A stretch of DNA of 64,000 nucleotides. Source: an uncultured Bacteroidales bacterium. GTDB taxonomy: Bacteria > Bacteroidota > Bacteroidia > Bacteroidales > FEN-979. Positions 1 through 64,000 of this stretch are shown piece by piece. The notes beneath the pieces were generated by a model, which was given only the letters and a program-made list of their open reading frames with translations, did no database searches and was not told the DNA's origin. The stretch's first letter is position 1. Every line of letters begins with the position of its first letter. The translations under genes and the position numbers were made by a program. Location of the stretch: positions 124,001 to 188,000 of the forward strand of contig CAISRB010000011.1 in the NCBI GenBank assembly GCA_903887775.1, given 5' to 3'.

Positions 1-219
1 CTGTTCTGGTTTAATGATTATTCTTCCGGGCTAAGCTATTATTATCTTCTTGCAAACCTTCTCACGTTTGCCCAGATCTACCTGATCCGTGCCTTTATGG
101 ACGAGAAAAAACTTCATGCCCAGATCGAAGCCAACAAGAAAAAACCTGTGAAAAAATCAGGGTTCCAGAAAAGGCTGGAAGATATGGCAAAACAGCGCGG
201 GATGCCAGCGAAGAGGTAG
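1..219 (+). CDS. yidC: Membrane protein insertase YidC, C-terminal fragment
   Basis: The open frame enters from the left edge and stops at TAG 217-219, giving the last 72 residues. The fragment starts with a hydrophobic helix that continues into LANLLTFAQIYLIRAF and ends in a basic tail (KKKPVKKSGFQKRLEDMAKQ). This matches the last transmembrane segment and positively charged, ribosome-contacting tail of Bacteroidota YidC/Oxa1 proteins, which insert inner-membrane proteins alone or with SecYEG. The start and catalytic groove lie outside the window. It converges with the mqnA operon. The family call is from recognition of the tail only. Confidence 0.8.
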   Translation: MFWFNDYSSGLSYYYLLANLLTFAQIYLIRAFMDEKKLHAQIEANKKKPVKKSGFQKRLEDMAKQRGMPAKR

Positions 220-235
220 AGGAGCCCGAGTAATT

Positions 236-260
236 CAATGTTCAATATCCGATGTTCAAG
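236..260. repeat. TTCAATA-type short repeat copy 1
   Basis: Degenerate tandem copies of a seven-to-eight-base unit (TTCAATG, TTCAATATCCG, TTCAAG) lie in the 64-base gap between the yidC and mqnA stop codons. The same unit recurs at 21227-21269 inside a gene and at 41450-41477 between genes, so it is a dispersed family rather than local low complexity. Confidence 0.55.
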
Positions 261-283
261 CTGCTCTGTTGCCTGATTCCTGA

Positions 284-1024
284 CTAAAGAAACGACAGGA
301 AGAGGTTCAGCCCTTCTTTCTTTGCTTTATCAAAGTTAAAGGATATGTTTTCGCTGAGGTACTGTCTGCAATCGGCGTTTTTCGGAAGCTTTGCGCTGAA
401 GAAATCCAGGGTGCCTTCAATATTTTCAACTCCGAATCTCAGGGCTTTATTTAAACAGCCCAGCACATCTTCCGGAATTGGTTTCAGGGATACCCAAACA
501 GCAAAAACAAAAGGCAGCTTTGTAAACCGTATCCACTCTTCGGCAAGATCATAGGAGTAGGGATATCGCCCTTTGAGGTCAAAAGTTTTATCGCCGATAG
601 CAACGATGGCCTCACGTTCTGAATGATCTTCTGCCTGACCCGGTTTCAGCCTTTCGAACAAAGGAGTTATTTTCCAGAAGGATTGTGCCAGGACCTGGAC
701 AAGCTTCGACGAGGTCCTGGAGTCAAAATCAAGATAAACCTTTCTGATCTTTTCAAGCGGCTTATCAGAAAGAAGAAGTACTGTTACGACTTCCCTGACA
801 GCACCTATGCAGTAATCTGAAATTATATGATAATTTTTGAAGTCGGAAAGCGCCCCGGTTGGGACCAGGGCAATATCAGCCTCACCCGACTTCAGCCTCT
901 CGGCACACATTGATGGCACCTCGAGATATAACTGATAGTCGCGAAGATATCCCGATTGCTGTATGCCGTAAACAAACGGGTAGGTGTTGAGGTAGGAGAC
1001 TGCAGAAATATTAAGCGCTTTCAT
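284..1024 (-). CDS. mqnA: Menaquinone biosynthesis chorismate dehydratase MqnA
   Basis: A 246-residue protein of the MqnA/MqnD family (two-lobed, periplasmic-binding-protein-like fold). The N-terminal motif SAVSYLNTYPF and the stretch GEADIALVPTGAL are typical of MqnA, which dehydrates chorismate to 3-[(1-carboxyvinyl)oxy]benzoate, the first step of the futalosine menaquinone pathway. It is slightly shorter than many homologues (about 270-290). The gene is last in a minus-strand run, with its ATG 3 bases after the coaE stop. The other futalosine genes are not in the window, so the pathway is inferred from this gene alone. MqnD is the alternative, but the N-terminal motif favours MqnA. Confidence 0.82.
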   Translation of the reverse strand: MKALNISAVSYLNTYPFVYGIQQSGYLRDYQLYLEVPSMCAERLKSGEADIALVPTGALSDFKNYHIISDYCIGAVREVVTVLLLSDKPLEKIRKVYLDFDSRTSSKLVQVLAQSFWKITPLFERLKPGQAEDHSEREAIVAIGDKTFDLKGRYPYSYDLAEEWIRFTKLPFVFAVWVSLKPIPEDVLGCLNKALRFGVENIEGTLDFFSAKLPKNADCRQYLSENISFNFDKAKKEGLNLFLSFL

Positions 1025-1027
1025 GTG

Positions 1028-1615
1028 TTAATGGTTTTCCTTTACAAGCTTTTCATGGATGGATAAAACCTGGGGGATCAGCATCTGAGAGCCGTCGTTG
1101 AGGATGACAAAGTCAGATTTAAGGGCTTTGTCGTCATTTTTTATCTGGTGTTGCATCCTTGCAAGCACCTGGTCCCTGCCGACCCCGTCACGGGCGATGA
1201 CCCTGCCGATTGCCGTTTCATCAGGGCATGAGACAAGGATAATGCGGTCAAATTCCTTTGCATACCCGGTCTCAAACAGAATGGCAGCTTCCATGATCAC
1301 ATAAGGAAATTGCATTTTTGACAGGATCCATTGATTGAAATCATGCATTACAAGTGGATGCAGTAAGGCGTTTAGCTTGCTTAAAGCCCCCGGGTTGCCG
1401 AAAACAATTAAAGCCAGCCGTTTATTGCTGATAATCCCGTTTTCAGCAATTTCCTGCCCGAATAAGCTTTCGATTTTATCAATGATTTCAGGGAGTTTCA
1501 GTAATTTCTTTGATGCCTCATCGGCATTATACACGGGAACTCCGATCAAAGAGAACAGTGAAGCCACAACCGATTTGCCGCTGCCGATATTTCCGGTAAG
1601 TCCTGCCCTGATCAT
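1028..1615 (-). CDS. coaE: Dephospho-CoA kinase
   Basis: 195 residues, the usual family size. The P-loop GLTGNIGSGKS is at residues 5-15, followed by the CoaE-typical YNADEASKKLL around residue 30 and VIMEAAILFETGY in the middle. It phosphorylates the 3'-hydroxyl of dephospho-CoA, the last step of coenzyme A synthesis, in the cytosol. It sits 5 bases downstream of the ybbR-like gene and just upstream of mqnA in one minus-strand operon. No unusual residues were noticed. Confidence 0.93.
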   Translation of the reverse strand: MIRAGLTGNIGSGKSVVASLFSLIGVPVYNADEASKKLLKLPEIIDKIESLFGQEIAENGIISNKRLALIVFGNPGALSKLNALLHPLVMHDFNQWILSKMQFPYVIMEAAILFETGYAKEFDRIILVSCPDETAIGRVIARDGVGRDQVLARMQHQIKNDDKALKSDFVILNDGSQMLIPQVLSIHEKLVKENH

Positions 1616-1620
1616 ATGCT

Positions 1621-2166
1621 TTATCTCACTTTGTTAAGAGCCAGGCTGTCATGTTTAGGTTGTAAACCGGTTGCAGGCCTTGAGCTGATGCGCTGGATTT
1701 TTCTTGGAGCGACCCTTTCAAGATTAAAAAACAGGGTGTCGGGAAACACCATGTAAATTTCTGTCTGAAAATTCATCTGGGTTTTGATGTCCTTCCCAAT
1801 GTCATTGGTCAGAAGGTATCCGCTGATATTGCCGTCTTCAGAATGAATTTTAATCTTTCTCAGGCTAACGGTATATTTAGGATTCCCGGCGTGAATGAAT
1901 TCTTCGGTAAAATAATCAAACCCCTGGACCTTAATGCTGACCTTGAGGATACTGTCGGAATAACCCGTCATTCTCAGGTTGGAAGGCAGGTTAATGTAAT
2001 GAATGCGATAGTTTACAGTGTAAAAATAATCACGGGAAAGTCTGACCAGAGACCAGATAAAAACGGAAAGCAAAAGGCAAACAGTAAATATATACAGCTG
2101 GTGCCTGAATTTTTCACCCCTGTTTTTCCTGGCTTTACCGATCAGATCAATAAACCCGCTTTTCAA
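1621..2166 (-). CDS. YbbR-like membrane-anchored protein
   Basis: 181 residues. A basic N-terminus is followed by one transmembrane helix at about 25-45 (IFTVCLLLSVFIWSLV), then an extracytoplasmic beta-rich region with features of a YbbR domain (YRIHYINLPSNLRM, then SILKVSIKVQGFDY). Bacteroidota carry this small YbbR protein between yajC and coaE, as here. In Firmicutes the homologue CdaR regulates the cyclic-di-AMP cyclase, but no cyclase gene is adjacent, so that role cannot be transferred. The C-terminal 30 residues are polar and low in motif content. Confidence 0.7.
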   Translation of the reverse strand: MKSGFIDLIGKARKNRGEKFRHQLYIFTVCLLLSVFIWSLVRLSRDYFYTVNYRIHYINLPSNLRMTGYSDSILKVSIKVQGFDYFTEEFIHAGNPKYTVSLRKIKIHSEDGNISGYLLTNDIGKDIKTQMNFQTEIYMVFPDTLFFNLERVAPRKIQRISSRPATGLQPKHDSLALNKVR

Positions 2167-2176
2167 TTACCATTGA

Positions 2177-2506
2177 TTATTTATTGCTTTCAATAGTCTG
2201 GCTTGTGTCGATGGCAATAGCTGATTTCTCAACACGCAGTTTTACGTTGTTATCGACTTCGATGGAAACAGTAGTTTCCTGGATCTCCACAATTCTGCCG
2301 TGAATCCCGCCAATTGTAACAACTTTCTGTCCTTTGTCGAGAGTTTCCCTGAATTTTTTCTGATCCTTGCTTCGTTTCATCTGCGGGCGGATGAAAAAGA
2401 AATAGAACACTACGATGATAAGCAGAAGAGGTAAAAAGGAATACCAGCCGTTCTGCGAGCCGCCCTGTGCCTGGGGAGCCATTAAAAGAATGTTAAGAAT
2501 ATCCAT
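2177..2506 (-). CDS. yajC: Preprotein translocase subunit YajC
   Basis: 109 residues, typical for YajC. One transmembrane helix at about 21-42 runs into [17 protein letters not shown], the family signature. The soluble tail contains [19 protein letters not shown], also standard. YajC is a small accessory subunit of the SecDF-YajC complex in the inner membrane. It lies between the DUF1573 lipoprotein gene and the YbbR-like gene in an operon order common in Bacteroidota. Confidence 0.95.
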
Positions 2507-2533
2507 CTGATTATTAATTAAAATTAAACTGAA

Positions 2534-3010
2534 TTATTTATCTGCATTGGGACCCACGATCTGCGCCTTGATCCTGAGAAGCGTAGTATTTGGCTGGGTG
2601 TTTGCGACGACCAGAATGTTCTTTGCCTGAAAACCATTTTTACCCGCGCTGTTAAAAGAGACCTTGATTGCCCCTTTGTCTCCTGGCCGGATCGGTGTTT
2701 TTGGGAAAGAAGGTACAGTGCATCCGCAGGAAGTGCTTACATCAACAATGATAAGGTCTGATTTTCCCGTATTTGTAAACTGAAACTCATAGGATACTGA
2801 TTCCCCCTGAATGATCTTGCCGAAATCATGTTCGATCTCCTGAAATTTGAATGATGGCAAAGCCCCCGCATTGCTTTCGCCATTTGCTGTATTTGGGTTC
2901 TTTACAAGATCAGTCGAGATCTTTTGCTCTTTCGTACCGGAAGAATTGCAGCCTGAAACTCCAAAAATGACAAGTGACAGTATGCATAAGAATAAGCTTC
3001 CAAACTTCAT
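2534..3010 (-). CDS. DUF1573 lipoprotein
   Basis: 158 residues from the ATG at 3010. This start gives a clean lipoprotein signal peptide (hydrophobic LFLCILSLVIFGVSGC) with the lipobox cysteine at residue 21. A frame extension to 3148 exists but has no signal sequence and crosses the promoter, so it was rejected. The mature part holds one DUF1573 domain: FGKIIQGESVSYEFQFTNTG, then STSCGCTVPSFPKTPIRPGD, an Ig-like ASPM/SPD-2/Hydin-type fold. Function is unknown. It heads the yajC-ybbR-coaE-mqnA operon. Confidence 0.8.
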   Translation of the reverse strand: MKFGSLFLCILSLVIFGVSGCNSSGTKEQKISTDLVKNPNTANGESNAGALPSFKFQEIEHDFGKIIQGESVSYEFQFTNTGKSDLIIVDVSTSCGCTVPSFPKTPIRPGDKGAIKVSFNSAGKNGFQAKNILVVANTQPNTTLLRIKAQIVGPNADK

Positions 3011-3033
3011 AAGCCTTATTTTTTTACGGACTG

Positions 3034-3041
3034 CAAAGGTA
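3034..3041 (-). promoter_or_regulatory. -7 box of the DUF1573-yajC-coaE-mqnA operon
   Basis: On the minus strand the sequence reads TACCTTTG, an exact match to the Bacteroidota -7 consensus TAnnTTTG, 23 bases upstream of the chosen lipoprotein start at 3010. No clear -33 TTTG is seen at the usual spacing. The position supports the short start for the DUF1573 gene. Confidence 0.6.
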
Positions 3042-3091
3042 GTAATTATTTTGCATGAATTTGTACTTTTACGCTCAAAAAACAACGAACC

Positions 3092-3589
3092 TTGAGAATC
3101 TATCTGATCGGCTTTATGGGATCCGGCAAAAGCACTTTGGGGAGGCAACTCTCAGGCTTGCTGAAAGCCGGTTTTTCTGACATTGATGAATTGTTTGAGG
3201 CACGTTACCATGTCAGTATTAACGATTTTTTTGAGAAATATGGTGAAACGACATTCCGTGATATTGAAAGGGAATTGCTTCTTGAAACAGCCAGGCTCGA
3301 AAACACAATCATCTCGACCGGGGGAGGAACCCCCTGCAGCAAAGACAATATGAATTTTATCAGGAATAACGGTATTTCTGTTTATCTGCGGATGACAACC
3401 GGTGAACTGAAGGAACGGTTGCTGAATGTCAGAAAGAAAAGACCCCTGCTGAAAGATTTGGAAGCAGACATGCTTGAGGAATGGATAAAATCACAATTGC
3501 AAATAAGAGAAGTCTTTTACCTTCAGGCAACCCACATCTTTTATCCTCTCACAGAGGATATCAGGGACCTGGCCATTAAGCTAAGCTGA
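3092..3589 (+). CDS. aroK: Shikimate kinase
   Basis: 165 residues. The Walker A GFMGSGKST is at residues 8-16, followed by SDIDELFE, FRDIERELL, STGGGTPC and the lid segment RKKRPLL. Together these identify AroK/AroL, which phosphorylates shikimate in the aromatic amino-acid pathway. The start is TTG at 3092, because the next residues (RIYLIGFMGSGKS) align with the usual N-terminus and no ATG is available. The 3' end overlaps the convergent rlmD gene by 14 bases. Confidence 0.93.
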   Translation: MRIYLIGFMGSGKSTLGRQLSGLLKAGFSDIDELFEARYHVSINDFFEKYGETTFRDIERELLLETARLENTIISTGGGTPCSKDNMNFIRNNGISVYLRMTTGELKERLLNVRKKRPLLKDLEADMLEEWIKSQLQIREVFYLQATHIFYPLTEDIRDLAIKLS

Positions 3590-4970
3590 GAAGAGCTACA
3601 TTCTCGACATGCTGTGTATGCGGAAACATGTCGACCGGCTGGCATTCGATCAAAGTGTAACGGTTGTTGAGCAAATACATATCCCTGGCCTGAGTGGCAG
3701 GATTACAACTTATATATACGATCTTAAGGGGAAGCACCGTAAGCAGGGTCTGAATTACTTTTTCATGCATCCCGTTCCGGGGCGGATCGGTTATCACCGC
3801 ATCGGGATGCCCATGAGTGCTGATAAACTCCGGGCTCAACAGTTTCTCTGTTTCGGCTGCGAAAAACCTGAGGTTTGTATTTCCGTTCAGTTCTGCATTA
3901 ACCCCTGCATCTGCCACTGCTGAGGCTGAAGCTTCTATTCCGATCACTTTGTTTACATAAGGGGCAATGTAATTGGCTATTGAACCAGTACCGGTATACA
4001 GGTCGTAAACGACCTCTTTGCCTTCAGGTGAAAGGTAGCCGGCAGCGAGGCGGAATAACCTGCCGGCCTGTTCCGGATTGGTCTGGAAGAAGGAAACCGG
4101 CCCAATCCTGAAATTCACGGGACTGTGATTTTCCCTGAAAGGCGGCAGCGTTTCTGTGATGAATTGAGTACCGGAATAATGTCTTATTTCAAGATCGCTT
4201 ATCACATCATTCTTTTTCTCATTGATCACATAAAACATTGAGGTTATCTGAGGAAAGACCTGCATGAAATGATCCAGCATGGGAAAGATCACGTCAGGCT
4301 CATCGTTTTGATAAACCATGATCAGCATCAGATCGCCCATGGTCGTCGAACGGAGTATCATATTCCTTAGAAAACCAGTGTTATTCCTGGCGTCATAAAA
4401 GCTCAATCCCTTTTCAATCGAATAACGCCTGGCTTCAAGCCTGATGAGATTTACAGGCTCATCCATAAGGTAACAATAGTCAATGTTAAGGATTTTATCC
4501 CAGCGTTTGGGGATGTGAAAGCCCAGGGCAGGGGAGCTGTCACTTTCGCCGCTACCGGTAAACCATCGCCTCGATGAAAAGGTAAATTCAAGTTTGTTGC
4601 GGTATCCTTGTGTTTTATCTGAACCTATAATAGGGCGGATCAATGGATTGTCAAACTTTCCGATACGTTTAAGGTTGTCTTCAACCTGCTTTTGCTTGAA
4701 ATGAAGCTGGCTTTCATACTTCATCTGCTGCCAGCGACAACCTCCGCAAAGGCCGAAGTGAGAGCAGAAGGGTTCAATACGGTTTTCTGAGAGCTGATGA
4801 AACCGAATGATTTTTCCCTCTGCGAAAGACCGTTTTAGCCTGAAGACTTCAATATCTACGACATCCCCCGGAACACCGTAAGGCACAAACACTACCATGT
4901 CGCCATGCCTTGCCACCGCGTTCCCTTCGGAACCGGCATCGAGGATCTCTATTTTCTCAAGTAGTTTCAT
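3576..4970 (-). CDS. rlmD: 23S rRNA (uracil-5-)-methyltransferase, RlmD/TrmA family
   Basis: 464 residues. An N-terminal TRAM-like OB domain is followed by the iron-sulfur motif CSHFGLCGGC, with a likely fourth ligand in NIDYCYL. The SAM-binding Rossmann part contains YDLYTGTGSIANY, and the active-site cysteine is in YISCNPATQARD. This is the RlmD/RumA layout, which makes 5-methyluridine in 23S rRNA. Other TrmA-family members (RlmC, TrmA) are possible, but the four-cysteine cluster and TRAM domain favour RlmD-type. The gene upstream of its start is hydE, separated by a repeat array. Confidence 0.85.
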   Translation of the reverse strand: MKLLEKIEILDAGSEGNAVARHGDMVVFVPYGVPGDVVDIEVFRLKRSFAEGKIIRFHQLSENRIEPFCSHFGLCGGCRWQQMKYESQLHFKQKQVEDNLKRIGKFDNPLIRPIIGSDKTQGYRNKLEFTFSSRRWFTGSGESDSSPALGFHIPKRWDKILNIDYCYLMDEPVNLIRLEARRYSIEKGLSFYDARNNTGFLRNMILRSTTMGDLMLIMVYQNDEPDVIFPMLDHFMQVFPQITSMFYVINEKKNDVISDLEIRHYSGTQFITETLPPFRENHSPVNFRIGPVSFFQTNPEQAGRLFRLAAGYLSPEGKEVVYDLYTGTGSIANYIAPYVNKVIGIEASASAVADAGVNAELNGNTNLRFFAAETEKLLSPEFISTHGHPDAVITDPPRNGMHEKVIQTLLTVLPLKIVYISCNPATQARDMYLLNNRYTLIECQPVDMFPHTQHVENVALLSLA

Positions 4971-4979
4971 AATTACAAA

Positions 4980-5141
4980 GTAGCGAGGTAGCGAAAGGCG
5001 AAAAGCGAAAAGGCGAGAAGCGAAAAGCGAAATGGCGAAATAAATAATTCAAAACATTAAAATCTGTAATGAAAACACTAAGGGAACAATAAATTTCTCT
5101 CATAAGAAATTTCGCTTTTCGCTTTTCGCTTCTCGCCTTTT
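4980..5141. repeat. Heptamer repeat array with facing arms (array 1)
   Basis: The left arm, 4980-5042, is a run of GCGAAAA/GCGAAAG/GCGAGAA units. The right arm, 5107-5141, holds the complementary TTTTCGC/TTCTCGC units. An AT-rich 65-base spacer separates them, so a transcript could fold into a long imperfect hairpin. The right arm overlaps the last codons of hydE (stop at 5100) and supplies its basic C-terminal tail. Related arrays occur at eight other places in the window. Confidence 0.8.
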
Positions 5142-6209
5142 ATAGTGTCTCGAATCGCCCCACTCTCCGTATCCGATTTCATCTCCTGCAGCCTGAATGT
5201 TCTTTTCCAGTGCTATCTTCGTTTCATCCGGCTGGTCTTTTACATTCGGTTTATTTTCATAAAGCAGGTAGTTGTCCCTGTATTTTACAGGGGTCAGGTT
5301 TGGCATGATCACATTGGCGCCGGCGAAAATGGCTTTCTCCCTGCCTTTTGGGTCAAGGGCTTGCAAGGCAGTAGTGGCAGCAATATTTATATCAGGCATG
5401 ATGATCCTTAATATGGAAACCATCTTAACGGAAAGATTAACACGATCTGTTACAGAAGGGATCATGTCGCGGAAGGCGTATAAAGGCGTATCCTCGTGCT
5501 CAATATATGGCCCCATGCCGACCATATCGATGTCGAGATCCCTGAAAAAACAAAGGTCCTCGGCCAGGTCTGAAATAGTCTGAAACGGCAAACCGATCAT
5601 TACCCCGCTTCCAACCTGGTACCCTGTTTTTCTCAGCAAAGAAAGGGCTTTCAGCCTGGCTTTGTGAGTGTGCCTGCTGTCACCGGGATGGAGACGTGCA
5701 TATAAACCGGGATTTGAAACCTCAATCCTGAGCAGATACCGGTGAGCTCCTGAATCGTACCATCGTTTATAGGTTTCTTCAGTTTGTTCGCCAAGCGACA
5801 GGGTTACATGAAGTTTCCCATCTGTCTCAGTATGTATTCTTTTGAGAAGGTTTTCAATGGTCAGGGTGAAGTCTTTGCTGCTTCTTTCCCCAGCCTGTAT
5901 AACGATTGAAGCAAAATTATTGTCATTCGCAAACCTGGCGGCTTCAAGAACTTCATCATCAGACAGCACATATCTCTGGTAACGGCTGTTGTCCATCCTG
6001 ATACCACAATAGAAACAGTTTTTCGTACAAATGTTTGAATATTCGATCAAACCCCTGAAATAAACTTTTCTGCCTACATGAAAGTTTTTGACCTCATGAG
6101 CCCTATGGAAAAGCGTTTCCGCTTCTGTATTGTCAAGGGATAGCAGTAATTTTATTTGATCTTTGTCTAAATATTTATTTTGTAAAATATTATCAACAGT
6201 CGGGATCAT
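5100..6209 (-). CDS. hydE: [FeFe]-hydrogenase H-cluster radical SAM maturase HydE
   Basis: 369 residues. The radical-SAM cysteines are C61, C65 and C68 (CTKNCFYCG). Other HydE-like stretches are RYVLSDDEVLEAARF, IVIQAGE, GEQTEETYKRWYDSGAHRYLLR and GMGPYIEHEDTPL. HydE acts with HydF and HydG to build the dithiolate-bridged diiron part of the H-cluster; HydF and HydG are not in this window. The last dozen or so residues (KRREAKSEKRNFL) come from the adjacent heptamer array and are probably an accidental extension. HydE homologues without hydrogenase exist, but a hydrogenase-type operon lies at the other end of the window. Confidence 0.88.
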   Translation of the reverse strand: MIPTVDNILQNKYLDKDQIKLLLSLDNTEAETLFHRAHEVKNFHVGRKVYFRGLIEYSNICTKNCFYCGIRMDNSRYQRYVLSDDEVLEAARFANDNNFASIVIQAGERSSKDFTLTIENLLKRIHTETDGKLHVTLSLGEQTEETYKRWYDSGAHRYLLRIEVSNPGLYARLHPGDSRHTHKARLKALSLLRKTGYQVGSGVMIGLPFQTISDLAEDLCFFRDLDIDMVGMGPYIEHEDTPLYAFRDMIPSVTDRVNLSVKMVSILRIIMPDINIAATTALQALDPKGREKAIFAGANVIMPNLTPVKYRDNYLLYENKPNVKDQPDETKIALEKNIQAAGDEIGYGEWGDSRHYKRREAKSEKRNFL

Positions 6210-6244
6210 TGTTAGGGAAATATTAATATTTTAGCTTGGCAGTA

Positions 6245-6252
6245 CAAAGGTA
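6245..6252 (-). promoter_or_regulatory. -7 box of hydE
   Basis: The minus strand reads TACCTTTG, matching TAnnTTTG, 36 bases upstream of the hydE ATG. No convincing -33 element was found at 19-21 bases. The box lies in the 84-base divergent gap shared with the LytTR regulator gene. Confidence 0.55.
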
Positions 6253-6293
6253 CTTTTTCTTTTGTAATTTAGCGCCCGATAAAACCGCCTCCT

Positions 6294-7058
6294 ATGGAAG
6301 AAGTGATAAGGACCGTCCTTGTTGATGATGATAAATCCAGTTTGGTGATATTACAGTCCCTGCTCGGGAAGCATTTCACCAATGTCAATATCATCGGGAC
6401 TGCGATGACGGTCAAAGATGCAATAGCTTTAATTGATGAAACAAAACCTGAAATGGTCTTTTTGGATGTCAACCTGCCCGATGGGGAAGGATTTGACGTG
6501 ATAGAAGGAGTTACGCATCGCCGTTTCCAGGTTATATTCGTCACTGCTTTCGACAAATACGCGGTAAGGGCTTTTGAGTTTTCCGCCCTGCATTACATAG
6601 TGAAACCTCCCACATTTGATGGTCTTAAAACAGCCTTGGACCGTTACAGGGATTCGAAGGTAAAGGAAGAGGATATTGATGACCGTATCTCTGTTCTGAG
6701 AGAAAGTCTGAAAGGCGGGCAGGAAAAGATCATCATTCCTTCTTCGGATGGACTGAACATTGTTAAGCTTGGTGATGTTATCAGGCTGGAGGCCGATGAT
6801 GTATATACTACGTTTTATCTTTCAAACGGACAGAAATTCGTTGCATCGAAGTCAATGAACAATTACGAAAAAATACTTGAAGACCTTCCGTTTTCGCGTA
6901 TCCATAGCAAGCACCTTATCAATCTTGTATATGTCAAACGATATATGAAAGGTAAAGGTGGCTCGGTGATCATGGAAGATAATTCCGAGGTTGAAGTATC
7001 GGTAAGGAAGAAAGCAGATTTTCTTGAGAAACTAAAGTCTTTTGCCCGCTTTGTCTAG
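6294..7058 (+). CDS. LytTR-family response regulator
   Basis: 254 residues. The N-terminal receiver domain has the acidic pair in LVDDD, the phospho-acceptor in FLDVNLP (about residue 58) and the conserved lysine in IVKPP. A C-terminal LytTR DNA-binding domain follows from about residue 150 (GLNIVKLGDVIRLEADDVYTTFYL, ending FSRIHSKHLINLVYVKRYMKG). Such regulators usually work with a LytS-type kinase, but no kinase gene is adjacent. It diverges from hydE and overlaps the 3' end of the ychF-like gene by 4 bases. Confidence 0.88.
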   Translation: MEEVIRTVLVDDDKSSLVILQSLLGKHFTNVNIIGTAMTVKDAIALIDETKPEMVFLDVNLPDGEGFDVIEGVTHRRFQVIFVTAFDKYAVRAFEFSALHYIVKPPTFDGLKTALDRYRDSKVKEEDIDDRISVLRESLKGGQEKIIIPSSDGLNIVKLGDVIRLEADDVYTTFYLSNGQKFVASKSMNNYEKILEDLPFSRIHSKHLINLVYVKRYMKGKGGSVIMEDNSEVEVSVRKKADFLEKLKSFARFV

Positions 7059-8146
7059 ACGTTAAAGCGGATGTGGATTATATCCCCGTCGCCCACGACA
7101 TAATTCTTTCCTTCTATTAACAGTTTTCCTTTTTCCCTGCATGCATGTTCGGAGCCAAGAGAGATGAAATCGCTGTATTTCATCACTTCCGCCCGTATGA
7201 ATCCCCTTTCCAGGTCGCTATGTATCACCCCGGCAGCCTCGGGGGCAGTCATTCCCTTATGGATTGTCCATGCCCTTACTTCCTTAGGACCTGCAGTGAA
7301 AAATGTCTGGAGATCAAGTAAATGGTAGGCTGCTCTTACCAGCCGGTTCACACCTGGTTCAGCAAGACCAGCATCGGCCAGGAAAACCATCCTGTCTTCT
7401 TCCTGTTCCAGTTCGGCAATCTCTGATTCCAGTTTACCTGCCAGGATAATTACTTCGGCATTTTCGGCCTGAACAGCCTTGATGAACCTTTCCGAATAAG
7501 CGTTTCCGTTTACCGCTGCATTGTCGTCAACATTACAAACATATAAAACAGGTTTTTCGGTAAGCAGGGCGATATCGGCAATGTATTTTTTATCCTCTTC
7601 ATAAACCGGCGCAGTACGCGCGCTTTCAAAGGATTCGAGGTGGGATTTATATACATGGAGGACTTCAATGCATTTCTTTGCGTCCTTATCTCCGCCCATG
7701 GCTATCTTCTCAAATCTGTGTATCTTTTTTTCCACCGATTCCAGGTCGCGGACCTGAAGCTCAAGGTCGACAATTTCTTTATCTCTTACGGGATCAACAG
7801 ACCCCTCAATATGGGGCATGTTGGGATCGTCGAAACAGCGGATGATGTGTATCAGGGCATCAACATTACGGATATCGGTCAAAAATTTATTCCCTTCTGT
7901 ATGGCTGCCGCCTTTTGAAAGCCCTGGAATGTCGACCATCTCAATCGTGGTAGGAACGATTTTTGCAGAATGAATGAATTTGTCAATCTCATATAATCGG
8001 GGATCGGGAACATTCATAGTGCCAAGGTTCGACTTTGTAGATGTAAACGCAGCTTTATGAGTTTCGGCCCGGTTCGAGGAGATGCAGTTAAAAAAGCTGG
8101 TCTTGCCGGAGCCGGAAAGACCGATGATCCCGCATTTTAAAGGCAT
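7055..8146 (-). CDS. ychF: YchF-family P-loop NTPase (divergent)
   Basis: 363 residues, the usual YchF length. G-domain motifs are present: P-loop GLSGSGKTS near residue 9, DIPGLSKGGSHTEGNKFL as switch II, and YVCNVDD in the specificity position where YchF lacks a classical NKxD. A coiled-coil insertion and a C-terminal TGS domain (GAWTIHKGM-type segment, ending GKNYVVGDGDIIHIRF) follow. YchF/OLA1 prefers ATP and binds ribosomes. The P-loop differs from the canonical GLPNVGKST, so this may be a DUF933-type paralogue. Divergent from rpsA. Confidence 0.8.
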   Translation of the reverse strand: MPLKCGIIGLSGSGKTSFFNCISSNRAETHKAAFTSTKSNLGTMNVPDPRLYEIDKFIHSAKIVPTTIEMVDIPGLSKGGSHTEGNKFLTDIRNVDALIHIIRCFDDPNMPHIEGSVDPVRDKEIVDLELQVRDLESVEKKIHRFEKIAMGGDKDAKKCIEVLHVYKSHLESFESARTAPVYEEDKKYIADIALLTEKPVLYVCNVDDNAAVNGNAYSERFIKAVQAENAEVIILAGKLESEIAELEQEEDRMVFLADAGLAEPGVNRLVRAAYHLLDLQTFFTAGPKEVRAWTIHKGMTAPEAAGVIHSDLERGFIRAEVMKYSDFISLGSEHACREKGKLLIEGKNYVVGDGDIIHIRFNV

Positions 8147-8162
8147 GTTCTGGAATTTTCAG

Positions 8163-8193
8163 CAAAAGTACATGATTTATTGGTCGATTCAAA
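8163..8193 (-). promoter_or_regulatory. ychF promoter
   Basis: On the minus strand the -33 element TTTG (8190-8193) and the -7 box TACTTTTG (8163-8170) are separated by exactly 19 bases, an ideal Bacteroidota promoter. The -7 box is 17 bases from the ychF ATG. The -33 element lies inside the spacer of the opposing rpsA promoter, so the two probably compete for polymerase. Confidence 0.75.
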
Positions 8194-8210
8194 GATTCTT
8201 ACTACATTTG
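8180..8210 (+). promoter_or_regulatory. rpsA promoter
   Basis: The -7 box TACATTTG lies at 8203-8210, with a minimal -33 TTG at 8180-8182 and a 20-base spacer. It gives an rpsA leader of roughly 110 bases. It overlaps the divergent ychF promoter. Confidence 0.65.
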
Positions 8211-8291
8211 CACCCCATTTTAACCAGGGTGAAATGGCAAAATGTTCTTTATGATAAATCCCCGGAAAATCAATATTATGTAAAACCCGGC

Positions 8292-8307
8292 AGGCGGTCA
8301 CCCGCCT
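8292..8307 (+). promoter_or_regulatory. Hairpin in the rpsA leader
   Basis: AGGCGG and CCGCCT form a perfect 6-base-pair stem with a TCAC loop, ending 20 bases before the rpsA ATG. Its position could affect initiation on rpsA mRNA, whose translation is autoregulated by S1 in proteobacteria. Whether that applies here is not known. Confidence 0.35.
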
Positions 8308-8327
8308 CCACTTAGCAAGTAATTTAA

Positions 8328-10406
8328 ATGACTCCTGAAGAAACCAATGTCAACATGGAGCAAACTGTTAATGTTGAACCAGAAAAAACCGCTGCTGAAG
8401 CACCTCTTGAAGAATCATCCTCTGAAGCGCCTCAGGCAGAAGTAGTCTCCGAAACCCCTCAGGCAGAAGTAACACCTGAAGCTGTAACCGAAGCACCGGA
8501 GAAAAAAGAAAGAAAAAAGAAAGCAGCACCTGCTGAGCAACCTGAAGAATTTGACTGGGACTCAATCGGAAAGAAACATGAATTGTATTCTCCTGATGAA
8601 CGCAAAAGACTGGAAGATGCATACGACCAGACCCTGAAAGCCATCCAGGACCATGAACTTATCGAAGGTACTGTTGTAACCATGACTAACCGTGAGATCG
8701 TAGTAAACATCGGTTTTAAATCCGATGGCGTTCTTATGGCCAACGAATTCCGTTATAATCCTGACCTGAAAATCGGGGATAAGGTGGAAGTCTATATCGA
8801 GAACCAGGAAGACACCACCGGCCAGCTTCTTCTTTCACATAAGAAAGCCCGTATCCTGAAATCCTGGGAGCGGATCAATACTGCTTACGACAACCAGGAG
8901 ATCATCAAGGGCCACGTTAAATCACGCACGAAGGGCGGCCTTATCGTCGACGTCTTCGGAATTGAAGCATTCCTCCCGGGCTCTCAGATCGACGTGAAAC
9001 CCATCAGGGATTACGATGTGTTTGTTGATAAGGTCATGGAGTTTAAAGTGGTTAAGATCAATCACGAATACAAGAACGTGGTTGTGTCGCATAAAGCACT
9101 TATTGAAGACGAACTCGAAGCCCAGAAGGCAGAAATTATCAAGAAACTTGAAAAAGGACAGATACTTGAAGGCACAGTCAAGAATATCACTTCTTACGGT
9201 GTATTTATTGACCTGGGCGGTGTTGACGGACTTATACATATTACAGACCTCAGCTGGGGCCGTATCAACCACCCGGAAGAGATTGTAAAACTTGACCAGA
9301 AAATCAAGGTTGTTATCCTTGACTTTGATGATAACAAGAAGCGCATTGCCCTTGGTCTCAAGCAGCTCACCCCTCATCCCTGGGATTCTCTTGATCCGAA
9401 CCTCAAGGTTGGCGACAAAGTTAAAGGCCGCGTAGTCGTAATTGCCGATTACGGAGCTTTCGTAGAGATTGCTTCCGGTGTTGAAAGCCTCATCCATGTT
9501 TCAGAGATGTCATGGTCACAGCACCTTCGCACTGCACATGATTTCCTTAAGGTCGGACAGGAAGTGGAAGCTGTTATCCTTACTCTTGACCGCGAAGAGC
9601 GCAAGATGTCGATGGGCATCAAACAGCTCATCCCTGATCCCTGGAACAATATCAAGGAGAAATATCCCCTTAAGTCCAAACATAGCGCTATTGTCCGCAA
9701 CTTCACCAATTTCGGCATCTTTGTCGAACTGGAAGAAGGTGTTGACGGGCTCATCCATATTTCAGACCTGAGCTGGGCAAAGAAGATCAAGCACCCGGCT
9801 GAATTCACGAAGATCGGAGAGAATATTGAAGTGATGGTACTCGATGTGGATGTTGAGAACCGTAGGCTGAGCCTTGGCCACAAACAGCTCGAAGAGAACC
9901 CCTGGGATGTGTTTGAAACGGTGTTCTCGGTAGGCTCTGTGCATAAGGGGACCATTGTAAGCATGAACGAAAAGGGGGGTATCGTAGCTCTTCCATATGG
10001 TGTTGAAGGTTTCGCACCTGCCCGCCATCTGCATAAGGAAGATAATACCAGTGCAAGGGAAGAGGAAGTTCTTGACTTCAAGGTCATCGAATTTTCGAAA
10101 GAAAACAAGAAAATCATCCTTTCCCATACGAAGATCCATCAGGATGCCGTCTATGCCGAGAAGAACAAAGAAACCAAGGCAGGCCAAAAGAAGGAGAAGG
10201 ATACGAAGAAGGCTGTTAAAAAGCTGAAGGATAATCTTGAGAAGACGACGCTTGGAGATATTGAATCACTGGCTAATCTTAAAGCCGACATGATGGCTGC
10301 TGAAGAGAAGTCACGTACTCCCAAGGCAGCTGCTCAAGAGGATACACTTCCTTTCGACGAACCTAAAGCAGAAGAAGGAGAGACCGAAGAACCTAAGGCC
10401 GAATAA
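8328..10406 (+). CDS. rpsA: 30S ribosomal protein S1
   Basis: 692 residues. An N-terminal extension of about 75 residues rich in E, A, P and V precedes six consecutive S1 OB-fold repeats, starting near residues 110, 190, 275, 360, 447 and 532. Repeats 3-5 each carry a close variant of YGVFIDLGGVDGLIHITDLSW. The C-terminal 70 residues are lysine- then glutamate-rich. S1 captures mRNA on the small subunit, which matters in Bacteroidota because Shine-Dalgarno pairing is rarely used. Start: first ATG after the leader. A terminator-like hairpin sits 67 bases past the stop. Confidence 0.95.
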   Translation: MTPEETNVNMEQTVNVEPEKTAAEAPLEESSSEAPQAEVVSETPQAEVTPEAVTEAPEKKERKKKAAPAEQPEEFDWDSIGKKHELYSPDERKRLEDAYDQTLKAIQDHELIEGTVVTMTNREIVVNIGFKSDGVLMANEFRYNPDLKIGDKVEVYIENQEDTTGQLLLSHKKARILKSWERINTAYDNQEIIKGHVKSRTKGGLIVDVFGIEAFLPGSQIDVKPIRDYDVFVDKVMEFKVVKINHEYKNVVVSHKALIEDELEAQKAEIIKKLEKGQILEGTVKNITSYGVFIDLGGVDGLIHITDLSWGRINHPEEIVKLDQKIKVVILDFDDNKKRIALGLKQLTPHPWDSLDPNLKVGDKVKGRVVVIADYGAFVEIASGVESLIHVSEMSWSQHLRTAHDFLKVGQEVEAVILTLDREERKMSMGIKQLIPDPWNNIKEKYPLKSKHSAIVRNFTNFGIFVELEEGVDGLIHISDLSWAKKIKHPAEFTKIGENIEVMVLDVDVENRRLSLGHKQLEENPWDVFETVFSVGSVHKGTIVSMNEKGGIVALPYGVEGFAPARHLHKEDNTSAREEEVLDFKVIEFSKENKKIILSHTKIHQDAVYAEKNKETKAGQKKEKDTKKAVKKLKDNLEKTTLGDIESLANLKADMMAAEEKSRTPKAAAQEDTLPFDEPKAEEGETEEPKAE

Positions 10407-10411
10407 GCCTT

Positions 10412-11221
10412 ATGACTTTCTCAGTGACCATACTGGGAAGCAATTCGGCAATCCCGACTTTGCAACGTAACCCAAGCGCTCATTTGCTAAACGCAAATGA
10501 GCGCTTGTTTTTGATAGACTGCGCTGAGGGCACCCAGCTTCAGCTGCGACGTTACAAAATCCATTTTCAGAGAATAAAACATGTTCTCATCAGCCATCTT
10601 CATGGCGACCATTTTTACGGGCTCATTGGTTTTTTAACCAGCTTGCACCTGCTTGGCCGCAAAGATGAATTACATCTTTATGCGAACCGGCAATTACAAC
10701 AGATTATAGACCTGCAACTTTCAGCCTCCCTTACAACCCTGACTTATCCCCTGATCTTCCACCCTTTGCAATCTGAAAGCAAAGAGCTGATCATAGATAC
10801 CGAACGGCTTAAAGTTTACACTTTCCCGCTTGTTCACAGCGTTCCAACGAATGGTTTTCTTTTTATCGAGCAACATGCATCCACGGTAAGGATACGACAT
10901 CCGAGGTCCTATGCCTATTGCTCCGACACAGCCTATTCCGAAGATATTATACCTTGCATACAGGGTGTGGACCTGCTTTACCACGAAGCCACTTTCCTTC
11001 ACGAAATGGCAGTCTCAGCCCATGAAAAAATGCATAGTACTGCCCTTGAAGCTGCAACGATAGCAGAAAAAGCCGGGGTAAAAAGCTTGCTGATCGGACA
11101 TTTTTCAGCCCGTTACGATGAACTTCAGCCGCTTCTTGATGAAGCCAGATCAGTATTTCCTTTGACCGAACTTGCAGAGGATGGGAAAAAAATCGAAATT
11201 TGTATGTATGATAAACATTGA
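10412..11221 (+). CDS. rnz: Ribonuclease Z
   Basis: 269 residues, somewhat shorter than the common length of about 305. Beta-lactamase-fold metal motif HLHGDH follows ISH near residue 60. RNase Z features include NSAIPTLQRNPSA at the N-terminus, DCAEGTQLQLRR, YCSDTAY and the C-terminal LLIGHFSARY. It cleaves tRNA precursors on the 3' side of the discriminator base. It starts 6 bases after rpsA. A 15-base-pair perfect hairpin followed by five T's lies inside codons 21-34 and could limit read-through from rpsA. Confidence 0.9.
   Translation: MTFSVTILGSNSAIPTLQRNPSAHLLNANERLFLIDCAEGTQLQLRRYKIHFQRIKHVLISHLHGDHFYGLIGFLTSLHLLGRKDELHLYANRQLQQIIDLQLSASLTTLTYPLIFHPLQSESKELIIDTERLKVYTFPLVHSVPTNGFLFIEQHASTVRIRHPRSYAYCSDTAYSEDIIPCIQGVDLLYHEATFLHEMAVSAHEKMHSTALEAATIAEKAGVKSLLIGHFSARYDELQPLLDEARSVFPLTELAEDGKKIEICMYDKH
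10473..10512 (+). terminator. Intrinsic-terminator-like hairpin inside rnz
   Basis: A perfect 15-base-pair inverted repeat (arms 10473-10487 and 10493-10507, loop TAAAC) is followed directly by TTTTT at 10508-10512. It lies 67 bases past the rpsA stop but inside the rnz reading frame. The shape is that of a factor-independent terminator, so it may attenuate rpsA transcripts before most of rnz is copied. Translation of rnz over it could disrupt folding. Confidence 0.6.
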
Positions 11222-11240
11222 CCTATAATAAACCCATGGT

Positions 11241-13376
11241 ATGAAACGTGTAATTTTCTTTTCAATCTTCACTCTCATGACTGTAGCCTTTACAAAAGCC
11301 CAGGATGCTACTATCCGGGCCGCAACTGAGGTAAACGATAATGAAAACCCGTTCTTTTCAGAATGGGCAACAACTTTTGGCGTGCCTCCCTTTGAAAAAA
11401 TTAAAAATGAACATTATATCCCGGCCTTCACAAAAGGCATTCAGGAGCACAACCAGGAGATCGCGGCAATTATTAAAAACCCTGCCTCCCCCGATTTTAA
11501 GAACACCATGGCGGCTTATGACAACAGCGGAAAGCTGCTTGAAAAGGTAAGCTCTGTTTTTTTCAGCCTCAACGGCGCGAACACAAATCCGGAGATGCAG
11601 AATATTGCCAAAAAACTTTCACCATTGCTGAGCAAGCACAACGATGACGTCAACCTGAATCAGAAACTGTTTAAGCGGGTTAAAATGATTTATGCCAACC
11701 GCGGGAAAGTCAAATATGATCCCGATCAGCTAAGGCTGATAGAAGAAACATACAAGAATTTCATACGGGGCGGCGCCGGGCTCGATTCAGCAGGGAAGGC
11801 GAAGCTGCGTGAACTGAATAAGGAGATCAGCCTGCTACAGCTCACATTCGGTCAGAACCTTCTTGCCGAGAATAATGAATATAAAATGGTGATCGATAAA
11901 AAAGAAGATCTTGCCGGATTGCCCCAGGATGTGATCACGACTGCGGCTGAAGCCGCCAATGCCGATGCAGCCACAAAGGGCAAATGGGTATTCACTTTGC
12001 AGAACCCCAGCGTGATGCCTTTCCTGCAGTTCTCCGACAGTCGGGAACTCAGAGAAAAGATCTTTACAGCCTATATCAACCGTTGCAATAATAACGACGC
12101 GAAGGATAACAAAATGCTGGTTGAGAAGCTGGTTAAGTTACGCCGGGAAAAAGCGAACCTGATGGGATTTAAAAGTTTTGCAGCTTTTATGCTGGATGAC
12201 CGTATGGCCAAAACGCCGGCGAATGTTTATGATCTCCTGAACCAGGTATGGACACCGGCACTTGCAATGGCAAAGCATGAAAAGGATGACATGCAGCAGC
12301 TGATCAACCAGAGTGGTGGTAAATTCGAACTGATGGGCTGGGACTGGCGTTATTACAGCGAAAAAGTCAGGAAAACCCGGTTCAACCTGGGGGAGGAAAT
12401 GGTTAAGCCGTATTTCAAACTTGAAAATGTGCGTGACGGAATTTTTTATGTCGCAAACAAGTTGTACGGCATCACCTTTACATTGGTAAAGAACGCTCCG
12501 ACATACTATCCGGGTGTACAATTATATGAATGCCACGACAGGGACGGCAGCCTTTTAGGAGTGGTGTATATGGATTTCCATCCCCGTGCAGGCAAGCGTG
12601 GGGGCGCCTGGTGCGGAAGCTACCGCTCACAGTCATATAAGGACGGAAAACGGGTTCCTCCCGTCATGACCATGGTCATGAATTTTTCACCTCCGACAGC
12701 TGATAAGCCGGCTCTTTTGACAGCCGATGAGGTTGAGACCTTCTTTCATGAATTCGGCCATAACCTTGCCGGTCTCTTCAGGAATGTGCGGTTTGATGGT
12801 ATAGGGAGCGTTCCCCGCGATTTCGTTGAACTGCCCTCACAGATCAACGAACACTGGGCCTTTGAACCTGAAGTGCTGAAAGTCTATGCCAGGCATTATA
12901 TTACCGGGGAAGTCATCCCACAGGATATTGTCGAAAAGATCGTGAAGAGCGGAAAATTCGGCGAAGGCTTTAAAAGCACCGAATACCTTGCAGCCTCATT
13001 CCTTGATATGGATTTCCATACCCTGCCTCAGGAAGCTGAAAAATCAGACATCCTTAAATTTGAAGATGAGTCGATGAACAGGATCGGCCTTATTAAACAG
13101 ATACCTCCGCGATACAGGTCAACCTATTTCCAGCATTCGATGACGGGAGGATACACAGCAGGATATTACAGCTATATCTGGGCCGAAGTTCTTGATGCTG
13201 ATGCATTCGAGGCTTTCAAAGAAACCGGCAATATTTTCGATCAGGCAACCGCCACCCGTTTTCGAAAAGATATCCTCGAAAAAGGAGGTTCGGAAGATGC
13301 GATGCAGATGTATCTTGATTTTCGCGGAAAAAAACCTTCCATTAACGCACTGCTTGAAAACAGGGGCCTGAAATAA
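11241..13376 (+). CDS. dcp: M3-family dipeptidyl carboxypeptidase
   Basis: 711 residues with a Sec signal peptide (KRVIFFSIFTLMTVAFTKAQ, cleavage after AQ likely), so the enzyme is periplasmic or secreted. The zinc site HEFGH has H503, E504 and H507, with the third ligand expected in the following helix near LPSQINEHW. Motifs GGAWCGSYR and GGYTAGYYSYIWAEVLDADAF are characteristic of Dcp/oligopeptidase A. It removes C-terminal dipeptides from peptides. The gene follows rnz by 19 bases and ends before an independent promoter. Confidence 0.9.
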   Translation: MKRVIFFSIFTLMTVAFTKAQDATIRAATEVNDNENPFFSEWATTFGVPPFEKIKNEHYIPAFTKGIQEHNQEIAAIIKNPASPDFKNTMAAYDNSGKLLEKVSSVFFSLNGANTNPEMQNIAKKLSPLLSKHNDDVNLNQKLFKRVKMIYANRGKVKYDPDQLRLIEETYKNFIRGGAGLDSAGKAKLRELNKEISLLQLTFGQNLLAENNEYKMVIDKKEDLAGLPQDVITTAAEAANADAATKGKWVFTLQNPSVMPFLQFSDSRELREKIFTAYINRCNNNDAKDNKMLVEKLVKLRREKANLMGFKSFAAFMLDDRMAKTPANVYDLLNQVWTPALAMAKHEKDDMQQLINQSGGKFELMGWDWRYYSEKVRKTRFNLGEEMVKPYFKLENVRDGIFYVANKLYGITFTLVKNAPTYYPGVQLYECHDRDGSLLGVVYMDFHPRAGKRGGAWCGSYRSQSYKDGKRVPPVMTMVMNFSPPTADKPALLTADEVETFFHEFGHNLAGLFRNVRFDGIGSVPRDFVELPSQINEHWAFEPEVLKVYARHYITGEVIPQDIVEKIVKSGKFGEGFKSTEYLAASFLDMDFHTLPQEAEKSDILKFEDESMNRIGLIKQIPPRYRSTYFQHSMTGGYTAGYYSYIWAEVLDADAFEAFKETGNIFDQATATRFRKDILEKGGSEDAMQMYLDFRGKKPSINALLENRGLK

Positions 13377-13432
13377 GCCGCTGATCCATAAAAGCTGAAA
13401 GATTATTATCTCTCTTTCGTCTATTTGTTTTG

Positions 13433-13440
13433 TATATTTG
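13433..13440 (+). promoter_or_regulatory. -7 box of the hybrid kinase/cheR operon
   Basis: TATATTTG matches the consensus exactly and ends 4 bases before the ATG at 13445. If transcription starts at the usual distance, the message would be leaderless or nearly so. No good -33 element was found at 19-21 bases. Confidence 0.5.
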
Positions 13441-13444
13441 AAAG

Positions 13445-15181
13445 ATGAACTCAAAAGAGTTGAAGATTTTAGCGATTGATGACAATCAGGATAACCTTAC
13501 ATCGCTGAAAGCCGTTATTGCCGATGCCATCCCTGGCACAAAAGTAGTTACAGCACTGGATGGATATTCCGGTATCGCCCTGGCCCTTTCAGAAAAACCG
13601 GATGTGATCCTTCTTGATATAGTTATGCCGGTGTTTGATGGTCTTTCCGTTTGCCGGAAATTGAAAGAGGATGAAGATATTAATCACATCCCGGTAATCA
13701 TGCTTACCGCCCTGAAAACTGACCATGAAACCCGTATTATCGCGCTCGAAGCCGGGGCCGAAGCATTCCTGGCCAAACCTCTCGATGCTGTGGAGCTGAT
13801 CGCCCAGGTAAAAGCCATGGCGAAGATCAAGGAATCGGCCGACCGTCAGCGGACTGAAAAATTCAGGCTGGCTGCCCTTGTTTCTGAACGTACTCTGACC
13901 ATTGAAAAGGAACTTGCCGAGCGCCGGAAAGCAGAAGATGAGCTGAAGAAGGCTAACCAGAAGCTGAGCCAGACACAGCTGGCAACCCTGAACCTCCTTG
14001 ACGATCTCAGGAAAGAGATGACAGCTCATGAAAAAAGCGAAAAAGAACTCATTATTGCAAAAAATAAAGCCGAGGAAAGCGACCGCCTGAAATCCGCCTT
14101 TCTTGCCAATATGTCGCATGAAATACGTACCCCTATGAACGGCATCATCGGGTTTTCAGAACTGCTTAAAGATAATGACCTGGGCACAGAAGAACGTGAC
14201 AGATACGTAAGGATTATTAACGAAAATTGCCAACAGCTTCTCCATATCATCAGCGACCTTATTGATATCTCAAAGATCGAGGCCGGCCTCATTGAATCTG
14301 AACCGGGCGAATTTTGTCTTAACTCCCTCATGGATTCATTGGCCGAAAATTATATTTCAAAGACTGCTGACAAAGGCTTGCAACTTAATCTTCATAAAGA
14401 TTTTCAGCTCAACGATAGTTATATTATCTCGGACCAGTCTAAATTGAGGCAGGTTATCGAAAACCTGCTTACAAATGCTATTAAATTCACACATTCCGGG
14501 ATGATCGATTTCGGATATAAACTCAGGGACAATAAACTTGAGTTTTATGTAAAGGACAGCGGGATTGGTATATCGGAAGATCACCGGAACGCAATTTTTG
14601 ACCGGTTCTGGCAGGTTGAAACGGGTTTGGCAAGACAGTATGGTGGCACAGGTCTTGGATTATCCATTTCAAATGCTTTTGTCAAGAAAATGGGAGGAGA
14701 GTTCTGTGTTGAATCGAAGACGGGCCTGGGTTCCCGCTTCAGTTTCAGTTTGCCTTATGTCCCATCCGATAACTCACCGTCAAAGCGGATCAGCCCGGTT
14801 AAAGACTCAATTGATTTTGAAGGGAAAACAATTCTTATTGTTGAAGACGAACCTGATAATTATGACCTTCTGAGAATTGTCCTGAGCCGACTCAGGTTAA
14901 ATGTCCTCCATGCCTGGGATGGAAATGAAGCTATGCAGATTTTCAATCATCATCCCAAAATTGATCTGGTCCTTATGGACTTCAAATTGCCGGATATCCC
15001 GGGCCAGGAAATTACTCAATTGATGCTGAAGCAGCGTACTTCCCTTCCTGTAGTCGCAACCACTGCCTATGCCATGAGCGGAGACAGGGAAAGGGCCTTC
15101 GAAGCCGGCTGCGTCGGCTATCTGGCCAAGCCTATACATATGGATGAGTTGATGGAGACCCTGAAGAGTTTTCTTAGGTGA
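13445..15181 (+). CDS. Hybrid histidine kinase, REC-HisKA-HATPase-REC
   Basis: 578 residues, no membrane segment. The N-terminal receiver has D12, D13 and phospho-acceptor D58 (LLDIVMP). A coiled coil (about 130-210) leads to HisKA with H225 (MSHEIRTPMN). An ATPase domain follows with N (ENLLTNAIKFT), G1 (DSGIGI) and G2 (GGTGLGLSI) boxes, and a C-terminal receiver with acceptor D512 (VLMDFKLP). The cytosolic double-receiver design suggests input by phosphotransfer rather than a ligand. It overlaps the CheR gene by one base and heads a signalling operon. Confidence 0.88.
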   Translation: MNSKELKILAIDDNQDNLTSLKAVIADAIPGTKVVTALDGYSGIALALSEKPDVILLDIVMPVFDGLSVCRKLKEDEDINHIPVIMLTALKTDHETRIIALEAGAEAFLAKPLDAVELIAQVKAMAKIKESADRQRTEKFRLAALVSERTLTIEKELAERRKAEDELKKANQKLSQTQLATLNLLDDLRKEMTAHEKSEKELIIAKNKAEESDRLKSAFLANMSHEIRTPMNGIIGFSELLKDNDLGTEERDRYVRIINENCQQLLHIISDLIDISKIEAGLIESEPGEFCLNSLMDSLAENYISKTADKGLQLNLHKDFQLNDSYIISDQSKLRQVIENLLTNAIKFTHSGMIDFGYKLRDNKLEFYVKDSGIGISEDHRNAIFDRFWQVETGLARQYGGTGLGLSISNAFVKKMGGEFCVESKTGLGSRFSFSLPYVPSDNSPSKRISPVKDSIDFEGKTILIVEDEPDNYDLLRIVLSRLRLNVLHAWDGNEAMQIFNHHPKIDLVLMDFKLPDIPGQEITQLMLKQRTSLPVVATTAYAMSGDRERAFEAGCVGYLAKPIHMDELMETLKSFLR

Positions 15182-15996
15182 TGACCGCAATTCCTGAACT
15201 TCTGGATGTGATGAACAGGGTGTATGGAAAGGATGTTTCCATATACGACAGATCATTTCTGTTAAAATCGATCGACAAAAGGATTTCTGCGCTGAAAGGG
15301 ATCAGCAAAAAAACATATACTGAAGTGCTGGCCGGGGATGAACATGAAGCGAACATTTTTTATGACTCGCTTACAATCTGTTACAGCGATTTTTTCAGGA
15401 ATCCATTAACTTATGCCTTGCTTGAGGAGTGGATCTTTCCGCGTCTGCTTGCAGAAAAGCAGTTAAACTCTGAGATCAGGATTTGGTCGGCCGGCTGCGC
15501 TTCAGGGCAGGAGACATATTCCCTGGCCATGACCCTCGACGAACTCATCCGCAGACATGAAAGATTAACTCCTTTCAGGGTGTTCGGAACAGATATTTCA
15601 GAAAAAGAGCTCGAGACTGCCCGAAAAGGAGAATTTGAAAGTTCTGAGGTTGGGAATATCACTTTAAGGCGGATAACGGATTATTTTACCCGGAATGCTG
15701 AGGTATATACGGTCTCGGGGGGCCTGAAAAATTCTATCGATTTTTCCTGTCATGACCTGTTAGATAAGAATTCAATCAGCCCTGTGGAAAGTATCTTCGG
15801 TGATTTCGACCTGATATGCTGCTGCAATCTTCTGATTTATTATAGCACGGAGATAAGACAAACTATTTTGAACAAACTTTATCTCTCACTTTCCCCACAA
15901 GGTTATCTGGTAACAGGGGAGGCTGAAAGAGATATTGTTGCGAAATCGAGGTTCCGGCCGGTACTCCCCCCTGCAGCAGTCTTTCAGAAAAAATGA
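15181..15996 (+). CDS. CheR-type protein glutamate methyltransferase
   Basis: 271 residues. The N-terminal CheR helical domain includes the YSDFFRNP segment. The SAM-binding domain has IWSAGCASGQETYSLAM, FGTDISEKELETAR and DLICCCNLLIYY. CheR methylates glutamates of chemoreceptors with S-adenosylmethionine. No CheB, CheA or classical receptor is adjacent; instead it lies between two hybrid kinases, the second with a HAMP and coiled-coil region that could be the substrate. ATG 15181 overlaps the previous TGA; a GTG at 15178 is also possible. Confidence 0.85.
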   Translation: MTAIPELLDVMNRVYGKDVSIYDRSFLLKSIDKRISALKGISKKTYTEVLAGDEHEANIFYDSLTICYSDFFRNPLTYALLEEWIFPRLLAEKQLNSEIRIWSAGCASGQETYSLAMTLDELIRRHERLTPFRVFGTDISEKELETARKGEFESSEVGNITLRRITDYFTRNAEVYTVSGGLKNSIDFSCHDLLDKNSISPVESIFGDFDLICCCNLLIYYSTEIRQTILNKLYLSLSPQGYLVTGEAERDIVAKSRFRPVLPPAAVFQKK

Positions 15997-16036
15997 CAGA
16001 GGCCATCTTTCAACGATTATTACTAAAGCTGAACAA

Positions 16037-19000
16037 ATGAGGATACAAAACTTCAAAATCGGGACCCAGCTTAGAACAGGCCTGGGACTGATCATTTTAT
16101 TAGTTTTCGTGCTTGGCGCTTTTGCCTGGTATCAGGCCAACAGAATTTGGGAGCAGACCGACATGATTTATTCCCATCCGATGAAAGTAAGAAAAGCAAT
16201 AGCAGAGCTTAAAACAGACGTTTTGTTATGGGACAGGTATGTGAAAAACATTGTTCATGATAAAAATAATACAACCAGGCATGACGATATCAACGCTATG
16301 AATTTGTGCGAGGCAGATGCTACCCGGCAGTTAGACAGTATTTCCGTGGTATATCTTGGCCCTCAAAAGGATGTTTCAGATATTTATAATGCATGGGTAA
16401 AACTGAAGGAAACCAGGGAAATGATCCTTGAAATGATCAGGGAGGGAAAGAATGCAGAAGCGATAAGTTCGACTCTTCGTAAGGGATATGAAGAAGCTCA
16501 GATTGATCAGGTGCTGAAGGAGATCAATGATGTAAGTCTTTTTTCTTTTGCTAAAGCCGATCAATTGTATAAAACGGCGAAAATAAACAAGGAAACTCTG
16601 CAGTTATTCATGTTAATATTGTCATGCGCCATACTTCTTTTTTCTTTTCTCATAAGCCTGATTCTGGTAAGAGGAATCAAGAAACCCATAGAGGAGATGA
16701 TGATAGCTAATGACGAATTCCGGAATGGCAATCTAAATGCCCGCATTGGTTATTCCGCAAAAAATGAATTCGGGAACCTGGAATCATCCATCAACAGGCT
16801 TGCTGAAGCCAATAAATTTGAGATACTTAACCGGGACGTTTTGGTTCAGGTCGCCGATGTAATTATTAAACAAGACGAGCTCCATCCATTTTGCCATGAA
16901 CTTCTCAGGGTGCTGATGGAGAAATCAGGATCTCAGACCGGTGCTGTATATCTGTTAAACGAGCCGCAGACCCATTTTGATCTTTTTCAATCGATCGGTT
17001 TCAGTTCCTCAGCCAGGGCTCAGTTTTCAGCAACCTCCTTTGAGGGTGAATTCGGCCTTGCGATGGCCAGCCGGCAGATCCGGTTTATCAAAGATATTCC
17101 CGAAGATACTTCGATGGTGTTCAGCGCTGCTGCAGGTGATTTCAGACCCAGGGAAATTGTAATCATACCAATACTGTCAGGCAAGGATGTTGTGGCCATC
17201 ATCTCGATGGCAAGCTTAAGCTGCTATTCTTCTGAAGCAATCCGTTTGATCAATGATATATATATCACGTTAATAGCCCGTTTTAACGGGATCCTGTCTC
17301 ATCAGAAGATCCTTGATTTTTCGAAAAAGCTTGAAGCCCAGAACCGCGAACTCGAAGAAAGAGCCAGGGAACTTGACATTCAGGGAAATGAACTCTCACA
17401 GCAGAATCTGGAACTTGAGATGCAGAAACAACAGCTCGATGAAGCAAACCGGCTAAAGAGTTCATTCCTTTCGAATATGAGCCATGAGCTGAGAACTCCG
17501 CTGAATTCCGTTATCGCATTATCAGGCGTGCTCAGCCGCCGCCTTCATGATAAAATCCCGGAAGATGAGTACAGCTATCTGGGGATCATCGAAAGGAACG
17601 GGAAGAACCTTCTCACTCTGATCAATGACATTCTTGACCTTTCAAGGATCGAAGCAGGGCATGAGGAGATCAATTTCAGTAATTTCAGCATGTATGATTT
17701 GGTTGAAGAAGTTGTGACCATGCTTGAAACCCAGGCAAAGGATAAGAACATAGGCCTTATTAACAAGGTCCCGAGGGGTCTTCAGCCTTTGCAGAGTGAC
17801 TACGGAAAGTGCCGGCATATACTACAGAATATCATTGGCAATGCCGTAAAATTCACTGAGAAAGGTGAAGTCGAAGTGACTGCCATTCAACTCGAAAATG
17901 AGATTGGAATTGCAGTTTCCGATACAGGAATAGGTATATCGGATCATGATCTGCCCAATATCTTTGATGAATTCCGCCAGGCTGATGAGGGCTCATCGAG
18001 AAAATACGGAGGGACAGGCCTTGGGCTGGCTATTGCGAAGAAATTTACCGGCCTGCTGAATGGTAAGATCAGGGTTGTAAGCCAACCAGGAAAGGGATCA
18101 ACCTTTACGCTGATACTGCCGACCATGCCGGAGATCTCCGAAAGAATTGAAGGTGAAACAGGGAGCGCATTCACACACTATGTAAAGAAGCCTCCATCAT
18201 CACCACCTTCTTCTTTCGGGGCAGGCAAGAAAATCCTTCTTGTCGAGGACAGTGAGCCTGCGATAATCCAGATAAAGGATATTCTGTGTGAACAGGGATT
18301 CACGGTTTTTGCAGCAAGAAATGGAAAAGAAGCCATGGAACAGCTCAGTCTGGTGATTCCTGATGCCATGATACTGGATCTTATGATGCCCGAGGTAGAT
18401 GGCTTTCAGGTGCTGAAAATGATACGTGAAACCAAAGCCACGTCAAAGCTTCCGGTCCTCATCCTGACTGCAAAACATATTACGAAAGAAGAATTAAGCT
18501 TTCTGAAAAGGAATAACGTCCATCAGTTCATGCGGAAAGGAGATGTAAGCAAACCCGAATTGCTTGCGATGGTTGGTGAAATGGTAAATACACCGCTGCG
18601 GAAAGCTGCAAAAATCAAAGCGGGACCCCGGTCTGTAAAGCGAACAGGCAATCCGCTCATCCTTATTGTAGAGGATAATCCTGATGATGTCAAAACACTG
18701 AAGGCCCTTTTGCTTCCTGATTACACAATAGTAGTGGCATCTGATGGTGAGGAAGGTGTAAGCCAGGCTATGAATTGCAAACCTGACCTGATACTGATGG
18801 ATATATCTCTTCCTGTAATGGACGGGATGTCAGCTTTTGAGGAGATCAGAAAAACAGAAGTCCTTCAGGATATTCCCGTGATTGCCATTACTGCAAGAGC
18901 TATGAAAGGAAGCCGTGAAGAAATTCTTGAGTGTGGTTTCGACGATTACATCTCAAAGCCCATTGACATCCCCCTGTTCAGAAGGGTTCTGGACCATTAT

Positions 19001-19057
19001 CTTAAAGGGGAAACGGAACCAGGTAACAATGCGTCGAATATTATCTCCATTGGATGA
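16037..19057 (+). CDS. Membrane hybrid histidine kinase: sensor-HAMP-GAF-HisKA-HATPase-REC-REC
   Basis: 1006 residues from the ATG at 16037, chosen because it puts a transmembrane helix at about 12-34. A helical periplasmic region runs to about 180, then a second helix (LFMLILSCAILLFSFLI), HAMP (about 208-262), a GAF-like domain (270-440) and a long coiled coil. HisKA has H483 (MSHELRTPLN), and the ATPase has G boxes DTGIGI and GGTGLGLAI. Two receivers follow with acceptors D781 (MILDLMMP) and D922 (LMDISLP). The helical bundle resembles chemoreceptor or CHASE3-like sensors, which fits the adjacent CheR. Its end overlaps the convergent flavoprotein gene by 61 bases. Confidence 0.86.
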   Translation: MRIQNFKIGTQLRTGLGLIILLVFVLGAFAWYQANRIWEQTDMIYSHPMKVRKAIAELKTDVLLWDRYVKNIVHDKNNTTRHDDINAMNLCEADATRQLDSISVVYLGPQKDVSDIYNAWVKLKETREMILEMIREGKNAEAISSTLRKGYEEAQIDQVLKEINDVSLFSFAKADQLYKTAKINKETLQLFMLILSCAILLFSFLISLILVRGIKKPIEEMMIANDEFRNGNLNARIGYSAKNEFGNLESSINRLAEANKFEILNRDVLVQVADVIIKQDELHPFCHELLRVLMEKSGSQTGAVYLLNEPQTHFDLFQSIGFSSSARAQFSATSFEGEFGLAMASRQIRFIKDIPEDTSMVFSAAAGDFRPREIVIIPILSGKDVVAIISMASLSCYSSEAIRLINDIYITLIARFNGILSHQKILDFSKKLEAQNRELEERARELDIQGNELSQQNLELEMQKQQLDEANRLKSSFLSNMSHELRTPLNSVIALSGVLSRRLHDKIPEDEYSYLGIIERNGKNLLTLINDILDLSRIEAGHEEINFSNFSMYDLVEEVVTMLETQAKDKNIGLINKVPRGLQPLQSDYGKCRHILQNIIGNAVKFTEKGEVEVTAIQLENEIGIAVSDTGIGISDHDLPNIFDEFRQADEGSSRKYGGTGLGLAIAKKFTGLLNGKIRVVSQPGKGSTFTLILPTMPEISERIEGETGSAFTHYVKKPPSSPPSSFGAGKKILLVEDSEPAIIQIKDILCEQGFTVFAARNGKEAMEQLSLVIPDAMILDLMMPEVDGFQVLKMIRETKATSKLPVLILTAKHITKEELSFLKRNNVHQFMRKGDVSKPELLAMVGEMVNTPLRKAAKIKAGPRSVKRTGNPLILIVEDNPDDVKTLKALLLPDYTIVVASDGEEGVSQAMNCKPDLILMDISLPVMDGMSAFEEIRKTEVLQDIPVIAITARAMKGSREEILECGFDDYISKPIDIPLFRRVLDHYLKGETEPGNNASNIISIG

Positions 19058-22017
19058 TGTGCCTGGCGTCCGGTGCCGTCGATGATCTGCTGACGGCAGC
19101 TTGTGCCCGGTGCGGCTATAATGAATTCTGATGATGTTTTCCGAATCTCAGGGAAAAGAACCAGTTCACCTACCTGCATAGAAACCTTATAATGTTCTTT
19201 TTCATAACCAAAGGCGCCTGCCATACCGCAGCAACCCGACCGGATCTCTTCCACGGAGTAATTGACCGGTAATGAAAGCATTTTTCTTGTGGTTTCAACG
19301 GATGCCAGGGCTTTCTGATGGCAATGCCCGTGAAGCTTTATCTTGCGTGGTTCTGAAGTGAACATCAAAGGGCTGATCCTTCCGGCTGAAGCCTCCTTCA
19401 TGATGAATTCATCAAACATCAGGCAATTGGCCGAGAGTAGTTTCGCCTGTTCACGGAGGTCAGGAGAAACAAGGTCGGGGTATTCGTCCCTGAACCCCAG
19501 GATGGCCGAGGGTTCTATGCCGACGAGAGGTTTCTGCGGGGAGACCAGGTCTTTGAAGATTGTGACATTATGTGTTGCGATCTGTTTCGCCTTGCGAAGC
19601 AGTCCCTTCGACATAAAGGTCCGGCCACTGAGATCATGGGCGGCCGGTAAGATCTCATAACCAAGCCGGTTGAAAAACTGCACTGTTTTTATACCGGTTT
19701 CAACGTCATTGTAATTCGTAAATTCGTCAATGAAAAGGTAAAAGCTGCCTTTTTTATCACTGATGGAACTGTTCAGCTTCTGCAGGTTTTTCCTGAGCCA
19801 GCGTTCCATCGTGGTCTTATAAAGCAAAGGGATATTCCGGTCCGCTGCGAAACCAAGCATCTTTTTCGATAATCCCGAAATCAATGGATTTTTCTGGAAG
19901 AAGTTGAATAGAAATGGAGCAAGACTTCCGGCGCGGTTTATACTACTGATATAGGCGATGAGCCTTGAGCGCATTGGAACACCATTCGAGTCGTAATAAT
20001 GCTGGAGGAATTCAGCTTTCAATTTTGCTACATCAACATTTGAAGGGCATTCGCTTTTGCAGGCTTTACAGCTCAGGCAGAGGTCCATCACTTCATAGAT
20101 CTCATGATGGTCAAAGGGGTTTGTTTTCGGAGAATTTGTGATGAATTCACGAAGGATGTTAGCCCTGGCCCTGGTTGTTGTATTCTCATCGCCCACTGCC
20201 ATATATGAAGGGCACATCCACTTTCCGGTAGCCAGGTTGTTCCTGCAGTCGGCCGACCCGTTACATTGTTCGGCAGCCCGCTGAATACCATGGCTTGAAG
20301 AGAAATCAAAATACGTTCTGATGTCTCTTATCGGGGTTCCCGGCCGGAACCTCAGGCTGGAGTTCATTTCAGGGGTGTCGGTGATTTTGTTCGGGTTGAA
20401 GATGCTCAACGGGTCCCAGCATTTTTTGATCTCTTTCAGAAGTGCGTAGTTATGATCACCTATCATCAGGGGGATAAATTCACCCCTTAGTCTTCCGTCG
20501 CCATGCTCCCCGCTAAGCGAACCCCTGTATTTCTTAACAATCTTTGCTGTCTCCAGTGCAACCGTATGAAACAACTCTACATCGGCCGGATCTTTGAGAT
20601 TCAGGACCGGCCTCAGATGAAGTTCGCCTGATCCCGCATGTGCATAATAAACGCAGTTCAGTTTAAGCCCCGAGAGCATGGCATCGAAGTCCTTGATGTA
20701 ATCGGGCAGGACTTCGGGGTTAACGGCGGTATCTTCTGTGACGGGTACCGGCTTACGGTCGCCTGGATAATTGGAAAGCACGCCAAGTCCGGCTTTCCTG
20801 AGATCCCATACACGTTTCAGTTCAGGTGGAAATACAACGGGAAAATGATAACCCAGCCCGGCTGAACGCATCTCAGCCTCCATACGGCTGCATATACCGG
20901 CAATCTCTTCCTTCGTTTCCCTTGCGAATTCAACGATAAGTATTGCTCCCGGATCACCTTTAATGAAAAAACGGTTCTGCCTTTGTGTGATATTGTCTTT
21001 CGTACAATCCATGATGGCCTTGTCCATCAGTTCTACCGATCCCGGCTCATATTTCAGCGCGACCAGGTTGGCCTTCAGCGCCACTGCAACCGAGGCGCAA
21101 TGCACGCATACAAGGGCTTTCTGCTTTGGAGGGAGTGGGACAAGGTTCAGCTTGATCTCGGTCATGAACATGAGAGTACCCTCGGAGCCGGAGATGAGCT
21201 TGCTGAAGTTAAATGGTGGAATGGGGTTGAATATCGAATATTGAATATTGAATGTTGAATGTTGAATTACTTCATTATTTACAAACGGTTCGGTTTCGAG
21301 AAGAAGGTCAATCGCATACCCTGTGTTTCTGCGATGGATCGCCTGATCGGGGTATTCACGGCGTATTTCTTCCTGGTTTAAAGGATCGGAAAGGATATCG
21401 CGAATCTGGCGGTAGATCGTGTTTTCGAGCGTATCACCTTTACATTTCTCCTGAAATTCATGAACTCCGAGATCCCTGAACTCGGCTTCTGAACCATCAC
21501 TCAGGAATCCTTTAACCGAGATCAGGTGGTCGCGGGTGCTGCCATAAAGTATCGAATGTGCCCCGCAGGAATTATTCCCTACCATCCCGCCGATCATGCA
21601 ACGGCTCGAAGTGGAAGTCTCAGGTCCGAAAAACAAGCCATGTTTTTCAACGACCTTATTCAACTCATCGGGAATGACCCCGGGCTGAACCCTGACCCAG
21701 TGTTCACCGGCATTGATCTCTAAAATGGACGTCATATGGCGGGAGACATCCACCACCAGCCCGGAACCTACGACCTGCCCGGCAAGAGAAGTTCCAGCAG
21801 TACGGGGGATGAGAGGGATGCTGTTTTCCGCTGCAAAACAGATGATCTTCCTGATGTCCTCAGCATGACGGGGCCTTACCACGCCAAGAGGGACCTCCCG
21901 GTAAGCTGAAGCGTCGGTTGCATACATCAGCTTCGAGGCTTCGTCGGTGAATAATTCTCCGTCGATTAACAGTCTCAGGGATTCAAGTTTTTCACTGAAT
22001 GGAAGTGCGGGAATCAT
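18997..22017 (-). CDS. FAD/4Fe-4S D-2-hydroxyacid dehydrogenase, YdiJ-like
   Basis: 1006 residues, like E. coli YdiJ (about 1018), a D-2-hydroxyglutarate dehydrogenase. FAD_binding_4 domain: IPRTAGTSLAGQVVG and GMVGNNSCGAHS. FAD-oxidase C domain: YYAHAGSGELHLRP and SGEHGDGRLRGEF. Ferredoxin motif CLSCKACKSECPSNV near residue 640, then two CCG-type domains (HGHCHQKA; SGCCGMAGAFGYE). It fuses GlcD and GlcF functions. Residues about 250-264 are encoded by a TTGAATA intergenic-type repeat inserted in frame. It overlaps the lipoprotein gene by 4 bases. Glycolate or D-lactate oxidation is the alternative; the DUF1338 neighbour favours D-2-hydroxyglutarate. Confidence 0.83.
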   Translation of the reverse strand: MIPALPFSEKLESLRLLIDGELFTDEASKLMYATDASAYREVPLGVVRPRHAEDIRKIICFAAENSIPLIPRTAGTSLAGQVVGSGLVVDVSRHMTSILEINAGEHWVRVQPGVIPDELNKVVEKHGLFFGPETSTSSRCMIGGMVGNNSCGAHSILYGSTRDHLISVKGFLSDGSEAEFRDLGVHEFQEKCKGDTLENTIYRQIRDILSDPLNQEEIRREYPDQAIHRRNTGYAIDLLLETEPFVNNEVIQHSTFNIQYSIFNPIPPFNFSKLISGSEGTLMFMTEIKLNLVPLPPKQKALVCVHCASVAVALKANLVALKYEPGSVELMDKAIMDCTKDNITQRQNRFFIKGDPGAILIVEFARETKEEIAGICSRMEAEMRSAGLGYHFPVVFPPELKRVWDLRKAGLGVLSNYPGDRKPVPVTEDTAVNPEVLPDYIKDFDAMLSGLKLNCVYYAHAGSGELHLRPVLNLKDPADVELFHTVALETAKIVKKYRGSLSGEHGDGRLRGEFIPLMIGDHNYALLKEIKKCWDPLSIFNPNKITDTPEMNSSLRFRPGTPIRDIRTYFDFSSSHGIQRAAEQCNGSADCRNNLATGKWMCPSYMAVGDENTTTRARANILREFITNSPKTNPFDHHEIYEVMDLCLSCKACKSECPSNVDVAKLKAEFLQHYYDSNGVPMRSRLIAYISSINRAGSLAPFLFNFFQKNPLISGLSKKMLGFAADRNIPLLYKTTMERWLRKNLQKLNSSISDKKGSFYLFIDEFTNYNDVETGIKTVQFFNRLGYEILPAAHDLSGRTFMSKGLLRKAKQIATHNVTIFKDLVSPQKPLVGIEPSAILGFRDEYPDLVSPDLREQAKLLSANCLMFDEFIMKEASAGRISPLMFTSEPRKIKLHGHCHQKALASVETTRKMLSLPVNYSVEEIRSGCCGMAGAFGYEKEHYKVSMQVGELVLFPEIRKTSSEFIIAAPGTSCRQQIIDGTGRQAHHPMEIIFDALLPGSVSPLR
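21227..21269. repeat. TTGAATA-type repeat inside a coding sequence (copy 2)
   Basis: Five to six consecutive units of TTGAATAT, CGAATA, TTGAATG and similar lie within the YdiJ-like gene, in frame. They encode HSTFNIQYSIFNP, a segment unlike the flanking conserved sequence (LLLETEPF before, FSKLISGSEGT after). The unit matches the intergenic repeats at 236-260 and 41450-41477. Confidence 0.75.
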
Positions 22018-23423
22018 TGCATCTTTTTAATGAGGTCGAAATACGAGGGATTGTCCCTGATGATCTGAAATTCAGGCTGGGACTGAGCCCTTGCTTTATT
22101 CCTGAACCCGTTGTCAAATGCTTTTTTAAGATTGGCAAGGGTTTGCACTGTGTCATTCTTCCTGCCTGAGAGAACGGCCATCATGTAGTCAGGTTCAGGG
22201 TTGCCGGGTTCAACCAGTGCATAAATCCCTATCACCATCTGAGTTTGTTCAGTATTATTCTGTTTCAGAAGAGCATTGGCGTTCGAGTAGCAGAACAGGC
22301 CCAGAAAAGCCAGCAGCCGGTGGTTCATAAGTGTATCTTCAGGGCTGAGTTTAGAGTTCTGATTATTCCTGTATTTATCAAGCCTGGCCTTCCACCACTT
22401 CAAATCCTTGCTATATACAGCCTCCATGAGCATCTGTTGCTCTTTCTGTTCCCTTCCCAGGACTTCGTTGAATTTTTTCAATGCAGCCTTATACCCTGCA
22501 GAGGCTTCAAGAGTGTTAAGCTGATTGTTTAACAGGGTCACATCGGCCAGGCCATCCAGGCAGCTGATCATGTATGCCAGGTTCTGCCTTGCATATAAAA
22601 GGCGGCCCTGGTTTACAAGAGAGTCGTAATCGGCCGTCATTCCCAAACAAAAACTGTTTATGATACTGTCGTTCTTTTTCAGGCGGCCATCCTTCATTGC
22701 ATTAAACAGATGCCAGTCCCAGGCTTTTTCAATTTCACGGAGGCCGGGCCAGTCATGAATCCCGTCAAACTCAAGAATAAAATGCCTGAAATTCATCTGC
22801 GACAGGGTCTTGTCAAGGGCTGTCATCTCGGTGAGGTTGAAATCGCCCTGTCCCACGATGCCGAAATAATTCAGCTTATAGTTGGGAGGCTGCACCCCTG
22901 AAGGAAAACCGGCGCCACAGCCTATGATCCCTTTGACGTAAGGTCTGTATATGGCAGTGGCTGTGGCAACCCGGGACCCGCCCGAAAATCCCATGACATA
23001 GATCGCTGAAGTATCAATGGGAAGCCTGTTCTCGATTTCTTCAAACATAGCCTGAACCACGGCTTCGCTTTCTTCAGGTGATTGCATGTTCTTTGAGTCA
23101 TTGGAACCAACAAGGATAAAGCCATACTTCCCGGCCAGGCTGCTGAATTGTTTTACCGGCAGGCTGCCACTGCCACCGGGGTCAAAGGCAAGAACCACAG
23201 GGAACCTTTTCTGGGCTGAAGATTTGTCGAAGCGGTTACTGCATCCGGGGGGCAGGTAGAGTGCGTAAGTGAGCAGGGTGTTTGCATTGCAACTGATATG
23301 ATCATGCACAATGCCGGTTTTTGGGAGCAGAATGGCCCCTTCCTTATTATTACTTCCCGGTGAGCATGAGAGAACAGGCAGCATCAGTGCCATGACAAGG
23401 ATCAGTTTGAAATATACCCGCAT
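22014..23423 (-). CDS. Lipoprotein with alpha/beta-hydrolase domain
   Basis: 469 residues. The signal peptide ends in a lipobox (LMLPVLSC), so it should be a periplasmic-facing lipoprotein. Residues about 55-240 look like a polyhydroxybutyrate-depolymerase/esterase-type alpha/beta hydrolase: FPVVLAFDPGGSGS, then the nucleophile elbow GFSGGSR, with a late histidine in DGIHDWPG. The C-terminal half (about 250-469) is helical and repeat-like, possibly TPR-related, with NPEPDYMMAVLSGRK. The substrate is unknown. It overlaps the flavoprotein gene by 4 bases (ATGA) and lies 12 bases after the DUF1338 gene, so the three are probably one transcript. Confidence 0.7.
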   Translation of the reverse strand: MRVYFKLILVMALMLPVLSCSPGSNNKEGAILLPKTGIVHDHISCNANTLLTYALYLPPGCSNRFDKSSAQKRFPVVLAFDPGGSGSLPVKQFSSLAGKYGFILVGSNDSKNMQSPEESEAVVQAMFEEIENRLPIDTSAIYVMGFSGGSRVATATAIYRPYVKGIIGCGAGFPSGVQPPNYKLNYFGIVGQGDFNLTEMTALDKTLSQMNFRHFILEFDGIHDWPGLREIEKAWDWHLFNAMKDGRLKKNDSIINSFCLGMTADYDSLVNQGRLLYARQNLAYMISCLDGLADVTLLNNQLNTLEASAGYKAALKKFNEVLGREQKEQQMLMEAVYSKDLKWWKARLDKYRNNQNSKLSPEDTLMNHRLLAFLGLFCYSNANALLKQNNTEQTQMVIGIYALVEPGNPEPDYMMAVLSGRKNDTVQTLANLKKAFDNGFRNKARAQSQPEFQIIRDNPSYFDLIKKMQ

Positions 23424-23435
23424 AGGAGTTGGAGT

Positions 23436-24242
23436 TTAATGTTTGTAAAAATCGGTCGACTCAAATATTTTATCGGCCGACCTGGCGATAAAACCACTGT
23501 ATAATTGTCCGTCACTATCGGGGTACCGCCTGGCAAATTCATAGTAACACCCGGGAACCTCGCGGATGCCTTCAACAAATGGAGTTTTTACCATGCCTGC
23601 CCTGATACTCGATTGTTCCAGGAGTTCACCGGGGCTCCCCCGGATCTCTCCGCCTGCATCATTCATAATAAAACCGTTCTGTTTAAGGAACGCATTAACC
23701 TTTTGAATACTATCGTGTTTCTTCAGGAAATTTATGCTTACGGTGAAATGATTGGCACAAAACCCGTTAACATACAGCCAGGCTGCATACTCTGATTCTT
23801 TCCTGAGCTTTTCAAACACTTCAAATTCAGGGAGCCCTGAGAGATTGCCCGAATAGATCAACCCGGGCGATGCCAGTTTTGAAGCAGGAATTGCGCTGAT
23901 CCATTTACGTATAGTCTGCTGAAGAAATGGGCTGAATTCAGAGGTGATCAACTGGCTTATAAATACCCTTGGAGCGTGAACATCGCTGTTGTGTTCAAAA
24001 TGCTTCGCATACAGCTTCTTCTCTTCAAAGCGGTAATCGCCTTTGTAAACATACCCATTTTCGAGGAATTCACCGGCCAGAACATCTATATTAATCTGCG
24101 GATGGTCGAACGTACGGAATGCCACATGGTCGTTTATAATTGTTTCGCCTTCGGCTGACAGCAACTCGTAAACCCTCCGGCTTCCGGGGTTCTGGGCGGT
24201 GTATATCGTCCAGAGCGTGTCGAATATTTTCTCGTGGCTCAT
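23436..24242 (-). CDS. DUF1338 protein, 2-oxoadipate dioxygenase/decarboxylase-like
   Basis: 268 residues from the ATG at 24242; an upstream ATG at 24272 adds ten residues without homology and is less likely. DUF1338 (HglS/YdcJ) enzymes are iron-dependent and convert 2-oxoadipate to D-2-hydroxyglutarate in lysine catabolism. DHVAFRTF gives H39 and R43, spaced like the metal histidine and substrate arginine of HglS (H70/R74, from memory). A second histidine in CANHFTVSIN and a glutamate in GCYYEFARRY could complete the site. It is much shorter than HglS (about 460). The nearby D-2-hydroxyglutarate-dehydrogenase-like gene would use the product. Confidence 0.75.
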   Translation of the reverse strand: MSHEKIFDTLWTIYTAQNPGSRRVYELLSAEGETIINDHVAFRTFDHPQINIDVLAGEFLENGYVYKGDYRFEEKKLYAKHFEHNSDVHAPRVFISQLITSEFSPFLQQTIRKWISAIPASKLASPGLIYSGNLSGLPEFEVFEKLRKESEYAAWLYVNGFCANHFTVSINFLKKHDSIQKVNAFLKQNGFIMNDAGGEIRGSPGELLEQSSIRAGMVKTPFVEGIREVPGCYYEFARRYPDSDGQLYSGFIARSADKIFESTDFYKH

Positions 24243-24260
24243 TGTGTTTGATTCATGTGA

Positions 24261-24405
24261 TTTCGTTCGCATCTTGCATCGCTGCTACGGTGTCGCTTTT
24301 CGTTCGCAATCTTGCATCGCTGCTACGGTGTCGCTACGCTCCACCTGAGGCAGCTTATGCAAATTGCTTCTCTACGCTCCACCTGAGGCAGCTTATCAAA
24401 TTGCT
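24261..24405. repeat. Two adjacent tandem duplications
   Basis: A 37-38-base unit occurs twice (24261-24297 and 24298-24335, one base different in length). A 32-33-base unit follows, also twice (24336-24368 and 24374-24405). Both contain TCGC or CGCTCC words. The block fills the gap between the lipoate ligase stop and the DUF1338 start, so it would lie in the leader of the DUF1338 operon. Confidence 0.8.
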
Positions 24406-24433
24406 CGCTTATAATAGTTCAATATTCATTTCT

Positions 24434-25417
24434 TCAAAACACTCCTTCCAAAAACTCCCCGATGCTCAGATTTGCAAAGTAATCAGAGAGATTAAACCTC
24501 TCCAGGGCTTTGCGTATCTCCGATTCCTCGTGGGGAATTCCAGTCAGGGCTTCCTCTATATCTTCCGTTTCAAATTTAGAGAAATAATCTCCAAATATCT
24601 TAATATGCAGGATCGTACCATTCTTCACATCGATGTCAAATTCAATGGTGCCGCTCTTTTCGGTACGAAGAATTTTTTTAAAGTTATAATTGGGCGAATA
24701 CCCGAAGTTCCATTCCCATGTACTGTATTTTGTCCTGACGAGCTCGTTGATCTTCTGATGATCGTCATCACCCAGGTCATAGGATGCTGCATCCGGATAC
24801 ATCGTGATGATATGCTCCTGGATGAGATCAGCAAACATCATCACATCGATGGGTTTCTTAAGGTGTTCGCTGATATTGGTAACACGGCTTCTAACCGATT
24901 TCACGGCTTTATCGCGGAACTTAAGCGGATCGGCATTCAGGGCATGGCTCAGGTCGGCCATCCGGGAAGAAAACAGCAGGGTGCCATGGTGAAGCACCCT
25001 GTCTTTCCAGATATGCTCAGCGTTGCCTGAGAATTTTTTTCCTCCTATAGTAAGGTCGTTCCTCCCTTCGAACCTGGCGTCAATTTGAAGTTTCAGAAGA
25101 ACATCCAGGATGGGCTGGGTGTATTTTCTGAAATCCACCAGCAGATCCGGCTTCCCGGTCTGGATAAAGGTAAAATTCAGGTTTCCCAGGTCGTGAAACA
25201 CAGCCCCGCCCCCGGAAAGCCTTCTCACAACAGGGATGTTGTTATGTTTTACATAATCCACATTAATTTCAGCCAGTGTATTCTGATGCTTGCCCACAAT
25301 GATTGAAGGTGCATTTCTCCAGAGCATAAACGAATCATCAGGAATCTCTTTCAGAACATATTCTTCCGTTGCAAGGTTAAAATAAGGATCGGTTTTATGT
25401 CGTTTGATGATAAGCAT
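24434..25417 (-). CDS. lplA: Lipoate-protein ligase
   Basis: 327 residues. N-terminal catalytic domain with NLATEEYVL, LWRNAPSIIVGKHQN, the RRLSGGGAVFHDLGNLNFTF lipoyl-adenylate loop and the catalytic lysine in GGKKFSGNAE. The C-terminal accessory domain (from about 240) is present, so this is full LplA, which adenylates free lipoate and attaches it to the lipoyl domains of 2-oxoacid dehydrogenases or GcvH. None of those targets is in the window. It is on the same strand as, and upstream of, the DUF1338 gene, but separated by a duplicated repeat block. Confidence 0.92.
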   Translation of the reverse strand: MLIIKRHKTDPYFNLATEEYVLKEIPDDSFMLWRNAPSIIVGKHQNTLAEINVDYVKHNNIPVVRRLSGGGAVFHDLGNLNFTFIQTGKPDLLVDFRKYTQPILDVLLKLQIDARFEGRNDLTIGGKKFSGNAEHIWKDRVLHHGTLLFSSRMADLSHALNADPLKFRDKAVKSVRSRVTNISEHLKKPIDVMMFADLIQEHIITMYPDAASYDLGDDDHQKINELVRTKYSTWEWNFGYSPNYNFKKILRTEKSGTIEFDIDVKNGTILHIKIFGDYFSKFETEDIEEALTGIPHEESEIRKALERFNLSDYFANLSIGEFLEGVF

Positions 25418-25434
25418 TCTATGAGATTTTGCAA

Positions 25435-25442
25435 CAAAAATA
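25435..25442 (-). promoter_or_regulatory. -7 box of lplA
   Basis: The minus strand reads TATTTTTG, an exact TAnnTTTG match, 18 bases upstream of the lplA start. No clear -33 element. It is back-to-back with the box for the acyltransferase gene. Confidence 0.45.
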
Positions 25443-25454
25443 AATCATTCCGTT

Positions 25455-25462
25455 TAACTTTG
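25455..25462 (+). promoter_or_regulatory. -7 box of the lipid A acyltransferase gene
   Basis: TAACTTTG matches the consensus and ends 16 bases before the ATG at 25479. A TTTG at 25428-25431 is upstream, but with 23 bases of spacing, wider than usual. Confidence 0.55.
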
Positions 25463-25478
25463 CATCTCAATTTTCTGT

Positions 25479-26357
25479 ATGGATTACCTTGTTTATATCT
25501 TATTCAGGGCTTTTATTGGTCTTTTCCGTCTGATGCCGTTCCGGATGATTTACCTGGTTTCCGACATCTCTTGTTTTGTGGTTTACCGGCTTACCGGCTA
25601 CCGTAAAAAAATCGTATATGCCAACCTGAAGAATTCCTTTCCGGGAAAATCCGGGGAAGAGTACACTAAAATTGCCAGGGCTTTTTATCATCATTTATGC
25701 GATATCCTGGTTGAGAGCCTGAAGTCCTTTACGATGACTGAAACCGAGATTGTAAAACGATATATCTATACGGCAAATGATGAGATGAACAGGCTTTTCC
25801 GTGAGGGCAGGGGAGCCCTCTGTGTCGCCGGCCATTATGCTAACTGGGAATGGGCCGGGATAGCGAGCGGTACGCAACTTCTTCACAAACCTGTAGGTTT
25901 CTACAAGCCGCTTGAGAACAAATATATTGACAGCTATACACGCAGAACCAGGGTTCAGGGACGTTCGGTCCTGGTTTCCATTGCAGATACAAAGCAGGTA
26001 TTTGAAAACGACTGGGGAGAGCCGGCTTTATTTTATATGATTGCCGACCAAAGCCCTCCAACTGCCAGGCTTGCTTACTGGGTAAACTTCCTGAACCAGG
26101 ATACGGCCGTTTTGCATGGCCCCGAGAAGTATGCGAGGATACACAAGCTTCCGGTTTTCTTTGCCTGGGTAAGGCGTATAAAAAGAGGGTATTACACAGT
26201 CGATTTCATTTCTTTATGCAAGGATCCGGAGACAACAAAAACCACTGAGATCACTGCTGGCTTCATGAAGATGCTGGAAGACCAGATAACTGAAGATCCA
26301 AGGTATTACCTCTGGTCACACCGGAGGTGGAAGCTGAAAAGACCGGAAAATAAATGA
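25479..26357 (+). CDS. Lysophospholipid/lipid A acyltransferase, LpxL/HtrB family
   Basis: 292 residues. An N-terminal hydrophobic segment anchors it in the inner membrane. The acyltransferase motif H-x4-E is seen in GHYANWEW near residue 117, followed by GFYKPLENKYID and FYMIADQSP, both typical of LpxL/LpxM-type enzymes, which add a secondary acyl chain to lipid A from acyl-ACP. Bacteroidota usually have one such late acyltransferase. Its stop codon TGA forms the first bases of a heptamer repeat array, and it converges on the aconitase gene. Confidence 0.87.
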   Translation: MDYLVYILFRAFIGLFRLMPFRMIYLVSDISCFVVYRLTGYRKKIVYANLKNSFPGKSGEEYTKIARAFYHHLCDILVESLKSFTMTETEIVKRYIYTANDEMNRLFREGRGALCVAGHYANWEWAGIASGTQLLHKPVGFYKPLENKYIDSYTRRTRVQGRSVLVSIADTKQVFENDWGEPALFYMIADQSPPTARLAYWVNFLNQDTAVLHGPEKYARIHKLPVFFAWVRRIKRGYYTVDFISLCKDPETTKTTEITAGFMKMLEDQITEDPRYYLWSHRRWKLKRPENK

Positions 26358-26556
26358 AAAGCGAAAAGCGAAAAGCGAAATATAATTTCTCTATCTCTCC
26401 TTTCGCTTTTCGCTTCTCGCCTTTCGCCTTTCGCTTCTCGCTTTTCGCCTTTCGCTTCTCGCTTTTCGCCTTTCGCCTTTCGCTTCTCGCTTTTCGCCTT
26501 TCGCTTTTCGCCTTTCGCTTCTCGCCTTTCGCTTTTCGCTTTTAGCTATTTCGCTA
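26355..26556. repeat. Heptamer repeat array (array 2, longest)
   Basis: A short left arm of GCGAAAA units (26355-26381) begins at the acyltransferase stop codon. After a 17-base spacer comes a right arm of about 21 units (TTTTCGC, TTCTCGC, CTTTCGC) to 26556, ending next to the aconitase stop. The period is 7, occasionally 8. A frame of 63 codons across it spells FAFRFS-type repeats and is not a gene. It lies between two convergent genes and may fold into a terminator-like structure. Confidence 0.85.
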
Positions 26557-26557
26557 C

Positions 26558-28357
26558 TTATAGCAGTCCCCCGTTTTTATAGATAGCCATCTGGGCGTCG
26601 TAGAATTTTTCTACTGTTCCGGCTTTATTGTTTCTAAGGTTGACGATCCCGCCATGTTCAAAATCGACACGGACCAAATCCGCGTCCTTTAGGTCCAGTG
26701 AGGCTATGATTTCCGGTTTGTAAGTAAGAATAGGCATGGCTGCATTAATGGCATTACGTTCATAGATCGCTCCGTAGGATTCGGCCATGATACAGCTGAT
26801 GCCAAGGGAAATAAAACAATCCACCGCCTGTTGTCTTGAGCTACCTGCCCCGAAATTTTTCCCGGTCATCACGATGTCTCCGGCTTTGGCTTTCTTTGCA
26901 AAGTCCTCATAACCCCTGAGGTTGTCAAAGCTGTACTGTCCCATTTCCCTGATATCGGTGATCGTAAGGTAACGGTTGTGGAAGATCATATCGGTATCGA
27001 TATTGTCCTTCTGAATAATCCAGACCCTTCCTTCAACAACATTGGGTTTATTTGTCCTGATTTTTTCTTTGACTACAGATTTCAGAATGGCGGAATTTCC
27101 GAATTCAGCCGGCTTAGCCGGGATCTGGTCAGGTGTCGTAATGAAACCTGCTACGGCGCTGGCTGCCACTGTTGCAGGGGAGGCCAGATAAACGAAACCC
27201 TTGCCCTGCTTGCCTTCAAAATTTCGGTTGCCTGTGCTGATGGTCACTTCGCCCGGCCCGTTCTGTCCCACCTGTCCGGCGGCACAACCTGCGCAACCGG
27301 CATTGGAGACCATGGCTCCGGCTTCCTTAAAGGTTTTGATAAGACCTTCATCAAGTGCCTGGTTCCAGATGTCATTAGTGGAGGGAACAATTTTTAATAC
27401 GACTCCGGGCGCTACCTTCCTTCCTTTCAGCACAGAGGCGGCAATCCGCAGGTCCTCTATACGTCCGTTCGTGCAACTGCCGATAAATCCCGAATCAATC
27501 TTTTTGTTGCGCACATTTTCAACCGCTGTATCATCTTCCGGGTGCCCGGGTTTTGCGACCATGGGCACAAAAGTTGATAAATCCAGGTCGAAGGTTTGTT
27601 CATATACGGCATCAGCGTCTGCAGTAATCATCGGATAATCCTTCCCGGTGATCTTTTTTAATTCGGCAAGCACTGCCTGATTTGTCGGAAAAATAATAAG
27701 AATGGCGCCCATCTCAGTCCCCATCGACGAAATGGTGATCCTTTCATCAAGGGTGAATTTTTCCGTCGCATCACCATAGATCTCCACAGAATATCCGAGT
27801 AAGCGGTTCGCCCCGAATATGCCGAGCAGATTAAGAATAATATCCTTTGCAGATACATTGGAGGGTCTTGAGCCCTTGAGATTGATCTTCACTGAAGCCG
27901 GTACTTTGAACCATACTGCACCTTTTGCCCAGGCAGCAGCGATATCCTGGTCACCCATACCCTGCCCAAAAGAAGCAATGGCGCCCATGATATTGGCATG
28001 GGAATCGGTTGAAACAAAAGTGCTTCCCGGCCAGGCGAGCCCGCTGTCGATGGCAAGGTGTGTGCCAACCCCCGAATCAACATCATACACCCGTATCCCT
28101 TTTTCACGGGCATACTGACGGCAGTAATGCTGGTTCTGGGCATATTTCTGATCAGAACCTCCCGGGTTGCAGTCGAACGTAAAAATTGTCTTAGCTGCAT
28201 CGGCCAGGCCAAGCCCGTTATCCAGAATATTTTTAACCACGTTCGCACCCCCGAAATCGCGGGCAGCACGGGTGTCGATGAACACGTCAACTATATCACC
28301 AGGCTTAACCGGTTTGCCAACTGAATGGGTGCTAATTATCTGTTCTATTATTGTCAT
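26558..28357 (-). CDS. Aconitate hydratase-like protein, LeuC-LeuD fusion type
   Basis: 599 residues from ATG 28357 (an ATG 24 bases upstream adds eight unrelated residues). The LeuC-like part holds the cluster cysteines in IGSCTNG and AGCAGC, plus DSGVGTHLAID and FVSTDSHANIMGA. The swivel LeuD-like domain at the C-terminus has GKNFGAGSSRQQAV and DTDMIFHNRYLTITD. The size fits the compact aconitase/homoaconitase/isopropylmalate-dehydratase class rather than the 750-900-residue AcnA/B. Operon partner isocitrate dehydrogenase suggests citrate to isocitrate conversion. Homoaconitase is the main alternative. Confidence 0.78.
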   Translation of the reverse strand: MTIIEQIISTHSVGKPVKPGDIVDVFIDTRAARDFGGANVVKNILDNGLGLADAAKTIFTFDCNPGGSDQKYAQNQHYCRQYAREKGIRVYDVDSGVGTHLAIDSGLAWPGSTFVSTDSHANIMGAIASFGQGMGDQDIAAAWAKGAVWFKVPASVKINLKGSRPSNVSAKDIILNLLGIFGANRLLGYSVEIYGDATEKFTLDERITISSMGTEMGAILIIFPTNQAVLAELKKITGKDYPMITADADAVYEQTFDLDLSTFVPMVAKPGHPEDDTAVENVRNKKIDSGFIGSCTNGRIEDLRIAASVLKGRKVAPGVVLKIVPSTNDIWNQALDEGLIKTFKEAGAMVSNAGCAGCAAGQVGQNGPGEVTISTGNRNFEGKQGKGFVYLASPATVAASAVAGFITTPDQIPAKPAEFGNSAILKSVVKEKIRTNKPNVVEGRVWIIQKDNIDTDMIFHNRYLTITDIREMGQYSFDNLRGYEDFAKKAKAGDIVMTGKNFGAGSSRQQAVDCFISLGISCIMAESYGAIYERNAINAAMPILTYKPEIIASLDLKDADLVRVDFEHGGIVNLRNNKAGTVEKFYDAQMAIYKNGGLL

Positions 28358-28380
28358 AGATTTCGTTTTTTGTATTAACA

Positions 28381-28448
28381 AAAAGTGAAAAGCGAGAAGT
28401 GAAAGGCGAAATTTAAGTTTCGCTTTTCGCTTTTCGCTTCTCGCTTTT
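28381..28448. repeat. Heptamer repeat array with facing arms (array 3)
   Basis: Left arm AAAAGTGAAAAGCGAGAAG... (28381-28412) and right arm TTTCGCTTTTCGC... (28417-28448) form a nearly continuous inverted repeat with a loop of only a few bases. It lies between the start of the aconitase gene and the stop codon of the HD-protein gene, touching the latter. In the minus-strand transcript it would be an intercistronic hairpin. Confidence 0.85.
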
Positions 28449-28992
28449 ATTTCAGCCTTTCCCTGAAGGGTTCAAACGTCATGAAGTCCGCATGATGCAC
28501 GATATAGGCTTCAACCGTCCGTTTCACCATATCGCCTTCACCGGCATGGGTTGCAACAATATGGCATACTGCGGCAGGCACACCGCATTGTTCGGCCAGT
28601 GAAACGCCTGAGAATGGATGGCGGAGAAATTTCCCATACATTCCCTGAACCGATTTACCATCCTTCATTTCGTATTCGAGAAGCTTGCCTACGTCGGCCA
28701 GAATGGCCCCGGCAATCAGTACATCCATATTCACAGGAAGATCATCCCTGAAGAATTCATTCATTTTGTTCCCGGCATCACGGGCCACATGCACCACGCA
28801 ACGTTTGTGGGCCATGAAAGAGACTTTCAAATCGGGTCCGGCAAGCAGGGTAAAAGGTATCTTGTTGAGGTCTTCAGGAGTAAGAACACTCTTTTGAAGG
28901 GCAAGTTCCCAGGTTGCGGCCGTCTTTTCGCGCAGATCGGGATCATTGATCCACATCAGCTCGGGCCAAAGGTCATTAACTCTATCAGTCAT
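28447..28992 (-). CDS. HD-domain-like protein lacking the canonical histidine
   Basis: 181 residues from ATG 28992; a longer frame to 29064 is encoded by a repeat array and was rejected. The layout is that of a small HD phosphohydrolase: helices with H62 and H68, then AGAILADVGKLLEYE, later RHPFSGVSLAEQCGVP, HIVATHAGEGD and YIVHHADFMTFEP. The doublet that names the family should read HD, but here it is A99-D100, so one metal ligand is missing. It may be inactive or bind ligand only. It sits between isocitrate dehydrogenase and aconitase genes; its role there is unknown. Confidence 0.7.
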   Translation of the reverse strand: MTDRVNDLWPELMWINDPDLREKTAATWELALQKSVLTPEDLNKIPFTLLAGPDLKVSFMAHKRCVVHVARDAGNKMNEFFRDDLPVNMDVLIAGAILADVGKLLEYEMKDGKSVQGMYGKFLRHPFSGVSLAEQCGVPAAVCHIVATHAGEGDMVKRTVEAYIVHHADFMTFEPFRERLK

Positions 28993-29003
28993 ACAGAATA
29001 TTT

Positions 29004-29076
29004 TAAAAGCGAAAAGCGAGAAGCGAAAAGCGAAACTTAAATTTCGCCTTTCGCTTTTCGCCATTTCGCTTTTTGT
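29004..29076. repeat. Heptamer repeat array with facing arms (array 4)
   Basis: Left arm GCGAAAA/GCGAGAA units (29004-29036) and right arm TTTCGCC/TTTCGC units (29041-29076) with a four-base loop. It is the second intercistronic inverted array in the isocitrate dehydrogenase-HD-aconitase operon, between the dehydrogenase stop and the HD-protein start. Confidence 0.85.
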
Positions 29077-29088
29077 TTCACAAATACA

Positions 29089-30282
29089 TTACTTAAGTTT
29101 AGCGATTATAGCTTCTGCCATCTCCGACGTGGATGCAGCTCCCTTGCTGAAAACATCAGGTTTGCCTGGGAGTTTCATCATATCGTAAGTCATTACTTTC
29201 CCTTCTTCAACCACCTCTGCAATGGCTTTCGAGATCCTGGCTGCTATGGTGTTTTCGCCAATATGTTCGAGCATCAGGCAGGCGCTCATGATCATGGCGA
29301 TAGGATTTACAATTGATGGGTTGAATGCGGCATATTTTGGGGCGGAACCATGGGTAGGTTCAAACACGGCGATGTCAGGTCCAATGTTGGCGCTGCAGGC
29401 AAATCCAAGCCCGCCGATCAGTCCGGCAAAACCATCGGAGATTATATCGCCGAACATGTTACTTGCAACGAGCACATGGTATATTTCGGGGTTCTTTGTG
29501 AGCCACATCATCTGGGCGTCGATATTGGTATCCTGCACCTTAATGCCCGGGTATTCGGTTTTTGCCATTTCCTGGGCAATTTTCAGCATCATACCCGAGG
29601 TTTCACGGATCACGTTCGGCTTTTCGCAAACGGTGACGGTGTCGAATCCCCTGGTCTTCGCATATTCAAAAGCTGCTTTAATAATGCGGGTACTGTATTT
29701 TTTTGTTAAGATCCGGGTGGATACGGCAAGTTCAGGCCTTGGGCATGATGCAAAATTTTCCCTGAACTTTTTGTGGGTCATCAGGGCATCGTATACCTGG
29801 TCGGGAGGATTCGTCCATTCCACACCCCCGTAAAGACCTTCAGTATTCTGCCTGAAGATCATCGTATCAACCACAGGTTCCTCGATAACGCCTCCAAAAC
29901 CACGACGAATAAAATTCAGCGGGTTTCCTTTGAAGGTTTTGCAGGGACGCATGCAGATATCAAGGTCATATTTCTGGCGCATGCTTACAATGGGGCTGTA
30001 GTAAGTAAATCCTTTGCCTTTAAGCTCGGGTGAAATCTCTGCTTCGGCTTTATCTTTGGGCTTTGAAGTAATTGCTCCGAAGAGCCCGATTTTATGCTGC
30101 TCAAGGAGTTTCTGTGTGCGTACGGGAAAGGGGTCGCCTTCCTTGCACCAGAATTCCCATCCGATATCGCCATGAACGTATTCAGCCTCAAAACCGGCAG
30201 CATCCAAAACGCGGATGGCCTCATCCAGGACTACTTTACCAATGCCATCACCAGGCATGGCTACGATTGTTCTTTTTGCCAT
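29089..30282 (-). CDS. Isocitrate/isopropylmalate-family dehydrogenase
   Basis: 397 residues. Family hallmarks are PGDGIGKVV at the N-terminus, the substrate loop RQNTEGLYGGVEW, the Mg-binding NMFGDIISDGFAGLIGG and FEPTHGSAPKYA. The TEGLY loop is like NAD-dependent isocitrate or homoisocitrate dehydrogenases rather than isopropylmalate dehydrogenase. Its partner aconitase-like gene favours isocitrate oxidation to 2-oxoglutarate. It is first in the minus-strand operon; a -7 box and a Rex-like operator lie within 51 bases of its ATG, which suggests control by NADH level. Confidence 0.8.
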   Translation of the reverse strand: MAKRTIVAMPGDGIGKVVLDEAIRVLDAAGFEAEYVHGDIGWEFWCKEGDPFPVRTQKLLEQHKIGLFGAITSKPKDKAEAEISPELKGKGFTYYSPIVSMRQKYDLDICMRPCKTFKGNPLNFIRRGFGGVIEEPVVDTMIFRQNTEGLYGGVEWTNPPDQVYDALMTHKKFRENFASCPRPELAVSTRILTKKYSTRIIKAAFEYAKTRGFDTVTVCEKPNVIRETSGMMLKIAQEMAKTEYPGIKVQDTNIDAQMMWLTKNPEIYHVLVASNMFGDIISDGFAGLIGGLGFACSANIGPDIAVFEPTHGSAPKYAAFNPSIVNPIAMIMSACLMLEHIGENTIAARISKAIAEVVEEGKVMTYDMMKLPGKPDVFSKGAASTSEMAEAIIAKLK

Positions 30283-30310
30283 AAGAGTATGATTTGGTTT
30301 GTATTAGGGT

Positions 30311-30328
30311 GTGTGAATTTGTTAACAA
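30311..30328. promoter_or_regulatory. Rex-like operator upstream of the isocitrate dehydrogenase operon
   Basis: The plus strand reads GTGTGAA-TTTG-TTAACAA. The general Rex operator is TTGTGAA/TTGTTAA-N4-TTCACAA/TTAACAA, so 13 of 14 half-site bases agree. It overlaps the -7 box by three bases and lies just downstream of it, the right place for repression. A rex gene is present at 55872-56513. Confidence 0.65.
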
Positions 30329-30333
30329 AAATA
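30326..30333 (-). promoter_or_regulatory. -7 box of the isocitrate dehydrogenase operon
   Basis: The minus strand reads TATTTTTG, matching TAnnTTTG, 44 bases from the ATG at 30282. No -33 element was seen at the usual spacing. The Rex-like operator overlaps its downstream edge. Confidence 0.55.
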
Positions 30334-30411
30334 TGGAAAAAATGCAACAGTCTGCATATGTTAACTAAAAATTTTGAGATTCTGGAAGGATGAAGATGTT
30401 ATCCTGCTTAC

Positions 30412-31287
30412 CTATCTGATTTCGAACTCCTTTAGGAGGTTTTGGAATGTTTCTTTATCTGATAGGGAATGTGATTGTCTTGTTGCTTCGGTGTATGCCT
30501 TTACATGAGGATCATCATGGAAATTATAAACACTCCATTGATTGCTGGAAAATTCCAGGGCAGACAGGTTTTCCACCCAGTCACCTGAGTTAAGATACAT
30601 GACTTCTCCCTGCGAATTTGTGATCTTTCTCATTACAGGCTGATGTATATGTCCGCAGATCACATTCGCATATCCTTTCGAGATGGCTATCCCTGCAGCT
30701 GTTTCCTCGAATTTGTCGATGTAGGAAACGGCTCTTTTTACACTATGCTTAACCCGTTTTGAGAATGAGATCTTTTCTTTTCCGAGTCCGGTCAGGAGAA
30801 AATTTACAAAACTGTTTATCAGGATCAGCAGGTCGTAACCGAAAGACCCAAGTTTCGCAAGCCATTTGCTGTACTGCATCGTAATGTCAAAGACATCTCC
30901 GTGGAATATCCAGGTTTTTTTCCCGTCAATGTCAAGAAGCAGTTTGTTTACAAGTTTGAAAGAGCCCAGATTGAATTTTACAAACTTCCGCATTAACTCA
31001 TCATGATTGCCCGTGATATAAATCACTTTGGTATTCTTTGCGATCATGCCTGTAAGATGCCTGATCACCATCAGGTGAGATTTGGGAAAAAAAGCTTTCC
31101 GGAATTGCCAGATATCGATGATATCCCCGTTAAGGATGAGCATCTTCGGACGTATGCTTCGCAGATATTGCAAAAGCTCCTTCGCGTGACAACCAATTGC
31201 ACCAAGATGAACGTCGGAGATCACCACTATTTCGATTTCCCGCTTCTCTGCTGCAGATGATTTTATTTTCACGTTGCAAAATTCCAT
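30412..31287 (-). CDS. Calcineurin-like phosphoesterase, LpxH-like (UDP-2,3-diacylglucosamine diphosphatase family)
   Basis: 291 residues with all metallophosphoesterase motifs: ISDVHLG, NGDIIDIW, TGNHDE, FHGDVFD and CGHIHQP. The block between GNHDE and GHIHQP has the helical insertion seen in LpxH-like enzymes (SFGYDLLILINSFVN). LpxH cleaves UDP-2,3-diacylglucosamine to lipid X; distant relatives act on other phospholipid or glycolipid substrates. It diverges from a GT4-GH13-GT4 set, and the gap holds two palindromes. Activity as true LpxH is uncertain because another gene elsewhere may provide it. Confidence 0.72.
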   Translation of the reverse strand: MEFCNVKIKSSAAEKREIEIVVISDVHLGAIGCHAKELLQYLRSIRPKMLILNGDIIDIWQFRKAFFPKSHLMVIRHLTGMIAKNTKVIYITGNHDELMRKFVKFNLGSFKLVNKLLLDIDGKKTWIFHGDVFDITMQYSKWLAKLGSFGYDLLILINSFVNFLLTGLGKEKISFSKRVKHSVKRAVSYIDKFEETAAGIAISKGYANVICGHIHQPVMRKITNSQGEVMYLNSGDWVENLSALEFSSNQWSVYNFHDDPHVKAYTEATRQSHSLSDKETFQNLLKEFEIR

Positions 31288-31301
31288 TAATAATAAACCG
31301 A

Positions 31302-31315
31302 CAATGTTAACATTG
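31302..31315. promoter_or_regulatory. Palindromic operator candidate 1
   Basis: CAATGTTAACATTG is a perfect 14-base palindrome, 15 bases upstream of the phosphoesterase ATG, in the divergent gap. It overlaps a near-match -7 box (TAACATTG on the minus strand, one mismatch). The binding protein is unknown. Confidence 0.4.
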
Positions 31316-31339
31316 AGTTACATTTTGATTAATAATAAG

Positions 31340-31354
31340 TTAACAAATTGTTAA
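31340..31354. promoter_or_regulatory. Palindromic operator candidate 2
   Basis: TTAACAA-A-TTGTTAA is a perfect inverted repeat with 7-base arms and one central base. The half-sites are those of Rex but face the other way and lack the N4 spacer, so this is not a normal Rex site. Confidence 0.35.
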
Positions 31355-31463
31355 GTTTATGTAACATATGAAATCGTACGATTCTATCGCTGACATTTGC
31401 TGCCGTTATCCCGGCTTATATGGATTTTGATTTCCAGGATTGAAAACAATTTAATTTACATCA

Positions 31464-32642
31464 ATGGATGAGAATCTCTCAGAAAAAAGACAGGTTAACA
31501 AAGTCCTGTGGTTAACAGATACGTACGGGGATCATAATGGTGTTTCTATGGTATTGCAGTCCATACACAGTGAAATAGTGTTAAGGAACCTTCCGGTGGA
31601 CATCATGGTTTGCAGCAATGATCTGAAATCTGACAAACACCTGATAGTTCTGAAACCATTATCGGAATTCAATATTCCACTGTACAGGCAACAGCCAATG
31701 AGGATTCCAAATTTTTTGACAATCCAAAGGATTTTCAGGAAACGGAAATATGACCGTATCATTTGTTCCACCGAAGGGCCGATGGGATTTGCAGCCTTGT
31801 ACCTTAAGAAGCTGTATTCGGTGAAAACTTATTTTTATCTGCATACCGACTGGATTATGTTTGCACGGCAGGTAATGGGGATGGAAGATAAAGGGGTAAG
31901 TCGCCTGCAAAGGGTGATGAAGACATACTACAACCAGTTTGATAATATTTTTGTCCTGAATTCAGATCAGCAGAAGTGGTTTACAGGGCATGCGATGAAG
32001 TTCGACCCCTCGAGGATCCTGATGACGGCACATTGGACAGAAAATATTTTTCTGCAGAACGGAACGTCATCAAACGGATACCTGGATGCCATAGAAGATC
32101 CGCCGGTTCTTTTATATGCAGGCCGACTTAGCCGTGAAAAGGGAATCTTTGAACTGCCCGGTATATTCAAGAGGGTCAGGGATAAAATACCCGGCCTGAA
32201 AATGCTTATCGCAGGTACCGGGCCTGCTGAAAAGGAACTAAAAGCTGTGTTCCCGGAAGCTGAATACACCGGATGGATAGACCATAGCCGGTTGCCTGAG
32301 ATCTATAGATCAGCCGGCCTGCTTATACTTCCTTCACGCTTCGATACTTTCAGCTGTGTTGTACTTGAAGCGCTCAGTTGCGGATTGCCGGTTATTGCAT
32401 ATAATACGAAGGGCCCCAAAGATATCATTCAGGATTCCGTCAACGGCTTTCTGGCCGAGACTGATCTGGAAATAAGTGAACGTATCATTGATTATTTCTC
32501 CGACAGGGATCTCAGGCTGTCTTTTAAACAAGCTGCGTTGCAGCGGGCGAACGATTATTCTGCCGATAATATCCTGAAGCAGTTTCTCCTGGATATAGGT
32601 ATTCAACCCCTTAGCGCAGCAGATGGAACAAAAGCAGCCTGA
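31464..32642 (+). CDS. GT4-family glycosyltransferase
   Basis: 392 residues with a GT-B fold. The N-terminal acceptor domain starts VLWLTDTYGDHNGVSMVL. The C-terminal nucleotide-sugar domain has LLYAGRLSREKGIFELP and the E-x7-E signature in SCVVLEALSCGLPVIAY, typical of GT4 retaining transferases such as diacylglycerol glycosyltransferases. The exact donor and acceptor cannot be read from sequence. The last 20 bases overlap the start of the GH13 gene, so the two are translationally linked. Confidence 0.83.
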   Translation: MDENLSEKRQVNKVLWLTDTYGDHNGVSMVLQSIHSEIVLRNLPVDIMVCSNDLKSDKHLIVLKPLSEFNIPLYRQQPMRIPNFLTIQRIFRKRKYDRIICSTEGPMGFAALYLKKLYSVKTYFYLHTDWIMFARQVMGMEDKGVSRLQRVMKTYYNQFDNIFVLNSDQQKWFTGHAMKFDPSRILMTAHWTENIFLQNGTSSNGYLDAIEDPPVLLYAGRLSREKGIFELPGIFKRVRDKIPGLKMLIAGTGPAEKELKAVFPEAEYTGWIDHSRLPEIYRSAGLLILPSRFDTFSCVVLEALSCGLPVIAYNTKGPKDIIQDSVNGFLAETDLEISERIIDYFSDRDLRLSFKQAALQRANDYSADNILKQFLLDIGIQPLSAADGTKAA

Positions 32643-34230
32643 ACCATCAACCTGGTGGAAACACGGGGTTATATATCATATTTATCCGCGAAGCTTTTTT
32701 GATTCGAACGGGGATGGGATAGGCGATATACAGGGTATTATCAGTCAGCTTGATTATATTGCAGATCTCGGGTTTGACGGTATCTGGCTTTCTCCTGTTT
32801 TTTTATCTCCCAATGCTGATTACGGTTATGATGTTTCAGATTATCGTGTCATTGATCCTGCTTACGGGAGTTTGGCCGATTTTGATATGTTGCTGCAACA
32901 GGCCCACAACCGCGGGATCAGGGTCATACTCGATATGATACTAAATCATACGTCGGATCAACATCCCTGGTTCAGGGAATCTGCTTCATCAAAATTCAAT
33001 CTGAAAAGACATTGGTATATCTGGAGGGATGGATGTAAAGGAGGTCCGCCGAACAACTGGAAATCCTCCGTTGGCGGAAGTGCATGGAAATTTGATGAAA
33101 CTTCTGGGCAGTATTATTACCATTCATTTTTCAGTCAGCAACCAGACCTTAACTGGAGAAATCCTATGCTGCCTGAAATATTTTTCGAGGAACTGAAGTT
33201 CTGGCTCGACAGGGGAGTTGACGGATTCCGCCTGGATGTCATCAACCTTATTGTAAAGGATAAAAAATTCAGGGACAACCCTTATCTGTTCGGCATTCCT
33301 TTTTTTCAGAAACACGTTTTTACAAGAAACCGCAGGAAGTCCCTGAAAATTGTAATGGAGTTCAGGAAGCAGGTAGACCAGTACAAAGACCGTGTGCTGG
33401 TGGGTGAAATTTATACCATGCCGCCCGGGAATTCCGAGATCGCCGCCAGTTATCTTGCCGATGGCAAGGGTATCCATATGGCCTTTGATTTTTCGCTGAT
33501 CTTCCGTTCTTGGAGTGCAAGGAATTATTTTAAATGTATCAGGGATTGGTATACCAATATTCCTGAGCAGGGATGGCCTTGTAACGTTTTGTCAAACCAT
33601 GATCTCTTCCGCAGCATTGACCGCTTCCCGTGGCGGCGGCATAAGGAAGAAAAAGCCAGGATCGCTGCAGCGCTTCTGCTAACGATAAAAGGAACGCCGT
33701 TCATTTATTACGGAGAAGAAATAGGGATGAGGAACGGAAAGATAAAAAACAGGGATATTAAGGATCCTTTGGGAATACGTTTCAGGCCATTTTTTTCAGG
33801 CAGGGATAAGGCAAGAACACCAATGCAGTGGAATTCAGGAATCCAGGGAGGGTTTTCTTCCGGAAAACCATGGCTGCCTGTAAATGATGATTATAACTTC
33901 CGGAACGTTGAAGATCATAGACAGGATCCCGGCTCTTTGCTCAATTTTTACAAAGCGCTTATCAGTATTCGCAGGACCCAGCCTGCGCTTCAGCAGGGCC
34001 GCTGGGTGCCATTGATAACCGGGCGGAACGGGATACTGGCTTATGCCCGTATCCTTTATCCCGACAGGATAGTTGTGATCCTGAATTTTACTTCACGTAA
34101 AAAAAAGATCGATCTTCCTGAACATAGCTTCGGCAACGTACTTTTTTCAACACACAGAAATGACGGGGAGATTTATTACTTCCAGGATCACCAAATACAC
34201 CCGTTTGAAGCGAGTATTTATAAAACATAA
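32623..34230 (+). CDS. GH13 alpha-glucosidase / oligo-1,6-glucosidase type
   Basis: 535 residues. The catalytic triad of the alpha-amylase superfamily is visible: nucleophile D205 (GFRLDVINL), acid/base E262 (VGEIYTMP) and D327 (SNHDLFR). VIYHIYPRSFFDSNGDGIGD and LDMILNHTSDQHPWF are typical of the oligo-1,6-glucosidase and trehalose-6-phosphate hydrolase subfamilies. There is no signal peptide, so it acts in the cytosol on alpha-glucosides. Its place between two GT4 genes suggests it trims or remodels a glucose-containing product, or makes the sugar available. Confidence 0.85.
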   Translation: MEQKQPEPSTWWKHGVIYHIYPRSFFDSNGDGIGDIQGIISQLDYIADLGFDGIWLSPVFLSPNADYGYDVSDYRVIDPAYGSLADFDMLLQQAHNRGIRVILDMILNHTSDQHPWFRESASSKFNLKRHWYIWRDGCKGGPPNNWKSSVGGSAWKFDETSGQYYYHSFFSQQPDLNWRNPMLPEIFFEELKFWLDRGVDGFRLDVINLIVKDKKFRDNPYLFGIPFFQKHVFTRNRRKSLKIVMEFRKQVDQYKDRVLVGEIYTMPPGNSEIAASYLADGKGIHMAFDFSLIFRSWSARNYFKCIRDWYTNIPEQGWPCNVLSNHDLFRSIDRFPWRRHKEEKARIAAALLLTIKGTPFIYYGEEIGMRNGKIKNRDIKDPLGIRFRPFFSGRDKARTPMQWNSGIQGGFSSGKPWLPVNDDYNFRNVEDHRQDPGSLLNFYKALISIRRTQPALQQGRWVPLITGRNGILAYARILYPDRIVVILNFTSRKKKIDLPEHSFGNVLFSTHRNDGEIYYFQDHQIHPFEASIYKT

Positions 34231-34234
34231 GAAT

Positions 34235-35449
34235 ATGAAAATTACAACCTGTCAATTCAATGATTCTTATTTCCCGATTATGGACGGGGTAGGGATAACG
34301 GCACACAATTACGCCCGCTGGCTGAATGAAAAATACGGGAAAACAGTACTTGTTGCGCCAAAAGTCAAGGATTATGAGGATGATGAAGACTACAGGGTGT
34401 ACAGGTTCAAGTCGGTATTGCTCCCTGGAATGAATCCATACCGTGTGGGACTTCCTTTGATAGATATTACATTTAAGAAGAAGCTGAAAAAGCTTCACTT
34501 TGATATTGTTCACGGGCATAGCCCGTTCATCAGCGGCCAGCTTGCACAGCAGCTGGCACGAAAACGCGGGATACCTCTTGTTGCAACTTTCCATACCAAA
34601 TTCAGGGACGATTTCAGGAAAGTGCTGAACAATAATCTGTTTGTTGATTTCCTGATGAACCTGACCCTTGATTTTTATAATTCTGCTGACGTGGTATGGG
34701 TGCCCAATAAATCAACGGGCCAAACCCTTCGAGAATACGGATATAAGGGCAAATTCGAGATTATGCCAAACGGCACGGATATGGAGATACCCGACAAATC
34801 AAAACGGTTAAAGCTTAGAAAGGCAGGGCTTGAGATTACAGGGGCCGACGGGAACCAATTCACATTGTTGTTTGTTGGCCAGCACAGGTGGGAAAAAAAT
34901 GTCAGGATGATCATCGACTCATTAAGGTTATTATCCGAAAAGAAAGTCATCTTCCAGATGATATTTGTAGGTGAGGGATATGCTGCCAAAGAAATGAAAA
35001 AGCTTGTAAAGGAGTATAATCTGAATGATAAAGTCATTTTTTCCGGACTGGTTACCGATCGCAATAAGCTTAAAAGCATTTATTCCTGTGCCGACTTGTT
35101 TGTTTTCCCTTCAATTTATGATAATTCACCTCTTGTAATACAGGAAGCTGCAGCATTTGATGTCCCATCAGTGGTTGTTAAAAAGAGTTCTGCTGCCGAA
35201 GGAATTACCGATAAAGTCAATGGATTTCTTATTGACGACAATCCCCAGGCCTTGTTTAAACTGATATCCGAAGTGAAAAAATATCCTGAAGTCATTAAAC
35301 TTGCAGGGGAAGGCGCCAGGAAATCGATCTATAAACCCTGGGAAGGGATTGTGGATTTAGTTTACCAGAGGTACGTGGAGATCATCGAAGAAAATGTCCA
35401 TAAACGCAAATCAGTCAGGCCTGCAGAAGATGACGACCTGGATGATTAA
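34235..35449 (+). CDS. GT4-family glycosyltransferase, diacylglycerol-glucosyltransferase-like
   Basis: 404 residues from ATG 34235, 4 bases after the GH13 stop; a longer frame from 34160 overlaps GH13 and lacks family sequence. The start KITTCQFNDSYFPIMDGVGITAHNYARWL is characteristic of lipid-linked GT4 enzymes. HGHSPFISGQLAQQLARK and TFHTKFRDDF follow, then LFVGQHRWEKN and an E-x7-E region in PLVIQEAAAFDVPSVV. The C-terminus is strongly charged. Likely product: a glycolipid in the inner membrane, inferred from family resemblance only. Confidence 0.8.
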   Translation: MKITTCQFNDSYFPIMDGVGITAHNYARWLNEKYGKTVLVAPKVKDYEDDEDYRVYRFKSVLLPGMNPYRVGLPLIDITFKKKLKKLHFDIVHGHSPFISGQLAQQLARKRGIPLVATFHTKFRDDFRKVLNNNLFVDFLMNLTLDFYNSADVVWVPNKSTGQTLREYGYKGKFEIMPNGTDMEIPDKSKRLKLRKAGLEITGADGNQFTLLFVGQHRWEKNVRMIIDSLRLLSEKKVIFQMIFVGEGYAAKEMKKLVKEYNLNDKVIFSGLVTDRNKLKSIYSCADLFVFPSIYDNSPLVIQEAAAFDVPSVVVKKSSAAEGITDKVNGFLIDDNPQALFKLISEVKKYPEVIKLAGEGARKSIYKPWEGIVDLVYQRYVEIIEENVHKRKSVRPAEDDDLDD

Positions 35450-35478
35450 TTGAATTTTGCCAGGTGATGGCCTGCAGA

Positions 35479-36501
35479 TCAGAATCCCGGGTGAATGAGC
35501 TGTGCGAGCCAGAAGCAGAGGGCAGCTACGATTGCCGCGGCAGGGATAGTAAGGATCCAGGCAATCACAATATTCATTGCGATCTTCCATTTGATCCCCA
35601 TTAAATTTGTGACAGCACCGACTCCAATGATAGACCCGGCAATTGTATGTGTGGTCGAAATGGGGATTCCAAAACTTGTTGCCAGAAATATGGTGAGAGC
35701 TCCGGATGTTTCAGCCGCAAAACCATGAACCGGTTTTAATTTTGTAAGTTTCATTCCCATGGTTTTAACAATCCTCCACCCGCCGATCCCTGTACCAAGA
35801 GCCATAGCAGTGAAACATGATAAAATAATCCAGTTTGTGTTGGAATGCATAAGTGATAACTGAGTGTCGGGTGAGAGCATCCCGGCAGCAATAAGCAATG
35901 CGACAATGACCCCCATCGTTTTCTGGGCGTCATTCCCGCCATGCCCGAGTGAATAAAGTGCGGCTGAAAACAACTGGCCTTTCCTGAAAATGCTGTCTAC
36001 ACGATGAGGCGTCGCCTTCTGAAATATCCAAATCACAGCAAGCATAAGAAGAAAGCCAAGTACAACTCCTATCATAGGAGCGATGGGAATAAAAGTTGCA
36101 GTCTGTATAACTTTTGTCCAGTGTATTATACTTGTACCTTTGTATGCCATACCGGCTCCGACAAGGCCTCCGATAAGTGCATGGGAGGAACTGGAAGGTA
36201 GTCCATACCACCAGGTGACAAGATCCCAGAGAATAGCTCCGATAAGACCCGACAGGATCACATACATAAATGCAGGGTCGACAGGATCAATAATTACTAT
36301 ATGTGCAATTGTATTTGCAACCTTGGGGGCGAAAACGAACATTGCCGCGAAGTTGAAAAAGGCGGCCCAAAAAACGGCAAATTTTGGCGACAGCACCTTC
36401 GTCGACACGATCGTGGCAATTGAATTGGCCGCATCGTGAAACCCGTTAATGACATCAAAGATCAGGGCAAATATAATGGTGATTATAACGATTATCAGCA
36501 T
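35479..36501 (-). CDS. pitA: Low-affinity inorganic phosphate transporter, PiT family
   Basis: 340 residues with about ten hydrophobic helices. The duplicated PiT signatures are GFHDAANSIAT near the N-terminus and GHGGNDAQKTMGV in the middle, with SSSHALIGGLVGAG and PISTTHTIAGSIIGVG. PiT imports metal-phosphate with protons. It lies 25 bases downstream of a DUF47 gene, the usual partner, and converges with the GT4 gene. Confidence 0.92.
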   Translation of the reverse strand: MLIIVIITIIFALIFDVINGFHDAANSIATIVSTKVLSPKFAVFWAAFFNFAAMFVFAPKVANTIAHIVIIDPVDPAFMYVILSGLIGAILWDLVTWWYGLPSSSSHALIGGLVGAGMAYKGTSIIHWTKVIQTATFIPIAPMIGVVLGFLLMLAVIWIFQKATPHRVDSIFRKGQLFSAALYSLGHGGNDAQKTMGVIVALLIAAGMLSPDTQLSLMHSNTNWIILSCFTAMALGTGIGGWRIVKTMGMKLTKLKPVHGFAAETSGALTIFLATSFGIPISTTHTIAGSIIGVGAVTNLMGIKWKIAMNIVIAWILTIPAAAIVAALCFWLAQLIHPGF

Positions 36502-36526
36502 AACTAACGAATTAGGAATGATCAGA

Positions 36527-37153
36527 TCAGGCGTTGTCGATCAAAATACTTTCAATCGTATTGGCGACCCTCTCCATGCGGTCTACAGCCTTTTCAAGAC
36601 GTTCAAAGATTTCTTTCCATTTCAGGATGATCATCATGTCATTCGTTTTAAACAAATTGGCAATGGCTACACGGGAGATGTCATCAGCCTGATTCTCAAA
36701 TTCATGAATTAATGAACATTTAGTACGTATTTCATGACTTTGTTTCTTGATGTTTCTCAGGCTTTTAATAGCTGCCGCCACTTCCTGGTTGCAGTTATGA
36801 ATGATTTTTGCAAATTCAAGCGTTTCGGGCCTGAATTCTTCTATCCCATAATAAAACAGCCTGAATGTAGCTGCATTCATCTGGTCTGCAAAATCATCCA
36901 TGCCATTGACAAGCTGGTAAATCTGGTCACGGTCTATCGGGGTTATAAACGTCCTGTGAAGCAGGTCGATACACTCCTTTGTAATTTTATCAGCCTCACG
37001 TTCAAGCCTCTTTATGGCGTTTGTCGCAACCTCAGGATGTTTCTTTTCCTTTACAAAGGCAAGAAATTCATTGCTGACCTGAAGGTTAATGTTCATCAGC
37101 CTTTCAAAATAATCATAAAAGGCATATTCCCGGGGTAGAAGTCCACGTAACAT
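36527..37153 (-). CDS. DUF47 (PhoU-like) PiT accessory protein
   Basis: 208 residues, all helical, with the duplicated three-helix PhoU-like pattern: YFERLMNINLQVSNEFLAF, RLEREADKITKECIDLLHRTFITPIDRDQIYQLVNGMDDFAD and FENQADDISRVA. Acidic E/D-x3-D residues could bind metal. DUF47 proteins adjoin PiT genes and modulate phosphate uptake. It is first in a two-gene operon behind a -7 box at 37217-37224. Confidence 0.88.
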   Translation of the reverse strand: MLRGLLPREYAFYDYFERLMNINLQVSNEFLAFVKEKKHPEVATNAIKRLEREADKITKECIDLLHRTFITPIDRDQIYQLVNGMDDFADQMNAATFRLFYYGIEEFRPETLEFAKIIHNCNQEVAAAIKSLRNIKKQSHEIRTKCSLIHEFENQADDISRVAIANLFKTNDMMIILKWKEIFERLEKAVDRMERVANTIESILIDNA

Positions 37154-37216
37154 GATAAAACTTTGTTAGTAAATGAGTATTTAACGACTGGCTGCCGTGT
37201 GTGCCGGGAGCCAAAT

Positions 37217-37224
37217 CAAAAGTA
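37217..37224 (-). promoter_or_regulatory. -7 box of the DUF47-pit operon
   Basis: The minus strand reads TACTTTTG, an exact match, 63 bases upstream of the DUF47 ATG. No -33 element at ideal spacing. Confidence 0.5.
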
Positions 37225-37276
37225 AGCAATTAGGCTCAATTGCAGCATAATTGTTAACATCTTCTTATTATTTTCT

Positions 37277-37284
37277 TACTTTTG
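37277..37284 (+). promoter_or_regulatory. -7 box of the CCA-adding enzyme gene
   Basis: TACTTTTG matches the consensus and ends 15 bases before ATG 37300. A TTG in-frame start at 37282 falls inside this box, which argues for the ATG as the true start. Confidence 0.6.
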
Positions 37285-37299
37285 ACGCAAGTTCAGACC

Positions 37300-38724
37300 A
37301 TGGTAACATTTAAACACTATCTCGATCATAACATATTCCGAAAAGTGTCGGAAGTGGCTGATGAAATGCAGCTCATGGCCTGTGTTGTGGGAGGCTATGT
37401 AAGGGATTGTTTTCTGGGCAGGGGGGATAAGAACGACATCGATATCGCGGTTGTCGGAAGCGGGATCGACTTCGCCCATGCCGTTGCAGCCGGACTAAGC
37501 CCGGCTCCCGAGGTAAAATTCTTTAAAAACTTCGGAACCGCTATGATTCAATATCAAGAATGGAAGGTTGAGTTTGTAGGGGCAAGGAAAGAGTCCTACC
37601 GCAGCGATTCCCGTAAGCCTCTTGTCGAAGACGGATCGCTTGAAGATGATCAGAAACGAAGGGATTTTACGATCAATGCAATGGCTTTTAATCTGCGGAA
37701 GGACCACTTCGGAGAACTTATCGATCCGTTTTTTGGAATGAAGGACCTGGAGGATAAAATAATCCGCACTCCCCTTGATCCGGACCTTACTTTCTCTGAT
37801 GACCCTTTACGGATGATGAGAGCCATCAGGTTTGCCACCCAGCTTGATTTTACGATCGAACCCGAATGCTATTCTGCGATCTCGAGAAATACCAACCGGC
37901 TTGGCATAGTTTCAATGGAAAGGGTTGTTGACGAACTTAATTTTATCATTCAGTCCCCGAAACCTTCAAGAGGGTTCAGGATGCTTGATGAAACCGGCCT
38001 GCTTACATTGATATTTCCCGAGCTGTTGGACCTGAAAGGAGTGGAAACCATTGATGGCAAAGGTCATAAGGACAATTTTTATCATACCCTGGCAGTTCTT
38101 GACAATATCTCAAGAACTTCAGATAATCTCTGGCTGAGATGGTCGGCCCTGCTTCACGACATTGCGAAACCTGCAACCAAAAAATTTGTTCCCGGCATAG
38201 GGTGGACTTTCTATGCCCATGATTACAAAGGTTCAAAAATGGTTTCCAAATTATTCCGCAGGTTGAAATTGCCCCTGAATGAGAAAATGAAATTCGTCGA
38301 AAAAATGGTACTGCTGCATCTCAGACCCATCGTACTGGCAGAAGATATTGTCAGCGATTCAGCAGTCAGAAGGCTTCTTTTCGACGCGGGCGATGATGTG
38401 GATGAACTTATGCTGCTTTGCGAGGCAGACATCACATCTAAAAATCCTGCCAAAGTGAAGAACTTTCTTGAGAATTTTGAGATTGTCAGAAGGAAACTTA
38501 TTGAGATCGAAGAGAAGGACAAGCTCAGGAACTGGCAGCCGCCCATCACCGGTGACCTGATCATGAAAACTTTCGGTATCCCGCCTTCGAGGCAGATTGG
38601 CGAGATCAAGGAAGTTATCACCGAAGCAATACTTGATGGCAGTATCCCTAATGAATTTGAAGCCGCGTTCCAGCTGATGCTCGAAGAGGGGAAAAAACAC
38701 GGACTCATCCCTCCTGGTTCTTAA
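37300..38724 (+). CDS. CCA tRNA nucleotidyltransferase / poly(A) polymerase family with HD domain
   Basis: 474 residues. The nucleotidyltransferase core has VVGGYVRDCFLG and the metal pair in DIDIAVVG, then RRDFTINAMAF and DPLRMMRAIRFA. An RNA-binding helical part follows, and then an HD domain with LLHDIAKPATK. Class II CCA enzymes add or repair the tRNA 3' CCA; this matters here because the tRNA in this window has no encoded CCA. Start at ATG 37300 rather than TTG 37282, as the latter overlaps the promoter. Confidence 0.9.
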   Translation: MVTFKHYLDHNIFRKVSEVADEMQLMACVVGGYVRDCFLGRGDKNDIDIAVVGSGIDFAHAVAAGLSPAPEVKFFKNFGTAMIQYQEWKVEFVGARKESYRSDSRKPLVEDGSLEDDQKRRDFTINAMAFNLRKDHFGELIDPFFGMKDLEDKIIRTPLDPDLTFSDDPLRMMRAIRFATQLDFTIEPECYSAISRNTNRLGIVSMERVVDELNFIIQSPKPSRGFRMLDETGLLTLIFPELLDLKGVETIDGKGHKDNFYHTLAVLDNISRTSDNLWLRWSALLHDIAKPATKKFVPGIGWTFYAHDYKGSKMVSKLFRRLKLPLNEKMKFVEKMVLLHLRPIVLAEDIVSDSAVRRLLFDAGDDVDELMLLCEADITSKNPAKVKNFLENFEIVRRKLIEIEEKDKLRNWQPPITGDLIMKTFGIPPSRQIGEIKEVITEAILDGSIPNEFEAAFQLMLEEGKKHGLIPPGS

Positions 38725-38760
38725 GATTTGTTTATTTTTACCGCGGAAAAACAATTTGCA

Positions 38761-39552
38761 ATGTTGATATACCGTTTCAGGATAACAGCCCATGACCATG
38801 ACGAGTTTTTAAGGGATATTGAGATCCTGCCCAACCAGTCCTTTTTGGATTTTCACTATATGCTGGTTGAAACGGCTGAGCTTAAGAATGGTAATGGGGC
38901 TACGTTTTTCATGACCGACAAGAAGAAAAAGGTCAATCATGAGATTACGCTGAGATCGACAAAAAGGCAGGTCAGGCGTTATGACGATGACCTTGGGGAA
39001 ATTGTTATCGACACCGTGGTCATGCCTCTGATGAAAGATGCAAAGATCAAAAATTACATCGAAGATCCACATCAGACAATGAACTACGAATTTCATGGCA
39101 GGGAAATCATTGCTATGCATATTGAATTGTTTAAAATAGCACAAAGTGAAAACCTTGTTTCCTATCCGAGGGTCGCACGAAAGACAGGTGAATTAAGGAA
39201 AATTATTGAACTGCCTGCTGCTTTGCAGCCCTCCGTAAGCGATGAGGTACTCCCCCTGCCAAAAATCCAGAAGTCCAAACCGGTGCCCGTGCCTAAACTG
39301 GCCGAAACTTCAAAACTCGATGCAATCGAAGAAGATTTTGATGAGATCAAGGCAATACATGAAGAGCTGGCTGAAATTCTTGAGGAAGAAGCTCCTGAAA
39401 AATTTGAAGTGGAAAGCCAGATAGCATCCGGCGATGACGAAGAGGAATCAGGCTTCGGAACTGATGAACAGATGGAACATATTGAGGATTTCGGGGATAT
39501 GGACCAGATTGATGAAAGATATTCCAGTTACCGGGAAAGCTCGGATGATTAG
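38761..39552 (+). CDS. pRiA4b ORF-3-like protein with acidic C-terminal tail
   Basis: 263 residues from ATG 38761. The first 130 residues (YRFRITAHDHDEFLRDIEI, SFLDFHYMLVE, IKNYIEDPHQTMNYEF) resemble the IS1096 TnpR / pRiA4b ORF-3 domain found in many chromosomal proteins of unknown function. The rest is low-complexity and acidic (EEDFDEIKAIHEELAEILEEEAPE). Its stop overlaps the miaA start by eight bases, so the two are coupled. The domain call is by eye and moderate. Confidence 0.5.
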   Translation: MLIYRFRITAHDHDEFLRDIEILPNQSFLDFHYMLVETAELKNGNGATFFMTDKKKKVNHEITLRSTKRQVRRYDDDLGEIVIDTVVMPLMKDAKIKNYIEDPHQTMNYEFHGREIIAMHIELFKIAQSENLVSYPRVARKTGELRKIIELPAALQPSVSDEVLPLPKIQKSKPVPVPKLAETSKLDAIEEDFDEIKAIHEELAEILEEEAPEKFEVESQIASGDDEEESGFGTDEQMEHIEDFGDMDQIDERYSSYRESSDD

Positions 39553-40456
39553 TGAGAATAAACTTCTTGTGGTACTCTGCGGACCAACTGCCACAGGGAA
39601 AACAGCAGCGGCCATTGAACTGGCAAAATCCCTCAGAACAGAAATTATTTCGGCAGACTCCCGCCAGTTTTACAAAGGCATGAACATAGGTACGGCTGCT
39701 CCCACTGAAGCTGAGATGGCCGATATACATCATCATTTCGTGGGACATCTCCTGGTAACCGATTCCTATAACGTTTCCCAGTTTGAGAAAGATGCCCTTG
39801 ACCGCCTTGAAATGCTTTTCAATACCTATCCGGTAGTGATTATGGCAGGAGGTTCGGGTTTGTATATTCATGCGGTGACCCATGGGATCGACGTGCTTCC
39901 TGATCCTGATCAGCAACTTAGGAAAGACCTGAAGGAATTGTTAGCCGGGAAAGGAATTGAGGCCTTGCAGGAAAAATTGTTCAAACTGGATCCTGTATAT
40001 TACTATTCCGTTGACCTGAACAATGCCGCCCGCCTCATAAGGGCCCTGGAGATATGCATTGCCACCGGATTGCCTTATTCTTCACTGAGAAGCCAGAAAC
40101 CCCGTTTGCGTCCTTTTAATATTCTGAAAATAGGGCTTGAGCTTCCCCGTGAAGAGCTGAACCGGAGGATTGACGAACGGGTTGACCGTATGATTGCCGG
40201 CGGCTGGCTGGATGAAGCCAGGGAACTGTATATATTCCGCGACTGCAATGCCCTGAACACCCTTGGATACAAGGAAATATTCGGGCATTTTGACGAAAGG
40301 ATACGATACAAAGACTGCATTGATAAAATAAAGACAAATACCAGGAGGTATGCAAAGCGCCAGATGACCTGGTTCAGAAAAGACAACGAAATTCACTGGT
40401 TCCCGCCGGATGACTTCCGGGGAATGCTGGAGCTTATCAATGCGACCGTGAGCTGA
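39545..40456 (+). CDS. miaA: tRNA dimethylallyltransferase
   Basis: 303 residues from ATG 39545, chosen because SENKLLVVLCGPTATGKTAAAIELA then aligns with the usual N-terminus. P-loop GPTATGKT, EIISADSRQFYKGMNIGTA, MAGGSGLYIHA and RRYAKRQMTWFRKD are MiaA signatures. It adds a dimethylallyl group to A37 of tRNAs reading UNN codons. An octamer repeat array begins about 20 bases after its stop. Confidence 0.95.
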   Translation: MISENKLLVVLCGPTATGKTAAAIELAKSLRTEIISADSRQFYKGMNIGTAAPTEAEMADIHHHFVGHLLVTDSYNVSQFEKDALDRLEMLFNTYPVVIMAGGSGLYIHAVTHGIDVLPDPDQQLRKDLKELLAGKGIEALQEKLFKLDPVYYYSVDLNNAARLIRALEICIATGLPYSSLRSQKPRLRPFNILKIGLELPREELNRRIDERVDRMIAGGWLDEARELYIFRDCNALNTLGYKEIFGHFDERIRYKDCIDKIKTNTRRYAKRQMTWFRKDNEIHWFPPDDFRGMLELINATVS

Positions 40457-40474
40457 TGGCAGATATCGGACATT

Positions 40475-40566
40475 ATCGCTACTTAATTTAATTTCGCTAC
40501 CTCGCTATTTCGCTACCTCGCTACCTCGCCACCTCGCTACCTCGCTACCTCGCTATTTCGCTACTT
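40475..40566. repeat. Octamer repeat array (array 5)
   Basis: About ten 8-base units, mostly TACCTCGC with TATTTCGC and CACCTCGC variants. It lies between miaA and the kinase-like gene and covers the last codons of the latter (stop at 40545). Complementary TAGCGA-type units occur on the other side of the kinase gene at 41411-41446. Confidence 0.85.
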
Positions 40567-41402
40567 AAATTGTGAAACTTAAGCAAACCTTCCATCGGCG
40601 CTTTGATGACAGTCCCTATATGAATCCCTTCTTCGGCTGCGGCTTCGAGAAGAATTTTATTGTAATGATGAGCAATGGAGCCGACAAAACTTACCGGCAT
40701 CTCCCTGTATCCTTCATAATGTTTAACCTGGGCATCCAAGAAAGCATGAAAAGCATCATGAACCAGCTTGTAAACATAGGGATGTTCCTGATACCGGGCC
40801 AGGAATTCACTGAACGAAGCCAGGAAACGGTTCGGGTAGGGGAGGTTATACAGTGAATTCAGGATATCTTCAAGAGAGAGCCTGTAATTGCTGTCAAATT
40901 CAACCCTGAGGTCAGCCGGCAGCTTTTTCCTGAGATAGTCAGAAATCAGGTTTTTCCCCAGGTAAGAACCCGCTCCTTCATCACCAAACAAATAACCCAG
41001 AGAATCAACTTTCGAAAAAATATTTTCGCCATCATAATAGCAACAATTACATCCCGTGCCAAGGATACAGGAAATTCCCCTGTTCTTACCGAATAAGGCT
41101 CTTGCAGCCCCAAGTATGTCGTGATACACGAATATCCTCGCCTGGTGAAAGAAGGTTTGCAGGGTCCCTGAAATAAGCTCATCGTTTTTCTCGGTACTGC
41201 AGCCTGCCCCGTAAAAGTGTATTTCCTTTACATGGTCAGTCACAATGAATGGCAGAAGCTCTGCTTTCAGGATTGCATCAATGCTTTCAGAGGTGTGAAA
41301 ATAGGGGTTCAGCCCTGCTGTTTTAACGGTAGTTTTAAGTTCTTTCCCTTCAAGCAAACACCAGCTTGATTTCGTGGAACCACTGTCAGCGATTAGTTTC
41401 AT
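40545..41402 (-). CDS. N-acetylglucosamine kinase-like protein (BadF/BadG/BcrA/BcrD family)
   Basis: 285 residues from ATG 41402; a longer frame to 41465 is encoded by repeats and rejected. Sugar-kinase/actin fold motifs: phosphate-1 loop DSGSTKSSW, ILGTGCNCCYYDG (phosphate-2) and GYLFGDEGAGSYLGKNLI, diagnostic of the GlcNAc kinase group. Probably phosphorylates N-acetylglucosamine or a related amino sugar from cell-wall turnover. Its last few residues (SSEIAR) come from the octamer array. The gene is bracketed by inverted octamer arrays. Confidence 0.8.
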   Translation of the reverse strand: MKLIADSGSTKSSWCLLEGKELKTTVKTAGLNPYFHTSESIDAILKAELLPFIVTDHVKEIHFYGAGCSTEKNDELISGTLQTFFHQARIFVYHDILGAARALFGKNRGISCILGTGCNCCYYDGENIFSKVDSLGYLFGDEGAGSYLGKNLISDYLRKKLPADLRVEFDSNYRLSLEDILNSLYNLPYPNRFLASFSEFLARYQEHPYVYKLVHDAFHAFLDAQVKHYEGYREMPVSFVGSIAHHYNKILLEAAAEEGIHIGTVIKAPMEGLLKFHNLSSEIAR

Positions 41403-41410
41403 ATGTTTAA

Positions 41411-41446
41411 ATAGCGAAATAGTAAGGTAGCGAAGTAGCGAAATTA
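41411..41446. repeat. Octamer repeat array (array 6)
   Basis: Units ATAGCGAA, GTAGCGAA and GTAGCGAAAT follow each other upstream of the kinase-like gene. They are the reverse complement of array 5, so the two arrays form inverted repeats about 0.85 kb apart with the gene between them. Confidence 0.75.
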
Positions 41447-41449
41447 GTA

Positions 41450-41477
41450 AACATTCGATATTCAATATTCGACATTC
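41450..41477. repeat. TTCAATA-type repeat copy 3
   Basis: ACATTCGATATTCAATATTCGACATTC-like units, related to 236-260 and 21227-21269, directly follow the octamer array and end 7 bases before the stop of the DUF3108 gene. Confidence 0.6.
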
Positions 41478-41484
41478 TTTTCTT

Positions 41485-42306
41485 TCATTCCTTTAAAAGT
41501 GCTTTCATAGGATTCTTCAGCCCTTTTGCCTCCTTCAGGTATGCCTTCACGGTTCCGACAAGTATTTTGGCTTCAATATAGACCGGAATGTGGTTTTCGT
41601 CATCGGTAATCCAAACCAGTACATCCTCATCACCTTTAAAAATTGTGCCTTCCACCATCCTGGCAGACAGTTTAATGCAATTGTATCTTTTACCGTCACT
41701 GTTTTCAACCACTTCTTTAGCAAGAGGCCTGATATAAATGTTGTAGACCTGGTCGTCAATCACAACCGAAACCATCCTCTTCTGGTACATAGGAATATGA
41801 GCAATATCTATAGTCCTGGTAAAATATACCGCGGCCAGCATATCGAAAGAACAGGGCTGAATGGGAATGGTGTCGAAGCGCACAGGGTTATTATTGCTTT
41901 TTGTCGATGAGAAAATTTTTTTCTTCTCGTAATCGAAATTCAGGGCATTGACCAGGGTGTATCCTCCTTCGTAAATGTACCGTTTAAAATTCCTCGTATG
42001 AAAAGTTTCCGCATCGACCCAGGTTTCATAATAGTCCCTTACCTTGAATAATACATCATAGGAATGGAATGTCTTTCCGGTACTTGTAAAATGCCAAAAT
42101 TGTTTTTCTTGTTTCTTCTCCATCTCTGTCTTGAATGTCACTTCGCCGGCATCAACCCAGATGGGACCCCAATTATAGCTTATCGTATAACTGATGTCTT
42201 CTCCTTCTCCGAAAGCTTTATTGCCTTCATAGCACTGAGCCTGTGACCAGGCAGGGCAAAGCATTACTAACAGGATGGTGATTTTTTTGAACAGGTTTAC
42301 AAACAT
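41485..42306 (-). CDS. DUF3108 secreted protein
   Basis: 273 residues with a Sec signal peptide (FKKITILLVMLCPAWSQAQ). The mature part matches the beta-rich DUF3108 pattern: GEDISYTISYNWGPIWVDAGEVTF near the start, YDVLFKVRDYYETWVDAETF, and VLVWITDDENHIPVYIEAKI towards the end. The fold resembles lipoprotein-carrier or sigma-E-regulator domains. It is probably periplasmic, function unknown. It is 11 bases downstream of the permease gene. Confidence 0.75.
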   Translation of the reverse strand: MFVNLFKKITILLVMLCPAWSQAQCYEGNKAFGEGEDISYTISYNWGPIWVDAGEVTFKTEMEKKQEKQFWHFTSTGKTFHSYDVLFKVRDYYETWVDAETFHTRNFKRYIYEGGYTLVNALNFDYEKKKIFSSTKSNNNPVRFDTIPIQPCSFDMLAAVYFTRTIDIAHIPMYQKRMVSVVIDDQVYNIYIRPLAKEVVENSDGKRYNCIKLSARMVEGTIFKGDEDVLVWITDDENHIPVYIEAKILVGTVKAYLKEAKGLKNPMKALLKE

Positions 42307-42317
42307 GATGGCCTTGC

Positions 42318-43772
42318 TTAGGCTGGTTTCTTATGCCAGAGAAAATAAACCGGTATTCCAAGTATAACGATGATCAGTCCTGGCCAGGTATAATCGCGCT
42401 TATAAAAAAGAAGGATCAGCATTATCGCAGTTGCAAGTATGATGTAAAGTGCAGGTACCACAGGGTAACCAAAAGCCCTGTATGGCCTTTCTGCATCCGG
42501 CATTCTTTTCCTGAGGATAAAAATGCCGCCAATCGTAAGTACATAAAAAATGAGTACGGCAAAGACCACATAATCGAGAAGCTGAGAGTATGTTCCCGAC
42601 AGGCAAAGCAGGGATGCCCATACTGCCTGAAGGATCAGTCCGACCGAAGGCACGGCTTTCCTGTTCAAGGTGCCGGCTTTCTTAAAAAAGACACCATCCC
42701 TGGCCATTGCATAGTACACCCTGGCTCCTGAAAGGATCAGGCCGTTATTGCATCCGAAAGTGGATATCATAATGAACAGGGCCATAACGGATGCCGCATA
42801 AACGCCGAAAACATCATAAACGGCTGCCGTTGCAAGCCGGTCATTCAGGGCATACTGAATACCCCTTTCAATCACAGTGGTCCCCGCAGGATCGCCCCTG
42901 AGCGGCAGAACGACAATGTAAACTACATTCGTGAGTATAAAAAGGATCGTCACGAGAAAAGTTCCGAGGAAAAGGCTCATAGGGATGTTTTTCTTCGGGT
43001 TGATCACCTCTGCGGCTGTGAATGTCACATTATTCCATGCATCTGAAGAGAACAGGCTGCCTACCTGGGCCATGCCGAGAGCTGCGATGAGGGTCATTCC
43101 GGTAAGAGGGATCCACTGACCTCCAGAATTTTTCACTGCGGGCTCCCAGAAGACAGCCATGTTTTTTGCAATGGATCCGGAATTGGCTGCAAAGAAAAAT
43201 CCGACCAGGATCAAGCCAAGCACGAGCAGGAATTTTCCTGACGTGAATACGTTTTGAACCCTTTTCCCTTCAACGATCCCTTTAAGGTTGATCCATGTGA
43301 GGACACAAATAGAAAGGATGGCAACGATCTGAACAGGGCCGAATTTGAAGATGTAATTGAAAAGCTCAAGTTTATACCATATAACATTCTCTGAAACCCA
43401 GGGGAAAAGAACGCCTGTAAACTTCGCAAAAGCCATGCCAACCGCTGCAATGGTGCCGGTTTGTATGACCAGGAACAAGGTCCATCCATACAGAAACCCC
43501 GTAAGAGGATTGTAAGCTTTGCGAAGATAGACATATTGACCGCCGGCATGAGGGAACATCCCTGCAAGTTCGCCATAACTCAGGGCTGCAAAAACAGTAA
43601 GAAATCCGGTGATCACCCAGGTCATGATAAGCCAGCCTGGCGAGCCCACCTGTCTTGCAATGTCTGCCCCGACAATAAAGACCCCGGAGCCGATCATCGA
43701 TCCCATCACGATGGCAGTTGAGTCAAATAAAGTAAGGCTCTTGCGGAATGAAGAATCTTCTCTCATATTCAT
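42318..43772 (-). CDS. APC-family amino acid permease
   Basis: 484 residues with twelve predicted hydrophobic helices. GSMIGSGVFIVGADIARQVGSP near residue 23 is the helix-1 break of APC transporters, followed by SYGELAGMFPHAGGQYVYLRKAYNP. Basic and polar residues near FGCNNGLILSGARVYYAMARDGVFF are also typical. It probably exchanges or imports amino acids in the inner membrane; the substrate is not evident. Start: ATG 43772, with a second ATG two codons later possible. Confidence 0.88.
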   Translation of the reverse strand: MNMREDSSFRKSLTLFDSTAIVMGSMIGSGVFIVGADIARQVGSPGWLIMTWVITGFLTVFAALSYGELAGMFPHAGGQYVYLRKAYNPLTGFLYGWTLFLVIQTGTIAAVGMAFAKFTGVLFPWVSENVIWYKLELFNYIFKFGPVQIVAILSICVLTWINLKGIVEGKRVQNVFTSGKFLLVLGLILVGFFFAANSGSIAKNMAVFWEPAVKNSGGQWIPLTGMTLIAALGMAQVGSLFSSDAWNNVTFTAAEVINPKKNIPMSLFLGTFLVTILFILTNVVYIVVLPLRGDPAGTTVIERGIQYALNDRLATAAVYDVFGVYAASVMALFIMISTFGCNNGLILSGARVYYAMARDGVFFKKAGTLNRKAVPSVGLILQAVWASLLCLSGTYSQLLDYVVFAVLIFYVLTIGGIFILRKRMPDAERPYRAFGYPVVPALYIILATAIMLILLFYKRDYTWPGLIIVILGIPVYFLWHKKPA

Positions 43773-43806
43773 CGAATTCGATTATGCAAGATTAATCAAA
43801 TTTCTC

Positions 43807-43814
43807 TACATTTG
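43807..43814 (+). promoter_or_regulatory. -7 box of the 43.8 kb glycosyltransferase gene
   Basis: TACATTTG matches TAnnTTTG and ends 19 bases before ATG 43834. No clear -33 element. Confidence 0.55.
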
Positions 43815-43833
43815 AAACCCACATTATCTAAAA

Positions 43834-44991
43834 ATGCCTGCAGTAGTTCACATGATCCGGAATTTCCTGCCCCCGATGACATCCTTCGTGAGGAACCAGA
43901 TCATGCAGCATATAAGGTATGAACCCGTTGTGATTTTTACAGAGAAAAATGAAAGTCCACTGTGCCAGGAGATATCCTCGAAATATCCTGCATGGTCACC
44001 GATCGGCTCTGAAAAAGGGCAATGGTTATGTGATCACCTGTTATTGTTTACTGCGGATGACCGTAAGCGGCTGATAAACCGGCTCAGGGAAACCAAACCC
44101 GGCCTGGCCCATATTCATTATGGGGTGGAAGCTGTTCTTTATGCCCCTGTGCTTAAAGCGGCAGGCGTCCCTGCCCTTGTTTCATTTTACGGCCATGACT
44201 GTACTGCGTTTCCCTCACGTGCCTTTGGCATGGGCAGGTACCTGCTCAGGAAGAATGTGTTCAATAACCCGGCTGTCAAGGTGGTCACGGCCATGTCGCC
44301 CGATATGGAGAAAGATCTTCTTGCCCTTGGATGCCCCCCCGGGAAAATCAGGGTGCATTATCACGGGATAGATACCAGCCGCTTCAGCCGGCCCAGGGAA
44401 TACAGGGAGGAGGGTGAAATCACTTTTTTGATGATCAGCATGCTGGACCCGAAGAAAGGACATGAAGTGCTGATCAGGGCCTTTGCTGATGCAATCGCAG
44501 AAACATCAGCTCCAATAAAGCTTTTAATATACGGTAAAGGAGAACTGGAAAAGCAGATTCGCGCCTGGATAGCTCAAACTGGCATTAGCCGGATAAAATT
44601 TTGCGGTGAGCTTTCATTTGGCTCCGAAGAACATATTTCAGCTTTATTGTCTGCAGATGTATTTATACATCCAAGCCGGCGATCGGCCAGCGGCGAAAAG
44701 GAAGGCATACCCGGGGCAATCGTTGAAGCCATGGCCTCGGGGCTCCCCGTGATCAGCACGCTTCACGCCGGCATCCCATATGTCATTGAAGACCATAAAA
44801 CAGGCTTGCTGGTCAGGGAAAACAATGTGGAAGAACTTACCCGGGCAATCGTTCTTCTTGCTGAAGATACCGCATTAAGAAAGCAAATGGGAAATGCAGC
44901 CAGACAGTTTGCTTCAGAATCCCTTGATATCAGGAAAAAGGAAGCCGGGCTCGAGAATTTGTATGATGAAGTCGTTTCAGCCTCAGAATGA
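43834..44991 (+). CDS. GT4-family glycosyltransferase
   Basis: 385 residues, GT-B fold. The N-terminus (VVHMIRNFLPPMTSFVRNQI) and HIHYGVEAVLYAPVLKAAGVP, LVSFYGHDCTAF belong to the acceptor-side domain. The donor domain has FLMISMLDPKKGHEVLIRAF, LLIYGKGELEKQI and the E-x7-E element in GIPGAIVEAMASGLPVIST. It looks like polysaccharide-type colanic-acid/exopolysaccharide GT4 enzymes. No other exopolysaccharide genes are near. It converges with the T9SS protein gene, overlapping by 9 bases. Confidence 0.82.
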   Translation: MPAVVHMIRNFLPPMTSFVRNQIMQHIRYEPVVIFTEKNESPLCQEISSKYPAWSPIGSEKGQWLCDHLLLFTADDRKRLINRLRETKPGLAHIHYGVEAVLYAPVLKAAGVPALVSFYGHDCTAFPSRAFGMGRYLLRKNVFNNPAVKVVTAMSPDMEKDLLALGCPPGKIRVHYHGIDTSRFSRPREYREEGEITFLMISMLDPKKGHEVLIRAFADAIAETSAPIKLLIYGKGELEKQIRAWIAQTGISRIKFCGELSFGSEEHISALLSADVFIHPSRRSASGEKEGIPGAIVEAMASGLPVISTLHAGIPYVIEDHKTGLLVRENNVEELTRAIVLLAEDTALRKQMGNAARQFASESLDIRKKEAGLENLYDEVVSASE

Positions 44992-46209
44992 AACAACCAA
45001 TTTCCTGGTAAGGTTTGATCTTCCGTTATAAATAGTAACGAGGTAAACACCTTCAGCCAGGTTTGAAATATTAAATTCATTGCTTCCTGCCGACGAAAAT
45101 TCTTTCAGCCGGCGGCCCTGTAAATCAGTAATCCTGACCTTGTATTCTGCCTGTTTACCAAAGCCTTTGACAGTGAAAAAATCGCGGGCCGGATTTGGTT
45201 GAAGAGAAACTTCCTGCAGGTCTTGTGATTCAATCCCGGAAATTATCTGTGTTTTCCCTAAAATCATTCCATTGAGTCCTGCAGCCCAGGTGTAAATTAT
45301 TGTGAAGTAATCTTTTGTTGAATAATCAACAGCAGCAGAAGCGCTTGTTAACCATTCGGTGGTCGGACTTGTTTCCGGGGTCCATGAGGTGCCGTCATAA
45401 TGTAGTATTTTTCCGCTGTCGCCTACAGCAGTCCCATAGTTTGCGGTTCCGAATGCGAGCCCCATCAAACCGGCTGTCATCGAGCCCAGGTTGTAATCTG
45501 TAAGGGTGTCTCCTGAAAAATGAGTGAGCGATGCCGGTGAACCTGATATCCATCCTGTATAGGCCCCGGTATATACACATGCCCCCCAGTATTGCGAACC
45601 TGAAGCCTGGATTATATTCCATGTTGTTCCTCCGTCGTCGGAGGAAACAATGACCCCCTGGTCGCCTGCAACAATTATTTTATTCGGATCAGTCGGGTCA
45701 ACCGAGACACTGGTCAGGAAGACAAGGAATGGAAAGTTGGTTATCCTGGTCCAGGTCTGTCCTCCATCGGTGGTTTTGATGACCGTTGCCGCATCGCCGA
45801 CAGCATACCCGGTTCGGTTATTCGTTTGAGGCGACATTTCCAGGTCGTTTAGCCCGAAACTCATTCCTGAATTTTGAGCAATCCAAACAGGGTTTGCACC
45901 TGTATAAAAAGGTGCATATTTGATGGTACCGTTATCGCCACAGATCCATGCCTCCCTCTGCCCGTTGGTGATTTTCATCGAAGTGCTTAGATAATTGGTG
46001 TTATCCTTGAGTGAGGATGAGTGCCAGACCTGCCCGCCGTTGTCGGTCCAGAGTATGGTCCCGTTATTTCCGACGGCAACCCCGACTAAGGGGTCGGCAA
46101 ATCCTATGCTCATTAAATTCTGATTAGTGCCGCTGCTTTGGATATTCCAGGTTTGGCCTGTCCCGTTTAAAGAAACCAGGACGAACAGAAGTATGTAAAA
46201 ATTCTTCAT
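44983..46209 (-). CDS. Secreted YCF48-like beta-propeller with T9SS sorting domain
   Basis: 408 residues from ATG 46209, which begins a Sec signal peptide (FYILLFVLVSLNGTGQ). The body holds repeated YCF48/BNR-like blades: VGVAVGNNGTILWTDNGGQVW, GYAVGDAATVIKTTDGGQTW, IIVAGDQGVIVSSDDGGTTW. The last 75 residues (LQPNPARDFFTVKGF, VRITDLQGRRLKEFS, AEGVYLVTIYNG) are a type A T9SS C-terminal sorting domain. The protein is therefore probably exported and attached to the cell surface, or released. Its target is unknown. Confidence 0.82.
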   Translation of the reverse strand: MKNFYILLFVLVSLNGTGQTWNIQSSGTNQNLMSIGFADPLVGVAVGNNGTILWTDNGGQVWHSSSLKDNTNYLSTSMKITNGQREAWICGDNGTIKYAPFYTGANPVWIAQNSGMSFGLNDLEMSPQTNNRTGYAVGDAATVIKTTDGGQTWTRITNFPFLVFLTSVSVDPTDPNKIIVAGDQGVIVSSDDGGTTWNIIQASGSQYWGACVYTGAYTGWISGSPASLTHFSGDTLTDYNLGSMTAGLMGLAFGTANYGTAVGDSGKILHYDGTSWTPETSPTTEWLTSASAAVDYSTKDYFTIIYTWAAGLNGMILGKTQIISGIESQDLQEVSLQPNPARDFFTVKGFGKQAEYKVRITDLQGRRLKEFSSAGSNEFNISNLAEGVYLVTIYNGRSNLTRKLVVSF

Positions 46210-46245
46210 ACAACAAAAATTTTTGTTAATGTTTTCCTGATCAGA

Positions 46246-46276
46246 CAAATATAATAAAGAAGGAAGGGAAAATCAA
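46246..46276 (-). promoter_or_regulatory. Promoter of the T9SS cargo gene
   Basis: On the minus strand a -33 TTG (46274-46276) and -7 TATATTTG (46246-46253) are separated by 20 bases. The start codon at 46209 follows 37 bases later. The rest of the 207-base gap to 46416 shows no further feature that I can support. Confidence 0.65.
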
Positions 46277-46416
46277 GAAAAAAAAGACTGTATTAAAATA
46301 TCAGCTCACAATAAGAGTTCGGGCGTAATCGCTAATGATTTACCGGGTGTGATGATCGAGGAATATCTTTTCTGGGATAACATGACCCTTATAAACCAGA
46401 TTGGACTCCGAAAGTA

Positions 46417-47301
46417 ATGCGGCGCCGTGCTTTTCTGACTAATTTAGCGCTGATACCTTTAACTGGAATGTCTATGAAACTGGAAGATTTGAATAAACTG
46501 GCTTCCTCCTACGACAGTGCGGGCACCATGCCCGTGCTGTTTGTAGGGCACGGCAGCCCGATGAATGCGATAGAGGATAATGTCTTCTCCCGGAAATGGG
46601 CCGAAATCGGCAAAAAACTTCCGAAGCCAAAAGCCATTTTATCCGTTTCGGCTCATTGGGAGACGAAGGGGGTGCATGTAACTGCCATGAAACATCCGAA
46701 AACCATCCATGACTTCGGGGGATTTCCACAGGAATTATTTGAAGTTGAGTATCCTGCAGCAGGGAGCCCGGAGCTGGCTTCCGAAACCGCCGATCTTCTT
46801 CGCCCTGCAGAGGTGTTACCCGACCAAAACTGGGGGCTTGACCATGGCAGCTGGAGTGTGCTTAAACGGATGTACCCCATGGCTGATGTCCCGGTATTAC
46901 AGCTGAGCCTTGATTACGGCCGTTCCCCTGAATCGCATTACCTGCTTGCAAAGGAACTGGCGCTTCTTCGTGAAAAAGGGGTTCTGATCCTCGGAAGCGG
47001 GAACCTGGTACATAACCTCAGGATGGTTGCATGGGACAGGCTCAACGAACCGGGAGTCGGCTATGACTGGGCGCTGGAAGCCGATGGGAAAATGAAACAG
47101 CTTATTCTTGCAGGAAACCATAAAGCCCTGATCGATTTCCGCTCACAGGGCAGGGCTTTCGACCTGGCCATCCCCACCCCGGAACATTTTCTACCCCTGT
47201 TGTATATCCTGGGGCTGAAGAAAGATCATGAGCAGATCGAATTCTTCAATGAGCAGGCGGTAGCAGGTTCGCTTACGATGACCTCGCTGAAAATAGGCTA
47301 A
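46417..47301 (+). CDS. ygiD: 4,5-DOPA dioxygenase extradiol-like protein (LigB/YgiD family)
   Basis: 294 residues. Metal ligands of the class III extradiol family are visible: FVGHGSPMNAI, VSAHWETKGVHVT, DHGSWSVLKRMYP and ILGSGNLVHNL. E. coli YgiD has this layout and opens catechol rings in DOPA; the natural substrate in anaerobes is unclear. The N-terminus (RRRAFLTNLALIPLTG) resembles a twin-arginine or Sec signal, unusual for this family, so the protein may be exported. No promoter could be seen. It is not linked to a flanking operon. Confidence 0.85.
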   Translation: MRRRAFLTNLALIPLTGMSMKLEDLNKLASSYDSAGTMPVLFVGHGSPMNAIEDNVFSRKWAEIGKKLPKPKAILSVSAHWETKGVHVTAMKHPKTIHDFGGFPQELFEVEYPAAGSPELASETADLLRPAEVLPDQNWGLDHGSWSVLKRMYPMADVPVLQLSLDYGRSPESHYLLAKELALLREKGVLILGSGNLVHNLRMVAWDRLNEPGVGYDWALEADGKMKQLILAGNHKALIDFRSQGRAFDLAIPTPEHFLPLLYILGLKKDHEQIEFFNEQAVAGSLTMTSLKIG

Positions 47302-47488
47302 AACTGAGAAGGATTGAATAATCCTCACGGGAAGAGCAAGAGACAATTACCGTATTATCCGGTAATCTTCATAACATTAATCAATCTCGAAACCTGGAAA
47401 GCAAAAAGTCAATCCATTAAGGATGGAAAACAAAGACTCCACACCGGTTTTGGTGAGGAGCCTCAGAAAAATGAAAATGGTGAAACAG

Positions 47489-47532
47489 TTTTCGCTATTT
47501 CGCCATTTCGCTACTTCACTACTTAAGTAGCG
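47489..47532. repeat. Octamer repeat array (array 7) touching tRNA-Met
   Basis: TTTTCGCTATTTCGCCATTTCGC-type units run into the palindrome CTACTTAAGTAG (47519-47530), which overlaps the 3' end of the tRNA gene. In the tRNA's direction of transcription the array lies immediately downstream. Confidence 0.75.
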
Positions 47533-47601
47533 TGATCGAGAATTGAACTCGAGACCTCCGGGTTATGAATCCGACGCTCTAACCATCTGAGCTACCACGC
47601 C
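47528..47601 (-). tRNA. tRNA-Met (CAT anticodon, elongator-type)
   Basis: The minus strand folds into a 74-base cloverleaf. Acceptor GGCGTGG pairs with TCACGCT; the D-arm is GCTC...GAGC, the anticodon loop is TTCATAA, and the T-arm is TCGAG-TTCAATT-CTCGA. Discriminator is A; CCA is not encoded. It lacks the three G-C pairs and C1-A72 mismatch of initiator tRNA, so it is elongator Met or tRNA-Ile2 (whose CAT becomes lysidine-modified). An A-C mismatch closes the anticodon stem (positions 31/39). Confidence 0.88.
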
Positions 47602-47653
47602 AATTTTTGAGGGTGCAAAGTTAGCAATTCAATGCAAACAGTCAAAGAAAATT

Positions 47654-49012
47654 TTATCCTATCCAGATCGTCTTGATGTTTACAAACTCCCTGATACCAT
47701 AGGTGGCAAGTTCACGGCCGTACCCAGATTTTTTAATCCCGCCAAACGGCAAACGGGGATCTGATTTCGTAATCCCGTTTACAAACATTGCCCCGGTTTC
47801 GATTTTCCTGGCTATTTTTTCACCCCGTTCGGGGTCTTTTGTCCACACACATCCACCCAGCCCGAATTCGCTGTCATTCGCTACGGCAATGGCTTCCTCT
47901 TCCGATTTTACAGTAATAATACTGAACACCGGTCCGAAGGTCTCTTCGTGGTATACAGCCATTCCTTTTCTGACATTTCGGAGGATGGTTGGCAGATAAT
48001 AACAACCAGGCCTTTGCGGGCGTTTGCCTCCATATACCAGGGTCGCACCTGATTCCAGTGATTTTTGTACTTGCTTTTCAACATCCTCAACCAGGTCGGG
48101 ACGGGCCATGGGGCCCATGTCTGTTGCAGGATCCATGGGATCGCCAGTCTTCAAACCCGATACGGCCCTGAGCAATCGTAAAGTAAATTCTTCAACAACA
48201 GTTTCATCCACGATAAATCGTTTAGCTGCAATACAGCTTTGGCCCTGGTTGATCATACGGCCTGTAACGGCCGCCTTTACCGTATTATCAAGGTCGGCAT
48301 CATCAAGCACGATAAATGCGTCGCTGCCTCCCAGCTCAAGCACAGCTTTTTTAATGTGTTTAGCAGCTGCAGAGGCCACGCTGCCGCCTGCTGCGCCGCT
48401 GCCGGTAAGGGTCACAGCCTGGACCCTTTGGTTTGTAATGACAGCTTCCACCATCGATGAAGGGATCATCAGGGTGCTGAACACGTTTTCAGGGAAGCCT
48501 GCCTTCGTAAATAACTCTTCGATGGCCAAAGCACAGCCGGGTACATTCGAGGCATGTTTTAATAAAGCCACGTTGCCTGCCATCAACGAAGGAGCTGCAA
48601 AGCGGAATACCTGCCAAAACGGAAAATTCCAGGGCATTACGGCAAGGATCACCCCCAGGGGCTGAAAAGCGACAAAGCTCCTGCTGGCATCCGTTGATAC
48701 CATCTCATCCTTCAGCATGCTTTCAGCATTTTCAGCGTAGTAGTCGCAGGCCATCGCACATTTCTCAATTTCGGCCAATGACTCCCTGATAATCTTACCC
48801 ATCTCTTCTGTCATGAGCCTTGCAAGTCTGTCCTTATCCGCTCTGAGTAAAGCGGCAAGGTTGCGGAACAACCCTTCCCTGAAGGCAAAACTTGTTTCCT
48901 TCCACGAAAGACCTGCCTTCCAGGTCTTTTCGATGATAGCGGTTACGTCTTCAGCGCTGTGATCTGGGTATTCACGTAACAATCGGTTTAAAGCAGGATT
49001 AACACTTCTCAT
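47654..49012 (-). CDS. Aldehyde dehydrogenase, succinate-semialdehyde type
   Basis: 452 residues. Aldehyde dehydrogenase motifs: AVMPWNFPFWQVFRFAAP, the glutamate in LELGGSDAF and the catalytic cysteine in NQGQSCIAAKRF, then EETFGPVFSI and LPFGGIKKSGYGRE. The overall sequence resembles the NAD(P)-dependent succinate-semialdehyde dehydrogenases (Sad/GabD). The substrate is not certain. Its start codon region overlaps the uvrA 3' end by 14 bases, both on the minus strand. A tRNA-Met follows downstream. Confidence 0.85.
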   Translation of the reverse strand: MRSVNPALNRLLREYPDHSAEDVTAIIEKTWKAGLSWKETSFAFREGLFRNLAALLRADKDRLARLMTEEMGKIIRESLAEIEKCAMACDYYAENAESMLKDEMVSTDASRSFVAFQPLGVILAVMPWNFPFWQVFRFAAPSLMAGNVALLKHASNVPGCALAIEELFTKAGFPENVFSTLMIPSSMVEAVITNQRVQAVTLTGSGAAGGSVASAAAKHIKKAVLELGGSDAFIVLDDADLDNTVKAAVTGRMINQGQSCIAAKRFIVDETVVEEFTLRLLRAVSGLKTGDPMDPATDMGPMARPDLVEDVEKQVQKSLESGATLVYGGKRPQRPGCYYLPTILRNVRKGMAVYHEETFGPVFSIITVKSEEEAIAVANDSEFGLGGCVWTKDPERGEKIARKIETGAMFVNGITKSDPRLPFGGIKKSGYGRELATYGIREFVNIKTIWIG

Positions 49013-51833
49013 TTGAATTGATTTTGCTTTTCAGATATTCTCCGGTATACGATCCGCTGAAATCGGCCAGTTCTTCAGGTGTGCCTTCGAAGACTATATG
49101 CCCGCCCGGATCACCGCCTTCTTTGCCCAGATCGATTACCCAGTCGGCAAATTTTACGACTTCCTGGTTGTGTTCAATTACAAGTACTGAATGCCCCTGC
49201 CGTATAAGGGATTCAAATGAAATAAGAAGTTTATGGATGTCGTGAAAGTGCAGACCTGTCGTCGGTTCGTCAAAAATGAAAAGGGTGGGCTTCTCGTTTG
49301 CTCCTTTCGATAGAAAGAATGCGAGCTTAATACGTTGTGCCTCTCCGCCTGAAAGTGTGGAAGACGATTGCCCCAGATGGAGGTAGCCAAGGCCCACATC
49401 CTGGAGGGATTTCAGCTTTGAAGCAATTCGTTTCTCGCCTGCATGCCTGGTATCTTGGCCGAAAAATTCAATAGCCTCATCCACTGTCATATTCAGAATA
49501 TCAACAATACTTTTGTCCCTTAGCTTCATATCCAGCACCTCATCCCTGAATCTCTTTCCCTTACAGCTTTCACAGGTCAGATAAATGTCGGCCATGAACT
49601 GCATCGCTATTTTCACGACCCCGTCTCCTTCACATTCCTCGCATCTTCCACCTTCGATATTGAACGAAAAATAGCCTGGCTTGTATCCCCTTGCTTTAGC
49701 CAGGGGCAGATCTGCATACAAATTCCGGATATCATCGAAGGCTTTTATATAGGTTGCAGGATTGGAACGTGAGGATCGCCCGATAGGATTCTGGTCGACA
49801 AGTTCGACAGCTCCTATACGGCTGATATCGCCATCCAGGCTTTCGAATTTGCCGGTTTTCTCACCATACCCTCCGAACATCTTCTTAAGGCCCGGATAAA
49901 GTATCCTCTTGACCAGGGAAGTTTTACCGCTTCCGCTTACCCCTGTGATCGCTGTGATAACATGAAGAGGGATCTTTACGGTTATGTCTTTCAGGTTGTT
50001 TTCACGGGCTCCCCTGATGATGATTGATTCTTTCCATTTTCTACGGCCATCAGGAACTTCAATAGCAAGGTCATGGCTGAGATAGCGGCCGGTCAGACTT
50101 TTTTTGTCCCTGATCAGGGCCTTGAAATTCCCCTGGAAGATGATCTCTCCTCCGTTACGGCCGGCCAGGGGGCCTATATCGATAATCTCATCTGCAGCCC
50201 TGATGATCTCTTCGTCATGCTCAACCACGATGACGGTATTGCCAAGGTTTCGCAATTTCATCAGGACTTTAATAAGCCTTTGTGTATCCCTCGGATGAAG
50301 TCCGATACTGGGTTCATCCAGGATATACATTGAGCCGACCAGGCTGCTGCCAAGGGCTGTCGAAAGATTGATCCTCTGTGATTCGCCACCCGAAAGGGAG
50401 GAAGAAAGCCGGTTCAGCGTAAGATAGCCCAGGCCCACATCATTCAAAACATCCAGACGGTTGTTTATTTCAATGAGAAGCCGGTTCGAGATGGTCTTCT
50501 CATGCTCGGGAAGCCTGAGTTTACTGAAGAATTCCGTAAGCCCGGTTACAGGCGTCAAAACAAGATCGACAACCGACTTCCCGTTAATTTTAACATAAGC
50601 AGCATCTTTTCTTAACCTCGTTCCCCTGCAATCCGGACAAACGGTTTTGCCGCGGTATCTCGAAATCATCACCCGGTACTGGATCTTGTAATTCTGACTT
50701 TCGATAAACTCGAAGAAGGCTCTCAGGCCCTGGAAATACCGGTTACCCCTCCATAACAAGGCTTTCTGTTCATCAGTCAGCTCATGAAAGGGTTTATGAA
50801 CAGGAAAGTCAAATTTATAGGCATTCATCACCAGTTCGTTCTTCCATTCGCTCATTTTCTCACCTCTCCAGCAGGCAATGGCTTCCTCATAGACCGACAG
50901 ATTCCTGTTGGGTACCACGAGGTCTTCGTCTATCCCGATTATGCTGCCGAATCCCTCGCAGGTCTTGCATGCACCGTATGGATTGTTGAAACTGAACAGG
51001 TTAACAGAAGGTTCTTCGAAAACAATGCCGTCCGCTTCAAATTTATTCGAAAAGGACCGTTTTGAAACGCTGCCGTTAATCCACTCCACATTACAATAAC
51101 CGTGGCTTTCAAAAAATGCAGTCTGAACCGAGTCGGCAAGCCGGCCGGAAAGATCCTGGTCGTCATGCTTAACAATGATACGGTCTATAAGGACTGCCAG
51201 TGAAGAAAAGTGTTTATTCCTCATGCCCAGGGCATCTTCAACGCTGATAATCTCGTCGTCGATAAGAATCCGGGTAAATCCCTGCTGAAGAAGAACTTTG
51301 CATTTCGATCTCAGGTCGCCATTTCCCGAATTCATTGCTATAGGCGCGTATATGCTGAGTTTTGTGAGTTCAGGCAGCGAGAGTATGAAATCAACCACGT
51401 CGGATACTGTGTCGCGTTTGACAACTTCCCCGGAAACGGGAGAATAAGTGGCGCCTATTCGGGCAAAAAGCAATTTTATATACTCATAAATCTCGGTTGA
51501 AGTACCGACTGTTGAACGCGGGTTCAGGGTATTCACTTTTTGCTCTATCGCAATAGCAGGGGCAATGCCTTTGATATAATCAACATCAGGCTTGCTCATC
51601 CTGCCGAGGAACTGCCTTGCGTAAGCACTGAGACTTTCAACATACCTTCTCTGTCCATCGGCATACAGGGTGTCAAAAGCAAGTGAAGATTTTCCGGAAC
51701 CGGAAAGCCCGGTAATGACTACAAATTTATTTCTCGGGATGGCAAGGCTGATGTTCTTGAGATTATTTACCCTTGCACCTTTAATGATAATGAAGTCCTT
51801 CGGATCAAATGCATCGGGGTTAAAATTTTTCAT
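48999..51833 (-). CDS. uvrA: Excinuclease ABC subunit A
   Basis: 944 residues, the normal length. Two ABC ATPase modules are present with P-loops GLSGSGKSS and GVSGSGKTS, signatures LSGGESQRI and LSGGEAQRI, and zinc-binding cysteine sets in CKTCEGFG and CEECEGDG...CESCKG. UvrA dimers scan DNA for lesions and load UvrB. It starts next to the sigma-factor gene on the opposite strand. The -7 box at 51853-51860 gives a 20-base leader. Confidence 0.96.
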
Positions 51834-51852
51834 CTCAGAGTTAAACGGGAGG

Positions 51853-51860
51853 CAAAATTA
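51853..51860 (-). promoter_or_regulatory. -7 box of uvrA
   Basis: The minus strand reads TAATTTTG, an exact TAnnTTTG match, 20 bases upstream of the uvrA ATG. No -33 TTTG at suitable distance. I saw no LexA-like palindrome here. Confidence 0.5.
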
Positions 51861-51870
51861 TGAATAAAAC

Positions 51871-51899
51871 TTGCTTTTTTAAATTTTTGCTTATATTTG
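51871..51899 (+). promoter_or_regulatory. Sigma-factor gene promoter
   Basis: -33 TTG at 51871-51873 and -7 TATATTTG at 51892-51899 with an 18-base spacer. It implies a leader of about 115 bases before ATG 52020. The leader holds AGGAGGGACT-like sequence at 51966, too far from the ATG to act as a ribosome site. Confidence 0.6.
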
Positions 51900-52019
51900 C
51901 GCAACCTTTCGGGGTTAAAAACGTATAGAATAACAAACCAGCACTGTAGAAAAGTGCACAAATATAGGAGGGACTCTATCGGCCACACCACTACGCTTTG
52001 AACCTTTAAACGTAGCGAC

Positions 52020-52601
52020 ATGATTTCCCAAGTCAGTGACCATGAGCTGATCAATGCGTATATAGCAGGTCAGCATTCTGCCCTCGAAAAGCTCATTCAT
52101 CGTCATAAAAGCAGGGTCTATGCTTATATCCTTATGGTAGTTAAGGATAAGGAGCTTGCAGAAGATCTGTTCCAGGATGCTTTTATCAAAGTTATTAACA
52201 CCATCCGTTCAGGACAGTATAAAGAAGAAGGCAAATTTATTCAATGGGTCATGCGGATAGCCCATAATCTTATCATCGACCATTTCAGGAAATCGAATCG
52301 GCTTCCGCTTATCGAAAACAGCAACGAGTATGACATATTCGAAAAAGTGCGTATTCCTGTTGAATCGGTTGAGGAAATGATGATCACCGAGCAGATCCAT
52401 AAGGACGTGAAAAAGCTTATCGAATATCTTCCGAAAGAGCAGAAAGAAGTCCTGGTACTTCGGCACTATGCTGACATGAGTTTCAAGGATATCGCCGAGA
52501 TGACCAATGTGAGCATCAATACTGCTCTTGGCCGGATGCGTTACGCCCTGATCAATTTACGCAAACTGGTGAAAGAGAATGATGTTATTCTTTCGGTCTA
52601 A
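52020..52601 (+). CDS. RNA polymerase sigma factor, ECF-type
   Basis: 193 residues with two domains. Region 2 includes LIHRHKSRVYAYILMVV, DLFQDAFIKVINTI and IQWVMRIAHNLIIDHFRK. Region 4 has LPKEQKEVLVLRHYADMSFKDIAEMTNVSINTALGRMRYAL. No anti-sigma gene follows; instead there is a repeat array and a 66-codon gene. This SigW-like factor type is widespread in Bacteroidota and its regulon is unknown here. Confidence 0.88.
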   Translation: MISQVSDHELINAYIAGQHSALEKLIHRHKSRVYAYILMVVKDKELAEDLFQDAFIKVINTIRSGQYKEEGKFIQWVMRIAHNLIIDHFRKSNRLPLIENSNEYDIFEKVRIPVESVEEMMITEQIHKDVKKLIEYLPKEQKEVLVLRHYADMSFKDIAEMTNVSINTALGRMRYALINLRKLVKENDVILSV

Positions 52602-52633
52602 GTAGTGAAATTTTAAGCAGATATTTTTTCCCC

Positions 52634-52695
52634 ATTTCGCTACCTCGCTATTTCGCTACCTCGCTACCTCGCTACTTCCTTTTATAATAGCGAAA
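52634..52695. repeat. Octamer repeat array (array 8)
   Basis: Units TACCTCGC and TATTTCGC (52634-52677) are followed by one complementary TAGCGAAA unit at 52688-52695. They begin about 33 bases after the sigma-factor stop and may form a hairpin in its 3' end. Confidence 0.75.
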
Positions 52696-52772
52696 AATTA
52701 TTTTTCAAGGAATAAAATATCCCCATAGTCATTTCCGTTTGTTTACCATGAACCTTATAAAAAATAAACGGT

Positions 52773-52973
52773 ATGCCTATGAAGAGACAAGCTACGTTTT
52801 ACTCTTTGAATTCCAGAATATCAAAGGAGAACAGTTTTTCCAATGAGTTTAGGAAAAACGGCAACAAAGTTTCTCCCAGTGATTCAGTGATCCGGAACTT
52901 GCTGAACTACTCTCGAGCTCTTACAATACTGAAAACACAAGACACAGGGATCATCAGACTGGTGATGAACTAA
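52773..52973 (+). CDS. Small conserved-looking protein of unknown function
   Basis: 66 residues (64 if translation starts at the second ATG, 52779). The sequence is basic and polar with no membrane segment: RQATFYSLNSRISKENSFSNEF, then KPSDSV-like VSPSDSVIRNLLNYSRALTI. I recall similar small proteins near sigma-factor genes in Bacteroidota, but cannot name a family. Support for a real gene: its own compact frame, a strong bidirectional terminator 5 bases after the stop, and no overlapping gene. No promoter was found. Confidence 0.6.
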   Translation: MPMKRQATFYSLNSRISKENSFSNEFRKNGNKVSPSDSVIRNLLNYSRALTILKTQDTGIIRLVMN

Positions 52974-52977
52974 AAAA

Positions 52978-53008
52978 AAAGAGGCCGCTCAAATGAGACG
53001 GCCTCTTT
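52978..53008. terminator. Bidirectional intrinsic terminator
   Basis: AAAGAGGCCG (52978-52987) pairs perfectly with CGGCCTCTTT (52999-53008). An inner CTC/GAG pairing extends the stem, with a small A bulge. A tract before and T tract after make it work for both the small gene on the plus strand and rplS on the minus strand, whose stop at 53027 is 18 bases away. Confidence 0.85.
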
Positions 53009-53026
53009 CAATTTATATTGGCAGGG

Positions 53027-53383
53027 TTACACCCTTTCTTCTTTAATACGTGCTTTTTTACCCCTGAGTTCCCTCATGTAGAATATCCTTGCCCTGCGTA
53101 CAACACCATGTTTGTTAACATCGATCTGGTCGATAAAGGGGGAGGAGAGAGGGAAAATTCTTTCAACTCCCACGTTGCCGGAGATCTTGCGTACTGTGAA
53201 AGTACTGTTTATACCTTTGCCGGAACGCTGTAAAACAACTCCGGTGAAATTCTGGATACGTTCCTTTGTGCCTTCCTTGATTTTATAGTGAACGGTAATG
53301 GTATCACCGGCTTTAAATCTTGGATAATCTTTCTTCTCGATTACAGTATCCTCTACAAATTTAATGATCTCAGCTCTGTTCAT
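53027..53383 (-). CDS. rplS: 50S ribosomal protein L19
   Basis: 118 residues from ATG 53383, chosen because NRAEIIKFVEDTVI is the usual N-terminus; the longer frame to 53452 covers the promoter. FKAGDTITVHYKIKEGTKERIQNFTGVVLQR and the basic end VRRARIFYMRELRGKKARIKE are L19 signatures. L19 sits at the 30S-50S interface. It follows trmD on the same strand (the usual pair) but also has its own promoter in the gap. Confidence 0.96.
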   Translation of the reverse strand: MNRAEIIKFVEDTVIEKKDYPRFKAGDTITVHYKIKEGTKERIQNFTGVVLQRSGKGINSTFTVRKISGNVGVERIFPLSSPFIDQIDVNKHGVVRRARIFYMRELRGKKARIKEERV

Positions 53384-53423
53384 GTCGTCAGTAAAATTAA
53401 TGGGGTTCTTTACAAAAAGTTTG

Positions 53424-53453
53424 CAAATATAGGACTTTTTTTTGAAATTCAAA
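53424..53453 (-). promoter_or_regulatory. rplS promoter
   Basis: On the minus strand -33 TTTG (53450-53453) and -7 TATATTTG (53424-53431) are 18 bases apart. The ATG at 53383 is 40 bases further on. It lies within the trmD-rplS gap, so rplS can be transcribed independently. Confidence 0.75.
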
Positions 53454-53467
53454 TTAAAACAGGGGAA

Positions 53468-54151
53468 TCATTGATCCAATAACCCTGGCCTGCGTAACTT
53501 TGTTCTTGCGATGCTCTGCTCATGCTTCCACTTCGCGATCTCTTTATCATTACCTGATAACAGGATTTCCGGCGCTTTCCACCCCCTGAAATCAGCCGGC
53601 CTTGTATATACAGGAGGAGAAAGCAGGTTATCCTGGAAGGAATCTGAAAGAGCCGAAGTTTCATCATTCAGGACCCCCGGCAGCAGCCTCACTACAGCAT
53701 CGGTGAGCACAGCGGCAGCCAGCTCACCTCCCGAAAGGACATAATCACCAATTGAAATCTCCAGGGTGATAAAATGTTCCCGTATCCTTTCGTCAATGCC
53801 TTTATAATGCCCGCAAAGGATCAGGAAATTGTTGTGCAGCGAAAGCCTGTTTGCCATGTTCTGATCGAGCATTTTGCCGTCAGGGCTGAGATAGATGACC
53901 TCATCGTAAGCGGTCTTTCCACGCAATTCTTCAATACAGCGGGCGATTGGTTCTATCATCATTACCATGCCGGCACCTCCTCCGAAAGGATAGTCATCGA
54001 CGGTTTTGTGCTTGCCGGCCGACCAGTCCCGGATATTAAAAAGATTGATTTCGGCCAGGCCTTTTTCTTTTGCCCGTTTAATGATTGAATGGGAGAAGGG
54101 CCCATCGAACATTTCGGGAAATAAGGTCAGGATATCGATCTTCATACTCAA
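53468..54151 (-). CDS. trmD: tRNA (guanine-N1)-methyltransferase
   Basis: 227 residues. SPOUT-class knot motifs are [36 protein letters not shown] and [26 protein letters not shown]. TrmD makes m1G37 next to the anticodon and prevents frameshifting. It overlaps the MBL hydrolase gene by 4 bases (ATGA) and is followed by rplS. Confidence 0.95.
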
Positions 54152-54933
54152 ATGCTCAGGGTTAAACCATCATAGGCAAGCCTTATAAAATCGGGAAGTT
54201 TGCTATTCACCTCGTCATGAAGGCCGACAAAGTGGCTGAGGTGGGTGAGGTAGGCGGCTTCAGGATTAAGTTTTGTGAGGATATCGACTGCTTCCCCAAC
54301 CGAAAAATGGGAAACATGCCTGGAATTCCGTAGCGCATTTAAAACAATCACCTTTGAACCTTTTATTTTTTCAAGTTCTTTCTCGGAGATAAAGGAGGCA
54401 TCGGTAATATACGTGAAATCGCCTACGCGGAAACCGGTGACCGGTAGTTTCTCATGAAGGACTTTTATAGGGATAAACTCAATATTACGGACCGTGAACG
54501 GTTTCTCGTCAATAGGATGAATAGTGAGCTGGGGAGCCCCGAAATACCTGGATTCTGAAAAAATATACGGAAACTCGGTTTGAATAGCTTCCATCACTTG
54601 CCGGGTGCCGTAAATGTCTATTTTCTTATTCAATACATAGTTGAAGGCCCTGATATCATCGAGGCCGGCAATATGGTCACGGTGTTCATGAGTGAAAATC
54701 ACAGCATCCAGATTGTTCACATTCTCCCTCAGCATCTGTATCCTGAAGTCAGGTCCGCAGTCAATCACAAATGTGAAGCCGTTCACTTCAAGCATCACCG
54801 AAGTCCGCATTCTCTTATCATGCGGATCAGATGACTGGCATACCGGACAGTCACAGGTGATCACAGGCACTCCTATCGATGTGCCTGTACCCAGAAAGGT
54901 GACTTTTAGCCTGTTGTCGTTTGCGGTTGTCAT
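54148..54933 (-). CDS. MBL-fold metallohydrolase, PhnP-like
   Basis: 261 residues. Metal motif [14 protein letters not shown], zinc-type cysteines in [13 protein letters not shown] near residue 25, and later [15 protein letters not shown]. The early cysteine/histidine set is typical of PhnP-like cyclic phosphodiesterases of the metallo-beta-lactamase superfamily. In Bacteroidota such genes often neighbour ribF or trmD rather than phosphonate genes. The natural substrate is unknown. It overlaps ribF by one base and trmD by four. Confidence 0.82.
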
Positions 54934-55862
54934 CAGAATATGAGTTCGTCAATCTGCGCTTTATCGATGATCAGTTGTTGCCGGAGATCTTCAATCGAAG
55001 CAAGCGTTTTCTCTTCCCGGAGGCGTTTATGAAAATACAGGGTAAGGACTTTATTGTCGACCTGCTCGTTGTTCTCTGTAAGATGCACCTCAACTAATGT
55101 GTCGATAGGGGATTCATGGTTTTTCCTGATAAAACACATGCCTTTTTGAGGCTGTACCCCGCCTTCAACAGTCACGGCATAGACTCCGTTCGGAGGCACA
55201 AGCTTGCAATCTTCCTCTATCTGTAAGGTATAGCTGGGAAACCCGATTCCTGCCAATATAATGTTACTGGGTTTTGCGGGGCCCATGATAATATAGAAGT
55301 GGTCAAGATAAGCATTGGCTTTTTGAATGTTTCCTTCCCGGAGGGCATTCCTGATTTTGGTTGAACTGACAAATTCATTATGTATGTCCTGTTCCGGGAT
55401 TTCTTCCACATCAAAACCGTTTCCGGATCCAAGCTGCCGCAATGCCTCATAATCCCCTTCACGATTATGTCCGAAATGATGATTAAAACCAATAATGATC
55501 TTCCGCGCATGCAGTTTATTCAGCAAAATATTTTTAACAAACTCTACGGATGTGATCTTCGAGAACTCCAGAGTGAAATCCACTACGATCAGGTTGTCAA
55601 GACCTGCTTTTTCAAGAAGATATATCTTTTCACGCTGTGAACTGATGAGGTAGAGGTCTTTTCCGGCGGTTTCGGGATATAGGACCTTTCTGGGGTGAGG
55701 GTGAAACGTAATCAGCACAGTCTGGCCTCCGGTAACGTCGGCATGATTTCTTAAATGCTGAAGAATGACTTTGTGCCCAATATGAACTCCGTCGAAGGAA
55801 CCGGTGGTCACAACAGCATTCCGGATTTCCCCGATTTCATCAAAATTATTAAAGATCCTCAC
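54933..55862 (-). CDS. ribF: Bifunctional riboflavin kinase / FAD synthetase
   Basis: 309 residues. The N-terminal FMN adenylyltransferase has TGSFDGVHIGHKVILQHL and IIGFNHHFGHNREGDYEAL. The C-terminal riboflavin kinase (from about 185) has FYIIMGPAKPSNIILAGIGFPSYTLQI and VEVHLTENNEQVDNKVLTLYFHKRLREEK. It makes FMN and FAD, which the nearby flavoprotein subunits need. It lies 9 bases after rex, likely in the same transcript. Confidence 0.93.
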   Translation of the reverse strand: MRIFNNFDEIGEIRNAVVTTGSFDGVHIGHKVILQHLRNHADVTGGQTVLITFHPHPRKVLYPETAGKDLYLISSQREKIYLLEKAGLDNLIVVDFTLEFSKITSVEFVKNILLNKLHARKIIIGFNHHFGHNREGDYEALRQLGSGNGFDVEEIPEQDIHNEFVSSTKIRNALREGNIQKANAYLDHFYIIMGPAKPSNIILAGIGFPSYTLQIEEDCKLVPPNGVYAVTVEGGVQPQKGMCFIRKNHESPIDTLVEVHLTENNEQVDNKVLTLYFHKRLREEKTLASIEDLRQQLIIDKAQIDELIF

Positions 55863-55871
55863 TGTTCGGGT

Positions 55872-56513
55872 TTACTTAAATCGTTCGTCGTTTTTCTTTG
55901 CGAAAAATGCGACCTTTTCGAGGGAAGTGATCATGTCGTATTCTTCGAGATATACATAGGCAGGAACATTCAGGGGTTTTGGGGTGTAATTGAGAATTCC
56001 TTTGATCCCCGACAGCACAAGGGCTTCGGCAATTTCAGGGGCCTGTTCGGCTGGTACCGTGATAATCCCGATCGAGATATTATTCTGTTTGATAATTTCG
56101 GTCATCTGGTTGATGTGGTAACAGGGAACTCCGTCAAACACCCTGTTGATCTTTTCCGGATTGACGTCAAAGGCTGCGATCATACTCAGTTTGGAACGTT
56201 TTCCCTTAAAATAAGAGATAAATGCCTTGCCCAGGTTTCCAAGCCCCACAACAGCCACCCGCTGCCCGCGTTCCGAATCAATGATCTTGCCAATAAGCTC
56301 TATAAGTTCCTTGATGTCATAACCTTTTCTAAGGTTGCCCGAATAGCCTATCAGCATCAGGTCCCGCCTCACCTGTACCGGCGTAATATGCAGCATTTGA
56401 GCGATCTCATGTGAAAACACATGGGTCTTATCTTTCGATAATATCATCAGGAGAGCGCGACGGTACTGGCTAAGACGTTCGACAGTCTTGTGGGGTAGGT
56501 TTTTTATGAACAT
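55872..56513 (-). CDS. rex: Redox-sensing transcriptional repressor Rex
   Basis: 213 residues. N-terminal winged helix (TVERLSQYRRALLMIL, SHEIAQMLHITPVQVRRDLMLIGYSGNLRKGYDI) and a C-terminal Rossmann domain with VAVVGLGNLGKAF. Rex dimers bind DNA when NAD+ dominates and release it when NADH rises, derepressing fermentation and hydrogenase genes. Its start overlaps the receiver-kinase gene by 10 bases. Rex-like sites at 57636-57653 (autoregulatory position) and 30311-30328 are candidates in this window. Confidence 0.95.
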   Translation of the reverse strand: MFIKNLPHKTVERLSQYRRALLMILSKDKTHVFSHEIAQMLHITPVQVRRDLMLIGYSGNLRKGYDIKELIELIGKIIDSERGQRVAVVGLGNLGKAFISYFKGKRSKLSMIAAFDVNPEKINRVFDGVPCYHINQMTEIIKQNNISIGIITVPAEQAPEIAEALVLSGIKGILNYTPKPLNVPAYVYLEEYDMITSLEKVAFFAKKNDERFK

Positions 56514-57637
56514 GGTTTATTTATTGGAAGTTTGACTTTGAATATACTGCCCTTGTCCGGCTCACTTGTGACTTCGATTTCCCCTTTATAGCTGTCGATC
56601 AGCTTCTTTACAATGGAGAGTCCCAGACCACTGCCGGATATATTTTTGGTTTTTTCGGTTTTAATCCTTACGAAATCATCGAAAATCCTGCTGCTATCCT
56701 CAGCGGTCATACCGATTCCCGTATCTTCAACCAGGATCTCAACGCAGTTTTCATTCCTGCTCAGCGTACAATCTACTGAACCGCCTTCCCTGTTGTATTT
56801 TATTGCATTACTGATGAGGTTGTTGAAAATGATCTCCATTTCCTCGCTGTCGGCCATGACAGTTATGGTATCATTCCCATGAAGGTTCAGCCTGATGTCC
56901 TTCTGTATCGAATATGGCCGCATGGTGTCGATGGCTGTATGTGCAACATCTACCAGGTTAACCTCTTTAATATCGCGTTTTCCCTTGCCCGACTCAACTC
57001 TTGTGAGGTCAAGAAGGTCAAGGATCAGCATTCTCATACCCTTGATCCTCTGTAACATACGGTCAACCATGTAGTCGTAACTTTCAAGCTGTGGACCTGC
57101 CTGCCGTTCCCTGATCATCTGAAGGTATCCTTCAATTGAATTCAGGGGTGCTTTGAGTTCATGTGAAAGAACGCTCAGGAACTGAAACCTGATCTGCTTC
57201 CCGGTTTCCTGAAGTTTGTTCGTCATTTTCTTCAGGAATACCCTTTTCGTGATGTTCTCGATCGAAGATTTCAGTTCCTGGGGGGTAAATGGTTTGGGAA
57301 TGAAATCGTAAGCCCCGTCGCTCGTGGCTTTCACTGCAAGTTCAAGAGATGCGTAGGATGTGATCATCACCACAATGATGTTCATCTGCTTTTTACGGAC
57401 ATATTCGAGCACTTCGACCCCTTGTATGCCCGGCAGTTTATTGTCGAGAAGCAGGATATCGGGTTTGTCATTTTCAATGGATTCAATCCCGGCCTCTCCG
57501 GTGGAAGCTTCACGGACCTCAAAGTCGAAGGCCTCTTCCATGAAAGGATAATCCACTCTGAAGTTACGGAGAATACGACTTATCCCGCTCCTGATGCCGG
57601 GCTCATCATCGATGACAAGAATTTTCAGAGTAGACAT
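56504..57637 (-). CDS. Receiver-histidine kinase (REC-HisKA-HATPase)
   Basis: 377 residues, cytosolic. The receiver has D10, D11 and phospho-acceptor D65 (LLLDNKLPG) with an insertion after the first helix. HisKA has its histidine in VLSHELKAPLN (about residue 160), and the ATPase has N box NNLISNAIKYN, G1 DTGIGM and G2 GSGLGLSI. An N-terminal receiver lets another kinase control it, plausibly the hydrogenase-like kinase encoded upstream. It has its own -7 box, with a Rex-like operator over the start codon. Confidence 0.88.
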   Translation of the reverse strand: MSTLKILVIDDEPGIRSGISRILRNFRVDYPFMEEAFDFEVREASTGEAGIESIENDKPDILLLDNKLPGIQGVEVLEYVRKKQMNIIVVMITSYASLELAVKATSDGAYDFIPKPFTPQELKSSIENITKRVFLKKMTNKLQETGKQIRFQFLSVLSHELKAPLNSIEGYLQMIRERQAGPQLESYDYMVDRMLQRIKGMRMLILDLLDLTRVESGKGKRDIKEVNLVDVAHTAIDTMRPYSIQKDIRLNLHGNDTITVMADSEEMEIIFNNLISNAIKYNREGGSVDCTLSRNENCVEILVEDTGIGMTAEDSSRIFDDFVRIKTEKTKNISGSGLGLSIVKKLIDSYKGEIEVTSEPDKGSIFKVKLPINKPCS

Positions 57638-57653
57638 GTTAATAAAATCACAA
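57636..57653. promoter_or_regulatory. Rex-like operator at the receiver-kinase/rex promoter
   Basis: The plus strand reads ATGTTAA-TAAA-ATCACAA. Against TTGTTAA/TTGTGAA-N4-TTCACAA/TTAACAA each half agrees at 6 of 7 bases. It begins in the start codon and lies between the ATG and the -7 box at 57657-57664, where bound Rex would block transcription of its own operon. Confidence 0.5.
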
Positions 57654-57656
57654 CAA

Positions 57657-57664
57657 CAAAAATA
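57657..57664 (-). promoter_or_regulatory. -7 box of the receiver-kinase/rex operon
   Basis: The minus strand reads TATTTTTG, matching TAnnTTTG, 20 bases upstream of the ATG at 57637. The Rex-like site lies directly downstream. Confidence 0.5.
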
Positions 57665-57688
57665 ATGTAAAAAAAGTGAACTTTAACA

Positions 57689-58087
57689 TCATCTGTTAAT
57701 TTTTAACAGCTGGTCTATTTCCTCTTTGAGTTTTTCCGACCTGATCCCCTTGTCAAGAAAACGATCGGCCCTGATCCATTTTCTGTTATTCTCATCGTTG
57801 ATGTCAAAAGTGATCCCGGTTTCCGCTGCAACTCCTGTTGCAATGATGATAGGAACATCGGGATATTTTTTCTTCATTTTATAACATAGAATAAACCCGC
57901 TGTCCTCGTTTTCCATCATCAGGTCAAGGATAGCAATATCAGGTTTGATCTTTTCAATCAGTTCCTCAGCTTCTTTCTGGCTTTCGGCAAGCAAAATCTG
58001 GAAGCCGAAAGACTCAAGCCGGTTTTTCATCTGGTAGAGATAATCCTGGTCATCGTCCACGATGAGGATTGTTTTCTTTGTGGTCAT
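57689..58087 (-). CDS. Single-domain response regulator
   Basis: 132 residues: one receiver domain with D11, D12 and D13, phospho-acceptor D55 (ILDLMMEN), a threonine in IIATGV and a lysine in FLDKGIRS. There is no output domain, so it likely relays phosphate or binds a partner protein. It lies downstream of the hydrogenase-like histidine kinase, separated by a repeat array, and upstream of the receiver-kinase, fitting a phosphorelay. Confidence 0.88.
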   Translation of the reverse strand: MTTKKTILIVDDDQDYLYQMKNRLESFGFQILLAESQKEAEELIEKIKPDIAILDLMMENEDSGFILCYKMKKKYPDVPIIIATGVAAETGITFDINDENNRKWIRADRFLDKGIRSEKLKEEIDQLLKINR

Positions 58088-58100
58088 ACAATTAACTATT

Positions 58101-58177
58101 ATAAGCGAAAAGCGAGTAGCGAAAAGCGAAATAAAATCAAACTAAATTTCGCTTCTCGCCTTTCGCCTTTCGCTTTT
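58101..58177. repeat. Heptamer repeat array with facing arms (array 9)
   Basis: Left arm AAGCGAAAAGCGAGTAGCG... (58101-58131) and right arm TTTCGCTTCTCGCC... (58146-58177), loop about 14 bases. It fills most of the gap between the hydrogenase-like kinase stop and the response-regulator start. It may end or stabilise the long hydrogenase message. Confidence 0.85.
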
Positions 58178-58189
58178 TGTTATACATTT

Positions 58190-60169
58190 TCATACTCTTG
58201 GCAATGTAATTGTAAATGTCGTCCCTGTCGTCCCTGCCGAAGGATCATTATTTGAATCGACATGTATCTTCCCTTTATGCATTTTTACAATTCCGTAGAT
58301 CAGGGCCAGTCCAAGCCCGGTGCCTTTTCCCATTTCCTTCGTCGTGAAAAAAGGAGTGAAAATTTTATCCATATGTTCTTTCGATATCCCTGTTCCGGTA
58401 TCGGTGATGATAAACCGGATCTCTTCCTCATCTCCATCGACACCAATGGTGAGTATTCCTCCACCCGGCATAGCATCGACAGCGTTTTTCTCAAGGTTTG
58501 TAAGCACCTGCATCATCTGGTCTATATCAAGCCTCGCCTGGGGATTGGCAATTGAAGGTTCGAACACAACCTTTATATTTTCAGGCTTGATAATGGAATC
58601 TATACTATGCCTCGTAAATTTCACAATGTCGGTCTCGCTCAGAGTAACCTGGTTTTTTCTCGCGAAGTTCAGAAGTCCGCTCACGATCTTTTTACAGCGT
58701 TCTGCCTGTTCGGCAATTAGTTTCAGGTCATCCCTCACAGGATCGTTTTCAGGTGATTCGTCAATCAGTATGTTTGAATACATCGTGATGACTCCCAACG
58801 GATTATTCAGTTCATGAGCGATCCCGGCCGAAAGTTGCCCCATGTGAGCCAGCTTTTCCGATTGTTTCAGCGCCTGCTTGGCCCTGGCAAGTTTTTCGTT
58901 TGAAACGTTAAGATTTGAAATGGAATCATGCAACTTCTCGATGGTGTATGGCAGGCACATTTCTGTTTCTGCGAGGTCTTTCACAATGGCAATAGCATGT
59001 TCCACGCAGGTATCGTATCCGCAAGTGCCGCAATTCAGGTGATCCTCAGGATTGAACTTACCCATCGCATGGAGAGCTTCAATGATCTTATCTTCGGCAG
59101 GGATCTCAAAACGACGGTCCTCCGGGCTGAATTGCTGGGAGAAATCCAGGGAGCTGAATTCTTTGATCTGTTCTTCCCATTGTTGTTTATCAAGGGCAGC
59201 CAGTTTTTTGCCGGCATACTCTCCCACGGCAGCACTCCTTGCATACCTTTTACCTCCGGGGGATGTACCGGGTCCCATGATGCATCCCTCGCAGCATAAC
59301 AACATCAGATGCTTGTTCCGGATCAGGCCTTCCTCATATTCCCTTACAGCCTCCTTGAAATTCACCCTTCCCTCGGCAACGACGACTTGTTCTTCAGGAA
59401 TGGTTTCAGTGGAGTTTGCTGTGAAGTACAGGCCGCGGCTGATCGGGAAAATGGCTCCTTTGCCGCTTACCGGGGGATCAAAATCAGAAGGAACCGCATT
59501 TTGCCAGCTTAATTCCTTCTCATTGAACATTTCTCTGAGTTCCCTGAATGTAAGCACTTCATCAACCTCTTCTGATTCGGCTTTTTTGGCGAAACAGGGT
59601 CCTATGAAAACAACCTTGAGTTCTTCCCCGTATTTTTTTTTCATGATCCTGGTCATTGCAAGCATTGGCGATGCAATAGGGGCGAGGTTGTCGACCAGTT
59701 CAGGATGATATTGACGAATGAAATATACAATGGCAGGGCAATCCGAACTGATCTGGCCAATCCCTTTGCTGTTCTTTATCCGGTGTTCATATTCCCTGGC
59801 GATCATATCTGCCCCGAAGGATACCTCGGTAATGTAATCGAAACCTAACTGCCTGATCATGCCAACGAGCAAACGATGGTCGGGGATCTCGGTGAATTCG
59901 GCAGGGAAGCTGGGTGCAATACAAGCAGCTATTTTCTTCCCGGACTTCAGAAGCCCGTTCACCTCATCAATTGAGCGCAGCGGGTATTTTGCCCCCTGGC
60001 TGCATACTTTGATGCAATTTCCGCATCCTATGCATCGTTCATTGATCACCTCCGCCTGTCCATTGATTATTTTAATAGCTTTTACAGGGCACTCCCTTAC
60101 GCATGTATAGCATACGCGGCATTTATCCTTTACAGTAAAAACCAGTTGCCGGTGGTAAGCATGGTTCAT
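58190..60169 (-). CDS. Histidine kinase with ferredoxin and [FeFe]-hydrogenase-like sensory module
   Basis: 659 residues, no membrane helix. Residues 1-75: two [4Fe-4S] ferredoxin motifs (CRVCYTCVRECP, CIGCGNCIKVC). About 80-340: hydrogenase large-subunit-like domain keeping four cluster cysteines (SSDCPA, GPCFAKK, CCEGC). The proton-donor cysteine before the first is aspartate and the glycine-rich end is altered, so it is sensory, not catalytic. Next comes a C-x2-C-x4-C [4Fe-4S] motif near 379-390 (CGTCGYDTC), then a coiled coil, HisKA with H452 (AHELNNPLG) and ATPase. It overlaps the HydA-like gene by 4 bases. Likely senses hydrogen or redox state. Confidence 0.85.
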   Translation of the reverse strand: MNHAYHRQLVFTVKDKCRVCYTCVRECPVKAIKIINGQAEVINERCIGCGNCIKVCSQGAKYPLRSIDEVNGLLKSGKKIAACIAPSFPAEFTEIPDHRLLVGMIRQLGFDYITEVSFGADMIAREYEHRIKNSKGIGQISSDCPAIVYFIRQYHPELVDNLAPIASPMLAMTRIMKKKYGEELKVVFIGPCFAKKAESEEVDEVLTFRELREMFNEKELSWQNAVPSDFDPPVSGKGAIFPISRGLYFTANSTETIPEEQVVVAEGRVNFKEAVREYEEGLIRNKHLMLLCCEGCIMGPGTSPGGKRYARSAAVGEYAGKKLAALDKQQWEEQIKEFSSLDFSQQFSPEDRRFEIPAEDKIIEALHAMGKFNPEDHLNCGTCGYDTCVEHAIAIVKDLAETEMCLPYTIEKLHDSISNLNVSNEKLARAKQALKQSEKLAHMGQLSAGIAHELNNPLGVITMYSNILIDESPENDPVRDDLKLIAEQAERCKKIVSGLLNFARKNQVTLSETDIVKFTRHSIDSIIKPENIKVVFEPSIANPQARLDIDQMMQVLTNLEKNAVDAMPGGGILTIGVDGDEEEIRFIITDTGTGISKEHMDKIFTPFFTTKEMGKGTGLGLALIYGIVKMHKGKIHVDSNNDPSAGTTGTTFTITLPRV

Positions 60170-61878
60170 ATGGCGGAAGTTTTAAGTGGTGTTTTATGCA
60201 ATATTTCCTGGTTTCGCTGGCTGTTCGGGCCTGACAGGAATTTTTCAAAAAGTTCATTCACAACAGGGTTCTTGTGCGCAACTTTAACCATTTCTTCTTC
60301 ATCTATATCATACAGAGCCTTCATCCTGGACTTGAGGCATTTCTCATCCGTCCCTGTTCTCTGACCCCCCCCGTTGATGCATCCGTTCAAACAGGCCATC
60401 ACTTCAACAATATGAATGTTCTCCCTGCCGTTTGCGATTTCATCGATGAACCCAATGGCATTAGCCAGTCCGCTGACAGCGACGACATTTACAGACTGTT
60501 TGTTAATTCTCACTTTAGCTTCTTTCTTCGGTTTTAAACCCCTGAGGTCATTTATTTTTAACGGGCTCAATTCCTGTCCGCTGCTCATGAAATTGATGCT
60601 TCGGATCAAACCTTCCAGGTGCCCGCCCGAGATGCCGAACAGCCTGCCCGATGAACTGCTGATACTGAAAGCCGAATCGGCAGGTTCCGGGTCCAGGTTG
60701 CTGATATCGATCCCCAGCAGCCTGATCATCCTGATCAGCTCCCTGATGGTGATGACAGCATCAACAAGCCTGGTTTCACTACCGTTACTTTCTGCTTCAG
60801 ACTTTCCTGCCGTGCAGGGTGTGACGGAAACAACAAATACTTTCCCGGGTTTGACCCCGGCGCTGCTCGTAATATATTGTTTGATCAGTGTTCCCATGAT
60901 CTGCTGGGGCGATTTTACCGGTGACAGATATGTAGCAAACTCAGGCCTGAAGACTTCAATATATCTGACCCAGGCAGGGCAGCAGCTGGTCAACAATGGA
61001 AGCTTTGTGTTTTTTTGCAGGCGATCCAGAAACAAGGCTGCTTCTTCCATGATATTAATATCGGCTGCCATTGAGGCGTCGAAACTCTGGCGGAATCCCA
61101 TTTTCTTCAGGGCTGCCCGCAGCAGGTTCAGGATATCCTTGCTTGATTTTAATCCGAATTCTTCAGCAATGGCTGCAGGAACCGTTGGAGAAAATTGCAC
61201 AACAGGGTAAAGATCGGGATTACTGAGAGCTTCGATAACCTGCTGAATCGATTTTTTTTCTGTGAGCGCTCCTGTCGGGCAAACCATGATACATTGTCCG
61301 CACCTGACACAGGCATTGAAATTCAGTCCCCTGTTGTACGAGGTGCCTATCCTGGTATGCGACCCCCTTCCTACAGCATCGATAGCCGACACCCCGACGA
61401 TTTCCCTGCATACTCTGCTGCATCGCATGCAAAGAACACATTTTGCCGGATCTCTCTGAATTGAAGGGCAGGCTTTATCGATCTGTACAGGTTTGTTCCT
61501 GCTCATATATTTACGCTCCCTCACCTGTAGCTCTTCCGATAATTCCTGTAACTCGCAGGTCCCATTGCGGTCGCAGTAAAGGCAGTCGTCGGGATGATTG
61601 GCAAGCAGCAGTTCAACAAGAGTTTTCCTCGCTTTGAGAACCCTGGGTGAATGAGTATGTATCCGCATCCATTCCTCAACCTGGTGTGAACAGGCCGGAA
61701 CAAGATGCGAGAGACCTTCGACTTCCACGACACACATACGGCAGGCCCCGGTGGGAGAGAGGTTGCTGAGGTGGCAAAGTGTAGGCACTTTCACGCCAAT
61801 ACGGTTCAGCACTGTAAGTATGGTTTCGCCCCGTTTGGAACTGACCTGCTGGCCGTTTATTTCGATAGTAAGCAGCAT
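60166..61878 (-). CDS. [FeFe]-hydrogenase-like catalytic subunit with altered H-cluster residues (HydA/HndD type)
   Basis: 570 residues. N-terminal [2Fe-2S] domain (GACRMCVVEVEG), His-Cys cluster region (HPDDCLYCDRNGTCE), two [4Fe-4S] motifs (CVLCMRCSRVC, CVRCGQCIMVCP), then the H-domain. Motif 1 TSCCPAW has C299 and C300, motif 2 is TPCTAGKSE with C355, and motif 3 is MACLNGCINGGGQ. All four cluster cysteines are kept, but the usual M353 is T, K358 is G and E282 is L (C. pasteurianum numbering, which coincides here). Preceded by NuoF- and NuoE-like genes as in trimeric bifurcating or NAD(P)-linked hydrogenases. Activity is uncertain. Confidence 0.83.
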   Translation of the reverse strand: MLLTIEINGQQVSSKRGETILTVLNRIGVKVPTLCHLSNLSPTGACRMCVVEVEGLSHLVPACSHQVEEWMRIHTHSPRVLKARKTLVELLLANHPDDCLYCDRNGTCELQELSEELQVRERKYMSRNKPVQIDKACPSIQRDPAKCVLCMRCSRVCREIVGVSAIDAVGRGSHTRIGTSYNRGLNFNACVRCGQCIMVCPTGALTEKKSIQQVIEALSNPDLYPVVQFSPTVPAAIAEEFGLKSSKDILNLLRAALKKMGFRQSFDASMAADINIMEEAALFLDRLQKNTKLPLLTSCCPAWVRYIEVFRPEFATYLSPVKSPQQIMGTLIKQYITSSAGVKPGKVFVVSVTPCTAGKSEAESNGSETRLVDAVITIRELIRMIRLLGIDISNLDPEPADSAFSISSSSGRLFGISGGHLEGLIRSINFMSSGQELSPLKINDLRGLKPKKEAKVRINKQSVNVVAVSGLANAIGFIDEIANGRENIHIVEVMACLNGCINGGGQRTGTDEKCLKSRMKALYDIDEEEMVKVAHKNPVVNELFEKFLSGPNSQRNQEILHKTPLKTSAI

Positions 61879-61886
61879 AATTCCTG

Positions 61887-63836
61887 TTATTTGAAAAAGA
61901 TTGCACTGAATTTGCAGGCATCAAAGCAGATCGCACAGCCGGTGCATTTGGATTCAATAATGAAATGAGGCATCTTAAGAGAACCCACAATCGCGTTCTC
62001 AGGGCATTTTTTCTGGCAAATATTACAGCCGTTACAAAGATCGACATCGATATAAAAGCTGCGCAGGTCATGGCAGACTCCTGCTGAGCATTTACGGTCG
62101 AAAATATGTTCTTCAAATTCCTCCCTGAACCACTTGAGTGAACTCAGGACCGGGTTGGGTGCATTCCGTCCCAGGCCGCAAAGCGAAGTGTCACGGATGA
62201 CACTGGCAAGGTTTTCAAGCTGAACCACTCCTTTGAAGCGTTCAAGAGTCTCATGCGTGGATTCTTCTTTAGGCCTTTTTGTAATACCCTCCAGTATATC
62301 GAGCATCTTGCTTGTACCCTCCCTGCATGGGATGCATTTACCACAACTCTCATTCTGCAGAAACTCAATGAAATACCTTGCAAGGTTTACCATGCAGGTC
62401 TTATCGTCAAGGATGATGAGCCCTCCAAGACCGAGGTTGACCCCTTTATCAGACAGTGCTTCGTAATCTAGAGGAGTTTCCAGATCAGCAGGGGGAATGC
62501 ATACCCCTGATGGCCCTCCGAGCTGAACAGCCTTTAATGCCCTGCCATCTTTCACTCCCCCGGCAATCTGGCTGATGATTGTTGAAAAAGTGAGACCCAT
62601 CGGGACTTCGATAAACCCGGTATAAACAGATTTTCCTGCTATTGAAAATAATTTCGTGCCTTTTGAGTATTTGGTTCCAACAGCTTTGAACCATCCCGGA
62701 CCGTTCTCAAGGATACCCGGGACATTGGCAAGGGTTTCTACATTATTGATCACGGTCGGGTGTTCCCAAAGGCCTTTCTCGGCGGGAAAAGGAGGTTTCG
62801 ACCTGGGTAACCCTCGCTGACCCTCAAGGCTCGAAAGTAAGGCCGTTTCTTCTCCACACACAAAAGCGCCGGCTCCCTGCCTGATGCTGACCGAAAGATT
62901 AAATCCGCTCCCAAAGATATCTTCCCCGATCATGCCATAATCTTTTGCCTGCCCTATGGCCTGTTCAAGTATTTTCAAGGAGTTCTCATAGTCAGTCCTG
63001 ACATAGATTATCGCCTGGCTCGCTCCGATTGCATAGGCAGCAATGGCTATGCCTTCAATTACCCGGTGAGGGTCGCTTTCAATTACAGCCCGGTCCATGA
63101 ATGCCCCGGGATCACTCTCGTCGGCGTTGCAGATCATGAATTTCTGGTCTCCTGCAGTATCAAGGGCCACTTTCCATTTTTTGCCTGTCGGATATCCGCC
63201 GCCTCCGCGCCCCCTTAACTCACTCTGTTCAATGATTTCGCAGATCTTATCAGCCGGGTAATTCAAAACAGTCTTGTAAAGCGATTTATATCCGCCTCTT
63301 ACAATATAATCCTCAATGGATGCCGGACTGATAATACCGGCATTTTTTAATATATGCCTTCTTTGGAGGCTGAACCAGGAAATCTGCTCAAGCATTGGAA
63401 TGTTCGGCCATTCCTCAAGGCCATCCTGTTTATATTGCCCAAGAATGTGATCATCCGGCAAAGTATGGTGAAACACCGAATTCAGTATATCTTCAACTTT
63501 ATCCTCTGTCACATTCCGGAAAGATAAGCGGGTTTTACCCGGCAACTGAATGTCGAGAAGGGGCTCGGCGGAACAAAATCCGGTGCAGCCAACCTCGATA
63601 ATGTCGGCACTGAACCTGGCTTCGGAGAGATAGCTGTTAATTTTCCCGAGGGTGGCTTTAGCTCCTGAAATACTACCGGAGGTTCCTGTTCCCAGGTATA
63701 TTACCGGCCTTGAGATTTTATCTCGCCTGATCACGGCAACTCTTTCGGTTGTTGAAGCATCAAAAATCCCGGAATAATTCTTGATGACTTTCTCGACCAG
63801 GAACGCTCTGTTGTCTGTTATAGCTTGTGTTGGCAT
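61887..63836 (-). CDS. NuoF-like flavin/Fe-S subunit of the hydrogenase-type complex (HydB/HndC)
   Basis: 649 residues. An N-terminal thioredoxin-like domain is followed by the NuoF core: RGRGGGGYPTGKKW (FMN/NAD site), NADESDPGAFMDR, GAGAFVCGEETALLSSLEGQRG, and cluster N3 in ESCGKCIPCREG. Two C-terminal [4Fe-4S] motifs (CNGCNICQKKCP, CTGCAICFDAC) follow. It would oxidise or reduce NAD(P)H for the complex. In the N-terminal domain only the second cysteine pair (GCTGFC) remains; the first two positions are Tyr47 and Thr52, so that [2Fe-2S] cluster is probably absent. It is 8 bases upstream of the HydA-like gene. Confidence 0.87.
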   Translation of the reverse strand: MPTQAITDNRAFLVEKVIKNYSGIFDASTTERVAVIRRDKISRPVIYLGTGTSGSISGAKATLGKINSYLSEARFSADIIEVGCTGFCSAEPLLDIQLPGKTRLSFRNVTEDKVEDILNSVFHHTLPDDHILGQYKQDGLEEWPNIPMLEQISWFSLQRRHILKNAGIISPASIEDYIVRGGYKSLYKTVLNYPADKICEIIEQSELRGRGGGGYPTGKKWKVALDTAGDQKFMICNADESDPGAFMDRAVIESDPHRVIEGIAIAAYAIGASQAIIYVRTDYENSLKILEQAIGQAKDYGMIGEDIFGSGFNLSVSIRQGAGAFVCGEETALLSSLEGQRGLPRSKPPFPAEKGLWEHPTVINNVETLANVPGILENGPGWFKAVGTKYSKGTKLFSIAGKSVYTGFIEVPMGLTFSTIISQIAGGVKDGRALKAVQLGGPSGVCIPPADLETPLDYEALSDKGVNLGLGGLIILDDKTCMVNLARYFIEFLQNESCGKCIPCREGTSKMLDILEGITKRPKEESTHETLERFKGVVQLENLASVIRDTSLCGLGRNAPNPVLSSLKWFREEFEEHIFDRKCSAGVCHDLRSFYIDVDLCNGCNICQKKCPENAIVGSLKMPHFIIESKCTGCAICFDACKFSAIFFK

Positions 63837-63837
63837 G

Positions 63838-64000
63838 TTACTCGGTTTTTTCCCTTAGTGAACGGATCAGCGTATGCAGCTCAGCCAAACTCAGGTGATG
63901 ATAAGTTTTATCGTTGATCCTGATCACAGGAGACTGGCTACATCCACCCATGCAACTCACTGTTTCAAAACTGAACTTCTTATCCCTGCTCAGGGAACCA
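63838..64000 (-). CDS. NuoE-like [2Fe-2S] subunit (HydC/HndA), C-terminal fragment
   Basis: The frame runs from the right window edge to TAA at 63838-63840, giving the last 53 residues. VSCMGGCSQSPVIRINDKTYHHL holds the second cysteine pair of the thioredoxin-like [2Fe-2S] domain of NuoE. The stop lies one base before the next gene's ATG, so the three subunits are co-translated as in trimeric [FeFe]-hydrogenases. The N-terminal half is outside the window. Confidence 0.85.
   Translation of the reverse strand, partial: GSLSRDKKFSFETVSCMGGCSQSPVIRINDKTYHHLSLAELHTLIRSLREKTE

Follow-up and report, generated by a model that had tools for sequence, protein, structure and literature searches.

At one end of the window, by which we mean the whole stretch of 64,000 nucleotides analysed here, a hydrogenase-type gene set shares a block with a hydrogenase-derived histidine kinase, two receiver proteins and the redox-sensing repressor Rex, and the question raised by this locus is what such a combination does for the cell. 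A first-pass annotation had described the block, and both coordinates and domain matches place all of its genes on the minus strand in the order given there: NuoE, HydB, HydA, histidine kinase, lone receiver, receiver-kinase and Rex. Two details of its extent needed correction. The block had been drawn from 56504 onwards, and its genes are present, but Rex lies mostly below that position (55872-56513). Likewise, all three members of the proposed NuoE-NuoF-HydA-like set were found, but NuoE has a gene of its own, of which the C-terminal end alone falls inside the window; its remainder lies beyond the edge, and we read the whole gene from the window's genome (L007:8838-9290). The features are the following:

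about 63838..64000, minus strand: C-terminal end of NuoE/HydC (thioredoxin-like [2Fe-2S]; Pfam 2Fe-2S_thioredx, E 6.1e-46)
61887..63836, minus strand: HydB/NuoF-like subunit, 649 aa (Pfam and NCBIfam matches)
60166..61878, minus strand: HydA, 570 aa, nearest to group A6 [FeFe]-hydrogenases but below the A6 cut-off
58190..60169, minus strand: group-C-type sensor kinase, 659 aa (Fer4, Fe_hyd_lg_C, FeS, HisKA and HATPase)
58096..58186, minus strand: dispersed palindromic repeat in the gap between kinase and receiver, with 138 matches in the genome
57689..58087, minus strand: lone receiver, 132 aa, with D55 (Pfam)
57636..57653, no strand: Rex-box-like palindrome with 1 mismatch, abutting the receiver-kinase start
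56504..57637, minus strand: receiver (D65), HisKA (H159) and HATPase kinase, 377 aa (Pfam)
55872..56513, minus strand: Rex redox-sensing repressor, 213 aa (Pfam and NCBIfam)

Judging from sequence comparisons, this seven-gene block probably serves the cell as a sensor of hydrogen and of its internal redox state. The reading we prefer, and in which we place somewhat better than even confidence, is that of a Rex-controlled hydrogen/redox signalling operon whose HydABC would be drifting, in the clade of the window, from an enzyme to an iron-sulfur companion of the sensor.

The kinase unites in one protein PF02906 (residues 78-300), HisKA (443-506) and HATPase (548-658), and its input half comprises two N-terminal [4Fe-4S] clusters, an H-cluster-type domain and a Cx2Cx4Cx16C cluster, in agreement with the ferredoxin, H-cluster-like domain and third Fe-S motif proposed earlier. 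A kinase without Fe-S clusters had been named as the finding that would speak against the proposal; instead, 16 Fe-S and H-domain cysteines are invariant in 140 of 140 aligned kinases, namely residues 17, 20, 23, 27, 46, 49, 52 and 56 of the N-terminal [4Fe-4S] pair, residues 144, 192, 293 and 296, and all four of the third motif, C380-x2-C383-x4-C388-x16-C405. Residues of the H2 site are numbered here as in CpI, and K358 is important for that site; we found no literature on K358 mutants. The predicted H-cluster ligands of the kinase (C144, C192, C293 and C296) are accompanied in every one of the 140 sequences by Lys at the equivalent of K358 and by Gly at that of M353. As expected of a sensory [FeFe]-hydrogenase of group C, none of the 140 kinases has the proton-path cysteine C299; its place is taken by Asp in 87, Thr in 20, Ser in 19, Ala in 6, Pro in 4 and Asn in 4, mostly by Thr, Ser or Ala in the other phyla, and Asp is the one substitution there that is reported to be tolerated in prototypical enzymes (PMC10055695). 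Besides this variable C299, the kinase shows the joining of Fe_hyd_lg_C to a histidine kinase that marks group C, as well as the C-terminal Cx2Cx4Cx16C, a motif ascribed to M2f (C) and M2e (D) (PMC8163306). We call it group C only, with no C1 or C3 subgroup, because some kinase-bearing forms are also filed as C3; the best-matching C1 entry in HydDB is without HATPase (PMC11406978). Its L3 motif is LxCxGC, with CxxC spacing as against the CxxxC of group A, which may explain why a study of Hydrogenedentota could barely recognise such motifs among C1 proteins (PMC11406978). That study did not settle whether these proteins sense H2, and our search of the literature found no experiment showing H2 sensing by a kinase of this type; both points count against reading it as a sensor.

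In an AlphaFold2 model of the kinase (54-sequence alignment; mean pLDDT 84, pTM 0.62), one half matches [FeFe]-hydrogenases by Foldseek and the other the kinase ZraS, and a single helix (406-471) that starts right after C405 bears H452, with pLDDT below 50 over residues 430-449. The three relay residues singled out in the first-pass annotation are real and invariant: H452 was found in 140/140 kinases, D55 in 124/124 lone receivers and D65 in 125/125 receiver-kinases, the latter also having H159 in 125/125. We propose that the HydABC-type, NADH-linked complex would be co-produced with the soluble group C sensor kinase, whose H-cluster-type domain would respond either to H2 or to electrons delivered by its own Fe-S chain. 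The change would travel past the Cx2Cx4Cx16C cluster, whose last ligand, C405, stands directly before the signalling helix, to H452, and phosphate would pass from there to D55 of the lone receiver and/or to D65 of the receiver-kinase. Pfam detects no output or DNA-binding domain in either receiver protein, which counts against the signalling reading; in our proposal the receivers would act on targets encoded outside the operon. Rex, in turn, would repress the operon at low NADH, so that sensor and complex would be made when reducing power is in excess.

Conservation of the gene order in other genomes had been suggested as a check on this system. We searched for the kinase input half in 149 relatives, 96 of which gave a match with E no higher than 1e-20, a number that includes paralogues, and took regions from 67 of the 96 (G003 in fragments) as well as from the window's genome, leaving aside relatives with only weaker or paralogous matches and G103 (partial). 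At least 80 named loci, with record titles from one scan, were added, five of which (L106-L109 and L121) duplicate unnamed ones. Neighbourhoods were read from ORFs and blastp, or with HMMs built from the family. Where both flanks were present, the five partners (NuoE, HydB, HydA, receiver and receiver-kinase) stand beside the kinase in 40 of 43 loci of the window's own order and, among the matches listed, in 37 of 42 named loci; Rex is also present in 29 of the 40 complete own-order loci and, again among the matches listed, in 23 of the 37 complete named ones. There are exceptions: none of the five partners accompanies the kinase in L062 and L069, which counts against the operon reading, no NuoE was seen in L072, HydABC is missing from L148, L167, L176 and L181 (the receiver, too, from L148 and L167), and in L159 NuoE sits just past the distance limit used. 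Rex ends the block in Bacteroidales and opens it in loci filed under several other phyla, the Rex-first titles among the matches listed being Planctomycetes, Neomarinimicrobiota, Acidobacteria, Myxococcota, Elusimicrobia, Deltaproteobacteria, Lentisphaerae, Kiritimatiellota and Chitinispirillaceae, although single titles may be wrong because nearly all loci are metagenome bins. The full set had been thought to stand out in a bacteroidote, but since it recurs under the titles of many other phyla it is no bacteroidote oddity.

In the window the HydA and kinase genes overlap by 4 bases, as annotated, and those of the receiver-kinase and Rex by 10. The former overlap had been advanced as an argument for co-translation and perhaps a physical link; it occurs in 28 loci, nearly all of them from the window's own family (the exceptions are L042 and L153), and because of this restriction it makes no case for a conserved physical link and was rejected as a sign of obligate co-translation. 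Among Rex-last loci, the distance between HydA and kinase runs from -62 to +73 nt, a range that is partly an artefact of choosing the longest ORF.

The participation of Rex in the system can be approached through its candidate operators. The Rex of the window contains PF06971 and PF02629, scores 202.6 bits with NF003995 (cut-off 126) and belongs to a family in which the glycine-rich loop is kept in 62/62 sequences. As the Rex site we took a Rex pattern with two positions loosened (TTGTnAnnnnnnTnACAA). An exploratory scan covered 116 loci; sites with up to 1 mismatch within 400 nt upstream of NuoE were then counted by class, and the expectation was drawn from 30 dinucleotide shuffles. Rex-box-like sites preceded NuoE in 41 of 56 Rex-last loci, against 2.7 expected (shuffle maximum 7), in 1 of 28 Rex-less loci (1.1 expected) and in none of 16 Rex-first loci. 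Ahead of the Rex gene, 7 of 16 Rex-first loci had such a site (0.5 expected), with L149, whose Rex is on the other strand, counted among the 16. Removing duplicates left 38/52 Rex-last and 1/27 Rex-less loci with sites upstream of NuoE, and a control stretch inside HydB had one in 1/57. This distribution is consistent with Rex being part of the system, as had been supposed. No Rex was seen in the fetched flanks of one Bacteroidales clade and of Ignavibacteria, which counts against control by Rex. In the window's genome, a 1-mismatch site lies in the promoter region common to NuoE and a divergent PAS-type sensor, and others precede the second hydrogenase operon and the third (no mismatch); bare counts of the pattern in this genome are modestly above chance (4 vs 0.92 in L007, 4 vs 0.97 in L008). 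The palindrome at 57636-57653, next to the receiver-kinase start, has a counterpart in 2/63 Rex-last loci (0.7 expected), so it is probably incidental, and Rex autoregulation through it was discarded as a general feature. A published Rex consensus is quoted in PMC5317091.

HydA had been described as part of a hydrogenase-type complex, and the H-cluster cysteines are indeed kept, as is C299 (TSCCPAW), but positions 358 and 353 are Gly and Thr. The motif of the window, TPCTAGKSE, departs from MPCxAKK through K358 to Gly (GGA) and M353 to Thr, while five congeners keep K358 (AAA or AAG) and M353 (ATG) and read MPCTAKK or MPCTSKK. An intact frame, two base changes and a low dN/dS led us to reject a pseudogene or sequencing error as the source of the K358 change. 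Rough dN/dS estimates against the congeners are 0.05-0.09 for HydA and 0.01-0.02 for Rex, although dS approaches saturation and, for other genes, several ratios could not be calculated; the highest dN in the operon belongs to HydA and NuoE. The HydA of the window and the operon HydA of a congener fall below the cut-offs of both NCBIfam FeFe_hydrog_A6 (641.6 and 653.9 bits; cut-off 765) and group A (381.1 and 388.3; cut-off 405.95), which are cleared by four controls, two of them further HydA from the window's genome and two the operon HydA from other lineages (A6 scores of 898, 861, 851 and 880). Since the congener protein with its intact motif scores below them too, the operon HydA had already diverged when the motif changed.

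The changes extend well beyond the window. We counted HydA residues in the 120 of 146 loci where both genes were readable after a length and internal-stop filter: C299 is missing from 23, K358 from 23, either from 27 and both from 19, and with the five duplicate loci removed HydA is changed in 27/115. All changed loci fall in the Rex-last class (27/61), with none in the Rex-first (0/14), Rex-less (0/31) or cut-short (0/14) loci. All 120 loci have Cys at ligand positions 355, 499 and 503; position 300 holds Cys in 100 of them and Ser in 20. Mapped onto a quick maximum-likelihood kinase tree, the pattern takes at least 14 changes, a count that is blind to gain versus loss, and an independent-pairs test of C299 against K358 loss was not significant (median p 0.25, few pairs). 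In five changed loci C299 has become Asp, and two of these (L040 and L126) still have K358; their HydA may be active, because Asp at 299 is reported as tolerated (PMC10055695) and the lysine is kept.

These data bear on the possibility that the locus encodes an ordinary NADH-dependent bifurcating HydABC accompanied by a sensor and Rex, the changes in the window's HydA being tolerated and H2 turnover kept. We regard this as conceivable, if doubtful. In keeping with it, HydA is full length, has all cubane cysteines and is under strong purifying selection, the congeners retain the motif, 34/61 Rex-last loci hold both C299 and K358, and 2 of the 27 changed loci, L040 and L126, differ only by Asp at 299. 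Nevertheless, the replacement of K358 by Gly takes two base changes and is accompanied by that of M353, the HydB of the window has lost a cysteine of its N-terminal cluster (S53), and its HydA and that of the congener score under the A6 cut-off while the four other HydA reach 851-898.

The genome of the window encodes six Fe_hyd_lg_C proteins, all inside 27 kb of one contig, and the maturase HydF. Further along that contig stand two more operons with HydA, NuoF and NuoE genes, then an epimerase-HydA fusion, and also genes that we take to be a NiFe group 3 type set. Divergent from NuoE, just outside the window, are a PAS-type sensory hydrogenase and a SpoIIE phosphatase, a pair that matches the description of HydDB group C3 (PMC5037454); this neighbour, like the changed H2-site residues of HydA, was missed by or lay outside the first-pass annotation. 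An association of the HydA change with the neighbouring PAS-type sensor was set aside as confounded by phylogeny.

Other HydA were searched for in 28 chosen genomes, comprising 14 changed, 13 Rex-less and G136, the sole unchanged Rex-last genome. With a threshold of 300 bits, every changed genome has another HydA (14 of 14, two or more in 13), whereas in 6 of the 13 Rex-less genomes the operon copy is the only one. Such a pattern would be expected under relaxed selection, with a redundant operon hydrogenase decaying to loss and its genes persisting only through their useful regulator neighbours, and the high dN of HydA and NuoE agrees with it. We think this unlikely: dN/dS is far below 1, the family-wide cluster cysteines of HydA, NuoE and the HydB core persist in the changed loci, and even in L072, the most extreme case, with a HydA of 54 bits to Fe_hyd_lg_C and a ruined flavin/NADH loop, 19/19 HydA and 14/14 HydB cluster cysteines are held. 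Moreover, G018 and G029 have two other HydA each and an unchanged operon HydA. Redundancy as the cause of the HydA change was dropped as poorly controlled, G136 being the only unchanged Rex-last genome among the 28.

HydB is composed of an N-terminal [2Fe-2S]-type domain, an FMN/NADH domain, an N3-type cluster and two C-terminal [4Fe-4S] clusters. Compared with clusters B1-B5 of BfuB, the core cysteines are kept in the window, and the N-terminal cluster, taken as B5, lacks one of three family cysteines. Among Rex-last loci, this cluster is incomplete in 18 of 26 with a changed HydA versus 4 of 33 with an unchanged one, but a tie between the two losses was not significant in an independent-pairs test (median p 0.25, few pairs). 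Several changed loci also show erosion of the flavin and NADH loops in HydB. These losses leave room for a stronger version, to which we give little credence: HydABC would no longer be a hydrogenase but the electron-input antenna of the kinase, a trimer whose iron-sulfur chain is preserved but whose H2 site and N-terminal [2Fe-2S] cluster, along with the flavin/NADH site at some loci, have been given up again and again. Electrons from the redox pools of the cell would then reach the histidine kinase through a relay of three subunits, with Rex reading NADH at the promoter. Even less probable, in our view, is that the changed complexes are BfuABC-type enzymes acting on a third substrate other than H2 through an unlinked subunit. 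About half of the HydABC-like family are reported not to be hydrogenases, and the HydA of NiFe-HydABCSL is without an H-cluster (PMC9304861); a HydA of that kind keeps the wiring. On the other hand, a search of the loci for the window's own genes showed no extra catalytic subunit in the operon, and the erosion of the flavin and NADH loops also speaks against such an enzyme. We retain the reading of a Rex-controlled signalling operon whose HydABC may be on its way to becoming a companion of the sensor.

Finally, we compared the locus with known systems. Sensory [FeFe]-hydrogenases joined to kinases form an established class, so the parts of the operon are known. HydDB describes group C1 as histidine kinase-linked (putative) [FeFe]-hydrogenases with suspected H2 sensing, and the window kinase resembles them in its group C domain and its link to a histidine kinase, with the caveat that C1 and C3 labels overlap (PMC5037454, PMC11406978). 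Group C genes adjoin group-A hydrogenases in Hydrogenedentota, Petrimonas and Cloacimonadota (PMC11406978, PMC7768429, PMC8542988). In sub-types IV and V of Hydrogenedentota, a group C3 sensor gene, BfuT, lies beside BfuABC, much as the kinase gene adjoins HydABC in the window, one type has a histidine kinase domain and BfuT adjoins bfuA in some genomes, whereas the available text mentions no response regulators or Rex for it (PMC11406978). TmHydS and TamHydS share with the window kinase two N-terminal [4Fe-4S], an H-domain without C299, the Cx2Cx4Cx16C motif and a gene beside a group-A hydrogenase, but TmHydS carries PAS in place of the kinase and TamHydS has neither (PMC8163306, PMC10055695, PMC13104023). 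Swol_1040 of Syntrophomonas wolfei is likewise a histidine kinase with Fe-hydrogenase and ferredoxin domains; in proteomes it was detected only in butyrate-grown cells, and it was proposed as a two-component regulator of H2 production (PMC4324140). In Caldithrix abyssi, Cabys_3675-3679 have Rex upstream of HydABC and a Rex site 38 bp upstream, following the logic of our Rex-first loci, although the accessible account names no hydrogenase-derived kinase or receivers in that set (PMC5317091). A search of the open-access literature, from which subscription papers are largely missing, turned up no account that treats the seven genes as one unit and none of the repeated change in HydA. The new point is the recurrent apparent loss of H2-site residues from the operon HydA with its Fe-S ligands retained. 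A recent paper states that the interaction partners of sensory [FeFe]-hydrogenases need identifying (PMC13104023), and for the route by which these sensors put out their signal, a cross-phylum gene set with fixed relay residues and Rex-box-like sites supplies candidate partners. With the electron-bifurcating HydABC/BfuABC family, the window shares the three subunits and the core clusters, and members without an H-cluster are known there (PMC9304861); the window differs in a HydA without K358 and a HydB that is short of one N-terminal cluster cysteine. If our reading is true, the recurrent loss of H2 chemistry with the wiring kept would amount to an experiment of nature in which an enzyme of energy conversion is made over into a component of signalling.

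All six proteins of the source genome that carry Fe_hyd_lg_C, the Pfam family of the H-cluster domain, are encoded on one contig within a span of at most 27 kb (C11, 183270-210198), and three promoter regions of this hydrogenase cluster contain Rex-box-like sites. The following features were recorded in two regions of this genome (L007, L008) and in the window:

L007, 9534-12602: PAS-type sensory hydrogenase and SpoIIE phosphatase, divergent from the operon
L008, 12085-15399: NAD-dependent epimerase/dehydratase domain fused to a complete HydA, 1104 aa
Window, 58096-58186: dispersed palindromic repeat (138 genomic matches)

The operon and the divergent pair share a promoter region. When 37 copies of the PAS-type sensory hydrogenase were aligned, none had an equivalent of K358 (CpI numbering), a residue of the H2 site, and 30 were missing one Cys of the H-cluster motif L3; the copy at locus L074 has lost several ligands. 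Frames of 1106-1127 aa with Fe_hyd_lg_C, which share that domain and roughly the length of the epimerase-HydA fusion, also occur in four relatives (G136, G013, G018, and G029). Some genomic copies of the palindromic repeat are arrayed at a spacing of 21 nt.

Among the matches listed, four of the loci in which Rex comes first (L135, L140, L152, and L161) have HydB frames of 1085-1091 aa, against the usual 650, and in these the receiver sits between HydA and the kinase. In Ignavibacteria and relatives, again among the matches listed, the receiver-kinase is followed by a second NuoE-HydB-HydA operon (L168, L169, L174-L176, L179, and L181). In the Bacteroidales clade with no Rex beside the operon, a second lone receiver stands 5′ of the operon, and at one locus (L119) further signalling genes do so as well:

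L052, 4200-4697: second lone receiver, about 165 aa, 5′ of the operon
L119, 2172-4753: kinase, plus a response regulator whose end looks by eye like an HTH, before the operon

These additional genes are possible signalling outputs.
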